DNA of 58,782 nt from the NCBI GenBank assembly GCA_027490955.1, contig JAIXXB010000001.1, positions 1-58,782 on the forward strand. The letters run 5' to 3'. The notes below the pieces were generated by a model that saw nothing but the letters and a program-made list of their open reading frames with translations, made no database searches and was not told where the DNA came from. The position numbers and the translations under genes are program-made. This DNA comes from Rhodobacter sp. (GTDB lineage: Bacteria; Pseudomonadota; Alphaproteobacteria; Rhodobacterales; Rhodobacteraceae). Shown one piece after another: positions 1 to 58,782 of this stretch. Position 1 is the first letter of the stretch. Every line of letters begins with the position of its first letter.

Positions 1-41
1 CGCGCCATTTGTTCGTCCGTAAGCCAGTAAAGATCACTCAT
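1..41 (-). CDS. IS5-family transposase, N-terminal fragment
   Basis: The reverse complement begins with ATG at 41 and reads MSDLYWLTDEQMA before the window edge. That is the standard opening of a group of IS5-family transposases common in alphaproteobacteria. Only 13 full codons are present, so catalytic residues cannot be checked. The C-terminal 34 residues of a transposase of the same type lie at the right edge of the window. Confidence 0.8.
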   Translation of the reverse strand, partial: MSDLYWLTDEQMA

Positions 42-117
42 TTGACACCCCCAAGGTGACACAAATGAATCAGTGAAAACTGGCCATGACAAGAACTTTA
101 ATGGGTTCTGACCCTAG
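1..117 (-). mobile_element. IS5-family insertion sequence, left-edge fragment
   Basis: The window opens inside an insertion sequence. The first 41 bases are the reversed start of a transposase gene. A terminal repeat lies at 101-117; read inward from 117 it is CTAGGGTCAGAACCCAT. The repeat at the far right edge (58665-58681) reads CTAGGCTCAGGACTCAT, so 14 of 17 bases agree. CTAG may be target duplication rather than element sequence, in which case the element ends at 113. The element sits directly upstream of rplO. Confidence 0.85.
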
Positions 118-150
118 AATTCATTTCGATTTCCCTTGGCATCGCAATAC

Positions 151-179
151 TTGCATAACAGAGCTATCCCCACTATACG
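151..179 (+). promoter_or_regulatory. Candidate promoter upstream of rplO
   Basis: TTGCAT (151-156) and TATACG (174-179) are separated by 17 bases, a plausible sigma-70 arrangement. It lies between the IS end and rplO. It could supply transcription to rplO-secY-adk if the IS blocks read-through from upstream spc operon genes. This rests on motif match only. Confidence 0.4.
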
Positions 180-271
180 CCCCCAATGCCCGCCTATGGG
201 CATAGAATCAACAATCGCCGTGTTTGCCCCGCCGTCGCAGTGGGTGCAGTTCCGGCATAGGAGTATGCGAC

Positions 272-748
272 ATGAAACTGAATGAACTGGCCGACAATCC
301 CGGCGCGGCCAAGAAACAAAAGCGCGTGGCGCGTGGCCCAGGTTCGGGCAAGGGCAAAACCGCAGGTCGCGGGATCAAGGGGCAGAAATCCCGTTCGGGC
401 GTTGCGATTGGTGGCTACGAAGGCGGGCAAATGCCCCTGTATCGCCGCCTGCCAAAGCGCGGCTTTAACAAGCCGAACCAACTGCGTTTTGCTGTTATCA
501 ACCTTGGCCTGATTGAAAAGTTCATCGGTCTGGGCAAGCTGGACGCCAAGGGCGAGATCACCGAAGATGCGCTGGTTGCAGCGGGCCTAACAGGCCACAA
601 GCGTGACGGCATCCGTATTTTGAACAAGGGCGAGATCAATTCCAAGGTCAATCTGGTGGTGGCTGGCGCCTCGGCAGCGGCGATTGAAGCGATCAAGGCA
701 GCGGGCGGCAGCATCACGCTGCGCGAGCCAAAGCCAGCGGCTGAGTAA
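272..748 (+). CDS. rplO: 50S ribosomal protein L15
   Basis: The 158-residue protein is full length for bacterial L15, a late-assembling large-subunit protein. The N-terminus is very basic and glycine-rich ([13 protein letters not shown] near residue 23), followed by the family motif [15 protein letters not shown]. The ATG at 272 has an AGGAG at 259-263. A longer in-frame start at 224 would add 16 residues that are not L15-like. It is normally preceded by rpmD in the spc operon, but here the upstream neighbour is an insertion sequence. secY follows after a 115-base gap. Confidence 0.97.
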
Positions 749-863
749 ACTAAACGCAAAAACGGGTTGTGAGCGGGCGCAAGACCGCTTACATCACCTA
801 TAGTTTTCCCGCGCCGCCGACCGGAAAACGGTTAGGCGGCGCTGTCATAAAGAAAGATCTGAT

Positions 864-2228
864 ATGGCATCGGCAGCAGAACAGATGGCCGCAAACCTTT
901 CATGGGGCGCGCTGGGTAAGGCAACGGATCTTCGGAGCCGCATTTTCTTTACCATTGGTCTTTTGATGGTTTACCGATTGGGGACATATATCCCCGTTCC
1001 GGGCATTGATGGCACAGCGCTGGCCAATTTTATGGAAGATGCGGGCGCGGGCATTGGCGGGATGCTGAATATGTTCACTGGCGGCGCGATCAGCCGCATG
1101 GGCATTTTCGCCTTGGGAATCATGCCGTATATTTCTGCCTCGATCATCGTGCAATTGATGACCACCATGGTGCCCGCGCTAGAGCAATTGAAAAAAGAGG
1201 GCGAACAGGGCCGCAAGAAAATCAATCAGTGGACGCGCTACGGCACTGTCGCGCTGGCCACTTTGCAAGGCTATGGCATCGCGCAATCGATCCAAGCAGG
1301 CGGTTTGGCCCATAGCCCGGGCATGTTCTTTGTCATCTCGGCTGTGGTCACGCTGGTGGGCGGCACGATGTTCTTGATGTGGCTGGGCGAACAAATCACC
1401 GCCCGCGGCATCGGCAACGGCATTTCGCTGATTATCTTTACTGGCATCGTGGCCGAGATTCCCCGCGCCTTGGCGCAATTCTTCAGCCAAGGCCGCGCGG
1501 GTGTGATTTCGCCCATGGTGATGCTGGCCGTGGTGGTGATGGTTGTGGCCGTGATCGCCTTTGTGGTGTTCATGGAACGCGCGCTGCGCAAAATCAATAT
1601 TCAATACCCACGCCGCACAGTGGGCATGAAGGTTTATGATGGTGGCAGCTCGCATCTGCCGATCAAGGTCAACCCAGCGGGCGTTATCCCTGCCATCTTT
1701 GCCTCTAGCCTTTTGCTGTTGCCCGTCACCATCTCGACCTTTTCTGGGTCGGCAGGCACGGGGCCGATCATGTCAACCATTCTGGCCTATTTTGGCCATG
1801 GCCAACCGCTGTATCTGGCGTTTTTGGTGCTGATGATCGTGTTCTTCACCTATTTCTACACGCAGAATGTGGCGTTCAAAACCGACGAGGTTGCCGAAAA
1901 TCTGCGCAGTCAAGGCGGATTTATTCCCGGTATCCGCCCCGGCAAGAAGACCCAAGATTATCTGGATTACGTGGTCTCGCGCGTTTTGGTGCTGGGGTCG
2001 GCCTATTTGGCGGCGGTTTGCTTGTTGCCAGAAATCCTAATCTCGGAATTCTCGATTCCGTTCTATTTTGGCGGCACCTCGGTGCTTATCGTGGTGTCAG
2101 TAACGATGGATACGATTCAACAAATTCAGTCCCATCTTTTGGCCCACCAATACGAAGGTCTGATCGAAAAGTCGCAATTGCGCGGGAAGAAACGCCCAGC
2201 AACTGCAAAACCCCCAGCCCGTCGTTGA
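864..2228 (+). CDS. secY: Preprotein translocase subunit SecY
   Basis: This is the channel-forming subunit of the SecYEG translocase in the inner membrane. The 454 residues are the normal length, with about ten hydrophobic segments. Recognisable blocks are [13 protein letters not shown] near residue 33 at the end of the first membrane segment, and the basic cytoplasmic loop [15 protein letters not shown] before [12 protein letters not shown]. The position after rplO and seven bases before adk is the conserved spc-operon order. Confidence 0.98.
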
Positions 2229-2235
2229 GGCCCGA

Positions 2236-2823
2236 ATGACCAATATCATCCTACTTGGCCCGCCAGGTGCGGGAAAAGGCACGCAGGCAAAACGTCTGGT
2301 GGACGAACGCGCGATGGTGCAACTGTCCACGGGCGATATGCTGCGCGAGGCAAAGACCAGCGGCACGGAAATGGGCAACCGCGTTGCCGCCGTGATGGAA
2401 CGCGGCGAGCTGGTGACGGATGAGATTGTCATTGGCCTGATTCGTGAAAAGCTGACCAGCGGCGGTGCCAAGGGCGGCTATATTTTCGACGGCTTCCCCC
2501 GCACGCTGAAACAAGCGGATGCTTTGGGCGATTTGATGCAAGAGCTGGGTCAGAAAATTGATTTTGTGATCGAATTGCAGGTCAAGGACGAGGTTTTGGT
2601 AGACCGCATAGTTGGCCGCGCCGAAGAGGCCCGCCGTGCTGGCCAACCCGTCCGCGCCGATGACAATGCCGAAAGTTTGAAGACGCGCCTGATGGCCTAT
2701 TACAAGCAAACCTCGCCTTTGATTGGCTATTACTATGCCAAGGGCGGGCTTTTGGCGGTGGATGGGCTGAACGATATGGATCAGGTCGCCGCCGATATCG
2801 CTAAGATTTTGGATAGGCGATAG
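2236..2823 (+). CDS. adk: Adenylate kinase
   Basis: Interconverts ATP and AMP with two ADP in the cytoplasm. The P-loop GPPGAGKGT is at residues 8-16, the conserved DGFPRT at 85-90 and DRIVGR at 123-128. At 195 residues it is a short form: after VGR the chain goes almost straight to RADDN (140-144), so the roughly 30-residue LID insertion of the E. coli-type enzyme is reduced to a loop and carries no zinc cysteines. It is probably cotranscribed with secY. A 227-base gap follows before rpsM. Confidence 0.97.
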
Positions 2824-2974
2824 AATCTACCAAATCGCCCTGTTCTCACCCTTGACGGGTGGTGCAAAAGCCCTTAAGGCACGGCATCCCGCAATGGAAT
2901 CGCCGTTGTCGGGCCTCCCATTATTGGGAAAACCCCTTTGTTGCGAAGATATATCGTGATTGCGGGGTGTCGTG

Positions 2975-2995
2975 TGCAGGGGCGCCGCCCTTGCA
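2975..2995 (+). promoter_or_regulatory. Stem-loop in the rpsM leader
   Basis: A 9-bp stem (2975-2983 with 2987-2995, one G-T pair, three-base loop) lies about 55 bases ahead of the rpsM start. No T-run follows, so it does not look like a terminator. The whole adk-rpsM gap (2824-3050) has no ORF I can support. It could be a ribosomal-protein-responsive leader for the alpha operon, but only the hairpin itself is seen. Confidence 0.4.
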
Positions 2996-3050
2996 TTGTT
3001 GTGAAAAAAGGTTCTGGCACTACGGAACCGCAACCAAAAAGGAACACGTC

Positions 3051-3419
3051 TTGGCACGTATTGCTGGCGTAAACATCCCGACGAACAAACGGGTGCCCAT
3101 CGCATTGACCTATATCACTGGGATCGGCCCCCATATTGCAGAGCAAATTTGCGAATCCGTAAAAATTGATCGCGCCCGCCGCGTGAACCAGCTGTCTGAC
3201 GCTGAAGTTCTGGCGATTCGCGAATATATCGACGCCAACCTAACGGTTGAAGGCGATTTGCGCCGCGAAGTGTCGATGAACATCAAGCGTTTGATGGATT
3301 TGGGCTGCTATCGCGGCCTGCGTCACCGCAAAGGTCTGCCAGTGCGCGGTCAGCGCACGCATACCAACGCTCGCACCCGCAAGGGCCCCGCAAAAGCCAT
3401 TGCTGGCAAAAAGAAATAA
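3051..3419 (+). CDS. rpsM: 30S ribosomal protein S13 (TTG start)
   Basis: The 122-residue product begins with the invariant ARIAGVNIP after an initiator TTG at 3051. No ATG or GTG lies near the expected S13 N-terminus. An AAGGA about eight bases upstream supports TTG. The reading frame is open for 64 more codons upstream, but that stretch is not S13-like. S13 contacts the P-site tRNA and the 50S subunit. The C-terminal basic tail ([11 protein letters not shown]) is intact. It is the first gene of rpsM-rpsK-rpoA-rplQ. Confidence 0.96.
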
Positions 3420-3431
3420 GGGGAGCGAGAT

Positions 3432-3827
3432 ATGGCACGCGATACAAAATCGACCCGCACCAAGAAAAAAGAACGCAAAAACATCGCCGCTGGCGTGGTG
3501 CATGTGAATTCGTCGTTCAACAACACCAAAATCCTGATCTCGGACGTTCAGGGCAATGCGATTTCGTGGTCGTCTTCGGGCACCATGGGCTTTAAAGGCT
3601 CGCGCAAATCGACGCCTTACGCAGCCCAAATGGCCGCCGAGGATGCAGCCCGCAAGGCGCAAGAACACGGTATGAAAACCGTTGAAGTCGAAGTGCAAGG
3701 CCCAGGTTCGGGCCGCGAATCGGCTTTGCGCGCCTTGGCTGCTGTGGGCCTGAACGTCACCTCGATCCGTGATGTCACGCCACTGGCACATAACGGCTGC
3801 CGCCCACCAAAGCGCCGCCGCGTCTAA
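3432..3827 (+). CDS. rpsK: 30S ribosomal protein S11
   Basis: A platform protein of the small subunit. The 131-residue chain has the family blocks [10 protein letters not shown] near residue 22 and [10 protein letters not shown] at the C-terminus. The N-terminus is strongly basic. It starts 12 bases after rpsM with a GGGGAG ribosome-binding site. A terminator-like hairpin separates it from rpoA. Confidence 0.97.
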
Positions 3828-3841
3828 CATCTTTACTATCG

Positions 3842-3869
3842 TCGGGCTGCGTGGTTCCGCGCGGCCCGA
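3842..3869 (+). terminator. Hairpin between rpsK and rpoA
   Basis: An 11-bp stem (3842-3852 with 3859-3869, two G-T pairs, six-base loop) is followed by TTTCGTCATTTT. The interrupted T-run suggests a leaky terminator or RNA-processing site inside the alpha operon, which could set rpoA and rplQ levels relative to rpsM-rpsK. This role is inferred. Confidence 0.5.
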
Positions 3870-3941
3870 TTTCGTCATTTTGACCCTCGGGAGTTTCCTG
3901 CTTACGGGACATCGGCAGGCAACAAGTATGGAGGCGGAAGC

Positions 3942-4958
3942 ATGATCCACAAAAATTGGCTAGAACTGATCAAACCATCGCAATTGGTTGTTAAGGCGGG
4001 CGCAGATGCGCAGCGCACCGCAACGCTGGTCGCCGAACCGCTGGAACGCGGCTTTGGTCTGACATTGGGCAACGCGCTGCGCCGCGTTTTGCTTTCGTCT
4101 TTGCAGGGCGGGGCTATCACCTCGGTGCAAATCGACAATGTGCTGCACGAATTTTCCTCGGTCGCTGGCGTGCGCGAAGATGTGACCGACATCATCCTCA
4201 ACCTAAAGGGCGTTGCCCTGCGGATGAGCGTTGAAGGCCCAAAGCGGCTGTCCATCTCGGCCAAAGGGCCAGGTGTGGTGACGGCAGGCGACATTTCCGA
4301 ATCCAGCGGCATCGATGTTTTGAACAAAGATCACGTCATCTGCCATTTGGATGACGGCGCGGATGTGTTCATGGAACTGACTGTCAACACAGGCAAAGGC
4401 TATGTTTCCGCCGATAAGAACAAGCCAGAAGATGCGCCCATTGGCCTTATTCCAATCGATGCGGTGTTTTCGCCTGTCAAGAAAGTGTCCTACGAAGTCA
4501 CCCCCACCCGCGAGGGGCAGGTGCTGGATTATGACAAGCTGACGATGAAAATCGAAACCAATGGCGCGCTGACCCCCGAAGATGCCGTGGCCTATGCTGC
4601 GCGCATTTTGCAGGATCAGCTGGGCGTCTTCGTGAACTTTGACGAGCCTGAATCGGCTGGCAAGGGCATGGAAGATGCAGGGTTGGAATTCAACCCGCTG
4701 CTGCTCAAGAAAGTGGACGAATTGGAATTGTCGGTGCGTTCGGCAAACTGCCTGAAGAACGACAATATCGTCTATATCGGCGATCTGATCCAAAAGACCG
4801 AAGCAGAAATGCTGCGCACGCCAAACTTTGGCCGCAAATCTTTGAACGAAATCAAAGAAGTGCTGTCGGGCATGGGCCTGCATCTGGGTATGGAAGTGGA
4901 AGAGTGGCCACCAGAAAACATCGAAGATCTGGCCAAGCGCTTCGAAGATCAATTCTAA
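3942..4958 (+). CDS. rpoA: RNA polymerase alpha subunit
   Basis: The 338-residue length is normal. The N-terminal assembly domain carries [22 protein letters not shown] near residue 30 (the dimerisation region). The C-terminal domain, with [13 protein letters not shown] and [12 protein letters not shown], contacts UP elements and activators. The AGGCGG-rich region before ATG 3942 serves as ribosome-binding site. It follows rpsK and precedes rplQ as in other alpha operons. Confidence 0.98.
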
Positions 4959-4983
4959 TGTAGGGTGCGTGCTTGCACGCACC
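4959..4983 (+). repeat. Palindromic intergenic repeat, TGTAGG type
   Basis: Directly after the rpoA stop is TGTAG followed by a perfect 9-bp palindrome (4964-4972 with 4975-4983, two-base gap). A close relative lies in the opposite orientation at 44895-44919, ahead of rpsP. Both read TGTAGG-R-TGCGTG, four variable bases, then CACGCA-Y-C. It resembles REP-like elements more than a terminator. Confidence 0.6.
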
Positions 4984-5091
4984 TTTACAAAAATGCCCGC
5001 ACTGGCGGGGAACAACTGGCGTAAGCCCAAGGTGAGCAGGCCATTCGAGGCACTGCCGGACAAAGTAGAAACATAGGCTTAGGAGACTATC

Positions 5092-5502
5092 ATGCGTCAC
5101 GCTCGCGGCTATCGCCGCCTCAACCGCACCCACGAACACCGCAAGGCGCTGTTTGCCAATATGGCAGGCAGCCTGATCGAACACGAGCAAATCAAAACCA
5201 CCTTGCCAAAGGCCAAAGAACTGCGCCCGATCATCGAAAAGCTGATCACGTTGGCCAAGCGTGGCGATTTGCACGCCCGCCGTCAGGCCCATGCGCAGCT
5301 TAAGCAAGACATGCACACCGCGCGCCTGTTTGAAATTCTGGGCCCCCGCTACAAAGATCGTCAGGGCGGCTATGTGCGCGTGCTGAAGGCGGGCTTCCGT
5401 TTTGGCGATATGGCCCCAATGGCCATCATCGAATTTGTTGACCGCGATCCGAACGCGAAAGGCGCGGCAGACCATGCCCGCACCGCCGCTGGCGACGAAT
5501 AA
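5092..5502 (+). CDS. rplQ: 50S ribosomal protein L17
   Basis: The 136-residue protein opens [20 protein letters not shown], a clear L17 signature, and ends with a short alanine-rich tail. L17 lies near the peptide exit tunnel. TAGGAG lies about nine bases ahead of the ATG. It is the last gene of the alpha operon and is followed by a strong terminator. The 133-base gap from rpoA contains the palindromic repeat. Confidence 0.97.
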
Positions 5503-5521
5503 GGCTAAAGACATTTCGCAC

Positions 5522-5554
5522 AAGGCCCGCCCCAAAGGCGGGCCTTTTTCTTTT
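5522..5554 (+). terminator. Rho-independent terminator after rplQ
   Basis: A perfect 10-bp stem (5522-5531 with 5537-5546) with a five-base loop runs into a T-rich tract (TTTTTCTTTT). It ends the ribosomal protein operon. Confidence 0.92.
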
Positions 5555-5579
5555 GCCCAATCGCGCGTAACCTTTGCCT

Positions 5580-6902
5580 ATGGCTGACCTGTTCGATACC
5601 GCCGCCGCGTCCCCACCTGCAGGCAACCGCCCGCTGGCAGATCGCCTGCGCCCCAAAACGCTGGCCGAGGTGATCGGGCAAGGCCATGTGCTTGGCCCCA
5701 ATGGCCCGCTTGGCGCGATGATTGCCGCGCGCAGCCTATCCTCTATCATCCTTTGGGGGCCGCCAGGCGTGGGCAAAACCACCATCGCGCGGCTGCTGGC
5801 AGATGCCACCGATCTGGCCTTTGTGCAAATCTCGGCCATTTTCACAGGCGTTCCTGACCTGCGCAAAGTGTTCGAGGCCGCGCGCCTGCGCCGCCAAAAC
5901 GGGGGCAGCGAAAAAGGGCGGGGAACACTTTTGTTCGTCGATGAAATCCACCGCTTTAACAAAGCCCAGCAAGATGGCTTTCTGCCCTATATGGAGGATG
6001 GCACCATCCTGCTGGTCGGGGCCACCACGGAAAATCCCAGCTTTGAATTGAACGCTGCGCTTTTGTCGCGCGCCCAAGTGATCGTGCTGGAGCGTCTGTC
6101 GCTGGCCGATCTGGAACTGCTGACCCAGCGCGCTGAACGCGAGATGGGCCGCGCCCTGCCGCTGAACGGCGAGGCGCGTGAGGCGCTGATTGACATGGCC
6201 GATGGCGATGGCCGCGCCTTGCTGAACCTGATTGAACAGGTCGCCGCATGGACGATTGCCAAACCGCTAAGCCGCGAAGATCTTTCCACCCGCCTGATGC
6301 GCCGCGCCAGCAAATACGACAAATCAGGCGAAGAGCATTACAACCTGATCTCGGCGCTGCACAAATCGGTGCGCGGATCAGACCCTGACGCAGCGCTGTA
6401 TTGGTTTGCGCGCATGCTTGAGGGCGGCGAAGACCCGCGCTTTCTGGCGCGCCGCATCACCCGCATGGCGGTGGAAGATATCGGCCTTGCCGACCCGCAG
6501 GCGCAAACCTATTGCCTTGATGCGTGGAACACATACGAACGCCTCGGCTCGCCCGAAGGTGAACTTGCCCTTGCGCAGGCGGTGGTCTACCTTGCGCTCG
6601 CCCCCAAATCGAACGCCGTCTACTGCGCCTATAAGGCTGCCCGAACCGCTGCCCGCGACACAGGCAGCCAACCGCCGCCCCTGCATATCCGCAACGCGCC
6701 GACCAAGCTGATGAAAGACATCGGCTATGGCGCGGATTACGCCTATGACCATGACGCGCCCGATGGATTTTCAGGGCAAAACTACTTCCCCGATGGTATG
6801 AAACGCCCTGTTTACTACGCCCCATACGAACGCGGCTTTGAACGCGAACTTAAAAAACGTATCGACTATTTCGCCAAACTGCGCGAACGGCGCAAAACCT
6901 AG
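5580..6902 (+). CDS. rarA: Replication-associated recombination protein RarA (MgsA), AAA+ ATPase
   Basis: A clamp-loader-like AAA+ ATPase acting at stalled replication forks. Walker A GPPGVGKT is at residues 60-67 and Walker B LLFVDEIH ends at 124, followed by the family motif HRFNKAQQD. Length is 440 residues from the ATG at 5580 (MADLF); a TTG two codons upstream is a less likely start. The C-terminal tetramerisation region includes NAPTKLMKDIGYG. It starts 25 bases after the rplQ terminator and has its own terminator. Confidence 0.95.
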   Translation: MADLFDTAAASPPAGNRPLADRLRPKTLAEVIGQGHVLGPNGPLGAMIAARSLSSIILWGPPGVGKTTIARLLADATDLAFVQISAIFTGVPDLRKVFEAARLRRQNGGSEKGRGTLLFVDEIHRFNKAQQDGFLPYMEDGTILLVGATTENPSFELNAALLSRAQVIVLERLSLADLELLTQRAEREMGRALPLNGEAREALIDMADGDGRALLNLIEQVAAWTIAKPLSREDLSTRLMRRASKYDKSGEEHYNLISALHKSVRGSDPDAALYWFARMLEGGEDPRFLARRITRMAVEDIGLADPQAQTYCLDAWNTYERLGSPEGELALAQAVVYLALAPKSNAVYCAYKAARTAARDTGSQPPPLHIRNAPTKLMKDIGYGADYAYDHDAPDGFSGQNYFPDGMKRPVYYAPYERGFERELKKRIDYFAKLRERRKT

Positions 6903-6930
6903 GCAGGCGCCGCCTGCTTCTCTTTTTTTT
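6903..6930 (+). terminator. Terminator after rarA
   Basis: A 6-bp perfect stem GCAGGC/GCCTGC with a three-base loop is followed by TTCTCTTTTTTTT. It begins immediately after the rarA stop codon. Confidence 0.8.
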
Positions 6931-7071
6931 AAAGATCCTCGGGGGGTGAATTGGCCGCAGGCCAAGAGGGGGGCGACGCGCCCCCTAATGCGCCCTCCCC
7001 GTTGCCCCAGTCGTTGTCCCCCACTCGCGCTGCCGCTTGACAAACCGCCCCTTGCCCCGCAAGGGAAGGGG

Positions 7072-7425
7072 ATGATGATGACCCTTTTTCAAGTGGCCCT
7101 TGGCGGCGCAATCGGATCAGTGCTGCGCTATGGGACTGTGGCAGCCATCGGCGCGCCTTGGGGCACGCTGGTGGTCAATGTCTTGGGCAGTTTTGTGATG
7201 GGGGTTTTCTACATCCTCCTGACTGCGCGCGCGGGCCTGTCGCCCCTGCTGATGGCGGGCATCTTGGGCGGCTTCACCACCTTTTCTGCCTTTTCGCTCG
7301 ACACGCTGAAACTGTGGCAGGCAGGGCAGGTTTTGCCCGCGCTGGCCTATGTCGGCGCTTCGATGATCTTGTCGCTGGGCGCAGTGGCCATTGGGGCCGC
7401 ATTGGCCAAAGGAGTGCTGGCATGA
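7072..7425 (+). CDS. crcB: Fluoride ion channel CrcB/Fluc
   Basis: A small inner-membrane protein that exports fluoride as a dual-topology dimer. About 117 residues with four hydrophobic segments. Family motifs are GGAIGSVLRYG near the N-terminus, VNVLGSFVMG, and GGFTTFSAFSLD in the third segment. Three ATGs occur in a row (7072, 7075, 7078) behind AAGGGAAGGGG, so the exact start is uncertain. TTGACA at 7037-7042 may be a -35 element. I see no clear fluoride riboswitch in the 140 bases upstream. The stop overlaps the next gene (ATGA). Confidence 0.9.
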   Translation: MMMTLFQVALGGAIGSVLRYGTVAAIGAPWGTLVVNVLGSFVMGVFYILLTARAGLSPLLMAGILGGFTTFSAFSLDTLKLWQAGQVLPALAYVGASMILSLGAVAIGAALAKGVLA

Positions 7426-8462
7426 GCGGCGTGCAAACCCTAACCATCGGCGCGGATGAGGGCGAGCAGCGCCTTGACCGCTGGTTCAAAAAACGTTTCC
7501 CGCAGCTTACTCAGGGTGCGGTGGAAAAGATGTGCCGCACGGGGCAGGTGCGCGTTGATGGTGCGCGCTGCAAAGGGTCTGACCGCATCGTCGCGGGCCA
7601 AATCGTGCGTGTGCCGCCCTTGCCCGATGGGGCCGCCCCCGCGCCGCGCCAATCCAAAATCAGCCATGCGGATGAGAAGATGATCCAAGACGCGGTGCTG
7701 TGGAAGGATGAGCATATCATCATCCTGAACAAACCCGCAGGCCTGCCCAGCCAAGGCGGCTCTGGCCAAGGCGAACGTCATGTCGATGGTCTGACCGAGG
7801 CGCTGAAGTTTGGTTACAAAGACCGCCCCAAACTGGTGCATCGGCTGGACAAAGACACCTCTGGCCTTTTGATGCTGGCCCGCACCGACCGCGTGGCGCG
7901 TGGCCTGTCCGAAAGCCTGCGCCATCATCTGACGCGCAAAATTTATTGGGCGGCCGTTGCAGGCGTGCCCAACCCGCGCAAGGGCAGCGTGAAATACGGG
8001 CTGATGAAAGCCCCTGGTGGCGGCCGCGGCGAGGGCGAGAAGATGATCTGCATCCATCCCGCCAAGATGGGCGAATACCCCGATGCCAAACGCGCGCAGA
8101 CGGATTTCTTTACCCTGTGGTTTCTGGGAACGCGCCTGTCGTGGATGGCGCTGGAACCCATTACGGGCCGCACCCACCAATTGCGCGCGCATATGGCGGA
8201 AATGGGCCACCCTATTTTGGGTGATGGCAAATATGGCGGCTCTGACACCGACAATATGGGCGATGGTTGGGGGGCGGGCATTGGCGGCGACATCTCGCGC
8301 AAGCTGCATTTGCATGCGCGGATGCTGAAATTTGAACACCCGATCACCAAAGAAATGCTTACCTTTACGGCGCCCTTGCCCGACCATATGGCGCGCACGT
8401 GGAAAACGCTGGATTGGGGCGTGAACGATGTGCCGCTAGACCCGTTCAGAGGCGAGGCATGA
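7422..8462 (+). CDS. RluA-family 23S rRNA pseudouridine synthase (RluC-like)
   Basis: Isomerises specific uridines in RNA to pseudouridine. An N-terminal S4-type RNA-binding region (LDRWFKKRFP, VEKMCRTGQVRVDG) precedes the catalytic domain. The catalytic motif HRLDKDTSG is at residues 140-148, with the nucleophilic aspartate at 143. GRTHQLRAHMA and HPILGDGKYGG are further family motifs. Length is 346 residues. The ATG at 7422 overlaps the crcB stop by four bases. RluC-type is most likely; the target uridines cannot be read from sequence. Confidence 0.88.
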   Translation: MSGVQTLTIGADEGEQRLDRWFKKRFPQLTQGAVEKMCRTGQVRVDGARCKGSDRIVAGQIVRVPPLPDGAAPAPRQSKISHADEKMIQDAVLWKDEHIIILNKPAGLPSQGGSGQGERHVDGLTEALKFGYKDRPKLVHRLDKDTSGLLMLARTDRVARGLSESLRHHLTRKIYWAAVAGVPNPRKGSVKYGLMKAPGGGRGEGEKMICIHPAKMGEYPDAKRAQTDFFTLWFLGTRLSWMALEPITGRTHQLRAHMAEMGHPILGDGKYGGSDTDNMGDGWGAGIGGDISRKLHLHARMLKFEHPITKEMLTFTAPLPDHMARTWKTLDWGVNDVPLDPFRGEA

Positions 8463-8475
8463 ACAGGCTTTTGGC

Positions 8476-9183
8476 ATGAGCGTTTGGGCCGCAAAGCGCT
8501 TTTGGAAAGCTGCCAGCGTGGTGCAGCTTGAATCGGGTTATACTGTGCATTTGGACGGGCGGGCGGTGAAAACCCCTGCAAAAAACCCGCTGATCCTGCC
8601 CACGCGACAGCTGGCCGATATGATCGCATCAGAATGGGATGCGCAAACGGGCAAAGTGAACCCCGAAACCATGCCCATGACACGGCGCGCCAATTCGGCA
8701 TTGGAAAAAGTGGCCCCGAATCGCAGCGCGGTGATTGCCGAACTGGCAGGCTATGGGGCCAGCGATTTGCTGTGTTATCGCAGCCATTCCCCCGCCGAAC
8801 TGGTCGCACGGCAGGCGGCAGGCTGGCAACCTTGGCTAAACTGGGCCGCGCGCGATTTGGCCGCCCCCTTGCATGTGACCGCGGGCATTGTGCATGTCAC
8901 CCAGCCCGCCGAAAGCCTGTCCAATCTGCAGGCCCATGTCGCAGCCTTTGACGCATTTGCGCTGGCAGGTTTGCATGATTTGGTGGCGATCACGGGCAGT
9001 TTGGTGCTGGGGCTGGCCATGGCCAAAGGGCATTTATCCCCCGATGATGGCTTTGCCATCTCGCGCATAGACGAGATATGGCAGGCCGAACAATGGGGTG
9101 TGGACGAGACTGCCGCCGCGCTCGAATCAGCCAAAGCCGCCGCTTTGCGCGACGCGCATCGTTTTATGGCCGCCTGCGCCTAA
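8476..9183 (+). CDS. ATP12-family F1-ATPase assembly chaperone
   Basis: Matches the ATP12 family, which in mitochondria binds the F1 alpha subunit before assembly; bacterial members are typical of alphaproteobacteria. The 235-residue chain opens MSVWAAKRFWKAASV and contains VHLDGRAVKTPAKNPL, SEWDAQ and a MTRRAN block, then LCYR. The gene is 13 bases downstream of the pseudouridine synthase and probably shares its transcript. ATP synthase Fo genes are over 40 kb away in this window. Confidence 0.88.
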   Translation: MSVWAAKRFWKAASVVQLESGYTVHLDGRAVKTPAKNPLILPTRQLADMIASEWDAQTGKVNPETMPMTRRANSALEKVAPNRSAVIAELAGYGASDLLCYRSHSPAELVARQAAGWQPWLNWAARDLAAPLHVTAGIVHVTQPAESLSNLQAHVAAFDAFALAGLHDLVAITGSLVLGLAMAKGHLSPDDGFAISRIDEIWQAEQWGVDETAAALESAKAAALRDAHRFMAACA

Positions 9184-9427
9184 GATTGTTCCGCAGTCGA
9201 TGCCTAAAAATTGCGCAAATTGCAGGCACTTAGCCGAAACTTATATAACAGCCGAAACAAAACTGCTGGACGATGTTTTTTCTTGACCTAAGTTTAATGG
9301 GTAGCCAAGAGTGGCTGACACTGCCCTTTGTGCGTCTTGCGCGCATCAGGCATGCAAAAGGTGCGGAATTGTCACAGGTTTCGCGCAACAAACGGCCCTT
9401 ACACGGGCGCAACAGGAAGAGGTTCCT
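9184..9427 (+). promoter_or_regulatory. Upstream region of aapJ
   Basis: This 244-base gap has no supported ORF. AGCCGAAAC occurs twice, at 9232-9240 and 9250-9258, an 18-base spacing on the same face of the helix. A TTGACC at 9283-9288 could be a -35 element, with no good -10 at standard spacing. A GGAAGAGG stretch precedes the aapJ ATG. The direct repeat is a candidate regulator site for the transporter operon. Confidence 0.35.
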
Positions 9428-10444
9428 ATGAAAAAATCAGTATTCCTTGGCACGCTGGCTGCCACCACAGTCTTGTCGGGCGCGGTTTTCGCCGCCACAC
9501 TGGATGACGTGAAGGCGCGCGGCGAATTGATCTGCGGCGCGAATACCGGCCTGACGGGCTTTGCTGCCCCTGATGCCAATGGCGAATACCAAGGCTTTGA
9601 CGCAGCGCTGTGCAAGGCCGTTGCTGCCGCCGTATTGGGCGACCCAACCAAAGTGAAATTCGTACCCCTGACGGGCGAGACCCGCTTTACCGCGCTGGCC
9701 TCGGGCGAAGTTGACCTTTTGGTGCGCAACTCGACTTGGACCTATTCGCGCGATACCGACCTGAAGTTCGATTTCGTGGCCGTGAACTACTACGATGGTC
9801 AGGGCTTTATGGTAAAGAAAGATCTGGGCGTGGCTTCGGCCAAGGAACTGGATGGCGCAACGGTTTGCATTCAAACAGGCACCACGACCGAATTGAACTT
9901 GGCTGACTTCTTCAAATCGAACAACATCACCTACACCCCTGTGACCGTGGTCGATGATACCGAAGCGGCGAACCAGTATCTGGCAGGCGCTTGCGATGCC
10001 TATACCACTGACGCATCGGGCCTTGCAGCCACCCGCGCCACCTTGGCAGACGCTGAAAACCACATCATTCTGCCTGAAATCATCTCGAAAGAGCCTTTGG
10101 GCCCAGTTGTGCGCCACGGCGACAATAACTGGGGCGACATCGTGCGCTGGACCTATTACGCGCTGCTGATCGCCGAAGAAAAAGGCATCACCAAAGCCAA
10201 TCTGGAAGAAGTGGCCGCATCGACCACCGATCCAGAAACCCGCCGTTTGCTGGGTCTTGAGGGCGAAATGGGCGTGATGATGGGTCTGGATAACAACTGG
10301 GCCAAGAACGCCATTGCCGTTTCGGGCAACTATGGCGAGATTTTCGAAGCCAACCTCGGCACCTCGACCCCCATCGGTCTGGCACGCGGCCTGAACGCGC
10401 TGTGGACCCAAGGCGGCCTGCAATACGCGCCACCCGTGCGCTAA
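9428..10444 (+). CDS. aapJ: General L-amino acid ABC transporter, periplasmic binding protein
   Basis: Captures amino acids in the periplasm for the AapQMP permease. The 338-residue precursor has a signal peptide of about 22 residues (MKKSVFLGTLAATTVLSG then AVFA). The mature part opens ATLDDVKARGELICG, characteristic of AapJ. Length and order match the aapJQMP system of rhizobia and rhodobacters. A strong stem-loop follows the stop, which would let the binding protein be made in excess of the membrane parts. Confidence 0.95.
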   Translation: MKKSVFLGTLAATTVLSGAVFAATLDDVKARGELICGANTGLTGFAAPDANGEYQGFDAALCKAVAAAVLGDPTKVKFVPLTGETRFTALASGEVDLLVRNSTWTYSRDTDLKFDFVAVNYYDGQGFMVKKDLGVASAKELDGATVCIQTGTTTELNLADFFKSNNITYTPVTVVDDTEAANQYLAGACDAYTTDASGLAATRATLADAENHIILPEIISKEPLGPVVRHGDNNWGDIVRWTYYALLIAEEKGITKANLEEVAASTTDPETRRLLGLEGEMGVMMGLDNNWAKNAIAVSGNYGEIFEANLGTSTPIGLARGLNALWTQGGLQYAPPVR

Positions 10445-10451
10445 ACCCACT

Positions 10452-10478
10452 GGGCGCGGGGCAACCCGCGCCCTTTTT
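10452..10478 (+). terminator. Stem-loop and T-run between aapJ and aapQ
   Basis: A perfect 9-bp GC-only stem GGGCGCGGG/CCCGCGCCC with loop GCAA (10461-10464) is followed by TTTTT. It is probably a partial terminator or mRNA 3'-end stabiliser that raises aapJ transcript over aapQMP. Confidence 0.8.
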
Positions 10479-10564
10479 CCACCAAAACAAGCACTCCGTG
10501 ATGGGGCATGACCCCGATAAGATTGGCCAAAGGTCAGCACGCGGCAGCGGCAGGGGGTTAAGAT

Positions 10565-11866
10565 ATGGCTATGGTAAGTGATGCTCCGAAAGGCAACTTT
10601 CGGCTGTCTATGCTGGTTTATGATACGCGCTATCGTTCCTTCACCATTCAGGTGATCGTTCTGGGGCTGTTCATCGCCTTTGTCGCGTGGCTGCTCTTGA
10701 ACTTGCAGGCCAATTTGGCCGCCAAAGACAAAGACATCAGCTATAGCTTTTTGTTCAACCGCGCAGGCTATGACATTGATCAGCAACTGATCCCTTACAC
10801 CAATGACAGCACCCATGGCCGCGCGCTGTTTGTCGGGCTGTTCAACACTTTGGCGGTCTCAATCGCGGCCTGTTTTGCAGCCACGCTGATTGGCGTGACG
10901 GCGGGTGTGCTGCGCCTGTCAAAAAACTGGATCGTGGGCCGCCTGATGACGGTCTATATCGAGGTTTTTCGCAACGTGCCCTTGCTGCTGTGGATTTTGC
11001 TGGCCTTTTCCATTTTCGCCCAAGTCATGCCCGAGCCGAAAGATTTCAAAGTCACGCAAGAGATGGTTGATCAGGGCCTAGAGCCGCCCGCGCAGAAGAT
11101 TTTCTTTGACAGCATCGCCATCACCAACCGCGGCACCAATGTGCCAGCGCCCCTGCTTGACCGCCCCTTAGGCAGCGTTTCGGTGCTGGATGTGCCAATC
11201 AACCTTTCGGTTCTGGCCGCGATTGCGGTAATTTGGGGCAGTTTTTGGGTGAATGGCCGCATTCGCGCCAGTGCCAAGGCCATTCAAGAAGATACGGGCA
11301 TTCGCCCTGTCACGTGGTGGAAATCCCTGCTGGTGCTGATCGTGCCCACCACAGCGCTGCTTTTGGCGCTGGGGTTCCATCTGGAAGTTCCCGCCTTTGC
11401 CGCCGATGAAAATGGCGTGTCCAAAGGGTTTAACTTTGTGGGCGGCATCAGCCTTGCCCACAGCTTTACCGCGCTGTTTTTGGCCCTGTCGATCTATCAC
11501 GGCACCTATATTGCCGAGGCGGTGCGCGGCGGCATTTTGGCCATTTCGCGCGGCCAGACCGAGGCCGCCTATGCGCTGGGCCTGCGCCCCAACCGCACGA
11601 TGAACCTGATCATTCTGCCCCAAGCGCTGCGCGTCATCGTGCCGCCGCTGATCAGCCAATATCTGAACATCACCAAAAACTCGACCCTTGGTATGGCCAT
11701 CAGCTATCTGGATTTGAAGGGCACTTTGGGCGGCATCACGCTGAACCAAACAGGGCGCGAGTTGGAATGTATGCTGCTGATGATGCTGATTTATTTGATC
11801 TTGTCGCTGACCATCTCGCTGGGCATGAATATTTTCAACAATTCGGTCAAGTTGAAGGAGCGGTAA
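10565..11866 (+). CDS. aapQ: General L-amino acid ABC transporter permease AapQ
   Basis: One of two inner-membrane subunits of the Aap transporter. The 433-residue length is typical for AapQ, longer than most amino-acid permeases because of an extra region between early membrane segments. The permease coupling loop that touches the ATPase is visible as EAAYALGLRPNRTM, followed by LPQALRVIVPPLISQYLN. It starts 120 bases after aapJ and ends two bases before aapM. Confidence 0.94.
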   Translation: MAMVSDAPKGNFRLSMLVYDTRYRSFTIQVIVLGLFIAFVAWLLLNLQANLAAKDKDISYSFLFNRAGYDIDQQLIPYTNDSTHGRALFVGLFNTLAVSIAACFAATLIGVTAGVLRLSKNWIVGRLMTVYIEVFRNVPLLLWILLAFSIFAQVMPEPKDFKVTQEMVDQGLEPPAQKIFFDSIAITNRGTNVPAPLLDRPLGSVSVLDVPINLSVLAAIAVIWGSFWVNGRIRASAKAIQEDTGIRPVTWWKSLLVLIVPTTALLLALGFHLEVPAFAADENGVSKGFNFVGGISLAHSFTALFLALSIYHGTYIAEAVRGGILAISRGQTEAAYALGLRPNRTMNLIILPQALRVIVPPLISQYLNITKNSTLGMAISYLDLKGTLGGITLNQTGRELECMLLMMLIYLILSLTISLGMNIFNNSVKLKER

Positions 11867-11867
11867 G

Positions 11868-13313
11868 ATGAGCAATTCGCATTTCGTCCGCACCCAAATG
11901 CTGCCCCCGCAAAAGCCGCCCGTGGGCGAGACGGGCGTGATCAAATGGATGCGGGAAAACCTGTTTTCCAACTGGTTTAACACGTTGCTGACCTTCTTAG
12001 GATTATGGGCGGTCTATGCGCTGGTCAGCGGATCGGCCCCATGGTTTTTGAACGGGGTTTGGACGGCCAGTTCGGTGGACGAATGCCGCGCCATCATCGC
12101 TGCCTCGGCGGGCGAGGGGGCATCGGGGGCCTGCTGGGCCATGATCAATGAACGCTGGCATCAATTCATGTTCGGCTTTTTTGACCGCGAAGAATATTGG
12201 CGCCCATTGCTGGCCTTTGGCCTGCTGTTCGTGGCGCTTTCTCCAGTGCTGTATTTCAACCTGCGCCGGCCCACGATGATTATGACGGCGGGCGCGGGCG
12301 TGGTGCTGGTAATGCTGCTTTGGGCCGTGGGAACCGATGGCTGGCATTTGTCCCTCGCCGCCGTTCTGATGGCCGCGTTGGCGGCCCTTGCATGGGTTGC
12401 ACCCAAAAAACTGCTTTGGGTCACTTTGGCCTTTCCCGCCACGGCATTTTTCCTGCTTTGGGGCGGATCTGTTTGGGCGCCAATTGGCGTGATGCTGGGC
12501 TTTGGCATTGCCGTGCTGGTCTGGCGCAGCCTTGTCAGCGTGATTGGCGTGAGCCCTGCCGCGGGTGTGGCCGCGCTGACAGCCCTGATCTGGTGGGGCT
12601 TTGTGCAAGGCCATGTCACGGGCTTTTTGGCCAATGCCTTGCCATTTTTCAGCCTGCCCGCCGAAGACAGCGATCGTTTTGGCGGGTTCCTTTTGTCTTT
12701 CGTCATTGGCGTGTCGGCCATTTCCGCATCTCTCCCAATCGGTATTCTTCTGGCGCTGGGGCGGCGGTCGGATATGTTTTTGATTAAAACCTTGTCGGTG
12801 GGTTTTATCGAATTTGTGCGCGGCGTGCCGTTGATTACAATGCTATTCACCGCCAGCCTTTTGCTGCAATATTTCCTGCCCCCCCAAACCAATTTCGATT
12901 TGATCTTGCGGGTGATCATCCTCGTCTCGCTATTCGCATCGGCCTATATTGCCGAAGTGATCCGTGGCGGGCTGGCCGCTTTGCCGCGCGGGCAGCAAGA
13001 GGCGGCGGATAGTTTGGGTCTGGATTATTGGCAGGCGCAGCGGCTGATTATTATGCCGCAGGCGCTAAAGGTCGCGATTCCGGGTATTGTTTCGTCCTTC
13101 ATCGGCCTGTTCAAAGACACCACCCTTGTCGCGCTGGTGGGCCTTGCCGACCCGCTGCAAGGCGTTACCAAAGTTGTCAAAGCCGATATTGCATGGAAGG
13201 CCGCCTATTGGGAGCCGTTCATCTTTGTGGGCGCTATTTTCTTTATCTTCTGCTTTAGCATGTCCAGATACTCGATGTATCTAGAGCAAAAGCTGAAAAC
13301 CGATCACCGATAG
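11868..13313 (+). CDS. aapM: General L-amino acid ABC transporter permease AapM
   Basis: The second permease subunit, 481 residues, with many hydrophobic segments. The C-terminal half carries the ATPase-contact loop QEAADSLGLDYWQAQRL and MPQALKVAIPGIVSSFIGLFKDT. The ATG at 11868 has AAGGAG upstream, inside the end of aapQ. The N-terminal half (residues about 60-290) is hydrophobic and alanine/glycine-rich with little obvious motif content, as in other AapM proteins. Confidence 0.93.
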   Translation: MSNSHFVRTQMLPPQKPPVGETGVIKWMRENLFSNWFNTLLTFLGLWAVYALVSGSAPWFLNGVWTASSVDECRAIIAASAGEGASGACWAMINERWHQFMFGFFDREEYWRPLLAFGLLFVALSPVLYFNLRRPTMIMTAGAGVVLVMLLWAVGTDGWHLSLAAVLMAALAALAWVAPKKLLWVTLAFPATAFFLLWGGSVWAPIGVMLGFGIAVLVWRSLVSVIGVSPAAGVAALTALIWWGFVQGHVTGFLANALPFFSLPAEDSDRFGGFLLSFVIGVSAISASLPIGILLALGRRSDMFLIKTLSVGFIEFVRGVPLITMLFTASLLLQYFLPPQTNFDLILRVIILVSLFASAYIAEVIRGGLAALPRGQQEAADSLGLDYWQAQRLIIMPQALKVAIPGIVSSFIGLFKDTTLVALVGLADPLQGVTKVVKADIAWKAAYWEPFIFVGAIFFIFCFSMSRYSMYLEQKLKTDHR

Positions 13314-13322
13314 GAGCAAGCC

Positions 13323-14090
13323 ATGGCAAATGCCGCGAAAATGCAAGTCACGGATGAAGTGGCCATTCAAATCACTGCCATGAATAAATGGTACGGGCAG
13401 TTCCATGTGCTGCGCGATATCAACATGACAGTGAATAGGGGCGAACGAATTGTGGTATGCGGCCCATCGGGCAGTGGCAAATCCACCCTTATCCGCTGCA
13501 TCAATCGCCTAGAAGAACATCAGGCAGGCACCATTATGGTAGATGGAACCGAACTGACATCCGATTTAAAAAATATCGACAAGGTGCGTTCAGAAGTGGG
13601 GATGGTGTTTCAACATTTTAATCTATTCCCCCATTTGACCATTTTAGAAAACCTGACGCTGGCCCCAATTTGGGTGCGCAAAACACCCAAGCGTGAGGCC
13701 GAAGAAACCGCGATGTATTTTCTGGAAAAGGTGAAAATCCCTGAACAGGCGCTGAAATATCCAGGCCAATTATCGGGCGGGCAGCAGCAGCGCGTGGCCA
13801 TTGCCCGCAGCCTGTGCATGAAGCCGCGCATCATGTTGTTTGACGAACCGACCTCGGCGCTGGACCCTGAAATGATCAAAGAGGTCTTGGATACTATGAT
13901 CAGCCTTGCCGAAGATGGCATGACGATGATCTGCGTCACCCATGAGATGGGCTTTGCCCAAGCGGTCGCCAACCGCGTGGTGTTTATGGATCAGGGCCAG
14001 ATTGTCGAGCAGAACGAGCCGAAAGAATTCTTTGCCAACCCCAAATCCGAACGCACCAAACTGTTCCTAAGCCAGATTTTGGGGCATTAA
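13323..14090 (+). CDS. aapP: General L-amino acid ABC transporter ATP-binding protein
   Basis: Energises AapQM by ATP hydrolysis at the cytoplasmic face. The 255-residue chain has Walker [11 protein letters not shown]-loop [10 protein letters not shown], signature LSGGQQQR and Walker [15 protein letters not shown], then the switch histidine in VTHEMGFA. It opens with an unusual 18-residue extension before the ABC core. TAGGAG precedes the ATG by six bases. It is the last gene of the operon, followed by a terminator. Confidence 0.96.
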
Positions 14091-14110
14091 GCGGCCGTTT
14101 TTAGCCGCCC

Positions 14111-14137
14111 AAAACGCCCCTTTTAGGGGCGTTTTTT
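14111..14137 (+). terminator. Terminator after aapP
   Basis: A perfect 10-bp stem (14111-14120 with 14126-14135) with loop TTTTA is followed by a short T-run. It closes the aapJQMP operon. Confidence 0.92.
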
Positions 14138-14298
14138 CATCACAAAACCTTGAACTGGTGCGGGCGCACCCCATATCAGACGCATCAATCCGGGCCCCTC
14201 TGGCGATGCGGTGTCGTGATGTCGGATTGAACCAAGCGTTTTGGCGGGGCCTGACAACGTTTTTGCCCCGTATGATGTTTGCAACAGACGAGGCAAAA

Positions 14299-15276
14299 TT
14301 GGACTTTCTTGTAACAGTATTTCTTGGGCAACCGCTGTGGCTGTGGTTTGCCTTTGTCGCCATTGTGATCACGCTGTTGGTTCTTGACCTTGGGGTTTTG
14401 AACAAAACCGATCACGAAATTGGCGTTGCCGAAAGCCTAAAGCTATCGGCGCTGTATATCGGGCTGGGCGTCGCCTTTGGCGGCTTTGTTTGGTATCAAA
14501 TCGGGCAACAGGCGGCGGCTGAATATATGACCGCCTTTGTCGTGGAAAAAACATTGGCGCTGGACAATGTTTTTGTGATCGCGCTGATTTTCACCTATTT
14601 CGCCGTGCCGCGCATTTATCAGCACCGCGTGCTGTTTTGGGGCATTTTGGGCGTGATCGTGCTGCGCGGTATCATGATTGGCCTAGGGGCCACGCTGGTA
14701 TCGCAATACAGTTGGGTGCTGTATATCTTTGCCGTTTTTCTCATCGCCACAGGCGTCAAGATGCTGCTGATCAAAGACAAAGAGATGGATTTGGACAGCA
14801 ATATCATTTTGCGTTTCATGAAACGGCGGTTCAATATCACAGATAAACTGCATGGCAATGCGTTTTTCGTGCGCCAAGCGCATCCCAAAACGGGCAAAAT
14901 GGTGCAATTCATGACGCCGTTGTTTTTGGCTCTGGTGTTGGTGGAATTTGCCGATTTGGTCTTTGCGGTAGATTCGGTTCCTGCGGTATTTGCGATTACG
15001 ACCGATCCTTATATCGTTTACACCTCGAATATCTTTGCCATTCTGGGCCTGCGGGCGCTGTATTTCGCCTTGGCTGCGGTTTTGCACCGCTTTCATTATT
15101 TGAAATATGCGCTGTCGGTGCTGTTGATTTTTATCGGATCAAAGATTTTTATCGCTGATCTGATGGGATGGGAGAAGTTCCCCGCCGCATGGTCGCTGGG
15201 CATTACCTTTGGCATTTTGGGTGCGGGGATCGCCTATTCGCTGTGGCGCAGCCGCGATCAGAAAGCTGTGACATAG
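14299..15276 (+). CDS. TerC-family integral membrane protein
   Basis: Multi-pass membrane protein of the TerC/Alx family, members of which are linked to tellurite resistance or manganese export. The best-supported start is TTG at 14299 (MDFLVTVFLG), matching relatives and preceded by GAGG at about six bases; this gives 325 residues. ATGs at 14272 and 14275 are alternatives. The core has LALDNVFVIALIF with the membrane acidic residues, and EFADLVFAVDSVPAVFAIT. The 160-base leader after the aapP terminator holds no riboswitch I can recognise. Convergent with sixA. Confidence 0.85.
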   Translation: MDFLVTVFLGQPLWLWFAFVAIVITLLVLDLGVLNKTDHEIGVAESLKLSALYIGLGVAFGGFVWYQIGQQAAAEYMTAFVVEKTLALDNVFVIALIFTYFAVPRIYQHRVLFWGILGVIVLRGIMIGLGATLVSQYSWVLYIFAVFLIATGVKMLLIKDKEMDLDSNIILRFMKRRFNITDKLHGNAFFVRQAHPKTGKMVQFMTPLFLALVLVEFADLVFAVDSVPAVFAITTDPYIVYTSNIFAILGLRALYFALAAVLHRFHYLKYALSVLLIFIGSKIFIADLMGWEKFPAAWSLGITFGILGAGIAYSLWRSRDQKAVT

Positions 15277-15311
15277 GGGCAAAATTGGGGGCTGGTGCGC
15301 GTCCAGCATCC

Positions 15312-15339
15312 GTATGGCCCGCGTATGGCATCTGTATGG
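15312..15339 (+). repeat. 11-bp tandem GTATGG repeat array (three units)
   Basis: GTATGG occurs at 15312, 15323 and 15334, exactly 11 bases apart, with five-base spacers CCCGC and CATCT. It lies between the end of terC and its terminator. A matching four-unit array is at 39148-39186. The helical-turn spacing suggests a protein-binding or repeat element; function unknown. Confidence 0.6.
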
Positions 15340-15373
15340 CACAGGAATGACGTGCCGCCTGCCCAAAGTGAGG

Positions 15374-15403
15374 GGGCCAGCCCGTGGCTGGCCCTGTTTT
15401 TTT
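15374..15403 (+). terminator. Terminator after terC
   Basis: A 9-bp perfect stem (15374-15382 with 15386-15394, three-base loop) is followed by TGTTTTTTT on the plus strand. No T-run follows on the other strand, so it serves terC, ending just before the convergent sixA stop. Confidence 0.88.
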
Positions 15404-15404
15404 G

Positions 15405-15908
15405 TTATGCGTCAATCTCGCGCGGGATGACAAAATCCACCACGGCGCCCACGCCAAACCCAACTTCGGCCCAATCATCTGCGATGAAATCCACCACCAA
15501 AGTGGCCCCTGTGGGATAGCGGTGAAATTCAGGGTTCAGCGGCGGCGCTGTGATAAGGCGGGCGGCAAATTCCGCAATGCCGGGATTGTGGCCAATCATC
15601 ATCACTGTATCGGCCTTGGCATGTTTCAGCACCGCCAGCATTACATCTGGCCCTGCGTGATAGAGGGCGGGCTTTAATTCCAACACGGGGGTGCCGGGCA
15701 GGGCGGGGGCAATCCCGCTCCATGTTTTGCGGGTGCGCAGCGCGTCCGAGCAGAACACCTCGTCCGGCACATAGCCGCGAGAGGCCAGCCATTGCCCCAA
15801 ATCCGCCGCAGCCGCCTTGCCGCGGTCGTTCAAAGGGCGGTCATGGTCGGCCATGGTGGGATCGTCCCAAGCAGATTTCGCGTGCCGTGTCAGGATCAAG
15901 CGTTTCAT
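15405..15908 (-). CDS. SixA-type histidine phosphatase family protein
   Basis: Small phosphoglycerate-mutase-like phosphatase of 167 residues. The catalytic RHAKS is at residues 8-12 and the second histidine is in MIGHNPGIAE. SixA of E. coli removes phosphate from phosphohistidine proteins; the substrate here is unknown. The ATG at 15908 overlaps the stop of the upstream ferredoxin-like gene by four bases, so the two are translationally linked. A longer upstream start would duplicate ferredoxin coding sequence and is unlikely. Confidence 0.85.
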   Translation of the reverse strand: MKRLILTRHAKSAWDDPTMADHDRPLNDRGKAAAADLGQWLASRGYVPDEVFCSDALRTRKTWSGIAPALPGTPVLELKPALYHAGPDVMLAVLKHAKADTVMMIGHNPGIAEFAARLITAPPLNPEFHRYPTGATLVVDFIADDWAEVGFGVGAVVDFVIPREIDA

Positions 15909-16537
15909 CGGTGGAACTGCCTCATATGATATGCCGAATGTTCGGGCAGTCTTGCATAGGCGGCCCCTGCGGGGCAAGCGCGACGAGAGGCGCAGCCAAG
16001 ATTCATACAGTCTTTCCCCGCATCCAGCATGGCGTGGCAAGAGGGCAGGTCATAGCCCGCCGTCGACAGGGCAGGGCAGGTGGTGGTGCAAGGGGCGGGG
16101 CAGGTATCGCAGGGCCGCTGGCTGGGCGCGGGCAGGTCGATATGCTGTTTCAGCGCCAAGGCCCCGCGAAAGCTGACCATCAGGCCTTGGGTGTCATGCA
16201 CCAGCAGTTTGATCGGGCTTTCCCAAATGCGCCCCGTGCGCAGCGCCCAAGAATAGAACGGATGATAGGGCGGGCCGCCAAAGGGGAACAGTGCCTTGGC
16301 CCCCAAATCGCAGGCCAAGCGGCCGATGACGCGGCGCGACCAGCGATCTATCGGGTCGGCAGCGCCATCTTGCCATTCGGCAGAGGCGGTGACATGCGCC
16401 CAAAACCCATCGGCAGGGCCCAGCATCAGCAGGGTTTGCGTGCCATTGGGCAGGCTTGGGTCTGCGCCATGGAAGCCGCCCAAAATGGCCAGATGATGGG
16501 CAGCGGCCTGCTGCGCAATCTTGGACAGGCTGTCCAT
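15905..16537 (-). CDS. Ferredoxin-like cysteine-rich protein (probable two-cluster)
   Basis: The 210-residue protein has a smooth N-terminal half and a cysteine-rich C-terminal half: CDTCPAPCTTTCP (near residue 142), then CHAML, DCMNLGC and ACPAG. This spacing resembles paired 4Fe-4S sites and partly recalls the C-terminus of epoxyqueuosine reductase QueG, but the protein is shorter and the N-terminal domain is not clearly QueG. Conserved in Rhodobacterales as a gene called ferredoxin. It sits between argB and sixA on one leftward transcript. Confidence 0.7.
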   Translation of the reverse strand: MDSLSKIAQQAAAHHLAILGGFHGADPSLPNGTQTLLMLGPADGFWAHVTASAEWQDGAADPIDRWSRRVIGRLACDLGAKALFPFGGPPYHPFYSWALRTGRIWESPIKLLVHDTQGLMVSFRGALALKQHIDLPAPSQRPCDTCPAPCTTTCPALSTAGYDLPSCHAMLDAGKDCMNLGCASRRACPAGAAYARLPEHSAYHMRQFHR

Positions 16538-16539
16538 TT

Positions 16540-17436
16540 CTAGCGTTTACGCGGGGTCACGCGCGGCGCAGTGGCCCTGATCTGGCTGCCCGCGCCATGG
16601 TCGGTGAACAGTTCCAAAAGGCAGGCATTGGGAATGCGCCCATCAAGAATGGTCACGGCGCGGGTGCCTGCCTCGACTGCGGCGATGGCGGTTTCGGTTT
16701 TGGGAATCATCCCGCCTGCGATCACCCCATCCTTGATCATTTGGCGCAGTTCATCAGGGGAAATCTGCGTCATCACCTCGCCCTTGGCGTTTTTCACGCC
16801 CGACACATCGGTCAGCAGCAGCAAGCGATCTGCCTGCAGCGCGCCCGCGATGGCCCCTGCCGCCGTATCACCGTTCACATTAAAGGTTTCATTATCGGCC
16901 ATGCCTGTGGCCACGGGAGCAACCACGGGGATAATCCCCGCGCCATACAAATCGCGCAAAACCTGCACATTCATTTCCACAGGGCGGCCCACATAGCCCA
17001 GTTCAGGATCATCGGCCACGCAGACCATCAGGTCATCATCCTTGCCCGAAATGCCCACAGCGCGCCCGCCTGCATCCATAATCGCCTGCACGATCCGCTT
17101 ATTCACAAGGCCCGACAGGATCATCTCGACCACCTGCACTGTGGCCTTATCCGTCACCCGCTTGCCGCGCACAAATTCCGATTTGATGCCCAGCTTGTCC
17201 AGCATCTGGTTGATCATCGGCCCGCCGCCATGCACCACAACGGGGTTCACCCCCACTTGGCGCATCAGCACGATATCGCGGGCAAATTCGGCCATAGCCG
17301 CATCATCGCCCATGGCATTGCCGCCAAATTTCACCACAACCACTGCGCCCGTAAAGCGCTGCAAATAGGGCAGCGCCTCGGACAGCATTTTGGCGGTGCT
17401 GATTGCATCGGCCATGTTCAAATTTTGCTCTTTCAT
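16540..17436 (-). CDS. argB: Acetylglutamate kinase
   Basis: Phosphorylates N-acetyl-L-glutamate in arginine synthesis. The 298-residue length fits the arginine-regulated hexameric form, which carries an N-terminal helix (here [14 protein letters not shown]). Key blocks are [20 protein letters not shown], and [11 protein letters not shown] near the C-terminus. It is 18 bases downstream of engB and two bases before the ferredoxin-like gene. Confidence 0.96.
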
Positions 17437-17454
17437 AACAACCTCCGCGCCGTG

Positions 17455-18108
17455 TTAAACCAGTGTCGCAATAATCGCGCGCAGGGTTTCTATCCCGTCA
17501 CCTTTTTCCGATGAGGTGACCACAATTTCGGGATAGGCGGCAGGGTGCGCTGCCAGTGCCGCCATGGTTTGGGCGATATTCGCATCCGCCTCGGCCTTTG
17601 ACACTTTGTCGGACTTGGTCATCACCACCTGAAAGGTCACGGCGGATCGGTCAAGCAAGGTCATAATCTCTTCGTCCACGTCTTTGACCCCGTGGCGCGT
17701 GTCAATCAACACAAAGGCGCGGCGCAGGGTTTGGCGGCCCGCAAGATAAGATTTCAACAGCGCCTGCCATTTGGCCACCACGGGGCGCGGGGCCTCGGCA
17801 TAGCCATAGCCGGGCAGGTCAACCAAAAAGCGGTTCATCTCGCCCAAGGCGAAATAGTTGATTTCCTGCGTGCGCCCCGGTGTGTTAGAGGCGCGGGCCA
17901 GATTCTTGCGCCCCGTCAGCGCATTGATCAGGCTGGATTTCCCCACATTCGAGCGGCCTGCAAAGCAAACCTCTAACCTGTCTGGCGGCGGCAGGCCCGA
18001 CATGGCCACCACGCCTTTGACAAAATCAACAGGGCCTGCAAACAGCAAACGGCCTGCCTCGCGGTCGGGCATATCGGGCGGTGGAGCAAGGGTGAAGGTC
18101 ATTGTCAT
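17455..18108 (-). CDS. engB: Ribosome biogenesis GTP-binding protein EngB/YihA/YsxC
   Basis: Essential GTPase acting in large-subunit assembly. The 217-residue protein has G1 GRSNVGKSS, G2 context ASNTPGRTQ, G3 DLPGYGYA and G4 TKSDK. The N-terminal extension of about 45 residues is usual for the family. The start overlaps the MOSC gene stop by four bases. Confidence 0.95.
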   Translation of the reverse strand: MTMTFTLAPPPDMPDREAGRLLFAGPVDFVKGVVAMSGLPPPDRLEVCFAGRSNVGKSSLINALTGRKNLARASNTPGRTQEINYFALGEMNRFLVDLPGYGYAEAPRPVVAKWQALLKSYLAGRQTLRRAFVLIDTRHGVKDVDEEIMTLLDRSAVTFQVVMTKSDKVSKAEADANIAQTMAALAAHPAAYPEIVVTSSEKGDGIETLRAIIATLV

Positions 18109-18851
18109 AGCAGGCTCCAGCTTTGGCCAACAGCGATGCCGCCGCCCTGTTCTACCACCGCATAAAGGCCAAAGTCGCTGTGGCCGAAATGCTGGTCTAA
18201 TGCGTCCAATGTCGGGGCATTGCTGCGGCCCGTCACAGGATCGACAGTTGTTGCGCTGCAGCGGGTGATACGCTCTTCAATGCGCAAAATAGCATCGCCA
18301 ATGGCAATGCGGCGGCCAATCCAATTCCATTCATCCCAAGGCGCACTGCCCGCCAGCCACAGGTTACCGCGCCAGCGGTCAATGGACAAATCTTGCCCCA
18401 TGCGGGCAGACAAATCTTGCAGCGATGCCAAAGACAAAAGCGACAGCGCAGGCAGTGGCGTATCGGTCATCCCGCGCCCTGCGCTGACGATTTGGGCAGG
18501 CAAAGCGCGCCCTTGGGCATTCAATGGGCGCACCCATTCCAAAAAGCGCGGCAGATCTTCGGGCGTATCAGGGCAAAAAGTGATGCTGCCGCGATCTGGG
18601 TGGTGCAGCGTGACGTGGCGCGTGGCCTCGTTTAAGGTGCAGGTGATTGCCATCAATTGCGGCGATTTTGCCCCGCGCGTGAAATTGGCGCAGGGGTTCC
18701 AGCCCGCGGTCAGCTGTGCCGCCTCGTGCGCGACGGCCCAATGGCGATCCCAAGGCAGGCACTGATCGGGCGAAAGCAGAACGGACGCGAGATACTCGCG
18801 TCCGTGCCCCTTGATCGGGTGGCGGCAAATATGCGCCAGCGTCCCTGTCAT
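18105..18851 (-). CDS. MOSC domain protein
   Basis: MOSC domains bind molybdenum-cofactor-derived sulfur and appear in Moco sulfurases and related reductases. The 248-residue chain starts MTGTLAHICRHPIKGHGRE, the beta-barrel N-terminal domain. The C-terminal part contains RWRGNLWLAG, RIEERITRCSATTVDP with the conserved cysteine, and GHSDFGLYAVV. Start and stop both overlap neighbours by four bases (yidC and engB). This order recurs in Rhodobacteraceae; its link with yidC is positional only. Confidence 0.88.
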   Translation of the reverse strand: MTGTLAHICRHPIKGHGREYLASVLLSPDQCLPWDRHWAVAHEAAQLTAGWNPCANFTRGAKSPQLMAITCTLNEATRHVTLHHPDRGSITFCPDTPEDLPRFLEWVRPLNAQGRALPAQIVSAGRGMTDTPLPALSLLSLASLQDLSARMGQDLSIDRWRGNLWLAGSAPWDEWNWIGRRIAIGDAILRIEERITRCSATTVDPVTGRSNAPTLDALDQHFGHSDFGLYAVVEQGGGIAVGQSWSLL

Positions 18852-20743
18852 TTCTTTTTGGCAGGCGCAGGCGGCGTGGCGGGCTTTTTGCCAAAGCTGG
18901 ACCGAATATTGCCAAAGATATCGGGCGTATGCCCATGGCTGCGCATGATCAGATATTGCTGCACAAAGGTGATGGTGTTGTTGGTGATCCAATACACAAC
19001 CAGACCGCTGGCAAAACTGCCCAGCATGAACATGAATATCCACGGCATCCATGCAAAGACCTGCTGCTGCACTGGGTCAGTCGGCGCTGGGTTCAGCTTT
19101 TGCTGCAACCACATCGACACACCCAGCAAAATGGGCAAAATCCCAATGAAAATCAGCGCAAGGATCGAGCCCTGTGCAGGCGCGCTCCACGGCAGCAGGC
19201 CAAACAGGTTGAACAGGCTAGAGGTATCGGGTGCAGACAGGTCTTTCAGCCAGCCAAAGAACGGCGCGTGGCGCAATTCGATGGTGACAAAAATCACCTT
19301 ATACAGGGCAAAGAAAATGGGAATCTGGATCAAAATCGGCAGGCACCCCGCAGCGGGGTTTACCTTTTTGGTTTTGTACAGGTTCATCATTTCTTTTTGC
19401 ATGCCCGCGCGGTCATCGCCGAAACGCTCTTTCAGCGCCTCCATCTCGGGCTGCAATTCCTTCATCCGCGCCATCGAGACATAGGATTTATAGGCCAGCG
19501 GCAGAACCAGCGTTTTCAAAACAAAGGTCAGCGCGATGATCGCAAGGCCCATATTGCCGATATGCGCGTTCAGCCAATGCAGCACGGCGAAAATCGGTTT
19601 AGTGAAGAAATAGAACCAACCCCAATCGATCGAATCGATAAAGCCCGCAATCACGGGTTGGTCGGGATTGGCCCGCGCCCCAAACAGGCGCGGCAGCAGG
19701 CTTGGGCTGTTTTCATAGCGCTGGATGGTGGCCCATTCTTTGGCCCCCGCAAACAGGCGGGTGGTCGAACTGGTGCTTTGCCCTGCGGGAATGGTCACAA
19801 GAGGCATGCGCAATTCGGCCTGATAGATATTGGCAGAGGGCAGGAATTTGCTGGCGGCGGTAAACGCCTCGCCCTGCTGCGGGATCAAGGTGGCCATCCA
19901 GTAATGGTCGGTAAAGCCGATCCAGCCATCGGTGGTGGCGGGGGCGGTTTCAACCAAGGCTTGCTCGGCCTCATTGACGGGCAGGTCGGCAAATTCGCTG
20001 TAATTGGCCTCGTGATAAATACCATCAGTGCGGCGGATCAGGCCTTCGTGCACGACATAGATGTTGACCATGTTATCGGGCAGACCGTGGCGGGCGACGA
20101 TGCCGTATTTCGACAGATTCGCATCGGCAGTGCCTGCGTTTTTCACATCGTCCGTGACTGTGAACATGAAATCGGCGTCAACCGCGATGGTGCGGGTAAA
20201 GGTCAGGCCCTTGGTGTTTTTCCATTCCAAAACCACGGGCGAATCGGGGGTGAGCGTGCCGCCCGATTTAATGGCCCAAACTGTGGTGGCGCTGGGCACA
20301 TCGGCAGCATCCAGACCCGCGCCATTGGCCCAGCCAAACACCGCGTAATAGGGCGTGCCTTCGCCCACGGGTGACAGCAGCTTTACCTCGGGCGAATCGA
20401 CATCCAGCGTTTCGCGGTAGGTTTTCAGCGACAGATCGTCAATGCGCCCGCCATAGGTGGAAATCGAACCCGAAAGTTTGGGCGTGTCGATTTGGATGCG
20501 CGGGGCATCGGATGCGGCCGCGCTGGCGGTATCGGCAGGGGCGGCAGGCGTTGGCGTGGTGGCAGGCGCTGCGGGGGCGGATGTGCCCAAAGCTGCGGCA
20601 TCGGGTGCGGCCAATTCGCTTTGCTGCGCATTTGGATCGGGGAACCATTGCGGAAACAGCATCGGGCCGCCCACAAACCAGACAAGGATCACCCCAAGGC
20701 TTAGCGCTGTGGCAAGGATAAGGTTCTTATTTTGATCGTCCAT
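18848..20743 (-). CDS. yidC: Membrane protein insertase YidC
   Basis: Inserts proteins into the inner membrane, alone or with SecYEG. The 631-residue form starting at 20743 (MDDQNKN) has the Gram-negative layout: first membrane segment at residues 9-27, a large periplasmic domain preceded by a proline/alanine-rich linker, and five C-terminal segments. The conserved C-terminal blocks are IALTFVLKTLVLPLAYKS, KVNPAAGCLPILIQIPIFFALY, and ITNNTITFVQQY. It ends KKPATPPAPAKKK. Confidence 0.96.
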   Translation of the reverse strand: MDDQNKNLILATALSLGVILVWFVGGPMLFPQWFPDPNAQQSELAAPDAAALGTSAPAAPATTPTPAAPADTASAAASDAPRIQIDTPKLSGSISTYGGRIDDLSLKTYRETLDVDSPEVKLLSPVGEGTPYYAVFGWANGAGLDAADVPSATTVWAIKSGGTLTPDSPVVLEWKNTKGLTFTRTIAVDADFMFTVTDDVKNAGTADANLSKYGIVARHGLPDNMVNIYVVHEGLIRRTDGIYHEANYSEFADLPVNEAEQALVETAPATTDGWIGFTDHYWMATLIPQQGEAFTAASKFLPSANIYQAELRMPLVTIPAGQSTSSTTRLFAGAKEWATIQRYENSPSLLPRLFGARANPDQPVIAGFIDSIDWGWFYFFTKPIFAVLHWLNAHIGNMGLAIIALTFVLKTLVLPLAYKSYVSMARMKELQPEMEALKERFGDDRAGMQKEMMNLYKTKKVNPAAGCLPILIQIPIFFALYKVIFVTIELRHAPFFGWLKDLSAPDTSSLFNLFGLLPWSAPAQGSILALIFIGILPILLGVSMWLQQKLNPAPTDPVQQQVFAWMPWIFMFMLGSFASGLVVYWITNNTITFVQQYLIMRSHGHTPDIFGNIRSSFGKKPATPPAPAKKK

Positions 20744-20834
20744 TTGGACCACCGCCTATTGTTCAAAACTTTGCGCAGGTTCAACGATAGGGGGCGGCAA
20801 AGGTCAAGCGGTTTTCCCTGTTTCACCCTGCCGT

Positions 20835-22388
20835 TCAGCGCATTTCTTGGCTGATTCGCGGCAGTTTGCCGATTTTGCGCCGCTCGGCCGCGATCCAGCC
20901 GCTGGTATCTTCAATCGGCATGGGGCGGGCAATGCCAAAGCCCTGCACATCGTTGCAGCCAAGCTGTGCCAGCATCGCATGTTCGGCAGCGGTTTCCACG
21001 CCTTCGGCAAGGGTGGACAGCTCTAACCGTTCGGCCATGGACAAAATGGCGGCAATCATGCGCTGCTGGCCGCGATCTTCGTCAACGCGGGTGACAAAAC
21101 TGCGGTCAATCTTCAGGCGGCGAATGGCAAAGCGCCGTATGGATGTGATCGACGCATGGCCTGTGCCAAAATCATCCAAATCAATGCCGCAGCCAAGGCG
21201 GGCGAGGGCGGCGATATTGGCCACGATCACATCGTTATCAGTGGTGGCCACGACATTTTCCAGCACCTCGACACAAAGGCGATTTGGATTCAGGTCAAAG
21301 CGGTCAAGTTCCCATTTGATTTTATCGGCAAGGCGGGGGTTGCGCAGCTCTTCTGCCGAAAGATTGACCGACACAGTGGGAATATCCAAATGCGATTTGT
21401 CCCAACGGACAAGGGCGGCAAGGGCATTTTGCAGCATCACCTCGCCCAAACGTTCCGACAGGCCAGCGGCCTCGATCATGGGCAAAAACACTGCGGGGCC
21501 AAGCAGGCCCTTGCTGGGATGATACCACCGCGCCAGCGCCTCGAACCCAGTGATGGCCCCCGTATCGGTGGAAATCTGCGGTTGAAAATGGGCGCGGATC
21601 TGGCCTTCGTCCAGTGCGGCCTCTAGCTCGTGGCGCAGCGCGTCATGGTCGGCGCGGGTGCGGGCCATTTCGGGGGCAAAAACGCGCAGCGCCCCCGGCC
21701 CATTGCGGCGCGCCTCATCTGCGGCGACTTGCGCCGCCTCTAGCAGGGCGGTGCCTGTTTCATTGGGCGCACGTTCGGCCAGACAAATCCCGACAGAGCA
21801 GGTGACATAGAGGCGCACGGCATCAATTTCCACAGGGGCGGCAATGGCCGCTTGCAGGCGCGCGGCCAGTTGCACGGCAGTTTCCAAATCCAGCCGCCGA
21901 GCAGGGGCCAAGGCCACAGCAAACCCGCCCCCTTCCAGCCGCGCGACCACATCGCCCTCGCGCAGCGCGGCGCAAATCCGTTCGGCAGACCGCGTCAGAA
22001 CCTTATTCTCAGCCCCGCGGCCATGGCGCTGCAGCAACTGATCAGACCCATCAAATTGCAGCACAAGGCAGGCTGTGGTTTTGCCGTGAAAGGGGCGATC
22101 GGCCAAAATGTCATCCAGACGTTCGACAACATGGTTGCGCAGGGCAAGCTGATCTTCGCGCGGCGCTGTGCGGCGCTGATCGCCCGTCTCTTGGCCCAGA
22201 CGCAACGCGCCAAGCAGCCCTAACGCCAGCGGTAGGCCCAGCGCGGTGGCCAAAAGGCTGACCTCGCCGCCCAGCCAAAAGGCGGCAAGGCTGATTGCGG
22301 GGATAAACACCATCCATTCTGGCCTGCGAATCAGCGTCACTGTGGCATAACCCATGCCCGAAATCTTGCTGCGCAAGCTGCTGAACAT
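20835..22388 (-). CDS. Membrane GGDEF/EAL protein, degenerate GGDEF, probable c-di-GMP phosphodiesterase
   Basis: Starts at 22388 (MFSSLRSK), 517 residues. Two hydrophobic segments near residues 26-68 are followed by a GGDEF-like domain whose signature reads GGGFA, so diguanylate cyclase activity is unlikely. The EAL domain looks intact: FEALARW, NLSAEEL, DDFGTGHASI, and KIDRSFV. It would hydrolyse cyclic di-GMP at the inner membrane. It lies between yidC and ttcA on the leftward strand and is not a usual member of that cluster. Confidence 0.88.
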   Translation of the reverse strand: MFSSLRSKISGMGYATVTLIRRPEWMVFIPAISLAAFWLGGEVSLLATALGLPLALGLLGALRLGQETGDQRRTAPREDQLALRNHVVERLDDILADRPFHGKTTACLVLQFDGSDQLLQRHGRGAENKVLTRSAERICAALREGDVVARLEGGGFAVALAPARRLDLETAVQLAARLQAAIAAPVEIDAVRLYVTCSVGICLAERAPNETGTALLEAAQVAADEARRNGPGALRVFAPEMARTRADHDALRHELEAALDEGQIRAHFQPQISTDTGAITGFEALARWYHPSKGLLGPAVFLPMIEAAGLSERLGEVMLQNALAALVRWDKSHLDIPTVSVNLSAEELRNPRLADKIKWELDRFDLNPNRLCVEVLENVVATTDNDVIVANIAALARLGCGIDLDDFGTGHASITSIRRFAIRRLKIDRSFVTRVDEDRGQQRMIAAILSMAERLELSTLAEGVETAAEHAMLAQLGCNDVQGFGIARPMPIEDTSGWIAAERRKIGKLPRISQEMR

Positions 22389-22462
22389 TGCCAAACTCTC
22401 CCCTACAGGGGGGCGCAATCGCCCCGTTGGGGACAAGCTAGGCAAAGGGTCTAACAGAGTGG

Positions 22463-23335
22463 TTAATCTGCCCGAGGTCGATCTGACTGATTTTCTTTAA
22501 ACTTTTCACCATCTGTCCCGCCCAAGGCCAAACCCATAAAATCAAACAATGTTGGGTCGGCCAGATGCGACGGGCGCACATGCATCAAGGCGCGGGCCAT
22601 GATGCCGCGCCGCCCGGGGCTGCGCGCCTCCCATTCATCAAGAATTTTCTTGACCTGCACGCGCTGCAACCCCTCTTGGCTGCCGCACAGATCGCAAGGG
22701 ATGATGGGAAATTCCATGGCGCGGGCAAAGGCATCACAATCAGCCTCTGATACAAAGGCCAGCGGGCGATAGACAAACAAATCACCCTCTTCATTCACCA
22801 GTTTTGGCGGCATGGTGGCAAGGCGACCGCCGTGAAACAGGTTCATAAAGAAGGTTTCCAGCATGTCATCGCGGTGATGGCCCAGCACCACGGCGCTGCA
22901 GCCTTCTTCGCGGGCGATGCGATACAAATTGCCCCGCCGCAGGCGCGAACACAGCGCGCAATAGGTGCGCCCTTGCGGCACTTTTTCAACCACAATCGAA
23001 TAGGTGTCTTGATATTCGATGCGGTGCGCAATGCCCATTTTTGTTAGAAATTCGGGCAGCACAGTGGCGGGAAAATTCGGCTGGCCTTGGTCAAGGTTGC
23101 AGGCCAGCAAATCCACAGGCAGCAGGCCGCGCCATTTCAAATCCTGCAGCACGGCCAGCAAGGTGTAACTGTCCTTGCCGCCCGACAGGCAAACCAGCCA
23201 GCGCGCGCCGCGCTGGATCATGCCATAGGTGTCGATGGCATCGCGCACCTGCTGCAAAATCTGCTTGTGCAGGCGGCGAAACTCGTCCGTCTGGGGGGCG
23301 TTTTGCAAGATCAGAGGAATGTCAGCGTCCAGCAT
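22463..23335 (-). CDS. ttcA: tRNA 2-thiocytidine biosynthesis protein TtcA
   Basis: ATP- and Fe-S-dependent thiolase that makes s2C32 in tRNA. PP-loop SGGKDS lies near residue 55. The cluster ligands are seen as CALC in [10 protein letters not shown] and the later [21 protein letters not shown] is another family block. From ATG 23335 (MLDADIP) the protein has 290 residues. An upstream in-frame start would overlap yidD and is less likely. Confidence 0.92.
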
Positions 23336-23342
23336 GGCGGGC

Positions 23343-23576
23343 CTAATCGTGCGAATGGGGGGGGACGGGATCATATCCACTGCCGCCCCAAGGATGGCAG
23401 CGCAGCAGGCGGCGGATGGTTAGATAACTGCCCTTAAAGGCCCCATGTTTTTCCAGCGCCTCCAGCGCATAGGCGCTGCAGGTGGGCTGATAGCGGCAAC
23501 TGTGCCCCACCCAAGGCGACAAGAGCAGGCGATAGGCGCGCACAGGCAGGGCGACGATATGGGCAAGGGGGCTCAT
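23343..23576 (-). CDS. yidD: Membrane protein insertion efficiency factor YidD
   Basis: Small membrane-associated protein thought to assist YidC-mediated insertion. The 77 residues include the family hallmark [11 protein letters not shown] and [21 protein letters not shown]. The start overlaps the rnpA stop by four bases. Its position between rnpA and yidC follows the widespread rpmH-rnpA-yidD-yidC order, here with two genes inserted before yidC. Confidence 0.95.
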
Positions 23577-24001
23577 GCTTTGGCCTTTTCGGCATGGATT
23601 TGCGCCAAGGCGCGGCGCAGATCGGCCAGCAAATCCGCAAAGTCGCGCGCAATGGTCGCCTGCGGTTTGGCAACCAAGACATAATCCCAGCCTGCCTGCC
23701 CAAGTTCGGGCAAAACCGCGCGCACCACCGCGCGCATGCGCCGCTTGGCGCGGTTGCGCGCCACGGCATTGCCGATTTTCTTGCTGGCGGTAAAACCGAT
23801 GCGGATGGCGGGCGTGTCATCGTGACGCGGGCGCGCTTGCAATAGGAAACTGCCCGTTCCCATGCGCCGCGCAGACGAGGCACGCAGAAAATCCGCGCGC
23901 TGGGTAAGGGTGGCAATGCTGGGCTGCGCGCAAAGCAAAACCGCCGCGGCATTTTCAAAGGCGCTGTTTTCGCCCTGATCCGATGCCTTCGGCGGTTCCA
24001 T
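23573..24001 (-). CDS. rnpA: Ribonuclease P protein component
   Basis: Protein cofactor of RNase P, which trims tRNA 5' ends. The 142-residue chain contains the RNR signature [13 protein letters not shown] and the FTASKKIG strand. I chose ATG 24001 (MEPPKASD), which has AAAGGGG nine bases upstream, over the start at 24025. The N-terminal region of about 40 residues is an alphaproteobacterial extension. It ends in an ATGA overlap with yidD. Confidence 0.93.
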
Positions 24002-24062
24002 ATCTTGCCCCTTTATCCGCCCCAAGACAGGGCGGCAAAAGCGTTCTTAGATAGATTTAGAT

Positions 24063-24197
24063 TTAGGCAGACAGTTTTTTGCGGCCCTTGGCGCGGCGCG
24101 CTGCCAGCACAAGGCGGCCGCCTTTGGTGGCCATGCGCGCACGGAACCCGTGGCGGCGGGCGCGAACAAGGTTCGAAGGTTGAAAAGTGCGCTTCAT
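24063..24197 (-). CDS. rpmH: 50S ribosomal protein L34
   Basis: A 44-residue basic protein reading [19 protein letters not shown] at its N-terminus and ending KGRKKLSA, the complete L34 signature. It is preceded by a well-formed sigma-70 promoter at 24262-24290 and followed by rnpA, as in most bacteria. Confidence 0.98.
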
Positions 24198-24261
24198 CGC
24201 GGTCTCCATCAGACGTATGCTGCAAATCGGACAGATTCGTCAGCCGTAAACTTGAAGCTGT

Positions 24262-24290
24262 CGTTTAGGCGGGGATTTGGGCCAAGTCAA
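24262..24290 (-). promoter_or_regulatory. rpmH promoter
   Basis: On the minus strand TTGACT (24285-24290) and TAAACG (24262-24267) are separated by exactly 17 bases. Transcription would start near 24255, giving a leader of about 58 bases ahead of rpmH. No better promoter is visible in the 250-base gap shared with the divergent histidine kinase gene. Confidence 0.75.
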
Positions 24291-24447
24291 CGGCGCAATG
24301 CGCCTTTTGTCCAAGAATTTGCGCCAGTTTCGCGCGAAACAAAGCCAGCCTTGGCAAGAAAGCGCCATAGCACTCGCAGATGGGCCTGCAAACTGCTAAG
24401 ATTTTGGCACACAGTGCACTGCGCCTGCAACAAGGAACGCCCAGATC

Positions 24448-25923
24448 GTGCGAGACGGCAGCGAAATAGATCAGGCCGAACAGATCAGCCCCCCAGCCCC
24501 GCGCGAGGCATGGACAGGGGGGTTTTGGCGCACGCTGTCGGGCCGTTTTCTGATTTTGACAGTGGTCTTTGTCATGGTGGCCGAAGTGCTGATCTTTGTG
24601 CCATCCATCGCGCGGTTTCGGGCCGATTTTCTGAATATGCGGCTGGAAAAGGCGCAGATCGCCGCCCTTGCCCAACTGGCTGCGCCCGATATGGTCACGC
24701 CCGAATTGGAACGCGAATTGCTGGCCAATGCCGAGGTGTTCAACGTGGTCTTGCGCCGCAATGAGGTGCGCGAATTGGTGCTGTCATCGCAACTGCCGCA
24801 GCCCATTTCGCAAACCTTTGATCTGCGCGGCGCGGGGCCGATGGCGCTGATTGGCGATGCCTTTGCCGCGCTGACGGGGCGTACAGGCGGCATTATCCGC
24901 GTGATCGGCCAGCCCGTGCAAGATGCGGGGCTGCTGATTGAAATCACAATGGATGCCGCCCCCCTGCGCGCGGCGCTGATTGATTATGGCGCGCGGATTT
25001 TGGTGCTGTCGGCGGTGATTTCGGCGATCACGGCGCTGGCGCTGTTTTGGGCGGTGCAGCGGCTGATGGTGGCCCCCATTCGGCGCGTGGTGCTGCATAT
25101 GCAATCTTATGCCGAAGCGCCCGAAGATGCCCGCCGTGTGATTGCGCCCACCTCGCGCGTGGATGAATTGCGCCGCGCCGAAGAGGCGATGGCAGTGATG
25201 CAAACGCAACTGACATCGGCCCTGCGGCAAAAGGAACGCTTGGCGCAACTGGGCGGGGCGGTGGCCAAAATCTCGCATGATTTGCGCAATATCCTGACCT
25301 CGGCGCAGCTGTTTGTGGATCGGATTGAGGGCAGCCAAGACCCCGCCGTGGCGCGCGCTGCGCCCAAACTGGTGGGCAGCATATCGCGCGCGGTGGCGCT
25401 GTGCGAATCCACCCTGACCTTTGGCCGCGCCGAAGAGGCCGCCCCCCAACCGCGCCCTGTGGACATTGCCCTGCTGGCGCGCGATGTGGCCGAGGCAGAT
25501 GGGATTGACCCAGATGCGCCCAACGCCCCGCATCCCGTTACCTTGCATATCGATGCGCCGCAGGGCCTGCTGATTTGGGCTGATCCTGAACAGCTATACC
25601 GCGTGCTGTCCAACCTGATCCGCAATGCGCGCCAAGCCATCGAGGCGCAGGGCAAAGCGGGGCAGATCACCATTTCGGCAGGGCAAAGCCCCGTGGAATA
25701 TTGGGTGATGGTGTCCGATACAGGGCCTGGCCTGCCCGAGCGCGCCCGCGCGCATTTGTTCGAGGCGTTTTCAGGTTCGGCCCGCAAGGGCGGCACGGGG
25801 CTGGGCCTTGCCATTGCGGCGGAATTGGTGCGCGGCCATGGCGGGCGGCTGGAACTGTTGCGCAGCACAGCCCAAGGCACGGCCTTTATCCTGCATCTGC
25901 CAAAGTCACCCACATTGTCATAG
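24448..25923 (+). CDS. Membrane sensor histidine kinase (orphan)
   Basis: Starts with GTG at 24448 behind AAGGAA; 491 residues. One membrane segment at about 31-52 and another at about 183-205 flank a periplasmic domain of roughly 130 residues; a HAMP-like linker follows. The phosphoacceptor is H277 in KISHDLRNIL, unusual in having N where most kinases have a P after the helix turn. ATP-binding boxes are NLIRNARQAIE, DTGPGLP and GTGLGLAI. No response regulator gene lies beside it. The ligand is unknown. Confidence 0.9.
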   Translation: MRDGSEIDQAEQISPPAPREAWTGGFWRTLSGRFLILTVVFVMVAEVLIFVPSIARFRADFLNMRLEKAQIAALAQLAAPDMVTPELERELLANAEVFNVVLRRNEVRELVLSSQLPQPISQTFDLRGAGPMALIGDAFAALTGRTGGIIRVIGQPVQDAGLLIEITMDAAPLRAALIDYGARILVLSAVISAITALALFWAVQRLMVAPIRRVVLHMQSYAEAPEDARRVIAPTSRVDELRRAEEAMAVMQTQLTSALRQKERLAQLGGAVAKISHDLRNILTSAQLFVDRIEGSQDPAVARAAPKLVGSISRAVALCESTLTFGRAEEAAPQPRPVDIALLARDVAEADGIDPDAPNAPHPVTLHIDAPQGLLIWADPEQLYRVLSNLIRNARQAIEAQGKAGQITISAGQSPVEYWVMVSDTGPGLPERARAHLFEAFSGSARKGGTGLGLAIAAELVRGHGGRLELLRSTAQGTAFILHLPKSPTLS

Positions 25924-25979
25924 CCGCCCCATTTTCACCCTTGCATCCCTGCGCACACAAGGCTATTTGCCCACCTAAC

Positions 25980-26056
25980 GGACCCATAGCTCAGCTGGAT
26001 AGAGCATCAGACTACGAATCTGAGGGTCGGGCGTTCGAATCGCTCTGGGTCCGCCA
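25980..26056 (+). tRNA. tRNA-Arg (anticodon ACG)
   Basis: A complete 77-base cloverleaf. The acceptor stem pairs GGACCCA (25980-25986) with TGGGTCC (26046-26052), discriminator G and encoded CCA at 26054-26056. The anticodon loop is CTACGAA between TCAGA and TCTGA. The T-loop is TTCGAAT. ACG would be edited to ICG to read CGU, CGC and CGA. Confidence 0.97.
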
Positions 26057-26111
26057 TTTTCCCCTAAACCTTGATAACCATACCCCATGTCCCAAACATG
26101 GCTACGCACAA

Positions 26112-26136
26112 CAGCCCGCAGTTTGGCTGCGGGCTG
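26112..26136. terminator. Stem-loop between tRNA-Arg and the SMP-30 gene
   Basis: A perfect 10-bp stem CAGCCCGCAG/CTGCGGGCTG with a five-base loop. Neither side has a long T-run; on the minus strand it is followed by TTGTGCG. It may act as a transcript end for the leftward operon that finishes at 26186, or for the tRNA. A partial second copy of the right arm follows (GCGGGCTG at 26136-26143). Confidence 0.5.
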
Positions 26137-26185
26137 CGGGCTGTCGGGAGTGGGCGCTGGGTTAGGCCCTGCTTTGGCGTAAGGT

Positions 26186-27085
26186 TTAGCTGCCAAAGAC
26201 CGAAGGGTAATGCAGCGGCAAACCTGCGCAGGGCACGTCAAGGCGCTCGATCTGCCCTTTGGAGACTTCGGTGACCAAGATTGCCTTGCCGTCTTTTGCA
26301 AAGCACAGGTTGGTCGGGCAGGCACCATCCAGCATCAGCCGATCAACCACAGCGCCTTTGGCATCCAAAACGGTGACGTTCTGCTGGCCATAAACTGTGC
26401 AATACAGCCGCCCATCCGTGCCGAATTTCATCCCATCGGGGCCTTTGAACCCAGTTTGGGTGTCTGGCTGCAGCACATTGCCAAACACCTCGCGGCGCGG
26501 GGCGGCGGTGGAAAACACGTCATAGCGATAGACTTCGCCCGTAAAAGACGCATTGGCGTAAAGCCTGTTTTGCCCATCAAAGGCAATTCCGTTGGTAAAG
26601 CGGATCGCGCGGTCGATGATGCGGATGACCTTATTCTTTTTGGGGTCAATTTCATAGACGCGGCCATCCCAGCCCAGATCCATGAAATTGGGCACGAAAT
26701 TCTGGCCTTCTAGAAAATCAACCATCGGCAGGCCAGAATCGGTCATATACAAATGCCCGTCAGGCCCAAAGGCCAGATCATTGGGAAACAAGAAAGGGCC
26801 GTTTTCGTCATCGCCATGCAGGGTTGCCAGAACCTTCCCGCTGGGCGAGACGCAGATCAATTGCCGCAAAAGAGCCTCGGCGATCCAGATATTGCCATCG
26901 CCATCTACGGCCAGCCCATTGGGCCGCCCACCCGTTTTATGCACGACCTGCCTTTTGCCCGATGGCGAGACATGGGTGACGCAGGCCGTGGCAGAGGTCA
27001 TCTCGGTCACATACATCGACCCATCGGCCAGCGATATCGGGCCTTCGGGTGCGGCGATGCCAGTGGCAAAATGCGGGCGAGTCAT
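26186..27085 (-). CDS. SMP-30/gluconolactonase-family protein
   Basis: Six-bladed beta-propeller hydrolase of 299 residues from ATG 27085 (MTRPHF). Family features are APEGPISLADG near the N-terminus (the metal-binding glutamate region), GGRPNGLAVDGDGNIWIA, FPNDLAFGPDGHLYMTDSG, FTNGIAFD and GPDGMKFGTDGRLY. Members open sugar lactones using a divalent metal. It is the last gene of the leftward ABC-transketolase operon, where it would hydrolyse a lactone made by the SDR dehydrogenase. This step is inferred from context. Confidence 0.85.
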   Translation of the reverse strand: MTRPHFATGIAAPEGPISLADGSMYVTEMTSATACVTHVSPSGKRQVVHKTGGRPNGLAVDGDGNIWIAEALLRQLICVSPSGKVLATLHGDDENGPFLFPNDLAFGPDGHLYMTDSGLPMVDFLEGQNFVPNFMDLGWDGRVYEIDPKKNKVIRIIDRAIRFTNGIAFDGQNRLYANASFTGEVYRYDVFSTAAPRREVFGNVLQPDTQTGFKGPDGMKFGTDGRLYCTVYGQQNVTVLDAKGAVVDRLMLDGACPTNLCFAKDGKAILVTEVSKGQIERLDVPCAGLPLHYPSVFGS

Positions 27086-27101
27086 GGTATCCTCCTTTGG
27101 T

Positions 27102-28121
27102 CTAGAGCCAAGATTTGACAGTTGCAACGACGGCGCTGGTGGAAATGCCATAGCGGTCATGCAGCGTGGGCAAAGCACCTGCGTCCAAAAACTCATCTGG
27201 CAGGCCGATGTGGCGGAAACGCCCGCCATGGCCGCCCTTAAGCAAGGCGGCGGCCACAGCCTCGCCCAGACCGCCGATGACCGAGTGGTTTTCAGCCACC
27301 ACGATCAGGCGGCCATGGCGCGCGGCCTCGGCAAGGATCGTCTGGGTATCAAGCGGCTTGATCGTGGGCACATGCAGCACGCCCGCCCGCACCCCATCGC
27401 TGGCCAAACGATCCGCCGCTTCGATCACGCGCATGGTCATCAGCCCAGAGGAGATGAACAGCACATCCTGCCCATCCATCAGCAGCTTTGCCTTGCCGAT
27501 TTGAAACCGATAATCAAAACGATCCAGCACCAAAGGCACTTTGCCGCGCAAAAGGCGCATATAGACAGGCCCCTGGTGATCGGCCATGGCATGCACCGCC
27601 TGTTCGGTATCCAGCGCATCGCAGGGGTCAAGAATTGTCAAATTGGGCAGGCCCCGAAAAATGGCCAAATCTTCGGTGGCCTGATGGCTGGGGCCATAGC
27701 CCGTGGTCAGGCCGGGCAAGGCGCAGGCGATGCGCACATTCAGCCCCTCTTCGGCGATGGCCATGCAGATGAAATCATAGGCCCGACGGGCGGCAAAAAC
27801 GGCATAGGTGGTGACAAAGGGCATAAAGCCTTCGCGCGCCATGCCTGCCGCCGCGCCCATCAGCAACTGTTCGGCCATGCCCATTTGGTAAAAGCGATCA
27901 GGATAGGCCTGTGCAAAGATATGCAGATCGGTGTATTTGGCCAGATCGGCCGACATGCCCACAATATCGGTGCGGCGGCGCGCCAGATCAACCAAAGCAT
28001 GGCCAAAAGGGGCCATGCGGGTGGGTTGATCTTCGCCCGCGATCGAGGCGATCATGGCCGATGTTTTCAGCCGCTGCCCCTGCGTGGCGCGAACGGGCCG
28101 CTTATACTTGTCGCGGATCAT
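27102..28121 (-). CDS. Transketolase C-terminal subunit (split)
   Basis: Carries the pyrimidine-binding and C-terminal domains of a two-piece transketolase; 339 residues from ATG 28121. The catalytic region includes FYQMGMAEQLLMGAAAGMA, with the glutamate that activates thiamine diphosphate, and YGPSHQATEDLAIFR. ATG overlaps the N-terminal subunit stop by four bases, so the two are made together. Split transketolases are often paired with sugar or polyol transporters and serve specialised routes rather than the pentose phosphate pathway. Confidence 0.9.
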   Translation of the reverse strand: MIRDKYKRPVRATQGQRLKTSAMIASIAGEDQPTRMAPFGHALVDLARRRTDIVGMSADLAKYTDLHIFAQAYPDRFYQMGMAEQLLMGAAAGMAREGFMPFVTTYAVFAARRAYDFICMAIAEEGLNVRIACALPGLTTGYGPSHQATEDLAIFRGLPNLTILDPCDALDTEQAVHAMADHQGPVYMRLLRGKVPLVLDRFDYRFQIGKAKLLMDGQDVLFISSGLMTMRVIEAADRLASDGVRAGVLHVPTIKPLDTQTILAEAARHGRLIVVAENHSVIGGLGEAVAAALLKGGHGGRFRHIGLPDEFLDAGALPTLHDRYGISTSAVVATVKSWL

Positions 28122-28957
28122 ACTGGCTTTCCTTGTTCCAGACGCTCTAGGGCGCGCACCCATTCGTCAGGCTCGACTCGCAGAAAATGATTGCGCTCGC
28201 GCTCTTCTAAAAAGTCTACGCCCTTGCCCATGCGGGTGTCGCAGATCACGATGCGCGGCTTTGGCTCGGTGCTGGCCTTTGCGCGGCGCAAGGCCTCTGC
28301 CACCGCAGCAATATCGTTGCCATTCACGCGCTGCACATGCCAGCCAAAGGCCGCAAACTTTGCGTCCAGCGGTTCGAAATCCAGCACCCCGCGCGATGGG
28401 CCATCGGCCTGCATATTGTTCACATCGACCAGCGCGATCAGGTTATCCAAATGATAAGACGAGGCCGACATGGCGGCTTCCCATGTTGATCCCTCGTCCA
28501 ACTCGCCATCGGAGAGCAGGTTATAGACAAAGCGGTCAGAGCCTTTACGCTTGAGCCCCAGACACATGCCGACCGCGATGGGCAGGCCCTGACCCAGCGA
28601 TCCGCCTGTGATTTCCATACCCGGCGTATAGGCGGCCATGCCCGACATCGGCAGGCGGCTGTCATCCGAGCCATAGGTTTCAATCTCGTCCTCGGGCAGG
28701 ATGCCCGCCTCGATCAGCGCGGCGTAAAGGGCGATGGCATAATGCCCAATCGACAGCAAAAAGCGGTCGCGCCCCTCCCATTCGGGATCGTCGGGCCGAT
28801 AGACCATCGAATCAAAATAGGCCACAGCCAGCACATCGGCGATGCCCAGCGCCTGCGCGATATAGCCTTGGCCCTGCACTTCGGCCATGCGCAGGGCGTG
28901 GCGGCGAATGTTATGGGCGCGCAGGGGCAGGCTGACATTGGACAGGCGATCTTGCAT
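28118..28957 (-). CDS. Transketolase N-terminal subunit (split)
   Basis: Binds the diphosphate part of thiamine diphosphate; 279 residues. The cofactor motif is LSDGELDEGSTWEA followed by ALVDVNNMQADG (GDG-like to NN motif). GHYAIALYAAL and ITGGSLGQGLPIAVGM are additional transketolase blocks. It begins two bases before the upstream ABC ATPase stop region ends and overlaps the C-subunit by four bases. Confidence 0.9.
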   Translation of the reverse strand: MQDRLSNVSLPLRAHNIRRHALRMAEVQGQGYIAQALGIADVLAVAYFDSMVYRPDDPEWEGRDRFLLSIGHYAIALYAALIEAGILPEDEIETYGSDDSRLPMSGMAAYTPGMEITGGSLGQGLPIAVGMCLGLKRKGSDRFVYNLLSDGELDEGSTWEAAMSASSYHLDNLIALVDVNNMQADGPSRGVLDFEPLDAKFAAFGWHVQRVNGNDIAAVAEALRRAKASTEPKPRIVICDTRMGKGVDFLEERERNHFLRVEPDEWVRALERLEQGKPV

Positions 28958-28958
28958 C

Positions 28959-30050
28959 TTAGATCACCTTGTCGGTTGAAGGGTCGATCAAGATGGCGCG
29001 GGCCATGTCCAGCGCATAGGCAATGCGCCCTTCGGAATTGTCCACATCATGGGCCGCCAATTCCGCCGTGACGGCAACCCCACCAATGTGCGAGGTGACA
29101 AAGGTGCGCGTGCCTGTGGGCTGGATCAGATCGGCATTCGCCTCGATTCGGGCATGGCCAGCCGCCAGCGTGCCTGCGGCGCGCGTTAGATATTGCGGAC
29201 GAATCCCCAGCAGAATCGGGCGTTCGCCATCGTCCAGTTTGGCCCGCTGTGCAGGCAGATCAAGGCTTTCGCCCGTGTCTAAAACCACCGCCGAACGCCC
29301 GCTGCGCGTGACAAGCCGCCCTGGAATCAGGTTAATTGTGGGCGAGCCAAGGAAACTGGCCACAAAGCCAGTCGATGGGCGTTCAAACAGATCAAGCGGC
29401 GCGCCTTCTTGTTCGATGCGCCCATCGCGCAGCAACATGATCCGATCGGCCAATGTCATAGCTTCGACCTGATCGTGGGTCACATAGACCATGGTTTTGC
29501 CGATTTCTTTATGCAGGCGCTTAATCTCGCCCCGCATCTCGTCGCGCAGTTTGGCATCCAAATTGGACAGGGGCTCATCAAACAAGAACAGCTTTGCCTG
29601 CCGCACAATCGCCCGACCAATGGCCACACGCTGGCGCTGCCCGCCCGATAGATGCCGTGGCAAACGATCCAACAGCGCGGTGATCCCCAAAATCTCTGCC
29701 GCCTCGCCAACGCGGCGCCGAATCTCGGTTTCGGGGAATTTGCGCGACCGCAGACCAAAGGCGATGTTTTCGAATACGGTCAAATAGGGGTAGAGCGCAT
29801 AGTTTTGGAACACCATGGCGATGTCGCGGTCACGTGGGCGCAGGTCGGTTACATCTTCGCCGCCAATGGCGATCTTGCCTTCGTCCACATCTTCTAGCCC
29901 CGCGATCGAGCGAAGCAGCGTGCTTTTGCCACAGCCAGATGGGCCGACAAACACGGCAAAGCTGCCGTCTTGGATCGTTAGATCAATGCCCTTTAGGGCG
30001 TGAAAGCCGCCATAGCGCTTGTGCAAACCAGTGATTGTCAGACCTGCCAC
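28959..30050 (-). CDS. Sugar ABC transporter ATP-binding protein (UgpC/MalK type)
   Basis: The 363-residue chain has Walker [11 protein letters not shown]-loop [13 protein letters not shown], signature LSGGQRQR, Walker [17 protein letters not shown], and a C-terminal OB-fold regulatory domain ([10 protein letters not shown]). This class serves carbohydrate importers. It is one base ahead of the transketolase N-subunit and ten bases downstream of the second permease, in a single leftward operon. Confidence 0.93.
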
Positions 30051-30060
30051 GACACGAACC

Positions 30061-30891
30061 TTAACCTTTCACGGCGCCCAGCGAAATGCCGCGCACCAGA
30101 TAGCGTTGCATGAAGGCGACTGTCAGCATCACGGGCAGGCTGCCCAAAACTGACATCGCCGCGATCTTTCCCCAAAAATTGGACTGCCCGCCCATGTAAT
30201 GGGTCAATTGCACGGGGAATGTGATAACCTCGGTGCGCGTCATCACCAGCGCGAACAGAAAATCGTTCCACGCGAAGATAAAGGTGAACACCGCTGTGGC
30301 CATCAGCCCCGACCGCGCCATGGGAACAACCACGCGCCAGAACACCTGCCAACGGCTGCAGCCATCGACCAGCGCGCTTTCTTCCAATTCGAGGGGGATA
30401 TCCTCGATATAGCCGCGCATCATCCAGATCACATAGGGCAGGTTAAAGGCCGTATACAGCAAGATCAGCCCCGCATGGGTATCGACAAGCCCTGCCCAAA
30501 CGTAAATCAGAAACAGCGGAAAGACGATGGCGATGGGCGGCATCATACGCTGGGAAATGATCCACATGGCCAGATTCTCGCCGCCCGTTTTGAACCGCGC
30601 CAAGGCATAGGCGCATAGCGTGCCCAGCGTCATGGCGATGGCGGTTGATGCAAAGGAAACGGTGATACTGTTCCAAATCGCAATCACATCGCCATCTTTG
30701 AACAAGACCGCATAGTTGCCAAACTGTATCTGCCCTGGCCACCATTTGGGAGGAGAGGAAAAGATTTCATCGGGTGTTTTGAACGAAATCATAAACAGCC
30801 AATAAACGGGAAACAGGAACACGATCAGGACAAGCGCGATGGCAAGATAGCGCAGGGTCAAACGCAATTGGCGGCGCGAACGGCTTTTCAT
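30061..30891 (-). CDS. Sugar ABC transporter permease (MalG type)
   Basis: Inner-membrane permease of 276 residues from ATG 30891 (MKSRSRRQ). About six membrane segments. The ATPase-contact loop is [29 protein letters not shown]. The first segment [15 protein letters not shown] is typical of the MalG branch. It overlaps the partner permease stop by four bases. Confidence 0.92.
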
Positions 30892-31781
30892 TTCAGGGCC
30901 TCGACGCGGCGCAGGGCCCAAGTCAGCGCGATGGTCAGCGCCAACACAACCATAATCGAAATTGCGGCTGTATAGCTGGTGTCAAACTGCACAAAGCCGA
31001 TTTGATAGGTAAAGATGGACAAAGTTTCGGTCATCGTGCCCGGCCCCCCTTCGGTCAGCACCCAGATCACGTCAAAGATGCGGAAAATGTCTAAGCCGCG
31101 GATCAATATGGCAATCACCAAAACAGGGCGGATCGCAGGCAGGATGATTTTGCTGAACACACGCCAGCCAGATGCCCCGTCAAGTTCGGCCGCCTCAAGC
31201 TGCCCTTGATCGACATTCGACAGCGCCGCGAGCAGCAGCAAGAACATGAATGGTGTCCATTGCCACACCTCACAAATCAAAATGGCGGGGTAGACCAAGG
31301 TGGGATTGACTGTCCACAGCATGGTGACAGGTTCGCCCACCAACCACGAAACGATCTGGCCAACTGGGCCAAAGCGCACATCAAACATCAGCCGCCATGT
31401 TGCGCCCGCCACAATTGGCGACAGCACTGTGGGCAGCACCAGCAGCGCCACGAAAACCTGTCGCCCCGGCAATTGTTCCAAAAACAGGCGGGCCAGCACA
31501 TAGCCCAAGATGATTTCCAGCGGCAATGCAATCACAAGGATCAGCGTTGTATGGCCCAGCGCGGCCCAAAGCCGCGTGTCAAAAAGGGCGGCGCGATAAT
31601 GCATAAAGCCCTGAAAACTGGTATCGCTGTCCAGCATGGTCAGGTTCTGAAAGCTGACAACAATCGTATAAATCAAAGGAAACAGGCTGACCGCCAGCAA
31701 GACCGCTATCGCAGGTGCGGCCGCTATCCGCCCAAAATTGCGGTCTATTAGGGTGGAAAGGCGGTTATAGCGTGCAGTCAC
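30888..31781 (-). CDS. Sugar ABC transporter permease (MalF type)
   Basis: First permease of the importer, 297 residues, with six hydrophobic segments. The coupling loop is QLEAAELDGASGWRVFSKIILPAIRPVL, and the following TEGGPGTMTETLSIFTYQ is characteristic of carbohydrate permeases. It follows the binding-protein gene after a GC-rich stem-loop. Confidence 0.92.
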   Translation of the reverse strand: MTARYNRLSTLIDRNFGRIAAAPAIAVLLAVSLFPLIYTIVVSFQNLTMLDSDTSFQGFMHYRAALFDTRLWAALGHTTLILVIALPLEIILGYVLARLFLEQLPGRQVFVALLVLPTVLSPIVAGATWRLMFDVRFGPVGQIVSWLVGEPVTMLWTVNPTLVYPAILICEVWQWTPFMFLLLLAALSNVDQGQLEAAELDGASGWRVFSKIILPAIRPVLVIAILIRGLDIFRIFDVIWVLTEGGPGTMTETLSIFTYQIGFVQFDTSYTAAISIMVVLALTIALTWALRRVEALK

Positions 31782-31807
31782 GGCGCATGTCTCTTGTACC
31801 TAGCGGA

Positions 31808-31830
31808 GGGGGCCGGATTGGCCGGCCCCC
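31808..31830 (-). promoter_or_regulatory. Stem-loop between binding-protein and permease genes
   Basis: A 9-bp stem GGGGGCCGG/CCGGCCCCC with a five-base loop lies after the binding-protein stop (leftward). No T-run follows, so it is more likely an mRNA stabiliser or processing stop that favours binding-protein transcript, as between malE and malF. Confidence 0.6.
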
Positions 31831-31853
31831 CTGTTGGGTGTCTTGCGTTTGCG

Positions 31854-33293
31854 TTAGGCGGGATAGGCACCGGGCTTGGCTGCCCAAGCGCTGTAGATTT
31901 CCTTTTGCTTGTCCACGCCCACCTTTTGGGTGATCGCATCAAACTCTGCCGCCAGCGCATCGATGGATGCTTTGGCATCGCCCGTGGCCCACAGGTTGGT
32001 AATCGCCTGCACCATGGCGGTGTCATATTTGTCCTGCTGAAGCAGCGACAAATCAAGTAGGCCTTTTTCGCCAGAGGTCTTGATCGTGTCCAGATAGGCA
32101 GGTGCATCTGGCCACAGGGCGCGGTATTCGGCGCTTTCGTAATGCGAGGTGCGGAAGGGGTCACGCAGCGTATAGGGCAGCATCACGCGCTGTAGGCTGG
32201 TTTCCTTGCTGTTCAGCCACTGGATGAACAGATAGGCGGCTTCTTTGTTCTTCGAGGTCGAAGACACGCCCAAAGCAAAGCCCACACCCAGTTCTGGACG
32301 GCCCAGCGGTGTCAGCGCATAGCCCACCTTGCCTGCCACCTGCGTTTTGGGAACCCAGTTCAGCGCCTCTTCGCCCGACCCATAGCCTGCGGCCCAGCGC
32401 CCATAGGGCGGCCAAGAGATGGTCATCGCCGTCAGGCCCTGCAAGAAGTTTGCAAGGTTGTCGACAAAGTTCCACTGCTCGACGCCAGGTGGCATGAACT
32501 TGTTCTCGGCCAGCATCATTTCAAAGACTTTCTGGCCAACCTCGCTGTTCACGGTGCAGGCCATGCTGCCTGCATCAAAGAACTTGCCGCCTTCCATGCG
32601 GAAACGCTCTTGGAACATGTAATGGTTGTATGGGGCCGACCGGAAGAAGCCCGCGCCATAGGTGGTGGGTGCCATTTTGTCGGTGATGAATTGGCCGATT
32701 TGGGCGAATTGCGTCCAATCTGTGGGCGGGGCAAGGTCATAGCCATGCTTGGCCTTGAACTCTTCTTGCATCGCTGGGTCTTCGAAGATGTCTTTGCGAT
32801 AATACAGCAGCATCACATCGCCATCATCGGGGAAGCCGTAGATCTTTTCGTCAACCTTCATCTGGTTGTCGCGGTAAGCGGCGGCAATGTCCTGCAACTC
32901 GTCACGATAGCCATACTGATCGACAAAAGCGTCCAGCGGTTCCATTGCGCCCGCTTTCACCAAATCTGGCATCCATGATGGGATCACGTTCAGCGCATCA
33001 TAGGCGGCGGCGCCCGAACGATAATCTTGCATGATCTTGGTGAACATTTGGTCGGTCGGAACTTCGACCACATTCACCTTGATCCCCGTCAATTCTTCCC
33101 ACTTTGGCCCCGAAAAATTCAGCGGGTCAAGCGATTGCAGACCTGCTTCCCACACGATGCTGATTTCGGTTCCAGCATATTTCTTGGCCGCCTCTACGGC
33201 GGTGGCTGCAGCATTCGCGCCTTGCGCAAAGGCAAACCGCGGGGCAAGGGCGAAAAGCGACGCCGTGCCGATCAGTTCCCGTCTAGTGATCAT
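31854..33293 (-). CDS. Sugar ABC transporter substrate-binding protein, Tat-type signal
   Basis: Extracytoplasmic solute-binding protein of 479 residues. I chose ATG 33293, five bases after GGAGG; a second ATG directly upstream at 33296 is possible. The N-terminus TRRELIGTASLFALAPRFAFA has twin arginines and a hydrophobic core, suggesting Tat export. The mature region (WEELTGIKVNVVEVPTD, YGFPDDGDVMLLYYRKD) fits carbohydrate-binding family 1. Ligand unknown; the operon points to a sugar, sugar acid or polyol. Confidence 0.88.
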   Translation of the reverse strand: MITRRELIGTASLFALAPRFAFAQGANAAATAVEAAKKYAGTEISIVWEAGLQSLDPLNFSGPKWEELTGIKVNVVEVPTDQMFTKIMQDYRSGAAAYDALNVIPSWMPDLVKAGAMEPLDAFVDQYGYRDELQDIAAAYRDNQMKVDEKIYGFPDDGDVMLLYYRKDIFEDPAMQEEFKAKHGYDLAPPTDWTQFAQIGQFITDKMAPTTYGAGFFRSAPYNHYMFQERFRMEGGKFFDAGSMACTVNSEVGQKVFEMMLAENKFMPPGVEQWNFVDNLANFLQGLTAMTISWPPYGRWAAGYGSGEEALNWVPKTQVAGKVGYALTPLGRPELGVGFALGVSSTSKNKEAAYLFIQWLNSKETSLQRVMLPYTLRDPFRTSHYESAEYRALWPDAPAYLDTIKTSGEKGLLDLSLLQQDKYDTAMVQAITNLWATGDAKASIDALAAEFDAITQKVGVDKQKEIYSAWAAKPGAYPA

Positions 33294-33353
33294 CATTTCC
33301 TCCCATTTCATCTATTGTTCATGCGCGTTTCGGTTGAAACACTTTTTTGCCAA

Positions 33354-34103
33354 TCAGTGGATCAGCATCCCTCCATTCACGTCAATCACAGCGCCAGTGA
33401 CATATGCAGACAGGTCAGATGCCAGAAAAACATAAATCCCCGCCACATCTTTGGCCGCACCAAGACGCCCAAGGGGAATACCCTTGATGATGTCGGCCTT
33501 CATCGCCACTGTCAGCTTATCGCCAGTGATGTCGGTTTCGATCAACCCTGGGGCGACGCAGTTGACGCGTATCCCATCAGGGCCAAATTCGCGGGCCATG
33601 GCCTTGGCCAGACCAAGAACCCCTGCCTTGGCGGCCGAATAATGCGGCCCGCCAAAAATCCCCCCGCCCCGCAAAGCCGAGACCGAGGACATGCAAATGA
33701 TCGACCCTTTTTGGCGTGCCTTCATATGCGGGATGCAGGTTTGGCTGAGATGCAGCGTGCCGCGCAGGTTCACGTTCATGATCCGATCCCATCCCGCAGC
33801 GGTGATATCCAACGTGCGGACAGGTTCTGTAACCCCCGCATTATTGACCAGAATGTCAATCTGGCCAAAGCGGTCGATCACGGCGGCAACGGCGCTTTTG
33901 CAGGCGGCCATATCGGTGACATCGCATCTAAGCCCGACATGCCCCGCCCCCAGCGAGGCTGCCGCCTCATGTGCTGCATTCAAGTCAAGATCAAGAATTA
34001 CGACGCGCGCACCCTGTTCTGCAAAGGCGCGGGCGGTCGAAAGGCCGATCCCGCGCGGGCTGGCAGCGCCAGAAATCACAGCGGTTTTCCCCTCCAGCAG
34101 CAA
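33354..34103 (-). CDS. Short-chain dehydrogenase/reductase (TTG start)
   Basis: NAD(P)-dependent oxidoreductase of 249 residues. The Rossmann motif is SGAASPRGIG near residue 11, NNAG is at about 87-90, catalytic serine lies in SSVSAL, and YSAAK carries the active-site Tyr and Lys. Translation appears to start at TTG 34103, six bases after GGAGG; no ATG is near. First gene of the leftward operon and divergent from a LysR gene 108 bases away. It probably oxidises the imported sugar or polyol; inferred. Confidence 0.9.
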   Translation of the reverse strand: MLLEGKTAVISGAASPRGIGLSTARAFAEQGARVVILDLDLNAAHEAAASLGAGHVGLRCDVTDMAACKSAVAAVIDRFGQIDILVNNAGVTEPVRTLDITAAGWDRIMNVNLRGTLHLSQTCIPHMKARQKGSIICMSSVSALRGGGIFGGPHYSAAKAGVLGLAKAMAREFGPDGIRVNCVAPGLIETDITGDKLTVAMKADIIKGIPLGRLGAAKDVAGIYVFLASDLSAYVTGAVIDVNGGMLIH

Positions 34104-34176
34104 GATTTCCTCCCCAGAACCTGTGCTTCACTGGGCCTATCTTGCGGCAAGGCTTAAGCGTGGGGCAAACGCGATC

Positions 34177-34205
34177 TTTACAATCACAGGTGAATCCTGT
34201 TCACT
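34177..34205 (+). promoter_or_regulatory. LysR gene promoter with GTGAA-N5-TTCAC dyad
   Basis: TTTACA (34177-34182) and TTCACT (34200-34205) are 17 bases apart, and the LysR ATG follows six bases later, so the message would be nearly leaderless. A perfect dyad GTGAA-N5-TTCAC spans 34190-34204 and overlaps the -10. This fits autoregulation by the LysR protein and possible control of the divergent SDR operon. Confidence 0.55.
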
Positions 34206-34211
34206 TGTCGC

Positions 34212-35102
34212 ATGCAGGTGTCCATTTCCCTTTTGCGGGCATTTGAGGCCGCAGCGCGCACCGGCTCCTTTCAGGATGCCGCCGCTGATCTGCATCTTTC
34301 GGCCAGCGCAGTCAGCCATGCGATCCGCAAATTAGAAAGCTCTTTGGGCGTGACTTTGTTCGAACGCGATGGCAAGGGCGTGCGGCTTTCGCCCGATGGG
34401 CAGTCGCTGATGCGCCATGTGGGGCCTGCCTTTGACCATATCCGGCAGGGGCTGGATTCGCTGTCGCCCAAGGGGCCAAAGGCGCTGCGCCTGCATTCGG
34501 CCCCGTCCTTTGCGGCGCAATGGCTGACCCCGCGCTTGCCGCAATTCCTTGCCGAACATCCCGATATTGATATTCGCCTGTCGGCGGGTGTCGATTACAC
34601 GCGCTTTACCACCGATGAATTTGACGCAGATATCGTCTATGGCCGCCCGCGTCAGGACGGGATCATCGTGCTGCCCCTTGGCGAAGAGGTTGTCACCCCG
34701 CTTTGCGCACCGCGATTGCAGGGCCTGATCCAAGCGCCGCTAGATTTGCTGCGGTTCACGCTGATTGACAGCAACAACAAACAAATCCGCTGGCCCGATT
34801 GGTTTGCCGCCAACGGGCTTTCGGCGCAGCCGCCCCTTGGCATGCGGTTTGACCGCAGCTTTTTGGCCCTATCTGCGGCGGCCAATGGCCTTGGCATCGC
34901 GCTGGAATCGATGCGGCTGGCCGAGGCAGAGCTGGCCAGTGGCCGTTTGGTGCCCGTTTTGCAGGGGCAGGCCAATGACATCAGATATGTCGGCCACCAT
35001 CTGGTCTTTCCCCGCGCAGCCTTTCGCCGCGCCCCATTGCAAGCCTTTATCCGCTGGATCTCGCGCGAGATGAAACTCGACACGACCGAGCAGCTGGCAT
35101 AG
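34212..35102 (+). CDS. LysR-family transcriptional regulator (GcvA-like)
   Basis: 296 residues. The N-terminal winged helix-turn-helix reads LLRAFEAAARTGSFQDAAADL then LHLSASAVSHAIRKLE. The effector domain includes LRLHSAPSFAAQWLTPRLPQF, typical of the GcvA subgroup. Divergent from the SDR-ABC-transketolase operon, it is the obvious candidate regulator of that operon. Its 3' end converges on the channel homologue gene with 18 bases between. Confidence 0.9.
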   Translation: MQVSISLLRAFEAAARTGSFQDAAADLHLSASAVSHAIRKLESSLGVTLFERDGKGVRLSPDGQSLMRHVGPAFDHIRQGLDSLSPKGPKALRLHSAPSFAAQWLTPRLPQFLAEHPDIDIRLSAGVDYTRFTTDEFDADIVYGRPRQDGIIVLPLGEEVVTPLCAPRLQGLIQAPLDLLRFTLIDSNNKQIRWPDWFAANGLSAQPPLGMRFDRSFLALSAAANGLGIALESMRLAEAELASGRLVPVLQGQANDIRYVGHHLVFPRAAFRRAPLQAFIRWISREMKLDTTEQLA

Positions 35103-35120
35103 GGGCGCTGCGCGTTATAC

Positions 35121-36125
35121 TTATAGGCTAAGCGCCACAATCGCCACGTTCAGCACCACATAGCCAATGCCAATCACCGCCATGGCCCGCGCGTCCAAAC
35201 GTTCAGATTGGTCATCTTTGCCCAAATAGCACAGCCGCAGCGAAAAAATACTCATCGCAACGCAAAGGAAGATCGTGCCAATGGCCAAAAAGTTAATCTG
35301 TTCGGCCATGGTGATCACGGTGCTTTGCGGCAGGCTGTCAGATATCACAAAGGCATTGGCGCTGGCGGCAAAAATCGAGCCCACCCCAAGGCCAAAGCGC
35401 GCATCCAAATCTGTGGCCCTGACCTTAAAGGCCAAAAGGCCCAGCAAAACCGAAAGGCCCGCAATCCAAAACTGTTTGAACAGGGGGCCAAAGCCTTCGC
35501 GGTGCAATTCCACGTTGAAATTCAGTTGCGAATAGCTGGATGCCGCAGCACTGCTGAGCAGGCCGTAATTGGTGGGATAGACGTGATCTAACACAGTTGG
35601 CGCAGCCAGTTTCACCGCCCAACCGGGCACATTCACACCCGGATCCATCGCCGTATTCGGATCGGGCGCATACACGATCTGGTCAATCGTGGCCATTTGA
35701 TCTTCGATGCTGATGGCCAGAAAATGATCGTCCATCGGGTAGTGCTTGACATCGTAATCATGGAATACAGTCGCCTCAACGCGCAAGCTGGCATAGTTCA
35801 TATCGCCATCGCGGGCCAAGGATACCTCTGACTTATTCTCGATCCGCCCGTTCGAAATTTCGAAGGTTTCATAGGGTTTCACATTGCCGTCTTTCCAGCG
35901 AAACCATGTCCACATATCAACAGTAAAGCTGCCATCTTTCTGCACCACATCCTTGATGCGCAGAATATAGGCCCCCACCTGCACAGTGACGGGGCCGGCG
36001 GGGACGGCAGGGGCCGCCTGCACAGCGGGTGTGGCCGCATCTTGGGCCAGCGCGGATGGGGCCAAGGCGATTTGGGTGGGCAAAAGGCTGGCGATGATGA
36101 CCAGAGCAAGGCGAAGAAACCGCAT
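35121..36125 (-). CDS. Bacterial pentameric ligand-gated ion channel homologue (Cys-loop superfamily)
   Basis: 334 residues. A signal peptide of about 27 residues (ends ALAQ) and an alanine/proline linker precede an extracellular beta domain: VGAYILRIKDV, TWFRWKD with W77, and HYPMDDH (129-133), which corresponds to the loop motif FPxDxQ of pLGICs. Four C-terminal hydrophobic segments fit M1 (about 213-235), M2 (241-262), M3 (271-298) and M4 (313-333); a proline (P265) follows M2. As in other bacterial members there is no Cys pair and no long M3-M4 loop. Ligand and ion selectivity unknown. Confidence 0.75.
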   Translation of the reverse strand: MRFLRLALVIIASLLPTQIALAPSALAQDAATPAVQAAPAVPAGPVTVQVGAYILRIKDVVQKDGSFTVDMWTWFRWKDGNVKPYETFEISNGRIENKSEVSLARDGDMNYASLRVEATVFHDYDVKHYPMDDHFLAISIEDQMATIDQIVYAPDPNTAMDPGVNVPGWAVKLAAPTVLDHVYPTNYGLLSSAAASSYSQLNFNVELHREGFGPLFKQFWIAGLSVLLGLLAFKVRATDLDARFGLGVGSIFAASANAFVISDSLPQSTVITMAEQINFLAIGTIFLCVAMSIFSLRLCYLGKDDQSERLDARAMAVIGIGYVVLNVAIVALSL

Positions 36126-36191
36126 GTGAAATCCTAAACTTATCGTTTCAAAATGGATAGCCGTGTTTGTGCTGCATCTTTCTGCGCACTA

Positions 36192-36245
36192 TGCTTAGCC
36201 CTTGGACAGGGCCATGTAAATCTATCCCGTGTAAATCTATTCCCG
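36192..36245 (-). promoter_or_regulatory. Candidate channel-gene promoter with tandem 15-bp repeat
   Basis: On the minus strand TTTACA (36215-36220) and TAAGCA (36192-36197) are 17 bases apart. On the plus strand TGTAAATCTATCCCG (36215-36229) is repeated directly at 36230-36245 as TGTAAATCTATTCCCG. One copy overlaps the -35, so the repeat may be a doubled regulator site. Confidence 0.45.
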
Positions 36246-36258
36246 CGGCGCTGCGGCG

Positions 36259-37170
36259 TTATTCATCTTTCAGTAGCAGCGCCAATGCAAATGCAGTCAG
36301 GCCCACGCCGCCCAGCACATTCATGGGCGGCACATCATGGCCAAGGGCCAGTTCCCACAAAATCACCCATGTTGGCACCAGATAGGTATAGGCCATCACC
36401 TTGGCCGAGGGCAGGCGCATCGAGGAAAACTGCATCAAGACAAAGGTGATCGCACTGGCCGCGACCGAGATATAAATCAGGCAAATCCACACGATGGCGG
36501 GCAAGGCCGCCCAATCGGTTTTCAGCACATCGCCCCCGCCCCACATGGTCAAAATCACCAGACCCGCCATCATCATCCCAAAGGTCGATACTAAGGCAGG
36601 CTCACCTCTGTTCAGTTTGCGCAACAGCGGGGTATAGGCGGCATGGGCGACGCAGCCTATGAAATAGACGCCTTCCCCAAAACCCACCTCAAGACGCATC
36701 AGCGCGCCGATATCGCCGCGAAAGATCACCCACAGCGCGCCCGCCGCGCCAATGCCCAGCGCCACGCCCATGCGCGGCGTGGTGATCTGGCCCAAAAACA
36801 ACCAGCCAAACCCAGCCGACAGCACAGGCGTCAGGGTAAACACCGCTGCAATGGGCACTGCATGGGCCGTTTGCAGCCCCCAGAACATCATCACAAAGTA
36901 AACCGCCATCAGCGCGCCCATGATGCCATACCGCCACGGCGCGCGCCACGCACTGCGCGGCAGGCCCACGCTGAGATAGGCAACTGCACCCACCAGCACC
37001 CCCGCCAGCGCAAAGCGCAGCACAGTCAGTGCCGAGGGTGACACAAATGGCGCGGCCATTGCCCCCAGCGAAAACGACCCCGCCACCAGTGCGGAAAAGG
37101 CCAGCATACCCAAATGCCCCTGCATATGGCGGGGCAGGCGTGCCACAGAGCCGCTTAGGACAGATCCCAT
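36259..37170 (-). CDS. EamA/DMT-family transporter
   Basis: Inner-membrane carrier of 303 residues with ten hydrophobic segments in two EamA repeats. VLRFALAGVLVGAVAYL in the first repeat and YTYLVPTWVILWELALG in the second are typical. Such proteins export metabolites or amino acids. ATG 37170 has AAAGG nearby and overlaps the end of the upstream LysR gene by 16 bases, so the pair is one transcript. ATG 37125 is an alternative start. Confidence 0.87.
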   Translation of the reverse strand: MGSVLSGSVARLPRHMQGHLGMLAFSALVAGSFSLGAMAAPFVSPSALTVLRFALAGVLVGAVAYLSVGLPRSAWRAPWRYGIMGALMAVYFVMMFWGLQTAHAVPIAAVFTLTPVLSAGFGWLFLGQITTPRMGVALGIGAAGALWVIFRGDIGALMRLEVGFGEGVYFIGCVAHAAYTPLLRKLNRGEPALVSTFGMMMAGLVILTMWGGGDVLKTDWAALPAIVWICLIYISVAASAITFVLMQFSSMRLPSAKVMAYTYLVPTWVILWELALGHDVPPMNVLGGVGLTAFALALLLKDE

Positions 37171-38039
37171 ATTTTTGCCTTTGCTTTCAAAAAGGTCAGC
37201 AACCCCTGCACTTTGGCAGTGCGGTGCAAATCAACATGGGTGATCAACAGAAAATCGGTTGCCCAATGCGGCCTAGGGGCCAGAATCTTTACCAAATGCG
37301 GATGCTGCCGCATGTGGTATTTGGGCATAAACCCAATGCCCGCGCCCGCCACGATGGCATCGCGCATCGCGGCAGATTCGTCCACACGGAAGGTGACGCG
37401 ATTGGCAGGCACAACCTCGGCCAGCCAATCGTTAAACGGCGCGGTCGAGGATTCCAGACCCACGAAATAATGATGGGCAAGATCCGCCTCTGATTGCGGC
37501 ATCCCGTGTCGGTCGATATAGGATTGCGCCGCCACAAGCCCTGTGGTGGTGCGGGCAAAGGGCTGCACCACATTATCGGGCTGCTCGGCACGCGCACCTT
37601 GCCGCATGGCCCGAATGGCCACATGCGCCTCGCCATATTCCAACCGAAACAGCCGCCCCCCCGTCAGAAAACGCACTGTGACATCTGGGTGCTGGGCCTG
37701 AAACTCGGCCAAGGCGGGGGTGATGAAGGGCGAAAGTTCGACAATAGACGTCACCACCAATTCGCCCGAAATAGACCCTGTTTGCCCCTTGATACGGCTG
37801 GCCAAACCCGAAAACTGCTCTTGCGTCGTTTGCGCAACCGACAGCAATTCGCGCCCTGCCTCGGTGGGGGTGTAACCGCGGGCATGGCGCTGAAACAGCT
37901 TGACACCCAGCCGCGCCTCTAGCGCGTCGATGTGGCGGATGACAGTGGCATGATGCACCGCCATCACCTCGGCCGCGCCCGAAACTGTGCCGCGCTGGGC
38001 CACATGCATGGCGGTGCGAATTTCATCCCAGTTTTCCAT
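37155..38039 (-). CDS. LysR-family transcriptional regulator
   Basis: 294 residues from ATG 38039 (MENWDEI). The helix-turn-helix covers AQRGTVSGAAEVMAVHHATVIRHI, followed by LEARLGVKLFQRHARGYTPTEAG. The effector domain is of LysR substrate-binding type. It is upstream of and overlaps the EamA gene, which it probably controls. The upstream in-frame extension has no regulator-like sequence. Confidence 0.88.
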   Translation of the reverse strand: MENWDEIRTAMHVAQRGTVSGAAEVMAVHHATVIRHIDALEARLGVKLFQRHARGYTPTEAGRELLSVAQTTQEQFSGLASRIKGQTGSISGELVVTSIVELSPFITPALAEFQAQHPDVTVRFLTGGRLFRLEYGEAHVAIRAMRQGARAEQPDNVVQPFARTTTGLVAAQSYIDRHGMPQSEADLAHHYFVGLESSTAPFNDWLAEVVPANRVTFRVDESAAMRDAIVAGAGIGFMPKYHMRQHPHLVKILAPRPHWATDFLLITHVDLHRTAKVQGLLTFLKAKAKIWDLS

Positions 38040-38203
38040 AAGCCCCCCCGTGAAGCCCCCTGTGCCAAATTCGCGCAATCTTACGCGCAGCAAACCCAAA
38101 TCCACCCGCAGGCGCAAGGGAATAAACACTGCGGCAAACCCCATTTACCGCCCGTTTAGACCAAGGGCTTTAGAATTGCATTGTTTCCGCGGCTTCACCA
38201 ATC

Positions 38204-38232
38204 TTGCATGGGGTGGCGCGGTCTGATTTAAA
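38204..38232 (+). promoter_or_regulatory. Candidate promoter of the rhamnosyltransferase-like gene
   Basis: TTGCAT (38204-38209) and TTTAAA (38227-38232) are 17 bases apart. Start would be near 38239, giving a leader of about 26 bases before the GTG at 38265. The rest of the divergent gap (38040-38203) holds nothing I can name. Confidence 0.5.
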
Positions 38233-38264
38233 ACAAGAAAAGCGAGTTTTGGGAGCGCGGCCAA

Positions 38265-39146
38265 GTGTTTGAAACGCGAGACATCTATTGCCACATTCGG
38301 TTTTCGTTTTTCGGCCAAACCGACACGCGCATGAAACCCGAAGATCACGACGCAGCCCAAGTGCAGCTTTATGACGAAACCCGCATGGCGCGGCGCTTTT
38401 TTCTGTTTGAAAACCTGACCTTACCCAGCCTGCGCGCCCAAACGGATCGCGACTTTAAGGTGGTGGTTATGTCATCGGACATCATGCCCGATAGGTTCAA
38501 AGACCGCCTGCGCGCCATCACCGCGCAAGACAGCAATATCGTGCTTGATTTCTCGACCCGCCGCAACGGGGCCTTTGCCTTTCGCCAACATATCGAAGAC
38601 AGCCTTGGCGCGGGGTTTTACAAGAGCGCGGTGCATTTTCGCCTAGACGATGATGACGCGCTTGCCAGCAATTACATCGCCCGTCTTCGGGCGGTCAGCT
38701 ATGGGCTAAGTGTTGGAACTCACATAACTTTTCCCTCTGGCCTGACGCTGTTTCCCACCCAAGCGGGCGGCCATATCGGGGCGGTTTTGCCGCATCGGCA
38801 AATGCTGATCGGCCTAGGTCTGGCCGTGGTCTGCGGCGCAAGCTTTCGCAAAAACCCCTTTCAGATGATGCATGGCAATGTCTGGCAGCGCTGGCCCGTG
38901 GTGTCCGACCCCACCTTCATCGCCTATATCCGCACACATCATCATGACAATGACACGCTAGAGGCACAAGATCGTGTGTTAGAGGAAAACCGCCGCATGC
39001 TGACAGGGCGCAAGGCGGGGGGCATTGCCCTGCGCATGGATGATGTGCTGGCGCAAAGCTTTGCCTTTACCGACCAGACGCGATTGTGCGGGCTGATCGG
39101 GGGCGTCAAAGCGGTGCAAAGCCTGTCGGATTTGCCGTCTGTTTAG
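38265..39146 (+). CDS. Putative rhamnosyltransferase / glycosyltransferase
   Basis: 293 residues, GTG start at 38265 behind GGGAG. Features of the putative rhamnosyl transferase family: RFSFFGQTDTRMKP at the N-terminus, LFENLTLPSLRAQTDRDFKVVV, and the acidic nucleotide-sugar motif FRLDDDDALASNY near residue 124. A single-gene unit, not in a polysaccharide cluster here. Followed immediately by an 11-bp tandem repeat array. Confidence 0.78.
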   Translation: MFETRDIYCHIRFSFFGQTDTRMKPEDHDAAQVQLYDETRMARRFFLFENLTLPSLRAQTDRDFKVVVMSSDIMPDRFKDRLRAITAQDSNIVLDFSTRRNGAFAFRQHIEDSLGAGFYKSAVHFRLDDDDALASNYIARLRAVSYGLSVGTHITFPSGLTLFPTQAGGHIGAVLPHRQMLIGLGLAVVCGASFRKNPFQMMHGNVWQRWPVVSDPTFIAYIRTHHHDNDTLEAQDRVLEENRRMLTGRKAGGIALRMDDVLAQSFAFTDQTRLCGLIGGVKAVQSLSDLPSV

Positions 39147-39147
39147 C

Positions 39148-39186
39148 GTATGGCATCCGTATGGTTTGCGTATGGCATCCGTAGGG
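39148..39186 (+). repeat. 11-bp tandem GTATGG repeat array (four units)
   Basis: GTATGG begins at 39148, 39159 and 39170, with a variant GTAGGG at 39181; spacing is exactly 11 bases and spacers are CATCC, TTTGC, CATCC. The array overlaps the stop of the glycosyltransferase gene by no bases and sits between core sequence and the RT islet. It matches the array at 15312-15339. Confidence 0.6.
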
Positions 39187-39262
39187 GCACGGCGCGCGGC
39201 GCGGTAACGCGGGGTTAGATGGGCGCGGTTAGACTGGCGGCGTTCCACACAGCGGGGCCGCC

Positions 39263-39652
39263 ATGACACCCAAACAGAAGAAAGAGGCCAGCTTTCACCA
39301 ACTGGCCCATGTGATGCGCAGTTTAGAGGCCGACCTGTGCTGGAAGCTGCAAGACAGCCCCCGCATCCCCGCCGCTTGGCACGAGATTGCGCAACAACGC
39401 TATCAGCCGCTAAAGCAAAAAGTCACCCTGCGGCTGGACGAAGACGTGCTGCGGTTTTTCCGCAGCATGGGGCAGGGCCACCTAACGCGGATGAACGACG
39501 TGCTGCGGACGTTCATGCTGGCAAGGCTGGCCGAGGTGGTGAAGGAAAAGGAGGAATTCACACCCCCGATCGCGAAGGAAGAGGAGTATCGGCAGAAAAT
39601 GAAGATGTTTTCTGAGATGCTGCTGGAAAGGTTGTGGGAGGAGGAGAGGTAG
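39263..39652 (+). CDS. BrnA-like antitoxin-family protein, no adjacent toxin
   Basis: 129 residues. The middle part KVTLRLDEDVLRFFRSMGQG then RMNDVLRTFMLARL is a ribbon-helix-helix of the BrnA type. The N-terminal third (HQLAHVMRSLEADLCWKLQDS) and acidic C-terminal tail lie outside the usual short BrnA. No BrnT gene is next to it, unlike the real brnTA pair at 46.7-47.2 kb. It may be a solitary DNA-binding protein. It lies 64 bases upstream of the reverse transcriptase gene. Confidence 0.7.
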   Translation: MTPKQKKEASFHQLAHVMRSLEADLCWKLQDSPRIPAAWHEIAQQRYQPLKQKVTLRLDEDVLRFFRSMGQGHLTRMNDVLRTFMLARLAEVVKEKEEFTPPIAKEEEYRQKMKMFSEMLLERLWEEER

Positions 39653-39659
39653 GGGGGGA

Positions 39660-39688
39660 TTGCATATTGTGAAGATGGGAAGTTAACT
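39660..39688 (+). promoter_or_regulatory. Candidate promoter of the reverse transcriptase gene
   Basis: TTGCAT (39660-39665) and TTAACT (39683-39688) are 17 bases apart. Start would be near 39695, giving a leader of about 22 bases with AAGGAG before the GTG start. So the gene need not depend on the BrnA-like gene for transcription, and there is little room for an upstream noncoding RNA. Confidence 0.5.
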
Positions 39689-39716
39689 TAGGAAACAATC
39701 CCAAGGAGATTTCGGA

Positions 39717-41213
39717 GTGAAGCGACTACTCGATCTGAGCGCAGCAGAAGCAAAGTCTCACTTCCTGAAGGGAAGTAGTTATTTCAATGGCGATTTTCCA
39801 GATTACATCAGTTTTGAGCCAATTTTGCAAAACGTGGCTTCTGAGTTAAAGGGGGGAGACTTCAAGTCCTGTAAATCTTCAAATCCAGATTTGTTGGCGG
39901 ATGTCAATTATAGTTTCGTTGCAAATAAAGATGGGAGATTTGCATGGCGGCCATATGAGCTGATGCATCCCGTAATTTATGTCTCATTAGTAAATCTCAT
40001 ATGCTCTGACGAAAATTGGCCACAAGTAACTGCCAGATTGGCAGCTTTTGGTAGTGGGGTCGTTCACTGCTGCAGCTCGCCAGTCATCTCTGATGACAAT
40101 CAAAAAGATCAAGCGACACAAGTGCGCAATTGGTGGCAGGCGGTTGAGCAACGTTCACTGGAGCTGTCACTAGAGTATACTCACGTGCTTCACACTGATG
40201 TGACAGACTGTTATGGCGCTCTCTATACTCATAGCATCGCATGGGCGATGCACGGCAAAGAGAAGGCAAAAAAAGCAAAGGGTAAAGGTAGCCTGTTAGG
40301 TGACAAAATAGACGAATTCATTCGTGCTGGTCGCTATGGGCAAACAAATGGCATTTCACAAGGCTCTGTTTTGATGGACTTCATCGCAGAAATGATTCTT
40401 GGCTACGTTGATCAATTAATTTCCGAGCGGTTAGGGGAAGCTAACGACTTTGCCATTCTGCGTTATCGCGACGATTATAGAATTTTCACTCATAGCGATG
40501 TGCGGGCAGAGGAAATTCTAAAGATTGTTAGTGATGAGCTTCGTTCGATGGGAATGAAGTTGGGCGTTTCAAAGACATTTATCAGCACAAATGTCGTCGA
40601 GGGTTCCATTAAGGCAGACAAGCTGGCTGGAATTGATCTTCAGGATTTGGGAGACACAAATGCAAAGACACTACAAAAACAGTTATTGCGGCTTCACTCT
40701 TTTGGAAGACGTCACCCAAATAGCGGCGCCCTTCGGCGCCTTGTCGGAGAGCTTCACTCAAAAGTAGCCAAACAAGATGTGCCCCCAGATGACTTGGCTG
40801 TTCAAGTTGCTATTGCGACGGACATTGCTGTTGTATCACCACTTACTTTTCCAGCGATTGCTGGCATCCTTAGCCATATGATTTCACTTGCTGGAAAAGA
40901 CGAAAAATTATCGCTTTGGCAAAGGGTTCATCGAAAGATGAGTAAAGTCCCTTACAATGGGTATCTTGAAATTTGGCTTCAACGCGTAACGAAACCGAAA
41001 GCTGTTGGAATTAACTACGCAAGCTCTGAAAGTATTTGCAAGATTGTAAACGGTGAAAAAGAAATCTTGTGGAATAACAGCTGGATAAACAACTCTAAGA
41101 TGCTTGCCGCTTTGGATGTTTCGCAGATTGTCGTAAAGGCGGCATCTGATGCACCAGAAGTCATGTCGCCTAACGAAGTTGAGCTTTTCAAAAAGAATGC
41201 TTGGCAATATTAG
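39717..41213 (+). CDS. Reverse transcriptase of uncertain class with YRDD active site
   Basis: 498 residues, GTG start behind AAGGAG. Palm motifs in order: RT2-like RPYELMHPVIYVSLVN (78-93); motif A HTDVTDCYGALY with D161 (159-170); motif B NGISQGSVLMDFIAEM (211-226); motif C RYRDDYRIF with the two aspartates at 252-253; and GMKLGVSKTF after it. The x in YxDD is arginine rather than the usual A, V or M. A helical C-terminal part of about 180 residues has no domain I recognise. No maturase domain, retron msr-msd or DGR parts are nearby. Base composition is clearly AT-richer than neighbours, indicating transfer. Resembles the unknown-group/defence-associated RTs; subtype not assigned. Confidence 0.85.
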   Translation: MKRLLDLSAAEAKSHFLKGSSYFNGDFPDYISFEPILQNVASELKGGDFKSCKSSNPDLLADVNYSFVANKDGRFAWRPYELMHPVIYVSLVNLICSDENWPQVTARLAAFGSGVVHCCSSPVISDDNQKDQATQVRNWWQAVEQRSLELSLEYTHVLHTDVTDCYGALYTHSIAWAMHGKEKAKKAKGKGSLLGDKIDEFIRAGRYGQTNGISQGSVLMDFIAEMILGYVDQLISERLGEANDFAILRYRDDYRIFTHSDVRAEEILKIVSDELRSMGMKLGVSKTFISTNVVEGSIKADKLAGIDLQDLGDTNAKTLQKQLLRLHSFGRRHPNSGALRRLVGELHSKVAKQDVPPDDLAVQVAIATDIAVVSPLTFPAIAGILSHMISLAGKDEKLSLWQRVHRKMSKVPYNGYLEIWLQRVTKPKAVGINYASSESICKIVNGEKEILWNNSWINNSKMLAALDVSQIVVKAASDAPEVMSPNEVELFKKNAWQY

Positions 41214-41252
41214 GCGGTATTAGGCTGAACTCAAGATAGAGTCCCCCCACCC

Positions 41253-41281
41253 TTGACTCCCCGCCCCTTTTCCTCTACCCG
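41253..41281 (+). promoter_or_regulatory. Promoter upstream of ffh / candidate sRNA
   Basis: TTGACT (41253-41258) and TACCCG (41276-41281) are 17 bases apart, with a C-rich spacer. The sequence closely resembles the rplS promoter at 47308-47337, which also has a C-rich spacer with a CTTT block. It would begin transcription near 41288. Confidence 0.6.
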
Positions 41282-41287
41282 CACCTG

Positions 41288-41373
41288 AAATCCCCAGAGG
41301 CATAGCGCTTCTGGTCCTACGGCCCAAGCCAAGGATCACCACCTGTCAGCGCGTTGCGCCCACAGGTGTTTTT
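41288..41373 (+). ncRNA. Candidate small RNA or attenuated leader ahead of ffh
   Basis: Between a good promoter and a strong terminator lies an 86-base transcript with no ORF. Stem 1 pairs 41294-41301 with 41307-41314 (8 bp, five-base loop). The 3' end is a composite hairpin: CACCTGT (41340-41346) with ACAGGTG (41362-41368), enclosing GCGC-GTT-GCGC, followed by TTTTTGTG. A second palindrome (GCCCCA-TAT-TGGGGC) lies just before ffh. It could be a discrete sRNA or an ffh leader with attenuation. It lacks the 4.5S SRP RNA core, so it is not ffs. Confidence 0.55.
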
Positions 41374-41434
41374 GTGCTTTGGGTCTTGGGTGCAACAACC
41401 GCCGCCCCATATTGGGGCAAAACAGGAGTGGGCG

Positions 41435-42931
41435 ATGTTTGAAAACCTATCCGAACGCCTTGGCGGTGTGTTTGACCGTTTGACCAAGGCGGGGGCGCTG
41501 TCTGAGGCGGATGTGGATGCCGCGCTGCGCGAGGTGCGCACGGCGCTGCTGGAGGCCGATGTCTCGCTGGAAGTGGCGCGCAGCTTTATTCGTGCGGTGC
41601 GGGTCAAGGCGACGGGGCAGGCGGTCACACGCTCGATCACGCCTGGTCAGCAGGTCGTCAAGATTGTGCACGACGAATTGGTGCGCGTGCTGGCGGGCGA
41701 TGGCGAGGCAGAGGCCCTGAAAATCGACAACCCGCCTGCTGCGGTGTTGATGGTGGGTTTGCAAGGCTCGGGTAAGACGACGACCACCGCCAAACTGGCC
41801 AAGCGGTTCAAGGAAAAGCTGGGCAAGCGGGTGCTGCTGGCCAGCCTTGACACCAATCGCCCTGCCGCGATGGAGCAGCTTGCGATTTTGGCAGGCCAGA
41901 TCGGCGTGGACAGCCTGCCGATTGTCAAAGGCGAGAGCGCGGTGCAGATCGCAAAGCGCGCGAAAACCCAAGGTGCGATGGGCGGCTATGATGTGGTCTT
42001 TCTGGATACCGCAGGCCGTTTGCACATTGACGACGTGTTGATGGATGAAATCACCGCCGTGCGCGACATTGCCCAGCCGCGCGAGACGCTGTTGGTTGTC
42101 GATGGTCTGACGGGCCAAGATGCGGTCAATGTCGCGGCCGAGTTTGACGGCAAGGTTGGCATTTCGGGCGTTGTGCTGACGCGCATGGATGGCGATGGGC
42201 GCGGCGGTGCGGCGCTGTCGATGCGGGCCATCACGGGCAAGCCTATTCGCTTTGTCGGGCTTGGCGAAAAGATGGACGCGCTGGAAACCTTTGAGGCCGA
42301 GCGCGTGGCGGGCCGTATCCTTGGCATGGGCGATATCGTGGCGCTGGTAGAGCGCGCGCGCGAGACCTTCGAGGCAGAGCAAGCCGAACGTATGGCCAAG
42401 CGGTTCGCCAAGGGTCTGTTCAATATGAACGATATGAAAGCCCAGCTAGAGCAGATGGTCAAAATGGGCGGTCTGGCGGGGCTGATGGGGATGATGCCCG
42501 GCATGGGCGGCATGGCGAAAAAGGCCGAGGCCGCAGGGATCAATGATCGCATGCTGGTGCGCCAGATCGCGCTGATCCAGTCGATGACGAAAAAGGAACG
42601 CGCGAACCCCGATGTGCTGGCCGCCAGCCGCAAGAAACGCATCGCGGCGGGCGCGGGGCTGGAAGTGTCTGATCTGAATAAGCTGCTGAAACAGCATCAG
42701 CAAATGGCTGATATGATGAAGAAAATGGGCAAAGGCGGCGGCATGAAACAGGCCATTGCCCAGATGATGGGCAAGGGCGGTATGCCCGATATGTCCAAAC
42801 TCACCCCCGAAGAAATGGCCGAGGCCGCAAAAGGCATGGGCCAAGGCATGAATATGGGCGGCGGTTTCCCCGGAATGCCGCGCGGGCTGACCCTGCCTGC
42901 GGGCCTGTCGGGGATGATGAAAAAGAAATGA
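41435..42931 (+). CDS. ffh: Signal recognition particle protein Ffh
   Basis: GTPase that binds signal sequences and 4.5S RNA to deliver ribosomes to SecYEG. 498 residues from ATG 41435 (MFENLSERLGG) with AGGAG upstream. The G domain has GLQGSGKTTTTAKLA, DTAGR and TRMDGDGRGGAAL. The M domain is methionine-rich (MMGMMPGMGGMAK) with a long Met/Gly/Lys tail. First gene of an overlapping string with three acetyltransferases and chorismate mutase. Confidence 0.97.
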   Translation: MFENLSERLGGVFDRLTKAGALSEADVDAALREVRTALLEADVSLEVARSFIRAVRVKATGQAVTRSITPGQQVVKIVHDELVRVLAGDGEAEALKIDNPPAAVLMVGLQGSGKTTTTAKLAKRFKEKLGKRVLLASLDTNRPAAMEQLAILAGQIGVDSLPIVKGESAVQIAKRAKTQGAMGGYDVVFLDTAGRLHIDDVLMDEITAVRDIAQPRETLLVVDGLTGQDAVNVAAEFDGKVGISGVVLTRMDGDGRGGAALSMRAITGKPIRFVGLGEKMDALETFEAERVAGRILGMGDIVALVERARETFEAEQAERMAKRFAKGLFNMNDMKAQLEQMVKMGGLAGLMGMMPGMGGMAKKAEAAGINDRMLVRQIALIQSMTKKERANPDVLAASRKKRIAAGAGLEVSDLNKLLKQHQQMADMMKKMGKGGGMKQAIAQMMGKGGMPDMSKLTPEEMAEAAKGMGQGMNMGGGFPGMPRGLTLPAGLSGMMKKK

Positions 42932-43551
42932 TGGCACAGGGCAATCATCCCGCGCCAGCGCAGGGCTGGCTGCATGCCCCGACTGGCCGCGCGCGCGACA
43001 TGGCCCGCGCCATCTGTGCCCCCGTGCCAAGTTTTACCACCGCGCGCCTGCATCTGCGCGCGCCCCAGATCACCGATTACCCCGCCTATGAGGCGGTGTT
43101 CACCTCGGATCGTGCCAAATACATGGGCGGGCCTTTTACCGCCGAAGCCGCCTTTGCAGATTTTTGTCAGGGCGTGGCGGGATGGGCGCTGCGCGGGGCG
43201 GGAATGTGGACAATAACAGCGCGGGGCGGCGATGATGCGCCGCTTGGCTGGATCTATCTGTGGCAAGAAATGGGGGACCCCGAGCCAGAACTGGGCTGGG
43301 TTTTGACCGCCATGGCCGAGGGCAAAGGATTTGCCCGCGAAGCGGCTTTTGCCGTTTTGCCCCATGCGGTGCAGGTTTTTGGCCCGCAGCGCTTTGTCAG
43401 CTATATCGATGCAGGCAATGACCGTTCGGCCCGTTTGGCGCGCGATTTGGGCGCGCTGCGCGACCCCATCGCCGAGGCGCAGATGGCCGAACTGGGCGAG
43501 GTTGATCTGCATGTCTATCGCCATTCAGGGGCGGGGGTGGCGCGGCAATGA
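42928..43551 (+). CDS. GNAT-family N-acetyltransferase (1 of 3)
   Basis: 207 residues. After an N-terminal stretch of about 35 residues it has TTARLHLRAPQITDYPAY, the RimJ/RimL-like opening, then LGWVLTAMAEGKGFAREAA, the acetyl-CoA loop region, and NDRSARLARDLGA. It overlaps the ffh stop by four bases (ATGA). Substrate unknown; protein N-termini or small amines are usual for this branch. Related in sequence to the next two genes. Confidence 0.85.
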   Translation: MMAQGNHPAPAQGWLHAPTGRARDMARAICAPVPSFTTARLHLRAPQITDYPAYEAVFTSDRAKYMGGPFTAEAAFADFCQGVAGWALRGAGMWTITARGGDDAPLGWIYLWQEMGDPEPELGWVLTAMAEGKGFAREAAFAVLPHAVQVFGPQRFVSYIDAGNDRSARLARDLGALRDPIAEAQMAELGEVDLHVYRHSGAGVARQ

Positions 43552-44057
43552 TCCCCCCAACCCTAACAACCCCACGCCTTACCCTGCGCGCGCCTGTGAT
43601 GGGCGATTTCGCGCAGTATGCCGCGTTTTTGGCGGGGCCGCGGTCGGGTGGGGTGGATGGGCCTTTGGATACGCGCGGGGCTTGGGCCTATTTCACATCC
43701 GATGTGGCGCTGTGGTCGCTGATGGGTGTTGGCGGGTTTATGATGCAGCAAAAGGGCGGCGGCGAGGTGGTGGGGCTGATCGCCGTGAACGTCGGCCCCC
43801 TGTTTGCCGAACCCGAATTGGGCTGGATGGTCTATGACGGCTATCAGGGCCAAGGCTTTGCCCGCGAGGGCGCAAGTGCGGTGCGCGATTGGGCGCTGGA
43901 GCAACCTGTTATCACCTCGCTGGTCAGCTATGTGGGGCGCGATAACGCCCCCTCGCGCCGCTTGGCCGAAGCCTTGGGCGCGGTGGTGGACGAAGATGCC
44001 GCCAGCCATGGCCCTGAAACTTTGGTGTATCGCTATCAGATGGGCAGGGTGCAATGA
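43548..44057 (+). CDS. GNAT-family N-acetyltransferase (2 of 3)
   Basis: 169 residues. TTPRLTLRAPVMGDFAQY aligns with the opening of the preceding protein; ELGWMVYDGYQGQGFAREGA is the acetyl-CoA binding loop and NAPSRRLAEALGA the C-terminal signature. It overlaps both neighbours by four bases. Probably a paralogue from local duplication. Confidence 0.87.
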   Translation: MIPPTLTTPRLTLRAPVMGDFAQYAAFLAGPRSGGVDGPLDTRGAWAYFTSDVALWSLMGVGGFMMQQKGGGEVVGLIAVNVGPLFAEPELGWMVYDGYQGQGFAREGASAVRDWALEQPVITSLVSYVGRDNAPSRRLAEALGAVVDEDAASHGPETLVYRYQMGRVQ

Positions 44058-44593
44058 CAGACCCTGCCCTAAACACGGCGTTTTTTGCGATGCCCGTTGT
44101 GGACAGACCAAGGCTGCGGCTGGTTGCCCCTTTGGCGCGCCATATCGCCGCCTATCAGGGCTTTATCGCGTCCGATCGCGCCATATCGCGCGGATGGGGG
44201 GCTATGCCGCATCAGGCGTGGCGCAATTTTGCCGCGCTGCTGGAACACTGGATTTTGCGCGGCTTTGGCCCCTTTGTCGCCGAGGCGAAATCGGATGGGC
44301 GTGCGACTGGCCTGTTTGGCCCTTGGCATCCCGAGGGCCAAGCCGAGCGCGAAGTGAAATGGGCGAACTGCTCTGGGGCAGATGCAGGGCAGGGATGTGC
44401 ATTCAAGGCAGCAAGCGCCATGTTGGGCCATGTGTTTGGCACCTTGGGCTGGGAAACCGCTGCCAGCTATAAATCCTACGATAATGACAGATCCGCCGCA
44501 CTGGCCCGCCGTTTGGGCGCGGCGCAAGATGGGGTTTGGACAACACCACGCGGCACTGAGCTGCGCGTTTTTCGCCATAGGGGACAGGCATGA
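44054..44593 (+). CDS. GNAT-family protein, degenerate acetyl-CoA loop (3 of 3)
   Basis: 179 residues. VDRPRLRLVAPLARHIAAY matches the openings of the two preceding proteins, and NDRSAALARRLGA matches the first. The acetyl-CoA loop is less canonical (ADAGQGCAFKAASAML). Overlaps the second GNAT and chorismate mutase by four bases each. Activity is less certain than for its two neighbours. Confidence 0.82.
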   Translation: MTDPALNTAFFAMPVVDRPRLRLVAPLARHIAAYQGFIASDRAISRGWGAMPHQAWRNFAALLEHWILRGFGPFVAEAKSDGRATGLFGPWHPEGQAEREVKWANCSGADAGQGCAFKAASAMLGHVFGTLGWETAASYKSYDNDRSAALARRLGAAQDGVWTTPRGTELRVFRHRGQA

Positions 44594-44886
44594 GTGACGC
44601 AACCACCCGCGCAGCCGCCTTGTTGGCCGAACATCGCGCGAGTATCGACCGCCTTGACGCGCTGCTGGTGTACACGCTGGCCGAGCGGTTCAAGCAAACG
44701 CAGGCGGTGGGGCGGCTGAAGGCCGAGCATAGCCTGCCCCCCAGCGACCCTGCCCGCGAGGCGCAGCAAATGGCGCGGTTGGAACAATTGGCCCGCGAGG
44801 CCGATCTTGACCCCGAACTTGCCAAGAAATTCCTGACCTTCATCATTTCCGAAGTCATCAGGCATCACGAGAAACTACAGAAATAA
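44590..44886 (+). CDS. Chorismate mutase (AroQ type)
   Basis: 98-residue all-helical enzyme converting chorismate to prephenate in Phe/Tyr synthesis. The family pattern is visible: IDRLDALLVYTLAERFKQTQAVGRLKAEH, then PAREAQQMARLEQLAREADLD and LTFIISEVIRHHE. It is the last gene of the ffh-GNAT string and is followed by a palindromic repeat and rpsP. Confidence 0.9.
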   Translation: MSDATTRAAALLAEHRASIDRLDALLVYTLAERFKQTQAVGRLKAEHSLPPSDPAREAQQMARLEQLAREADLDPELAKKFLTFIISEVIRHHEKLQK

Positions 44887-44894
44887 CGCAAAAC

Positions 44895-44919
44895 GATGCG
44901 TGAGATCACGCATCCTACA
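44895..44919 (-). repeat. Palindromic intergenic repeat, TGTAGG type (second copy)
   Basis: GATGCGTG (44895-44902) and CACGCATC (44907-44914) form a perfect 8-bp stem with a four-base loop, followed by CTACA. In reverse it reads TGTAGGATGCGTG, matching the copy after rpoA. It lies 20 bases ahead of rpsP. Confidence 0.6.
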
Positions 44920-44939
44920 CAACCCAAGGAGACTATCCA

Positions 44940-45302
44940 ATGTCGATGAAAATCCGTTTGGCCCGTGGCGGCAGCAAAAAGCGCCCGTTCTATTCGATCG
45001 TGGCGACCGACAGCCGCAACCCACGCGATGGCCGCTTTTTGGAAAAGCTGGGCACCTATAACCCGCTTTTGGCCAAAGACAGCGAAGATCGCGTGAAAAT
45101 GAATATGGAACGTGTAAAGCATTGGCTGGGTCTGGGTGCGCAGCCCACCGACCGCATTGCCCGCATGTTGGAAGCCGCAGGCGTGATGCCAAAGAAAGCG
45201 CGCAGCAACCCCAAAGCCGCCGTTCCAGGCAAGCGGATGACCGAACTCGCCGCCAAGAAAGCCGCGCGCAATGCTGCGCCTGCAGAGGCTGCTTCGGAAT
45301 AA
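44940..45302 (+). CDS. rpsP: 30S ribosomal protein S16
   Basis: 120 residues opening [33 protein letters not shown], a clear S16, with a C-terminal alanine/lysine-rich extension usual in alphaproteobacteria. AAGGAG lies about ten bases before the ATG. Start of the conserved rpsP-rimM-trmD-rplS group. Confidence 0.97.
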
Positions 45303-45320
45303 TCTTTCCGCGTGATGATG

Positions 45321-45349
45321 CGGCCCCCGCATGGCGTGGGGGCCGTTTT
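45321..45349 (+). terminator. Terminator-like hairpin between rpsP and rimM
   Basis: A 10-bp stem (45321-45330 with 45336-45345, one G-T pair, five-base loop) is followed by TTTT. It probably lowers rimM-trmD transcript relative to rpsP rather than stopping it fully. Confidence 0.7.
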
Positions 45350-45368
45350 CCCAAAACACAGGCGCGAT

Positions 45369-45887
45369 ATGCCACAGCTTGATTTGATCTGCGTGGGGGC
45401 TATTGCAGGCTCTTATGGCGTGGCGGGCGAGGCGCGCATCAAAAGCTTTTGCGCCGAGCCTTCTGCCATAGGCGATTATGGCCCTTTATACACCGAAGAT
45501 GGCAGCCGCAGCTTTGCCATTACGCTGACGCGCCCTGTGACGGGGGGCTTTGGCGCGCGCATTGCGGGGGTTGCCACGAAAGAACAGGCGGATGATTTGC
45601 GCGGGGTGTCGTTGTTCGCGCCGCGCGCGGTGTTGCCCGCCTTGCCAGATGATGAGTTTTACTATGCCGATTTGATCGGTTTGGATGTGGTCGATACGGG
45701 CGGCGCGGCGCTGGGCAAGGTGGCTGCGGTGCATAACCATGGCGCGGGCGACATTCTAGAGGTGGGCGCGCAGGGTTTGTTGATTCCCTTCACCCGCGCG
45801 GCGGTGCCAACGGTTGATCTGGCGGCAAAGCGCGTGGTGGTTGATCTGCCTGCCGAACGCGAGGGCGATATCGGGGCCATGCCATGA
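45369..45887 (+). CDS. rimM: 16S rRNA processing protein RimM
   Basis: Small-subunit assembly factor that binds S19. 172 residues from ATG 45369 ([10 protein letters not shown]). Family motifs: [14 protein letters not shown] near the N-terminus, and the PRC-barrel part [20 protein letters not shown], and [10 protein letters not shown]. It ends in an ATGA overlap with trmD. Confidence 0.93.
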
Positions 45888-46723
45888 GCGCGGATAGCCC
45901 TGCAGATCCGCCCTCAGATCCGCCCGCCCCCACGCGCAGCCATGGCCGTATTTCGGTGCGCCCCAGCCTAAAGCCGCGCGATTTGATGGAAGACCCGCTT
46001 GTGCAAAAGGGGGCATGGCGGGCCAAGGTAATTACCCTATTTCCAGATGCCTTTCCGGGTGTACTGGGCCTGTCGCTGATTGGCCGCGCGCTGGATATGG
46101 GCCTTTGGGCGCTGGAGTGTTTGGATTTACGCGGCTTTGGTCAGGGCAAACACCGCGATGTGGATGACACGCCTGCGGGCGGCGGCGCAGGTATGGTGCT
46201 GCGCGCCGATGTGCTGGAATTGGCGCTGACGGCGGCGGCTGTGGACACCCCGCGCGATATCACCCGCTGGCCCGTGATTTACCTCTCGCCGCGCGGGCGG
46301 CCGATGACGCAGGCCCTGCTGCGGCAGTTGGCGGGCTGTGATGGGGTGACGCTTTTATGTGGGCGGTTCGAAGGGGTGGATCAGCGCGTGCTGGATCATT
46401 TCGATATCGAAGAAGTCTCGCTGGGGGATTTTGTGATGACAGGCGGCGAGATCGCCGCGCAGGCGCTGATTGACGGCGTGGTGCGGCTGTTGCCGAATGT
46501 GCTGGGCAATGCCGAAAGCGTGGTGGAAGAAAGTTTTTCGAGCGGCCTGCTGGAACATCCCCAATACACCCGCCCAGCAGTGTGGCAGGGGCGAGAGATT
46601 CCCGCCGTGCTGACATCGGGCAACCATGCCGAGGTAGCGAAATGGCGCAAGGAACAGGCCGAGGAAGTGACCCGCGCGCGTAGGCCCGATTTGTGGGCGG
46701 CATGGCTGCGTCGCAAGGGTTAA
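45884..46723 (+). CDS. trmD: tRNA (guanine-37-N1)-methyltransferase TrmD
   Basis: Makes m1G37 in tRNA using AdoMet. 279 residues with an N-terminal extension of about 45 residues (proline-rich) before [15 protein letters not shown]. Knot motifs are intact: [36 protein letters not shown], and [13 protein letters not shown]. The ATG in the rimM stop gives coupled translation; an internal start MEDPLV (codon 35) would give a standard-length enzyme. Confidence 0.95.
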
Positions 46724-46733
46724 TGCGGTGGGG

Positions 46734-46991
46734 TTAGGACAAACCCGCCGCCTTGCGCAGGGCGGCGTTGATGCGGCTTTGCCAGCCTGATCCTTCTGCC
46801 TTGAACGCAGCGACCACGTCTGCATCCAGCCGAATGGTGGTGGAAACCTTTGGCGCAGCCACGCGCGGGCGGCCCCGCTGGATGGGGGCTGCTGCGATTT
46901 TGGCCGCCCAATAGGGGGTGGTTAGATCGGGGATGTCGTCGTCGAACTCGTCAGCCAAATCTGGGGCCGTAAAGGGTTTGCTCTCGTTCAT
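46734..46991 (-). CDS. brnA: BrnA antitoxin
   Basis: 85-residue antitoxin. An acidic N-terminal half (DEFDDDIPDL) wraps the toxin; the C-terminal ribbon-helix-helix is KVSTTIRLDADVVAAFKAEG then WQSRINAALRKAAG. It overlaps the end of brnT by 41 bases in a different frame, giving the normal toxin-first order. BrnA usually represses its own operon with BrnT. Convergent with trmD, ten bases apart. Confidence 0.93.
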   Translation of the reverse strand: MNESKPFTAPDLADEFDDDIPDLTTPYWAAKIAAAPIQRGRPRVAAPKVSTTIRLDADVVAAFKAEGSGWQSRINAALRKAAGLS

Positions 46992-47223
46992 TTGCTTTCC
47001 TCATACTGATAATGCGGCGCGTGTCGCCGCGCTGTGTCCAGGCCACAAAAACCATACGACCTGCAAGGTGGCCGATGCTGATATACCGCGTCTCGCCATA
47101 ATCCTTTCGGTCATCAACAAAGGTCACATGCGGGCCATCGAAAATTGTGCCTGCATCGGCCATATCCAAACCACGCATTTCCAAGGTTACCGCGCGTTTG
47201 GCAGGGTCGTAGGTGATGTTCAT
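46951..47223 (-). CDS. brnT: BrnT toxin (RelE-like ribonuclease)
   Basis: 90 residues from ATG 47223 (MNITYDPAKRAVT). The BrnT features are the EMRGLDM helix, VTFVDDRKDYGETRY, VFVAWTQRGD and the C-terminal IISMRKANEREQ. Toxins of this family cleave RNA and stop translation. Its promoter places the transcription start at or next to the ATG, so no Shine-Dalgarno is present and the message is probably leaderless. Confidence 0.92.
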   Translation of the reverse strand: MNITYDPAKRAVTLEMRGLDMADAGTIFDGPHVTFVDDRKDYGETRYISIGHLAGRMVFVAWTQRGDTRRIISMRKANEREQTLYGPRFG

Positions 47224-47229
47224 GCACTC

Positions 47230-47276
47230 AGTATATGAACCTTTGCAGCGAAAATCAATATTTGTTACTACAAATA
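47230..47276 (-). promoter_or_regulatory. brnTA promoter and operator
   Basis: On the minus strand TTGATT (47253-47258) and TATACT (47230-47235) are 17 bases apart, and the brnT ATG follows the -10 by six bases. Upstream of the -35 is a perfect dyad TATTTGT-TACT-ACAAATA (47259-47276), the likely BrnA site. Confidence 0.75.
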
Positions 47277-47307
47277 ATCGCTGGCCCTTCCTGCCCCCCC
47301 ATCCCCC

Positions 47308-47337
47308 TTGACCCCCGCCCCCCTTTCCCCCTATACG
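47308..47337 (+). promoter_or_regulatory. rplS promoter and long leader
   Basis: TTGACC (47308-47313) and TATACG (47332-47337) are 18 bases apart with a C-rich spacer. Transcription would start near 47344, leaving a leader of about 200 bases before rplS ATG 47544. That leader contains a small stem (CCCTG with CAGGG near 47378-47396) but no ORF I can support. Together with the brnTA control region this explains the 320-base gap 47224-47543. Confidence 0.7.
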
Positions 47338-47543
47338 GCCCCCGTCTGGGGCTGTGCCCATCAGGCCCGATTCTTTATGTCTGGCCCTGTTGCTTTGGCA
47401 GGGTGATGCGGCGGCGGGATCGGTCATCAAGAAGCTGACACCATCTGGGGCGGAGTGGGGGTTTTCCCTCGCGATCCGATCAAAGACCCAAGCTCTGGCG
47501 CGGCCACATGTCGGGGATAACCCCGCTGCAAAAAGGATATGCG

Positions 47544-47918
47544 ATGAACCTAATCGCCCAACTGGAAGCCGAGCAAATTGCGGCTTTGAACAAGACCATC
47601 CCAGATTTCAAGGCTGGGGACACGATTCGCGTTGGCTACAAGGTCACCGAAGGCACCCGTTCGCGCGTGCAAAACTATGAAGGCGTTGTGATTTCCCGCA
47701 AGGGTGGCGCCACCATTTCGGCCAGCTTTACGGTGCGCAAAATCTCGTTCGGCGAAGGTGTCGAGCGCGTGTTCCCGCTGTATTCGACCAATATCGCCAC
47801 CATCGAAGTGGTGCGCCGTGGCCGCGTGCGCCGCGCCAAGCTGTATTACCTGCGCGATCGTCGCGGTAAATCGGCGCGTATTGTCGAAGACACCACTTAC
47901 AAAGCGATGGAAGAATAG
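47544..47918 (+). CDS. rplS: 50S ribosomal protein L19
   Basis: 124 residues from ATG 47544 ([11 protein letters not shown]), behind AAAAGGA. Family blocks are [29 protein letters not shown], and [29 protein letters not shown]19 lies at the subunit interface. In most bacteria it directly follows trmD; here the brnTA pair lies between. rpmE follows 11 bases later. Confidence 0.97.
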
Positions 47919-47929
47919 GAGCGCGGGCC

Positions 47930-48151
47930 ATGAAAGCAGATACCCATCCCGATTATCACATGATCGACGTCAAAATGACGGACGGCACTGTGTTCAAAAC
48001 CAAAACCACTTGGGGCAAAGAGGGCGACCAAATGGCGCTGGATATTGACCCGCTGGCGCATCCCGCATGGACGGGCGGCAATGCCAAGCTGATGGACACA
48101 GGCGGCCGCGTGTCCAAGTTCAAGAACAAATACGCAGGTTTGGGGTTCTGA
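47930..48151 (+). CDS. rpmE: 50S ribosomal protein L31
   Basis: 73 residues: [21 protein letters not shown], and [11 protein letters not shown]. There is no CxxC, so it is the zinc-free form. Co-transcribed with rplS and followed by a strong terminator. Confidence 0.94.
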
Positions 48152-48174
48152 TTTCGCCCAACCGCGACCAAAGC

Positions 48175-48203
48175 AAAGGCGCAGCGCAGGCTGCGCCTTT
48201 TTT
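48175..48203 (+). terminator. Terminator after rpmE
   Basis: A perfect 11-bp stem AAAGGCGCAGC/GCTGCGCCTTT with loop GCAG, followed by a six-T run. Ends the rplS-rpmE transcript. Confidence 0.93.
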
Positions 48204-48261
48204 CATGGCGGCGGCGCAGAATCTTTTTGACGCGGCGCGCGCGGCGCGCTTTACTCAACCT

Positions 48262-48687
48262 ATGCGATCTGCCTTGACCCTTGCCCTGCTTTGCCTGCTT
48301 GCCCGCCCTGCCTTTGGGCAGGAGGGGATGGATTTGCTGCAAGGCAAGTTTGGCAGCGCCGATGATCCTGCTGCCTCTTGTGCGGCCAACCCGCACACGC
48401 TGGCCATTATCGACAGCCGCCCCCATCTGGCGCGCATTTGGGAAAAACCCTATCAGGGCAGCGCGGGTAGCGAGAGGCTGCGCGAAGTATACGATCTGGA
48501 AGCCGCCGAAGGCATGGCGCTGACCCTATCAGAGGAAGCGCCCTATCACGCCGATCCCGAAGGCACGGGCGGCAATTGGGTGATGCAATTCACCCAATCG
48601 CCGCAGGGCTATTGCTGGCGCCGCCCCGATTGGCCCATCACCCGCTGCATCGACCAACAATTGCGCTGTGACCCTGCCACATCGTAG
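48262..48687 (+). CDS. Hypothetical periplasmic protein
   Basis: 141 residues from ATG 48262 with a signal peptide of about 18 residues (MRSALTLALLCLLARPA then FGQ). The mature part has four cysteines (SCAANPH, YCWRR, RCIDQQLRC), suggesting two disulphides, and no family I recognise. It lies between the rpmE terminator and mipZ in its own unit. Upstream in-frame sequence overlaps rpmE and is not likely coding. Confidence 0.65.
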   Translation: MRSALTLALLCLLARPAFGQEGMDLLQGKFGSADDPAASCAANPHTLAIIDSRPHLARIWEKPYQGSAGSERLREVYDLEAAEGMALTLSEEAPYHADPEGTGGNWVMQFTQSPQGYCWRRPDWPITRCIDQQLRCDPATS

Positions 48688-48762
48688 CTGCGCGCGGTTT
48701 TTGCTTTCCTAGTCGGGTTTGGAGCCGTATAGCAGAAGTCAGACAAGACGGGGACGGTGATC

Positions 48763-49572
48763 ATGGCCCATATCATTGTAGTTGGAAACGAAAAAGGCGG
48801 ATCGGGCAAATCGACCACCGCGATGCATGTGGCCACGGCGCTGGTGCGCATGGGCCAACGGGTGGGCGCGCTGGACCTTGACCTGCGCCAACGCTCTTTC
48901 GCGCGCTATGTCGAAAACCGCGAGGCTTATATGGCGCGCGCAGGGCTGACCTTGCCCAGCCCGAATTACATATCCTTGCCCGAATTTGAACCTGCCAAGC
49001 TGAACCCAGGGGAGAACCCCTTTGACCAGCGCCTTGGCGCGGCCATGGCGCAGTTGCAGGGCACATCTGATTTCATTGTCATCGACTGTCCAGGCAGCCA
49101 TACGCGCCTGTCCCAAGTGGCCCATTCGCTGGCCGATACGCTGATCACGCCGCTGAATGACAGCTTTGTTGATTTTGATCTGCTTGCGCGGCTTGATGCG
49201 GAAACAGGGGCGGTCCTGGGCCCGTCGATCTATGCCGAAATGGTGTGGAATGCGCGGCAGTTGCGCGCGCAGGCGGGCCGACCGCCGATTGATTGGATTG
49301 TCTTGCGCAACCGCCTTGGCGCGCAGCAAATGCACAACAAGCGTAAGGTCGGCGAAGCCTTGGTTGATCTGTCAAAGCGGATTGGTTTTCGCATCGCTTC
49401 GGGTTTTTCCGAACGGGTGATCTTTCGCGAATTGTTCCCGCGCGGGCTGACCTTGTTGGATTTGAAAGATACTGGGGTCGATGCGCTGAATATGTCGAAC
49501 GTCGCCGCCAGACAAGAATTGCGCGATATGATGAAGACGCTGAACCTGCCCGATGTGGCGGTGGATATTTAA
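48763..49572 (+). CDS. mipZ: Division-plane positioning ATPase MipZ
   Basis: ParA-like ATPase that forms a gradient from the chromosome poles and blocks FtsZ assembly away from midcell. 269 residues from ATG 48763. The deviant Walker A is EKGGSGKST, then ALDLDLRQRSFARYVENR, a MipZ-specific block, Walker B DFIVIDCPG, and NRLGAQQMHNKRKV. No parB is adjacent, as expected for MipZ rather than ParA. Sixteen bases upstream of matB. Confidence 0.92.
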   Translation: MAHIIVVGNEKGGSGKSTTAMHVATALVRMGQRVGALDLDLRQRSFARYVENREAYMARAGLTLPSPNYISLPEFEPAKLNPGENPFDQRLGAAMAQLQGTSDFIVIDCPGSHTRLSQVAHSLADTLITPLNDSFVDFDLLARLDAETGAVLGPSIYAEMVWNARQLRAQAGRPPIDWIVLRNRLGAQQMHNKRKVGEALVDLSKRIGFRIASGFSERVIFRELFPRGLTLLDLKDTGVDALNMSNVAARQELRDMMKTLNLPDVAVDI

Positions 49573-49587
49573 GGCTGGCACAGGCGT

Positions 49588-51093
49588 ATGGCCAATCCGT
49601 TGTATGACGCGCTGTTTGCGCCTCTGCGCCAGCAGACATGGACGTTTCTGCATCTGCCCGATGGGGCAGTGATGTCGGGCGCGGCCTTTCACGACATGAT
49701 CGCCCAGTTGGCGCAGGCGTTGCGCGCGGCGGGGGTGGTTCAGGGCGACCGCGTGGCGGTGCAGGCGGCAAAATCGCCGCGGGCGCTGGCGCTTTATGCC
49801 GCCTGCGTGTCGATCGGCGCGGTCTATCTGCCGCTGAATCCCGCCTATACCCCCGCTGAAGTGGCGTATTTCATCGGCAATGCCACGCCGCGCCTGATTT
49901 TCTGTGACCCCAGCGCGCAGGCGGTTTTGGCCCCGATAGCAACCCGCCATCAGGCAAGGCTAGAGACGCTGGCGGCGAATGGGGCGGTTAGCCTGCCTTT
50001 GGCAAATGGCGATGGGTTTGCCCCCAGCCCCTGCGCGGGGGCAGATTTGGCGGCGATACTTTACACATCAGGGACAACGGGGCGCAGCAAGGGCGCGATG
50101 CTGTCGCATCATAATTTGCTGTCAAACGCGCAGGTGCTGGCCCAGATGTGGCAATTCACCGATGGCGATGTGCTGCTGCATGCTTTGCCCATTTTCCACA
50201 CGCATGGGCTGTTTGTGGCCACAAACACGGTGCTGGTGGCGCGGGCCAGTATGATCTTTTTGCCCAGTTTCGATCTGGGGGCGGTGCTGGCCGCCTTGCC
50301 GCAATCGACTGTGATGATGGGGGTTCCAACATTCTATACGCGGCTATTGGACAGCGCGCAAATCACCCGCCAAAGCACACAGCATATGCGGCTGTTCGTA
50401 TCAGGCTCGGCCCCGCTGCGCGCCGAAACCCATAGCGCGTTTTTGGCGCGCACGGGCCATGCGATTTTGGAACGCTATGGGATGACGGAAACCAATATGA
50501 ACACCTCGAACCCCTATGCGGGCGCGCGGCGGGCGGGGACTGTGGGCATGCCCCTGCCAAGTGTAGAGCTGCGCATCACCGAAGGCGGGGCAGAGCTGCC
50601 CCAAGGCGCGGTTGGCATGATCGAGGTGCGCGGGCCGAATGTGTTTTCGGGATATTGGCAGATGCCCGAAAAAACCGCCGAGGATTTGTCTGCCGATGGT
50701 TGGTTTCGCACGGGCGATTTGGGCATGATCGACGATCAGGGCTATGTGCAGATCGTGGGCCGCGCGAAGGATTTGATTATTTCGGGCGGGTTTAACGTTT
50801 ATCCCAAAGAGGTGGAATTGCTGCTGGACGCAGCCCATGGGGTGCAGGAAAGCGCGGTCATCGGCCTGCCGCATCCCGATTTTGGCGAAGCGGTCTTTGC
50901 CGTGCTGACGCCGCAACAGGGCGCGGTTTTGGACACGGGCGCGGTGCTGGCCAGCCTGCAGGGGCAATTGGCGCGATACAAACAGCCCAAAGCCGCCGTG
51001 GTGCTGCCAGACCTGCCGCGCAATGCGATGGGCAAGGTGCAAAAGGCGCAGCTTCGCAAAGATTACGCCGATTGGTTTTCCAAATCGTCGTGA
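49588..51093 (+). CDS. matB: Malonyl-CoA synthetase (MatB)
   Basis: AMP-forming ligase that makes malonyl-CoA from malonate. 501 residues. The P-loop is YTSGTTGRSKGAML; MatB-type features are LPIFHTHGLFVATN, YGMTETNMNTSNP, and GWFRTGDLGMIDDQGYVQIVGRAKDLIISGG; the catalytic lysine is in NAMGKVQK. The last 31 bases overlap the convergent arsR gene. A malonate decarboxylase is not present nearby. Confidence 0.9.
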   Translation: MANPLYDALFAPLRQQTWTFLHLPDGAVMSGAAFHDMIAQLAQALRAAGVVQGDRVAVQAAKSPRALALYAACVSIGAVYLPLNPAYTPAEVAYFIGNATPRLIFCDPSAQAVLAPIATRHQARLETLAANGAVSLPLANGDGFAPSPCAGADLAAILYTSGTTGRSKGAMLSHHNLLSNAQVLAQMWQFTDGDVLLHALPIFHTHGLFVATNTVLVARASMIFLPSFDLGAVLAALPQSTVMMGVPTFYTRLLDSAQITRQSTQHMRLFVSGSAPLRAETHSAFLARTGHAILERYGMTETNMNTSNPYAGARRAGTVGMPLPSVELRITEGGAELPQGAVGMIEVRGPNVFSGYWQMPEKTAEDLSADGWFRTGDLGMIDDQGYVQIVGRAKDLIISGGFNVYPKEVELLLDAAHGVQESAVIGLPHPDFGEAVFAVLTPQQGAVLDTGAVLASLQGQLARYKQPKAAVVLPDLPRNAMGKVQKAQLRKDYADWFSKSS

Positions 51094-51419
51094 TCGCCTT
51101 GCGCATCGGCGGTTTGCAAAAACGCCTCGAAGGCGTCTAAATCCATCACATCCATCTGGCCAAAGCCCTGCATCCAGACCGATGCTGCGCGCAGGCCATC
51201 TGGCTCTAGCTTGCACCAGATCACACGGCCACGCCGTTCGCGGGCAATCAAACCCGCATCGGCCAAAATGCCCAGATGTTTGGAAATGGCGGCAAGCGAC
51301 ATGGCAAAGGGCGCGGCCACATCGGTGACGGCCATGTCATCTTCCAGCAGCATCGCCAAAATGGCGCGGCGGGTGGGGTCGGCAAGGGCCGCAAAGATGG
51401 CGTCCAGTTTATGCTCCAT
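51063..51419 (-). CDS. ArsR-family transcriptional regulator
   Basis: 118-residue winged-helix repressor. IFAALADPTRRAILAMLLEDD is the family opening, and FAMSLAAISKHLGILADAGL the recognition helix region. It lacks the metal-binding ELCVCDL motif, so it is not an arsenic or cadmium sensor of the classical kind. Its 3' end overlaps matB and it is divergent from the atp operon. Confidence 0.9.
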   Translation of the reverse strand: MEHKLDAIFAALADPTRRAILAMLLEDDMAVTDVAAPFAMSLAAISKHLGILADAGLIARERRGRVIWCKLEPDGLRAASVWMQGFGQMDVMDLDAFEAFLQTADAQGDHDDLENQSA

Positions 51420-51423
51420 AGCG

Positions 51424-51463
51424 CCACTATGCGCGCGCGGGCGCGATCGTCAACCATTTGGTT
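51424..51463 (-). promoter_or_regulatory. arsR promoter with overlapping operator
   Basis: On the minus strand TTGACG (51446-51451) and TAGTGG (51424-51429) are 16 bases apart, and the ATG at 51419 follows within five bases, implying a leaderless message. A perfect dyad TCAACCA-TT-TGGTTGA (51448-51463) overlaps the -35, the expected ArsR autoregulatory site. Confidence 0.65.
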
Positions 51464-51565
51464 GAATATGCAGATTGCCCGCTGTGGGCCAGTTGGGGCG
51501 CAAATGCCGCAGGGGCATTTCATTTTATATCGCAAAATCAGATATTTGACCGCGTGCCTGCTTGC

Positions 51566-51594
51566 TTGACGAAGTGTGCTGCGCCCGCTAAACA
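51566..51594 (+). promoter_or_regulatory. ATP synthase Fo operon promoter
   Basis: TTGACG (51566-51571) and TAAACA (51589-51594) are 17 bases apart, close to consensus for this group. Transcription would start near 51601, about 20 bases before atpI. A second TTGACC lies 21 bases upstream (51545-51550). Confidence 0.75.
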
Positions 51595-51621
51595 CCCTTC
51601 AAACCTAGGAGATTGCCGCCT

Positions 51622-51978
51622 ATGGCAGATCAGGCTGATGATGACAGGCTAAAGGCGCTGGACGCGCGGATAGCTGCCGCCAAAGCCGCTGTTCATGGGC
51701 CGCGCCGCGAGACGACAGACGGGCATAAGCAGGCCCAACTGGCATGGCGTATGGTGATTGAATTGGTGGCCGGTTTGGGCATCGGCTTTGGCATTGGATA
51801 TGGTTTGGATGCCCTGTTTGGCACCCTGCCGATTTTTCTGGTGCTGTTTATTTTGCTTGGCTTTGCAGCGGGGGTGAAAACCATGCTGCGATCGGCCAAC
51901 GAGGCGCAATCCCGCATTATTGCGGGTCAAGATCAGACCAAGGTGGCGCGCGCCACCGATGACGAAGAGGACGACTGA
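51622..51978 (+). CDS. atpI: ATP synthase subunit AtpI
   Basis: 118-residue membrane accessory protein, with two hydrophobic segments ([17 protein letters not shown] and [16 protein letters not shown]) and a charged acidic tail. AtpI helps c-ring assembly and magnesium uptake. Start ATG 51622 with TAGGAG upstream. It is the first gene of the operon and one base short of atpB. Confidence 0.9.
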
Positions 51979-51979
51979 C

Positions 51980-52732
51980 GTGGCAGGGGAAGCACATAGC
52001 GAAGGCGGATTGGTTTTTCACCCGCTGGATCAGTTCAAAGTTACCCCGTTGTTTGGCGATGGGCCGGTTGAATGGTATACCATCACCAATGTGACGCTGT
52101 GGATGGCGCTGGCCGCCTTGGTTATCACGCTGGTTTTCGCCGTTGGCTCGCGCGGACGTGCGTTGGTGCCTTCGCGCCTCCAATCGGTGGGCGAGATGGC
52201 CTATGGCTTTATCCATAACATGATCGAAGAAGTGGCGGGCCATGACGGGGTCAAGTATTTCCCCATCATCATGACGCTGTTTTTGTTCATCCTTTCGGCC
52301 AATTTTCTGGGCCTGATCCCGATGTCTTTCACCCCCACATCGCATATTGCGGTATCGGCGGTGCTGGGCTTTGGCGTGTTCTTTTTCGTCACGCTTTTGG
52401 GCCTGTATAAGCACGGGCTGCATTTTCTGGGTATGTTCTGGATGTCGGATGCGCCGCTGGTTTTGCGCCCGATCATCGCCATCATCGAGGTGATTTCCTA
52501 TTTCGTGCGCCCTGTCAGCCATTCGATCCGTTTGGCGGGCAACATCATGGCAGGCCATGCGGTGATTAAGGTGTTCGCAGGCTTTGCCGCGATTGCGGCG
52601 ATCAGCCCCGTATCGGTTTTGGCCATCACCGCCATCTATGGGCTAGAGGTGCTGGTCGCCTTTATCCAAGCTTACGTCTTCACCATTCTGACCTGTGTCT
52701 ATCTGAAAGATGCCCTGCATCCAGGGCACTAA
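51980..52732 (+). CDS. atpB: ATP synthase Fo subunit a (GTG start)
   Basis: 250 residues. GTG 51980 gives [19 protein letters not shown], the expected N-terminus; an in-frame ATG at 51959 would overlap atpI. Proton-channel residues are in [13 protein letters not shown], with the essential arginine, and [24 protein letters not shown] lies nine bases ahead of GTG inside atpI. Confidence 0.95.
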
Positions 52733-52780
52733 GGCGCAGTCAGTTTCCCATCTAACCTGTTACATCTTTAGGAGAATATC

Positions 52781-53017
52781 ATGGAAGGCAATATCGCAGC
52801 TATGGGTCAGTTCATCGGCGCTGGCCTTGCCGCAATCGGTTCGGGCGCGGCAGCTATTGGCGTGGGCCACGTGGCGGGCAATTTCTTGGCAGGCGCATTG
52901 CGCAACCCATCGGCAGCAGGTTCGCAAACCGCCACGCTGTTCATCGGTTTGGCCTTTGCCGAAGCTTTGGGGATCTTCTCGTTCCTTGTCGCTTTGCTGT
53001 TGATGTTCGCGGTCTAA
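52781..53017 (+). CDS. atpE: ATP synthase Fo subunit c
   Basis: 78-residue hairpin. The polar loop RNP is at residues 41-43 and the ion-binding glutamate is E61 in [10 protein letters not shown]. No sodium-type ligand pattern is obvious. It follows atpB by 48 bases with TAGGAG upstream. Confidence 0.97.
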
Positions 53018-53095
53018 CCTTTCGACGTATCCTGAACGCGGGGAAGGGGCGGATTGCCCCTTCTTCGGTTTCCCATAGGGTCGGCGGAGGAATAG

Positions 53096-53629
53096 ATGAC
53101 CACGACAACCACAACCGAAGTTGCGGGCGAAGCCGCTAAGGCGGGCATGCCTCAGCTAGACTTTTCGACATTCCCCAACCAGATTTTCTGGCTGTTGGTG
53201 ACGCTGACGGTGATTTATCTGGTGCTCTCGCGCGTGGCCCTGCCGCGCATTGGCGGCACGATTGCAAATCGCAAAGGCACGATCACCGCAGATTTGTCGG
53301 CGGCCGAAGAGCTAAAGCAAAAGGCCGTGGCGGCAGAGGCCGCCTATAACGAAGCGCTGGCCAATGCCCGCAGCGAAGCGGCCAAGATTATCGCGGCAGC
53401 CAAGGCGGATATTCAGGCCGATTTGGCCAAAGCCGGCGCCAAGGCCGATGCGGAAATCGCGGCGAAGGCGGCAGAGTCGTCCAAGCGGATCGACGAGATC
53501 AAGCAAGGCGCAGTGGCGGCCGTGGAAACGGTGGCCAAAGATACCGCTGCCGAATTGGTCGGCGCTTTGGGCGGCAAGGCGGATGCAGCGGCCATCTCGG
53601 CGGCGGTTGCTGCGCGTTTGAAAGGGTAA
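53096..53629 (+). CDS. atpG: ATP synthase Fo subunit b'
   Basis: 177 residues. One membrane segment ([18 protein letters not shown]) near residue 27 is followed by a long alanine/lysine/glutamate helix that forms the peripheral stalk with b. The b' paralogue is typical of photosynthetic and related alphaproteobacteria. Four bases before the b gene. Confidence 0.92.
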
Positions 53630-53633
53630 TGCG

Positions 53634-54191
53634 ATGAAACTGAAACTTGCCCTTGGCCTGTCGGTTTGTGCCAGCCCCGCGCTGGCCGCCTCTGGGCCGT
53701 TCTTCTCGCTTTACAACACCAATTTCGTGGTGCTGCTGGGCTTTTTGGTTTTTGTCGGCATTTTGCTGTGGAAAAAGGTTCCTGCCGTGTTGGGCGGGGT
53801 TTTGGACAAGCGTGCGGCGCAGATCAAATCTGATCTGGACGAGGCGCGCGCCCTGCGGGACGAGGCAAAGGCGCTGCTGGCCAGCTATGAGCAAAAGCAA
53901 AAAGATGTGGCCGAGCAGTCGGCGCGTATCATTGCCAATGCCAAAGACGAGGCCCATGCCGCCGCAGCAACCGCCAAGGATGATTTGGCCCAATCCATCG
54001 CGCGCCGTATGGCTGCGGCCAGCGATCAAATCACTTCGGCCGAAGCGGCGGCAATTGCGGCGGTGCGCAACCAAGCGATCAGTGTGGCCGTTGCGGCTGC
54101 AGGCGAAGTCTTGGCCAAGCAATCCAGCCCCGCCAGCGCCAGCGCGTCGATTGATGCGGCCATTGCTGTGGTAGAAGCGAAGTTTCACTAA
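53634..54191 (+). CDS. atpF: ATP synthase Fo subunit b
   Basis: 185 residues. The N-terminus reads as a cleavable or retained leader (MKLKLALGLSVCASPALAAS) before the membrane segment FVVLLGFLVFVGILLW. The rest is the stalk coiled coil (LDEARALRDEAKALLASYEQK). Last gene before a terminator; F1 genes are not in the window. Confidence 0.92.
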   Translation: MKLKLALGLSVCASPALAASGPFFSLYNTNFVVLLGFLVFVGILLWKKVPAVLGGVLDKRAAQIKSDLDEARALRDEAKALLASYEQKQKDVAEQSARIIANAKDEAHAAAATAKDDLAQSIARRMAAASDQITSAEAAAIAAVRNQAISVAVAAAGEVLAKQSSPASASASIDAAIAVVEAKFH

Positions 54192-54221
54192 AGCTGCACT
54201 CAGGCTGTGACCCAAAATTGC

Positions 54222-54253
54222 AAAAGGCCCAAGGAAAACCTTGGGCCTTTTTC
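54222..54253. terminator. Bidirectional terminator after atpF
   Basis: A perfect 13-bp stem (54222-54234 with 54239-54251) with loop AAAA is flanked by A- and T-runs, so it can end the atp transcript and the convergent OmpA-family transcript. Confidence 0.92.
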
Positions 54254-54287
54254 TTTGGGTGGGGCGCTTGCCTGCGCTGCGCCGCCC

Positions 54288-54938
54288 TTATTGGGTGGGG
54301 CGAATGATGATTTCGACGCGGCGGTTTTGCGCGCGCCCTGCATCTGTCAGGTTCGAGGCAATCGGCGCATCTTCGCCGCGCCCCATAGTGACCACGCGGC
54401 CAGCAGGCACGCCATTATTGACCAGAACAGTGGCAACCGATGCTGCGCGGCGCTGCGACAAATCTTGGTTCAGCGCGGCATTGCCGACATTGTCGGTATG
54501 GCCAATCACTTCGATACGGCTGGCGGGATAGTCGATCAGGTTGCGGGCCACAGCGCGCAAATCGGATGTCAGGTCAGGGCGCAGGGCGGCGCTGCCCGTG
54601 GCAAACAGCACGTCCTGCGGCATGTTCACAATCAACCGATCCCCCGCATTGGTGACGGAGATATTCGAATTGCCGATCGAGTTGCGCAAAGCGGCGGCTT
54701 GTTTATCTAATGTTGCGCCAATGGCTGCGCCCACTGCGCTGCCAAATGCACCGCCAATGACTGTGTTTTTCAGGCGGTCGTCCTTGCTGGTCGCGCCAAT
54801 GAACGCGCCAATCATGCCGCCCAAAACCGCGCCATTTGCCGTGCGGGTTTGCCCGTTGCTGGGTTCGGGGCCGGGGCTGCAGGCGGTCAGCCCGACGGCG
54901 GATGCCAAGGTAAGCGCGATTACGGAACGTGTGGTCAT
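54288..54938 (-). CDS. OmpA-family outer-membrane lipoprotein with glycine zipper
   Basis: 216 residues from ATG 54938. Lipobox LTAC is near residue 18. A glycine-zipper membrane region (GAVLGGMIGAFIGATS, GGAFGSAVGAAIGAT) precedes the OmpA peptidoglycan-binding domain, with GHTDNVGNAALNQDLSQRRAASV and GRAQNRRVEI. It anchors outer membrane to peptidoglycan. YiaD-like in layout. Confidence 0.9.
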   Translation of the reverse strand: MTTRSVIALTLASAVGLTACSPGPEPSNGQTRTANGAVLGGMIGAFIGATSKDDRLKNTVIGGAFGSAVGAAIGATLDKQAAALRNSIGNSNISVTNAGDRLIVNMPQDVLFATGSAALRPDLTSDLRAVARNLIDYPASRIEVIGHTDNVGNAALNQDLSQRRAASVATVLVNNGVPAGRVVTMGRGEDAPIASNLTDAGRAQNRRVEIIIRPTQ

Positions 54939-55013
54939 TTTCTGCCTCTGATTGTCGCGGGCGTTTTGCCCTGCGGGCAGAATACACCCGCAGGCTGCCA
55001 CGGGGCCAGTGGT

Positions 55014-55886
55014 TTAGCGCGGCGCGGCGATTTCTTGCGCATGGGCGGGGTCTGGGCCGCGCGCCTCGGCGCGGGCAGATTCCCATCCCAGCATGGCGCG
55101 CTTTAGCGGCAGGCCCCAGTGATAGCCGCCCAATTCCCCCGTGCTGCGCAAGACGCGGTGGCATGGGATCAGCAGGGAAATGGGGTTGCGCCCCACAGCA
55201 GTTGCGGCGGCACGCACAGCGCGGGGCGCACCTGCGGCGGCGGCAATCTGGCTATAGCTGGTGACATGGGCGGGCGGAATGCGCAAAAGCGCTTCCCACA
55301 CTTTGATGTTCAGCGGGCTGCCCATCAGATGCAGCGCGCCGCCACGGCCAGCAAGTGCGCTGCGCCCCAAATCGCCCGCGCGGGCATCGGCGGCAAACTG
55401 CGCCTTGGGCCAGCGGGCCTGCAAGTCGGCCATAGCCCAATCTTGCCCTTTTTCAGCGGCAAAACCCAACCCGCAAATGCCGCGCTCAGTGGCCATCACC
55501 AAGGCAGGGCCAAAGGCGCTGTCCACCCAGTCCCAGCCAATGCGCAGGCCAGCGCCGCCGCGCGCATATTCGCCAGGGCGCATCGCCTCCCATGTCAGGA
55601 ACAGATCATGCAGGCGCGATGTGCCCGACAGGCCCACATCTTGCGCCACCGCAAGGGTGGTAAAGCGCTGCGCCAGCAGGCTGCGGGCATGGCCCAGCGC
55701 CAGATATTGCTGATAGCGCTGGGGCGAGACGCCGACCCATGCGGAAAACACCCGCTGAAAATGCGCCTCGGACAGGCCCATCTGCGCAGAGATTTCCGCC
55801 AAGGTCAGCGCGCGCGGGGCGGCATCGATAACGGCCAATGCGCGGGCGATCAGGGCATAATGATAAGGGGTGTCATGCGGGCTCAT
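55014..55886 (-). CDS. Bifunctional AraC-type regulator / methylated-DNA-protein cysteine methyltransferase
   Basis: 290 residues from ATG 55886. The N-terminal AraC-type helix-turn-helix (ALTLAEISAQMGLSEAHFQRVFSAWVG) is joined to an alkyltransferase domain whose active site is LIPCHRVLRSTGELGGYHWG. It lacks the Ada N-terminal zinc domain that senses phosphotriester damage, so it repairs O6-alkylguanine, but adaptive-response induction is unlikely to follow the E. coli model. Divergent from nth. Confidence 0.9.
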   Translation of the reverse strand: MSPHDTPYHYALIARALAVIDAAPRALTLAEISAQMGLSEAHFQRVFSAWVGVSPQRYQQYLALGHARSLLAQRFTTLAVAQDVGLSGTSRLHDLFLTWEAMRPGEYARGGAGLRIGWDWVDSAFGPALVMATERGICGLGFAAEKGQDWAMADLQARWPKAQFAADARAGDLGRSALAGRGGALHLMGSPLNIKVWEALLRIPPAHVTSYSQIAAAAGAPRAVRAAATAVGRNPISLLIPCHRVLRSTGELGGYHWGLPLKRAMLGWESARAEARGPDPAHAQEIAAPR

Positions 55887-55976
55887 GGTGCAAAGGTAGC
55901 GGCAGGCGCAGGCAAAAGCGATCCGAAACTTGCGCAAAACCCTTGCGCGGGCGGGCAGGGCGGGGCAAAAGATGCC

Positions 55977-56621
55977 ATGGTCAAACAGCTTGATTACGCC
56001 ACGCTGACGCGGATTTTTGAAACCTTCGCAGCGGGCGAGCCGCAGCCGAAGGGCGAGTTGCACCACACCAATGCCTATACGCTGCTGGTGGCGGTCGCGC
56101 TGTCGGCGCAGGCCACGGATGTGGGGGTTAACAAGGCCACCCGTGCGCTGTTTGACAGTGTCGATACCCCGCAAAAGATGCTGGATTTGGGCGAAGAGGG
56201 GTTGATCCAGCATATCAAAACCATTGGCCTGTTCCGCGCCAAGGCGCGCAATGTGATGAAAATGGCGCAGGCATTGGTGCAGGACTATGGCGGGGAAGTG
56301 CCGTCATCACGCGCAGCGCTGACCTCGCTTGCAGGGGTGGGGCGCAAAACGGCGAATGTGGTGCTGAATATGTGGTTCCATCTGCCCGCGCAGGCGGTGG
56401 ATACCCATATCTTTCGCGTGGGCAACCGCACAGGCATTGCCGTGGGGCGCGACGAGACAGCGGTCGAGCGCGCAATTGAAGATCATGTCCCTGCCCGCTT
56501 TCAACAGCACGCGCACCACTGGCTAATTCTGCACGGGCGGTATATCTGCACCGCACGCGCGCCCAAATGCAGCATCTGCCCCATTGCAGCTGACTGCCTG
56601 TTTACGGAGAAAACCCTATGA
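55977..56621 (+). CDS. nth: Endonuclease III
   Basis: DNA glycosylase/AP lyase for oxidised pyrimidines. 214 residues from ATG 55977 (MVKQLDY). The helix-hairpin-helix is LAGVGRKTANVVLN, with the catalytic lysine in it and the aspartate in VDTHIFRV. The 4Fe-4S ligands are CTARAPKCSICPIAADC near the C-terminus, spacing 6-2-5. The upstream in-frame open stretch overlaps the divergent gene and is not coding. Overlaps the kinase gene by four bases. Confidence 0.94.
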   Translation: MVKQLDYATLTRIFETFAAGEPQPKGELHHTNAYTLLVAVALSAQATDVGVNKATRALFDSVDTPQKMLDLGEEGLIQHIKTIGLFRAKARNVMKMAQALVQDYGGEVPSSRAALTSLAGVGRKTANVVLNMWFHLPAQAVDTHIFRVGNRTGIAVGRDETAVERAIEDHVPARFQQHAHHWLILHGRYICTARAPKCSICPIAADCLFTEKTL

Positions 56622-57601
56622 AGCGGTATCAGGTTGTCGGCATCGGCAATGCGATTGTTGATGTGTTCACGCAGGCGGATGACACCTTTCTAGAAATGAT
56701 GGGCATTGAAAAAGGCATCATGCAGCTTGTGGAACGCGAGCGCGGCGAAATGCTGTATGGCGCGATGCAAAACCGTGTGCAGGCGGCAGGCGGATCGGTG
56801 GCCAATACGCTGGCAGGGCTGGGCAGCCTTGGGCTGACCACGGGTTTTATCGGCCGTGTGCATGATGATGCGCTGGGGCGGTTTTATGCGCAAACCATGG
56901 CAGATGGCGGCACAGATTTTGTCAATGCCCCCGTCGCGGGCGGAGAGTTGCCAACCTCGCGCAGCATGATTTTTGTCGCCCCCGATGGCGAGAGGTCGAT
57001 GAACACCTATCTTGGGATTTCCTCGGAATTGGGGCCTGATGATGTGGCCGATAGCGTGGCCGGAAACTGCGATTACTTGTTCCTTGAAGGGTATCTGTAC
57101 GACAAGCCCAAGGGAAAACAGGCGTTCGAACGCGCCGCCAAACTGTGCCGCGCGGCGGGGGGGCAGGCGGGAATTGCCCTGTCAGACCCGTTCTGCGTGG
57201 ATCGCCACCGCGCCGATTTTCGCAGGCTTGTGCGGGATTTGGACTATGTGATCGGCAATGAACATGAATGGTCTAGCCTGTATGAATGTGATCTGGACAG
57301 CGCGCTGACACAGGCCGCGGCGGATGCGGGCACAGTGGTGTGCACGCGCTCGGGCGACGAGGTGATCGTGCTGCGCGGCGATGAAAAGGTGCATGTGCCC
57401 GTGCGCCGCGTGGTGCCTGTCGATGCCACAGGCGCGGGCGATCAATTTGCCGCAGGGTTCCTGTTTGGGCTGGCCACTGGCCGCGATTTGGCCACGGCAG
57501 GCCGCATGGGCTGCGTGGCGGCAGCAGAGGTGATCAGCCATTTCGGCGCGCGGCCCGAAGCGGACATGCGCGCGCTATTTGCCGCGCAAAATTTGATTTA
57601 A
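56618..57601 (+). CDS. PfkB-family carbohydrate/nucleoside kinase (adenosine-kinase-like)
   Basis: 327 residues. N-terminal GIGNAIVDV, substrate-binding GGSVANTLAGLGSLG, and the catalytic anion hole DATGAGDQFAAGFLFG near the C-terminus. Closest in pattern to adenosine kinase-like PfkB proteins of alphaproteobacteria. Substrate not determined. It overlaps the nth stop by four bases and is followed ten bases later by a small ORF. Confidence 0.9.
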   Translation: MKRYQVVGIGNAIVDVFTQADDTFLEMMGIEKGIMQLVERERGEMLYGAMQNRVQAAGGSVANTLAGLGSLGLTTGFIGRVHDDALGRFYAQTMADGGTDFVNAPVAGGELPTSRSMIFVAPDGERSMNTYLGISSELGPDDVADSVAGNCDYLFLEGYLYDKPKGKQAFERAAKLCRAAGGQAGIALSDPFCVDRHRADFRRLVRDLDYVIGNEHEWSSLYECDLDSALTQAAADAGTVVCTRSGDEVIVLRGDEKVHVPVRRVVPVDATGAGDQFAAGFLFGLATGRDLATAGRMGCVAAAEVISHFGARPEADMRALFAAQNLI

Positions 57602-57611
57602 GGGGAACGCG

Positions 57612-57779
57612 ATGGACTATAGCAAATCGGGCAATGCCAAGGCTGTGAAAGGCCAACCCAAACATAAAGTGGGCATCAAAGGGCTGGGCGCCGAGAAAAG
57701 CCCAACGGGCGGGCGGCCCAGTAAGGAAGAACTGGTCGCAAAGTTGAAAGCGGCGGCAGAGGCGAAGAAGGCCGAATAA
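57612..57779 (+). CDS. Small basic conserved protein
   Basis: 55 residues: opens MDYSKSGNAKAV, then KVGIKGLGAEKSPTGGRPSKEEL, and ends in an alanine/lysine helix. A GGGGAA lies about eight bases before ATG 57612 and the ORF is ten bases after the kinase stop. Codon use is like neighbours. I do not recognise a function; the composition suggests nucleic-acid binding or a chaperone-like disordered protein. Confidence 0.6.
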   Translation: MDYSKSGNAKAVKGQPKHKVGIKGLGAEKSPTGGRPSKEELVAKLKAAAEAKKAE

Positions 57780-58010
57780 TCACCGCCTTTTTGATGCCCA
57801 GTATTGGTCAATTCTTTGCAAAGTTTTGGCAACGAATTGATGCGCAGAAAATAGACTGTTTTTATCTGCTATAAATTTTGGTATTATTTATACGCGGAAA
57901 TACTGTATAAATTCAGCAGTGCCTCCACGCTTGCCAATTTCCAGCCGTCCAAGCTATAGCTTGGGCACAAAACCGTATTGCGGTTTTATGGATTTATGGG
58001 AGCACTCTTC
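57780..58010 (+). promoter_or_regulatory. AT-rich upstream region of wzz
   Basis: This 231-base stretch is much AT-richer than the kinase operon. It contains a perfect 16-base palindrome CCAAGCTATAGCTTGG (57949-57964) and a hairpin AAAACCG-TATTG-CGGTTTT (57969-57987) about 25 bases before the wzz ATG. TATAAA occurs twice as possible -10 elements. No ORF is supported. It marks the start of a probable polysaccharide locus. Confidence 0.45.
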
Positions 58011-58664
58011 ATGTCTGACATCCGCCAATCCGCAGATGATGAAATTGACCTCCTTGAACTGTTTGGCACGATTTGGGATGCAAAATGGACAATCCTGCTG
58101 GGCACAGTATCGGCCTTGGCCGTTGGTTTGGCGGCATCTTTTGCGATTCCAAAAACATATACGCTGTCAACACCAATTAAACCTGCCGCTGATTCGGTTT
58201 TTATCGATTTATTGCCGATTGCATCATTTAAAAAGAAGTTGACGGTTGCATTGGATTTGGGCGACGCGAAGGCTGATGATGTTGGCGTGGTTGATGGTAA
58301 GTATGTCTTTGATGCGTTCGTATCCGAATTCAATGATTATGAGGAAATAGTTGAAGTCATCAAATCCACGTCTGTGGTTGCAGATATTTCAAAAGAACTT
58401 ACGGCTGATGAAAAAAATGAATTACTTTTGAAGTTGGCGAAGCAGTTTAAGTTAACGCCACCATCAAAAGCTGAAGGCTTTTGGGATGCCTCTTTCAAAT
58501 GGCGTGATGCTGACGAGGGCATAGAAATTTTGCAAAATGCTATGCTAATGGCTTTACAGAATACCAAGGAAAAAATAATAAACGAAGCAGAGACTACGTC
58601 AGATGTTTTGCAAAAAGCCTACCGAAAAGAATTAGAAGACATTCAAATCAGCGTAGATGTTTTT
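58011..58664 (+). pseudogene. Wzz-type chain-length determinant, truncated by IS insertion
   Basis: N-terminal 218 codons of a Wzz-family inner-membrane protein from ATG 58011. The opening DEIDLLELFGTIWDAKWTILLG and membrane segment (residues about 18-42) are typical; a periplasmic helical part follows and the second membrane segment is missing. At 58665 the insertion sequence begins, and the frame runs on for 36 IS-encoded residues to a stop at 58773-58775. Whether the gene resumes beyond the IS cannot be seen. Wzz would set O-antigen or exopolysaccharide length; this copy is very probably inactive. Confidence 0.85.
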
Positions 58665-58782
58665 CTAGGCTCAGGACTCATAGCCAGAACAATACGATTG
58701 CGGCAAGTGCGCCGGCGGACAGGAAGATTTCTGGGCGTCGGTCGAACCGCATGGCGACCCTACGCCAATCCTTGATGCGCCC
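58665..58782 (-). mobile_element. IS5-family insertion sequence, right-edge fragment
   Basis: The terminal repeat CTAGGCTCAGGACTCAT (58665-58681) marks the IS edge inside wzz; the element continues past the window. The repeat pairs with the one at 101-117. Both copies have the transposase on the minus strand. CTAG may be the target duplication. Confidence 0.87.
58678..58782 (-). CDS. IS5-family transposase, C-terminal fragment
   Basis: The final 34 residues of a transposase: RIKDWRRVAMRFDRRPEIF, then LSAGALAAIVLFWL and a TGA stop at 58678-58680. The first part is the conserved basic C-terminal block of IS5-type DDE transposases. With the N-terminal piece at the left edge it defines one IS type present at two sites. 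Confidence 0.85.
   Translation of the reverse strand, partial: GRIKDWRRVAMRFDRRPEIFLSAGALAAIVLFWL

Follow-up and report, generated by a model that had tools for sequence, protein, structure and literature searches.

Abi-P2 is a family of reverse transcriptase (RT)-like polymerases that has been characterised by crystallography and in vitro biochemistry, and for which an anti-T5 phenotype is reported (PMC9508834). According to that study, the E. coli enzyme forms a trimer and synthesizes DNA from dNTPs without a template; polymerization is abolished in the Y61F variant, while Y46F is active. Resistance to phage T5 is reported there for orf570, an Abi-P2 gene. Class 1 enzymes are described as template-free, and some of them as protein-primed, and the use of their DNA in defence is presented as still open (PMC13275509, PMC13174585). 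For AbiA, defence is reported as possibly not depending on cell death (PMC11077055).

We examined a stretch of 58,782 nucleotides from Rhodobacter sp. (hereafter the window) that carries an RT gene upstream of ffh, and compared it with related loci in the same genus, family and phylum, and in phages and plasmids. Features of the locus are collected in Table 1.

Table 1. Positions, in window coordinates, of the RT gene, its key residues and its neighbours
Feature	Positions	Strand	Basis
BrnA-antitoxin-like ORF, 129 aa; left neighbour of the slot, outside the system	39263..39652	+	Pfam BrnA_antitoxin, E 8.2e-15
Insert filling the cargo slot, RT the sole gene recognised	39659..41242	+	Limits from alignment with nearest relative G011
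Ribosome-binding site AAGGAG	39703..39708	+	8 nt ahead of GTG; read from sequence
Abi-P2 family RT-like polymerase gene	39717..41213	+	ORF; 498 aa, GTG start
RT-like domain comprising fingers and palm, residues 1 to about 300	39717..40616	+	Fold match to 7r08; limit estimated from predicted helices
Y30 codon, counterpart of priming Tyr61 of 7r08	39804..39806	+	Alignment and numbering check; 22/22 covering rows
D161 codon, first catalytic aspartate	40197..40199	+	23/23 rows
Y250-R251-D252-D253, YRDD box	40464..40475	+	23/23 Abi-P2 rows
C-terminal helical domain, about residues 301-492	40617..41192	+	Sequence and fold match to the helical domain of Abi-P2
ffh sRNA (RF01793), right flank	41325..41376	+	62.1 bits against a gathering threshold of 35
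ffh, right flank	41435..42931	+	DNA match in 15/15 genus genomes including the window's own

The PADLOC AbiP2 profile aligns with residues 1-496 of the RT protein over profile positions 4-488 of 489 (E 4.1e-188, 624 bits), and the next-best PADLOC family reaches 171 bits. PDB entry 7r08 (Abi-P2) gives a near full-length sequence match (E 5.4e-73). The predicted monomer fold has an RT-like palm and fingers and a C-terminal helical domain replacing the thumb, as in 7r08, with low model confidence at residues 69-77, 427-429 and 490-498. RVT_1 is the sole Pfam match up to E 1 and, at E 5.8e-10, indicates that the ORF did not arise by chance. Because no AbiP2 model is among the NCBIfam matches, the protein falls under every cut-off by NCBIfam alone: DRT4 scores 116.4 of 450 bits, DRT3b 100.7 of 350, DRT5 24.8 of 550, DRT2 19.4 of 390, DRT3a 18.6 of 200 and AbiA 14.4 of 250. 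The group II intron RT/maturase model TIGR04416 gives 42.9 bits against a cut-off of 300, and the retron model NF038233, which covers the St85 type alone, 21.2 against 235.

An alignment of 23 rows including the window (A1) was drawn from alpha-proteobacteria, Bacteroidota, Actinomycetota, Bacillota, phages and plasmids. It omits the family loci L011 (truncated by the contig end), L014 (75 residues) and L022 (frame break), as well as L111 (in genome G515, one stop), L112 (same place as L018) and the partial L002. Matches occur in 9 phage and 145 plasmid records, of which 3 and 5, respectively, were taken up for comparison. In the corresponding tree all 23 Abi-P2 rows lie on one side of a branch (support 99/97) facing four outgroup rows typed by PADLOC (Drt3b, Drt4 and two Drt6); the order among RT classes is unreadable from this tree, because the outgroup branches are long and AbiK, AbiA and UG14 are absent. 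The window RT forms a set of three with its nearest rows, L003 and L004 (support 100/99). By sequence and predicted fold, then, the window RT is a member of the Abi-P2 family rather than of an unknown subgroup.

Seven residues (R78, D161, R249, Y250, R251, D252 and D253) are invariant across the 23 Abi-P2 rows, an observation of presence and not of function. Motif B, NGISQGS, occupies residues 211-217. The variable position of the YxDD box is V or I in the four outgroup rows, in contrast to the arginine of Abi-P2. Y22, which corresponds to Tyr53 in 7r08, is invariant as well (22/22 covering rows; the remaining row, L026, begins at an internal start codon and covers neither Y22 nor Y30), whereas His15, the counterpart of Tyr46, is His in 8 of 22 rows. 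Since Y22 is as invariant as Y30, and the main text of PMC9508834 makes no mention of Tyr53, another assignment of the priming residue is conceivable.

Much of a first-pass annotation made from the sequence alone is borne out by these comparisons. The RT gene is real and its frame intact. The annotation had placed the palm motifs at D161, NGISQGS and Y250-R251-D252-D253, and had set the protein apart from retron, group II intron and diversity-generating RTs, with which the best match agrees. The arginine that it saw in the YxDD box is there but is the family norm and no oddity, and the C-terminus that it could match to nothing is an Abi-P2 helical domain by sequence and predicted fold. Its assignment to the defence-associated RTs was correct, but not the suggestion of a poorly described unknown subgroup, as Abi-P2 has already been studied (PMC9508834).

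The RT gene is AT-rich relative to its surroundings, as had been noted, with 44.3% GC between flanks of 58.2% and 62.1%. Its own ribosome-binding site was likewise read correctly, whereas the promoter credited to it is unproven rather than excluded: a consensus scan of positions 39500-41500 found no promoter-like site from the upstream ORF to the GTG, and promoters of this lineage may differ from the consensus. The four promoter-like sites in the scanned region all fall within the RT gene and are not in excess of the 2.4 +/- 1.8 obtained with shuffled sequences. Against seven relatives of equal length (L003-L009, 498 codons), synonymous sites differ at a proportion of 0.83-0.94, at saturation, and non-synonymous sites at 0.16-0.24. 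The low proportion of non-synonymous differences indicates that the RT protein is kept by purifying selection, as an average over the whole history of the gene.

The ffh region was compared in 14 other genomes of the same genus. DNA homology with the nearest relative, G011 (blastn), ends at position 39658 and resumes at 41243, with a drop in GC in between. In the three nearest genomes (G011, G009 and G013), ffh is 88-89% identical and other DNA lies just upstream of the ffh sRNA. The slot of G011 holds 0.8 kb of 44% GC with an ORF of 199 aa (L048:4108-4707) for which Pfam, PADLOC and PHROGs gave no match within the limits applied. Those of G009 (L050:1293-2990) and G013 (L049:137-1771) hold a gene for a phage MuF-like head protein with small ORFs behind it. 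The G009 MuF-like protein bears a CdiA_C toxin domain at its C-terminus, and its gene and the small ORFs together resemble polymorphic toxin/immunity cassettes. In nine further genomes, 95-708 bp separate the matched part of the LysR-side flank from that of the ffh region, and the stretch of rhamnosyltransferase, BrnA-like and RT genes seen in the window is absent. G012 has no matching flank within 6.4 kb, and the contig of G002 ends inside ffh. The RT is absent from the ffh slot of every one of the 14 genomes whose slot is readable. A protein match to the RT occurs in one of the 14 and is partial (G013, locus L002; 145 residues, 34%); it is missing from the ORFs of at least 200 aa at its locus.

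An inverted repeat stands at the slot ends of G011 (GGGGGGGTGGG on the left, CCCCCCCACCC on the right). The window shows no more than G7 at the left end of the slot and, at the right end, C6 and then ACCC; the left-flank stretch of G009 lacks the repeat, and we set it aside as a slot-end mark. A C-rich TTGAC site at the right edge was also considered as an integration site and rejected; by eye, a look-alike stands near the L004 gene, and it may be a core-gene promoter. Beyond ffh, the window carries three tandem GNAT acetyltransferase genes (42928-44593) that extend to a chorismate mutase gene, and in L035, L041 and L052 the chorismate mutase region lies within about 50 bp after the ffh match. 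On the minus strand at 35121-36125, a 334-aa ORF has a weak match to a neurotransmitter-gated ion-channel ligand-binding domain (E 2.8e-7) and possibly encodes a bacterial pentameric channel.

The gene is sparse at greater distances as well. Six of 394 family genomes, the window's own included, match the RT protein at E 1e-40 or better, and the AbiP2 model has matches in 7 of 398 phylum genomes at a limit of E 1e-15. Three of the latter score 552-623 bits (one, G515, with a stop) and the other four are Drt3b, Drt4 and Drt6. No match was found in 14 control genomes, and among viral contigs no stretch fits the six peptide patterns of the RT query. Given so few matching genomes and the other cargo in the slots of the genus, the gene is rare and patchy and looks horizontally acquired as a single gene, and the slot exchanges its cargo. 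Vertical inheritance at the ffh locus in all relatives, which would have refuted the earlier proposal of transfer, is contradicted by the 14 genus genomes, and the position just upstream of ffh in a conserved region was rightly given, the site being a small cargo slot. A copy on an Agrobacterium leguminum plasmid (L022:6001-7495) has a broken frame and no listed gene. Escherichia phage pro147 (L021:3260-6545) carries two close RT genes, one annotated as an RNA-directed DNA polymerase and the other an Abi-P2; an AbiP2 RT near retron Ec49 is mentioned in PMC8934634. Among the literature matches listed, none pairs AbiP2 or Abi-P2 with alphaproteobacterial names, and an earlier description may exist.

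L003 (5350-8534) and L004 (4842-8091) show Abi-P2 genes at a second site between core genes, rplW and rplB. A match to rplW is present in 55 of 61 family genomes, and we compared the best 30 of the 55, which, being the best-scoring, lean towards relatives of L003. Across these the gap between rplW and rplB ranges from 27 bp up to several kb: rplB follows within 283 bp in 11 of the 30 and after 1.0-5.5 kb in 13, and is 10.3 kb off or not reached in 6. The gap is 170 bp in the window's own genome. Small hotspots between conserved genes are reported in P2-like phages and P4 satellites (PMC9122126), and our literature search found no description of rplW-rplB as a defence hotspot. The gap is variable, but its ORFs look mixed, and we do not call it a defence hotspot.

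For 16 family genes, flanks reaching at most 500 bp to either side were compared by blastn at E 0.1. The window, L003, L004, L007, L008 and L009 share just two matches, one of 24 bp (E 0.003) and one of 22 bp (E 0.037); each lies upstream and links L003 with L004, the two loci at the rplW-rplB site. The proteins of L003, L004, L007, L008 and L009 are 66-77% identical to the window RT. The sole flank match of the window itself is 18 bp downstream, with L005 (E 0.010). Longer common flanks are confined to a Rhizobium/Agrobacterium set (L005, L006 and L022), with 500 bp upstream, a stretch that contains a coding ORF, and 64-177 bp downstream. In Rhizobium a 288-residue ORF (L005:5138-6004, L006:5138-6004) overlaps the Abi-P2 start codon (ATGA) and in L005 contains an Mrr_cat domain (E 1.2e-6); the overlap suggests a translationally coupled pair. 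In Agrobacterium, the DNA upstream of position 6001 of L022 is 96% identical to its Rhizobium counterpart.

These flanks bear on whether the window RT might be a class 2-like DRT that copies an adjacent non-coding RNA, as do DRT2, DRT9 and DRT10, or else a retron. It is an RT of the UG/Abi type, several systems of which are reported to require adjacent RNA (PMC12039810, PMC12489045, PMC12632851). Yet a conserved flanking RNA was not found among close relatives outside the Rhizobium/Agrobacterium set, although a fast-evolving RNA could have escaped the comparison; Rfam returned the ffh sRNA alone in 38000-42000 at up to E 1; and fold and tree put the protein with Abi-P2, beside DRT4, DRT6 and AbiK. 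We therefore give an RNA-dependent system very little credence. Equally improbable is control of the RT by the BrnA-like protein within a unit of two genes. The two genes are on the same strand, 64 bp apart, and no promoter was seen between them, but a homologous BrnA-like ORF stands at the same place beside unrelated cargo in G011 and G009 (the contig of G013 ends before it), and GC3 contrasts sharply, at 0.77 for the BrnA-like ORF and 0.42 for the RT gene (0.75 for ffh). None of the scanned neighbours of the RT was recognised as a defence gene. No BrnT-like partner of the BrnA-like ORF was noticed, and in G009 its C-terminal tail differs, the switch of cargo starting inside the ORF.

A decaying or domesticated RT that has lost any defence function would also account for a lone gene with no promoter found by consensus, and broken relatives are known in L022 (frame break) and G515 (one stop). 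This we consider very unlikely, because the frame is intact, the motifs are kept, the window gene and its seven relatives all have 498 codons and non-synonymous changes are few, although so long an average is still compatible with a recent loss of function.

We therefore favour, at a probability of roughly 85%, a stand-alone Abi-P2 polymerase for phage defence that uses untemplated, tyrosine-primed synthesis and was acquired horizontally as a single gene. Trimer formation, Tyr61 priming, untemplated synthesis and T5 resistance come from the literature on relatives, and by analogy the same would hold for the window protein. The Abi-P2 literature and the retention of the Tyr61 counterpart, Y30, in 22 of 22 rows make protein priming and untemplated synthesis well-founded expectations. 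The protein would form trimers and begin DNA synthesis at the hydroxyl group of Y30, its own tyrosine, and D161, D252 and D253 would extend the strand with no nucleic acid as template. In the place taken by a thumb and a template duplex in other RTs, the helical domain would hold the single strand as it grows. Infection by a phage may then trigger or redirect the polymerase activity, so that phage production fails and the cell is possibly lost. Horizontal transfer would have brought the single gene into the variable slot upstream of ffh, where, we infer, it defends the host against phage.

An unlikely variant is that Abi-P2 makes a DNA product set by the protein itself, like DRT3b, with the invariant R251 reading the 3' nucleotide and Y22 as an alternative or relay priming site. 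DRT3b is reported to set its product through the protein, V277 of its YVDD box touching the sugar of the last nucleotide added (PMC13174585), and the position of V277 is R251 in all 23 Abi-P2 rows. The presumed base switch R241 of DRT3b aligns with D221, where 19 of the 23 rows have Asp, 2 have His and 2 have Asn. The assignment of R241 is unsure, being made from its distance to the YVDD tyrosine, which is 36 residues in chain 9z6y and 35 in the paper. If this variant were true, the invariant arginine would give Abi-P2 another sequence or composition rule than DRT3b.

The apparent mystery of the gene is gone. It is already explained by the Abi-P2 family, as a new member and a correctly located RT of the defence type. 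Since a YRDD box and such a C-terminus are the ordinary Abi-P2 signature, genes of this kind should be annotated by the Abi-P2 family. The residues invariant over 23 relatives are a direct guide for mutants of this class, and the occurrence of lone Abi-P2 genes next to core genes of translation and secretion (ffh, rplW-rplB) suggests that small chromosomal cargo slots are worth mining.

Among known systems, the AbiK, DRT4 (UG15) and DRT6 models score 94-155 bits on the window RT, against 624 for AbiP2, and the Drt4 row (n = 1) and Drt6 rows (n = 2), which have a YxDD box other than YRDD, are placed outside the Abi-P2 group in the tree. The Rhodobacteraceae chromosomal proteins L003 (uncultured) and L004 (HTCC2083) are 77% and 75% identical to the window RT, and all have 498 aa. 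Like the window RT, both are single genes set between core genes, but their site is the rplW-rplB gap rather than the stretch upstream of ffh, and the two point in opposite directions with respect to the operon. The Abi-P2 of P2-like prophages (orf570 of P2-EC30; 7r08) shares the YRDD box, the position of the priming tyrosine and the arrangement of RT-like and helical domains, at about 32% identity between 7r08 and the window protein. It differs in that motif B reads PLGS in the two P2-type phage enzymes and SQGS in the window RT, and in that Tyr46 of 7r08, dispensable in vitro, is His15 here. Finally, the known system resides in a P2 prophage, whereas the window gene occupies a chromosomal slot upstream of ffh.
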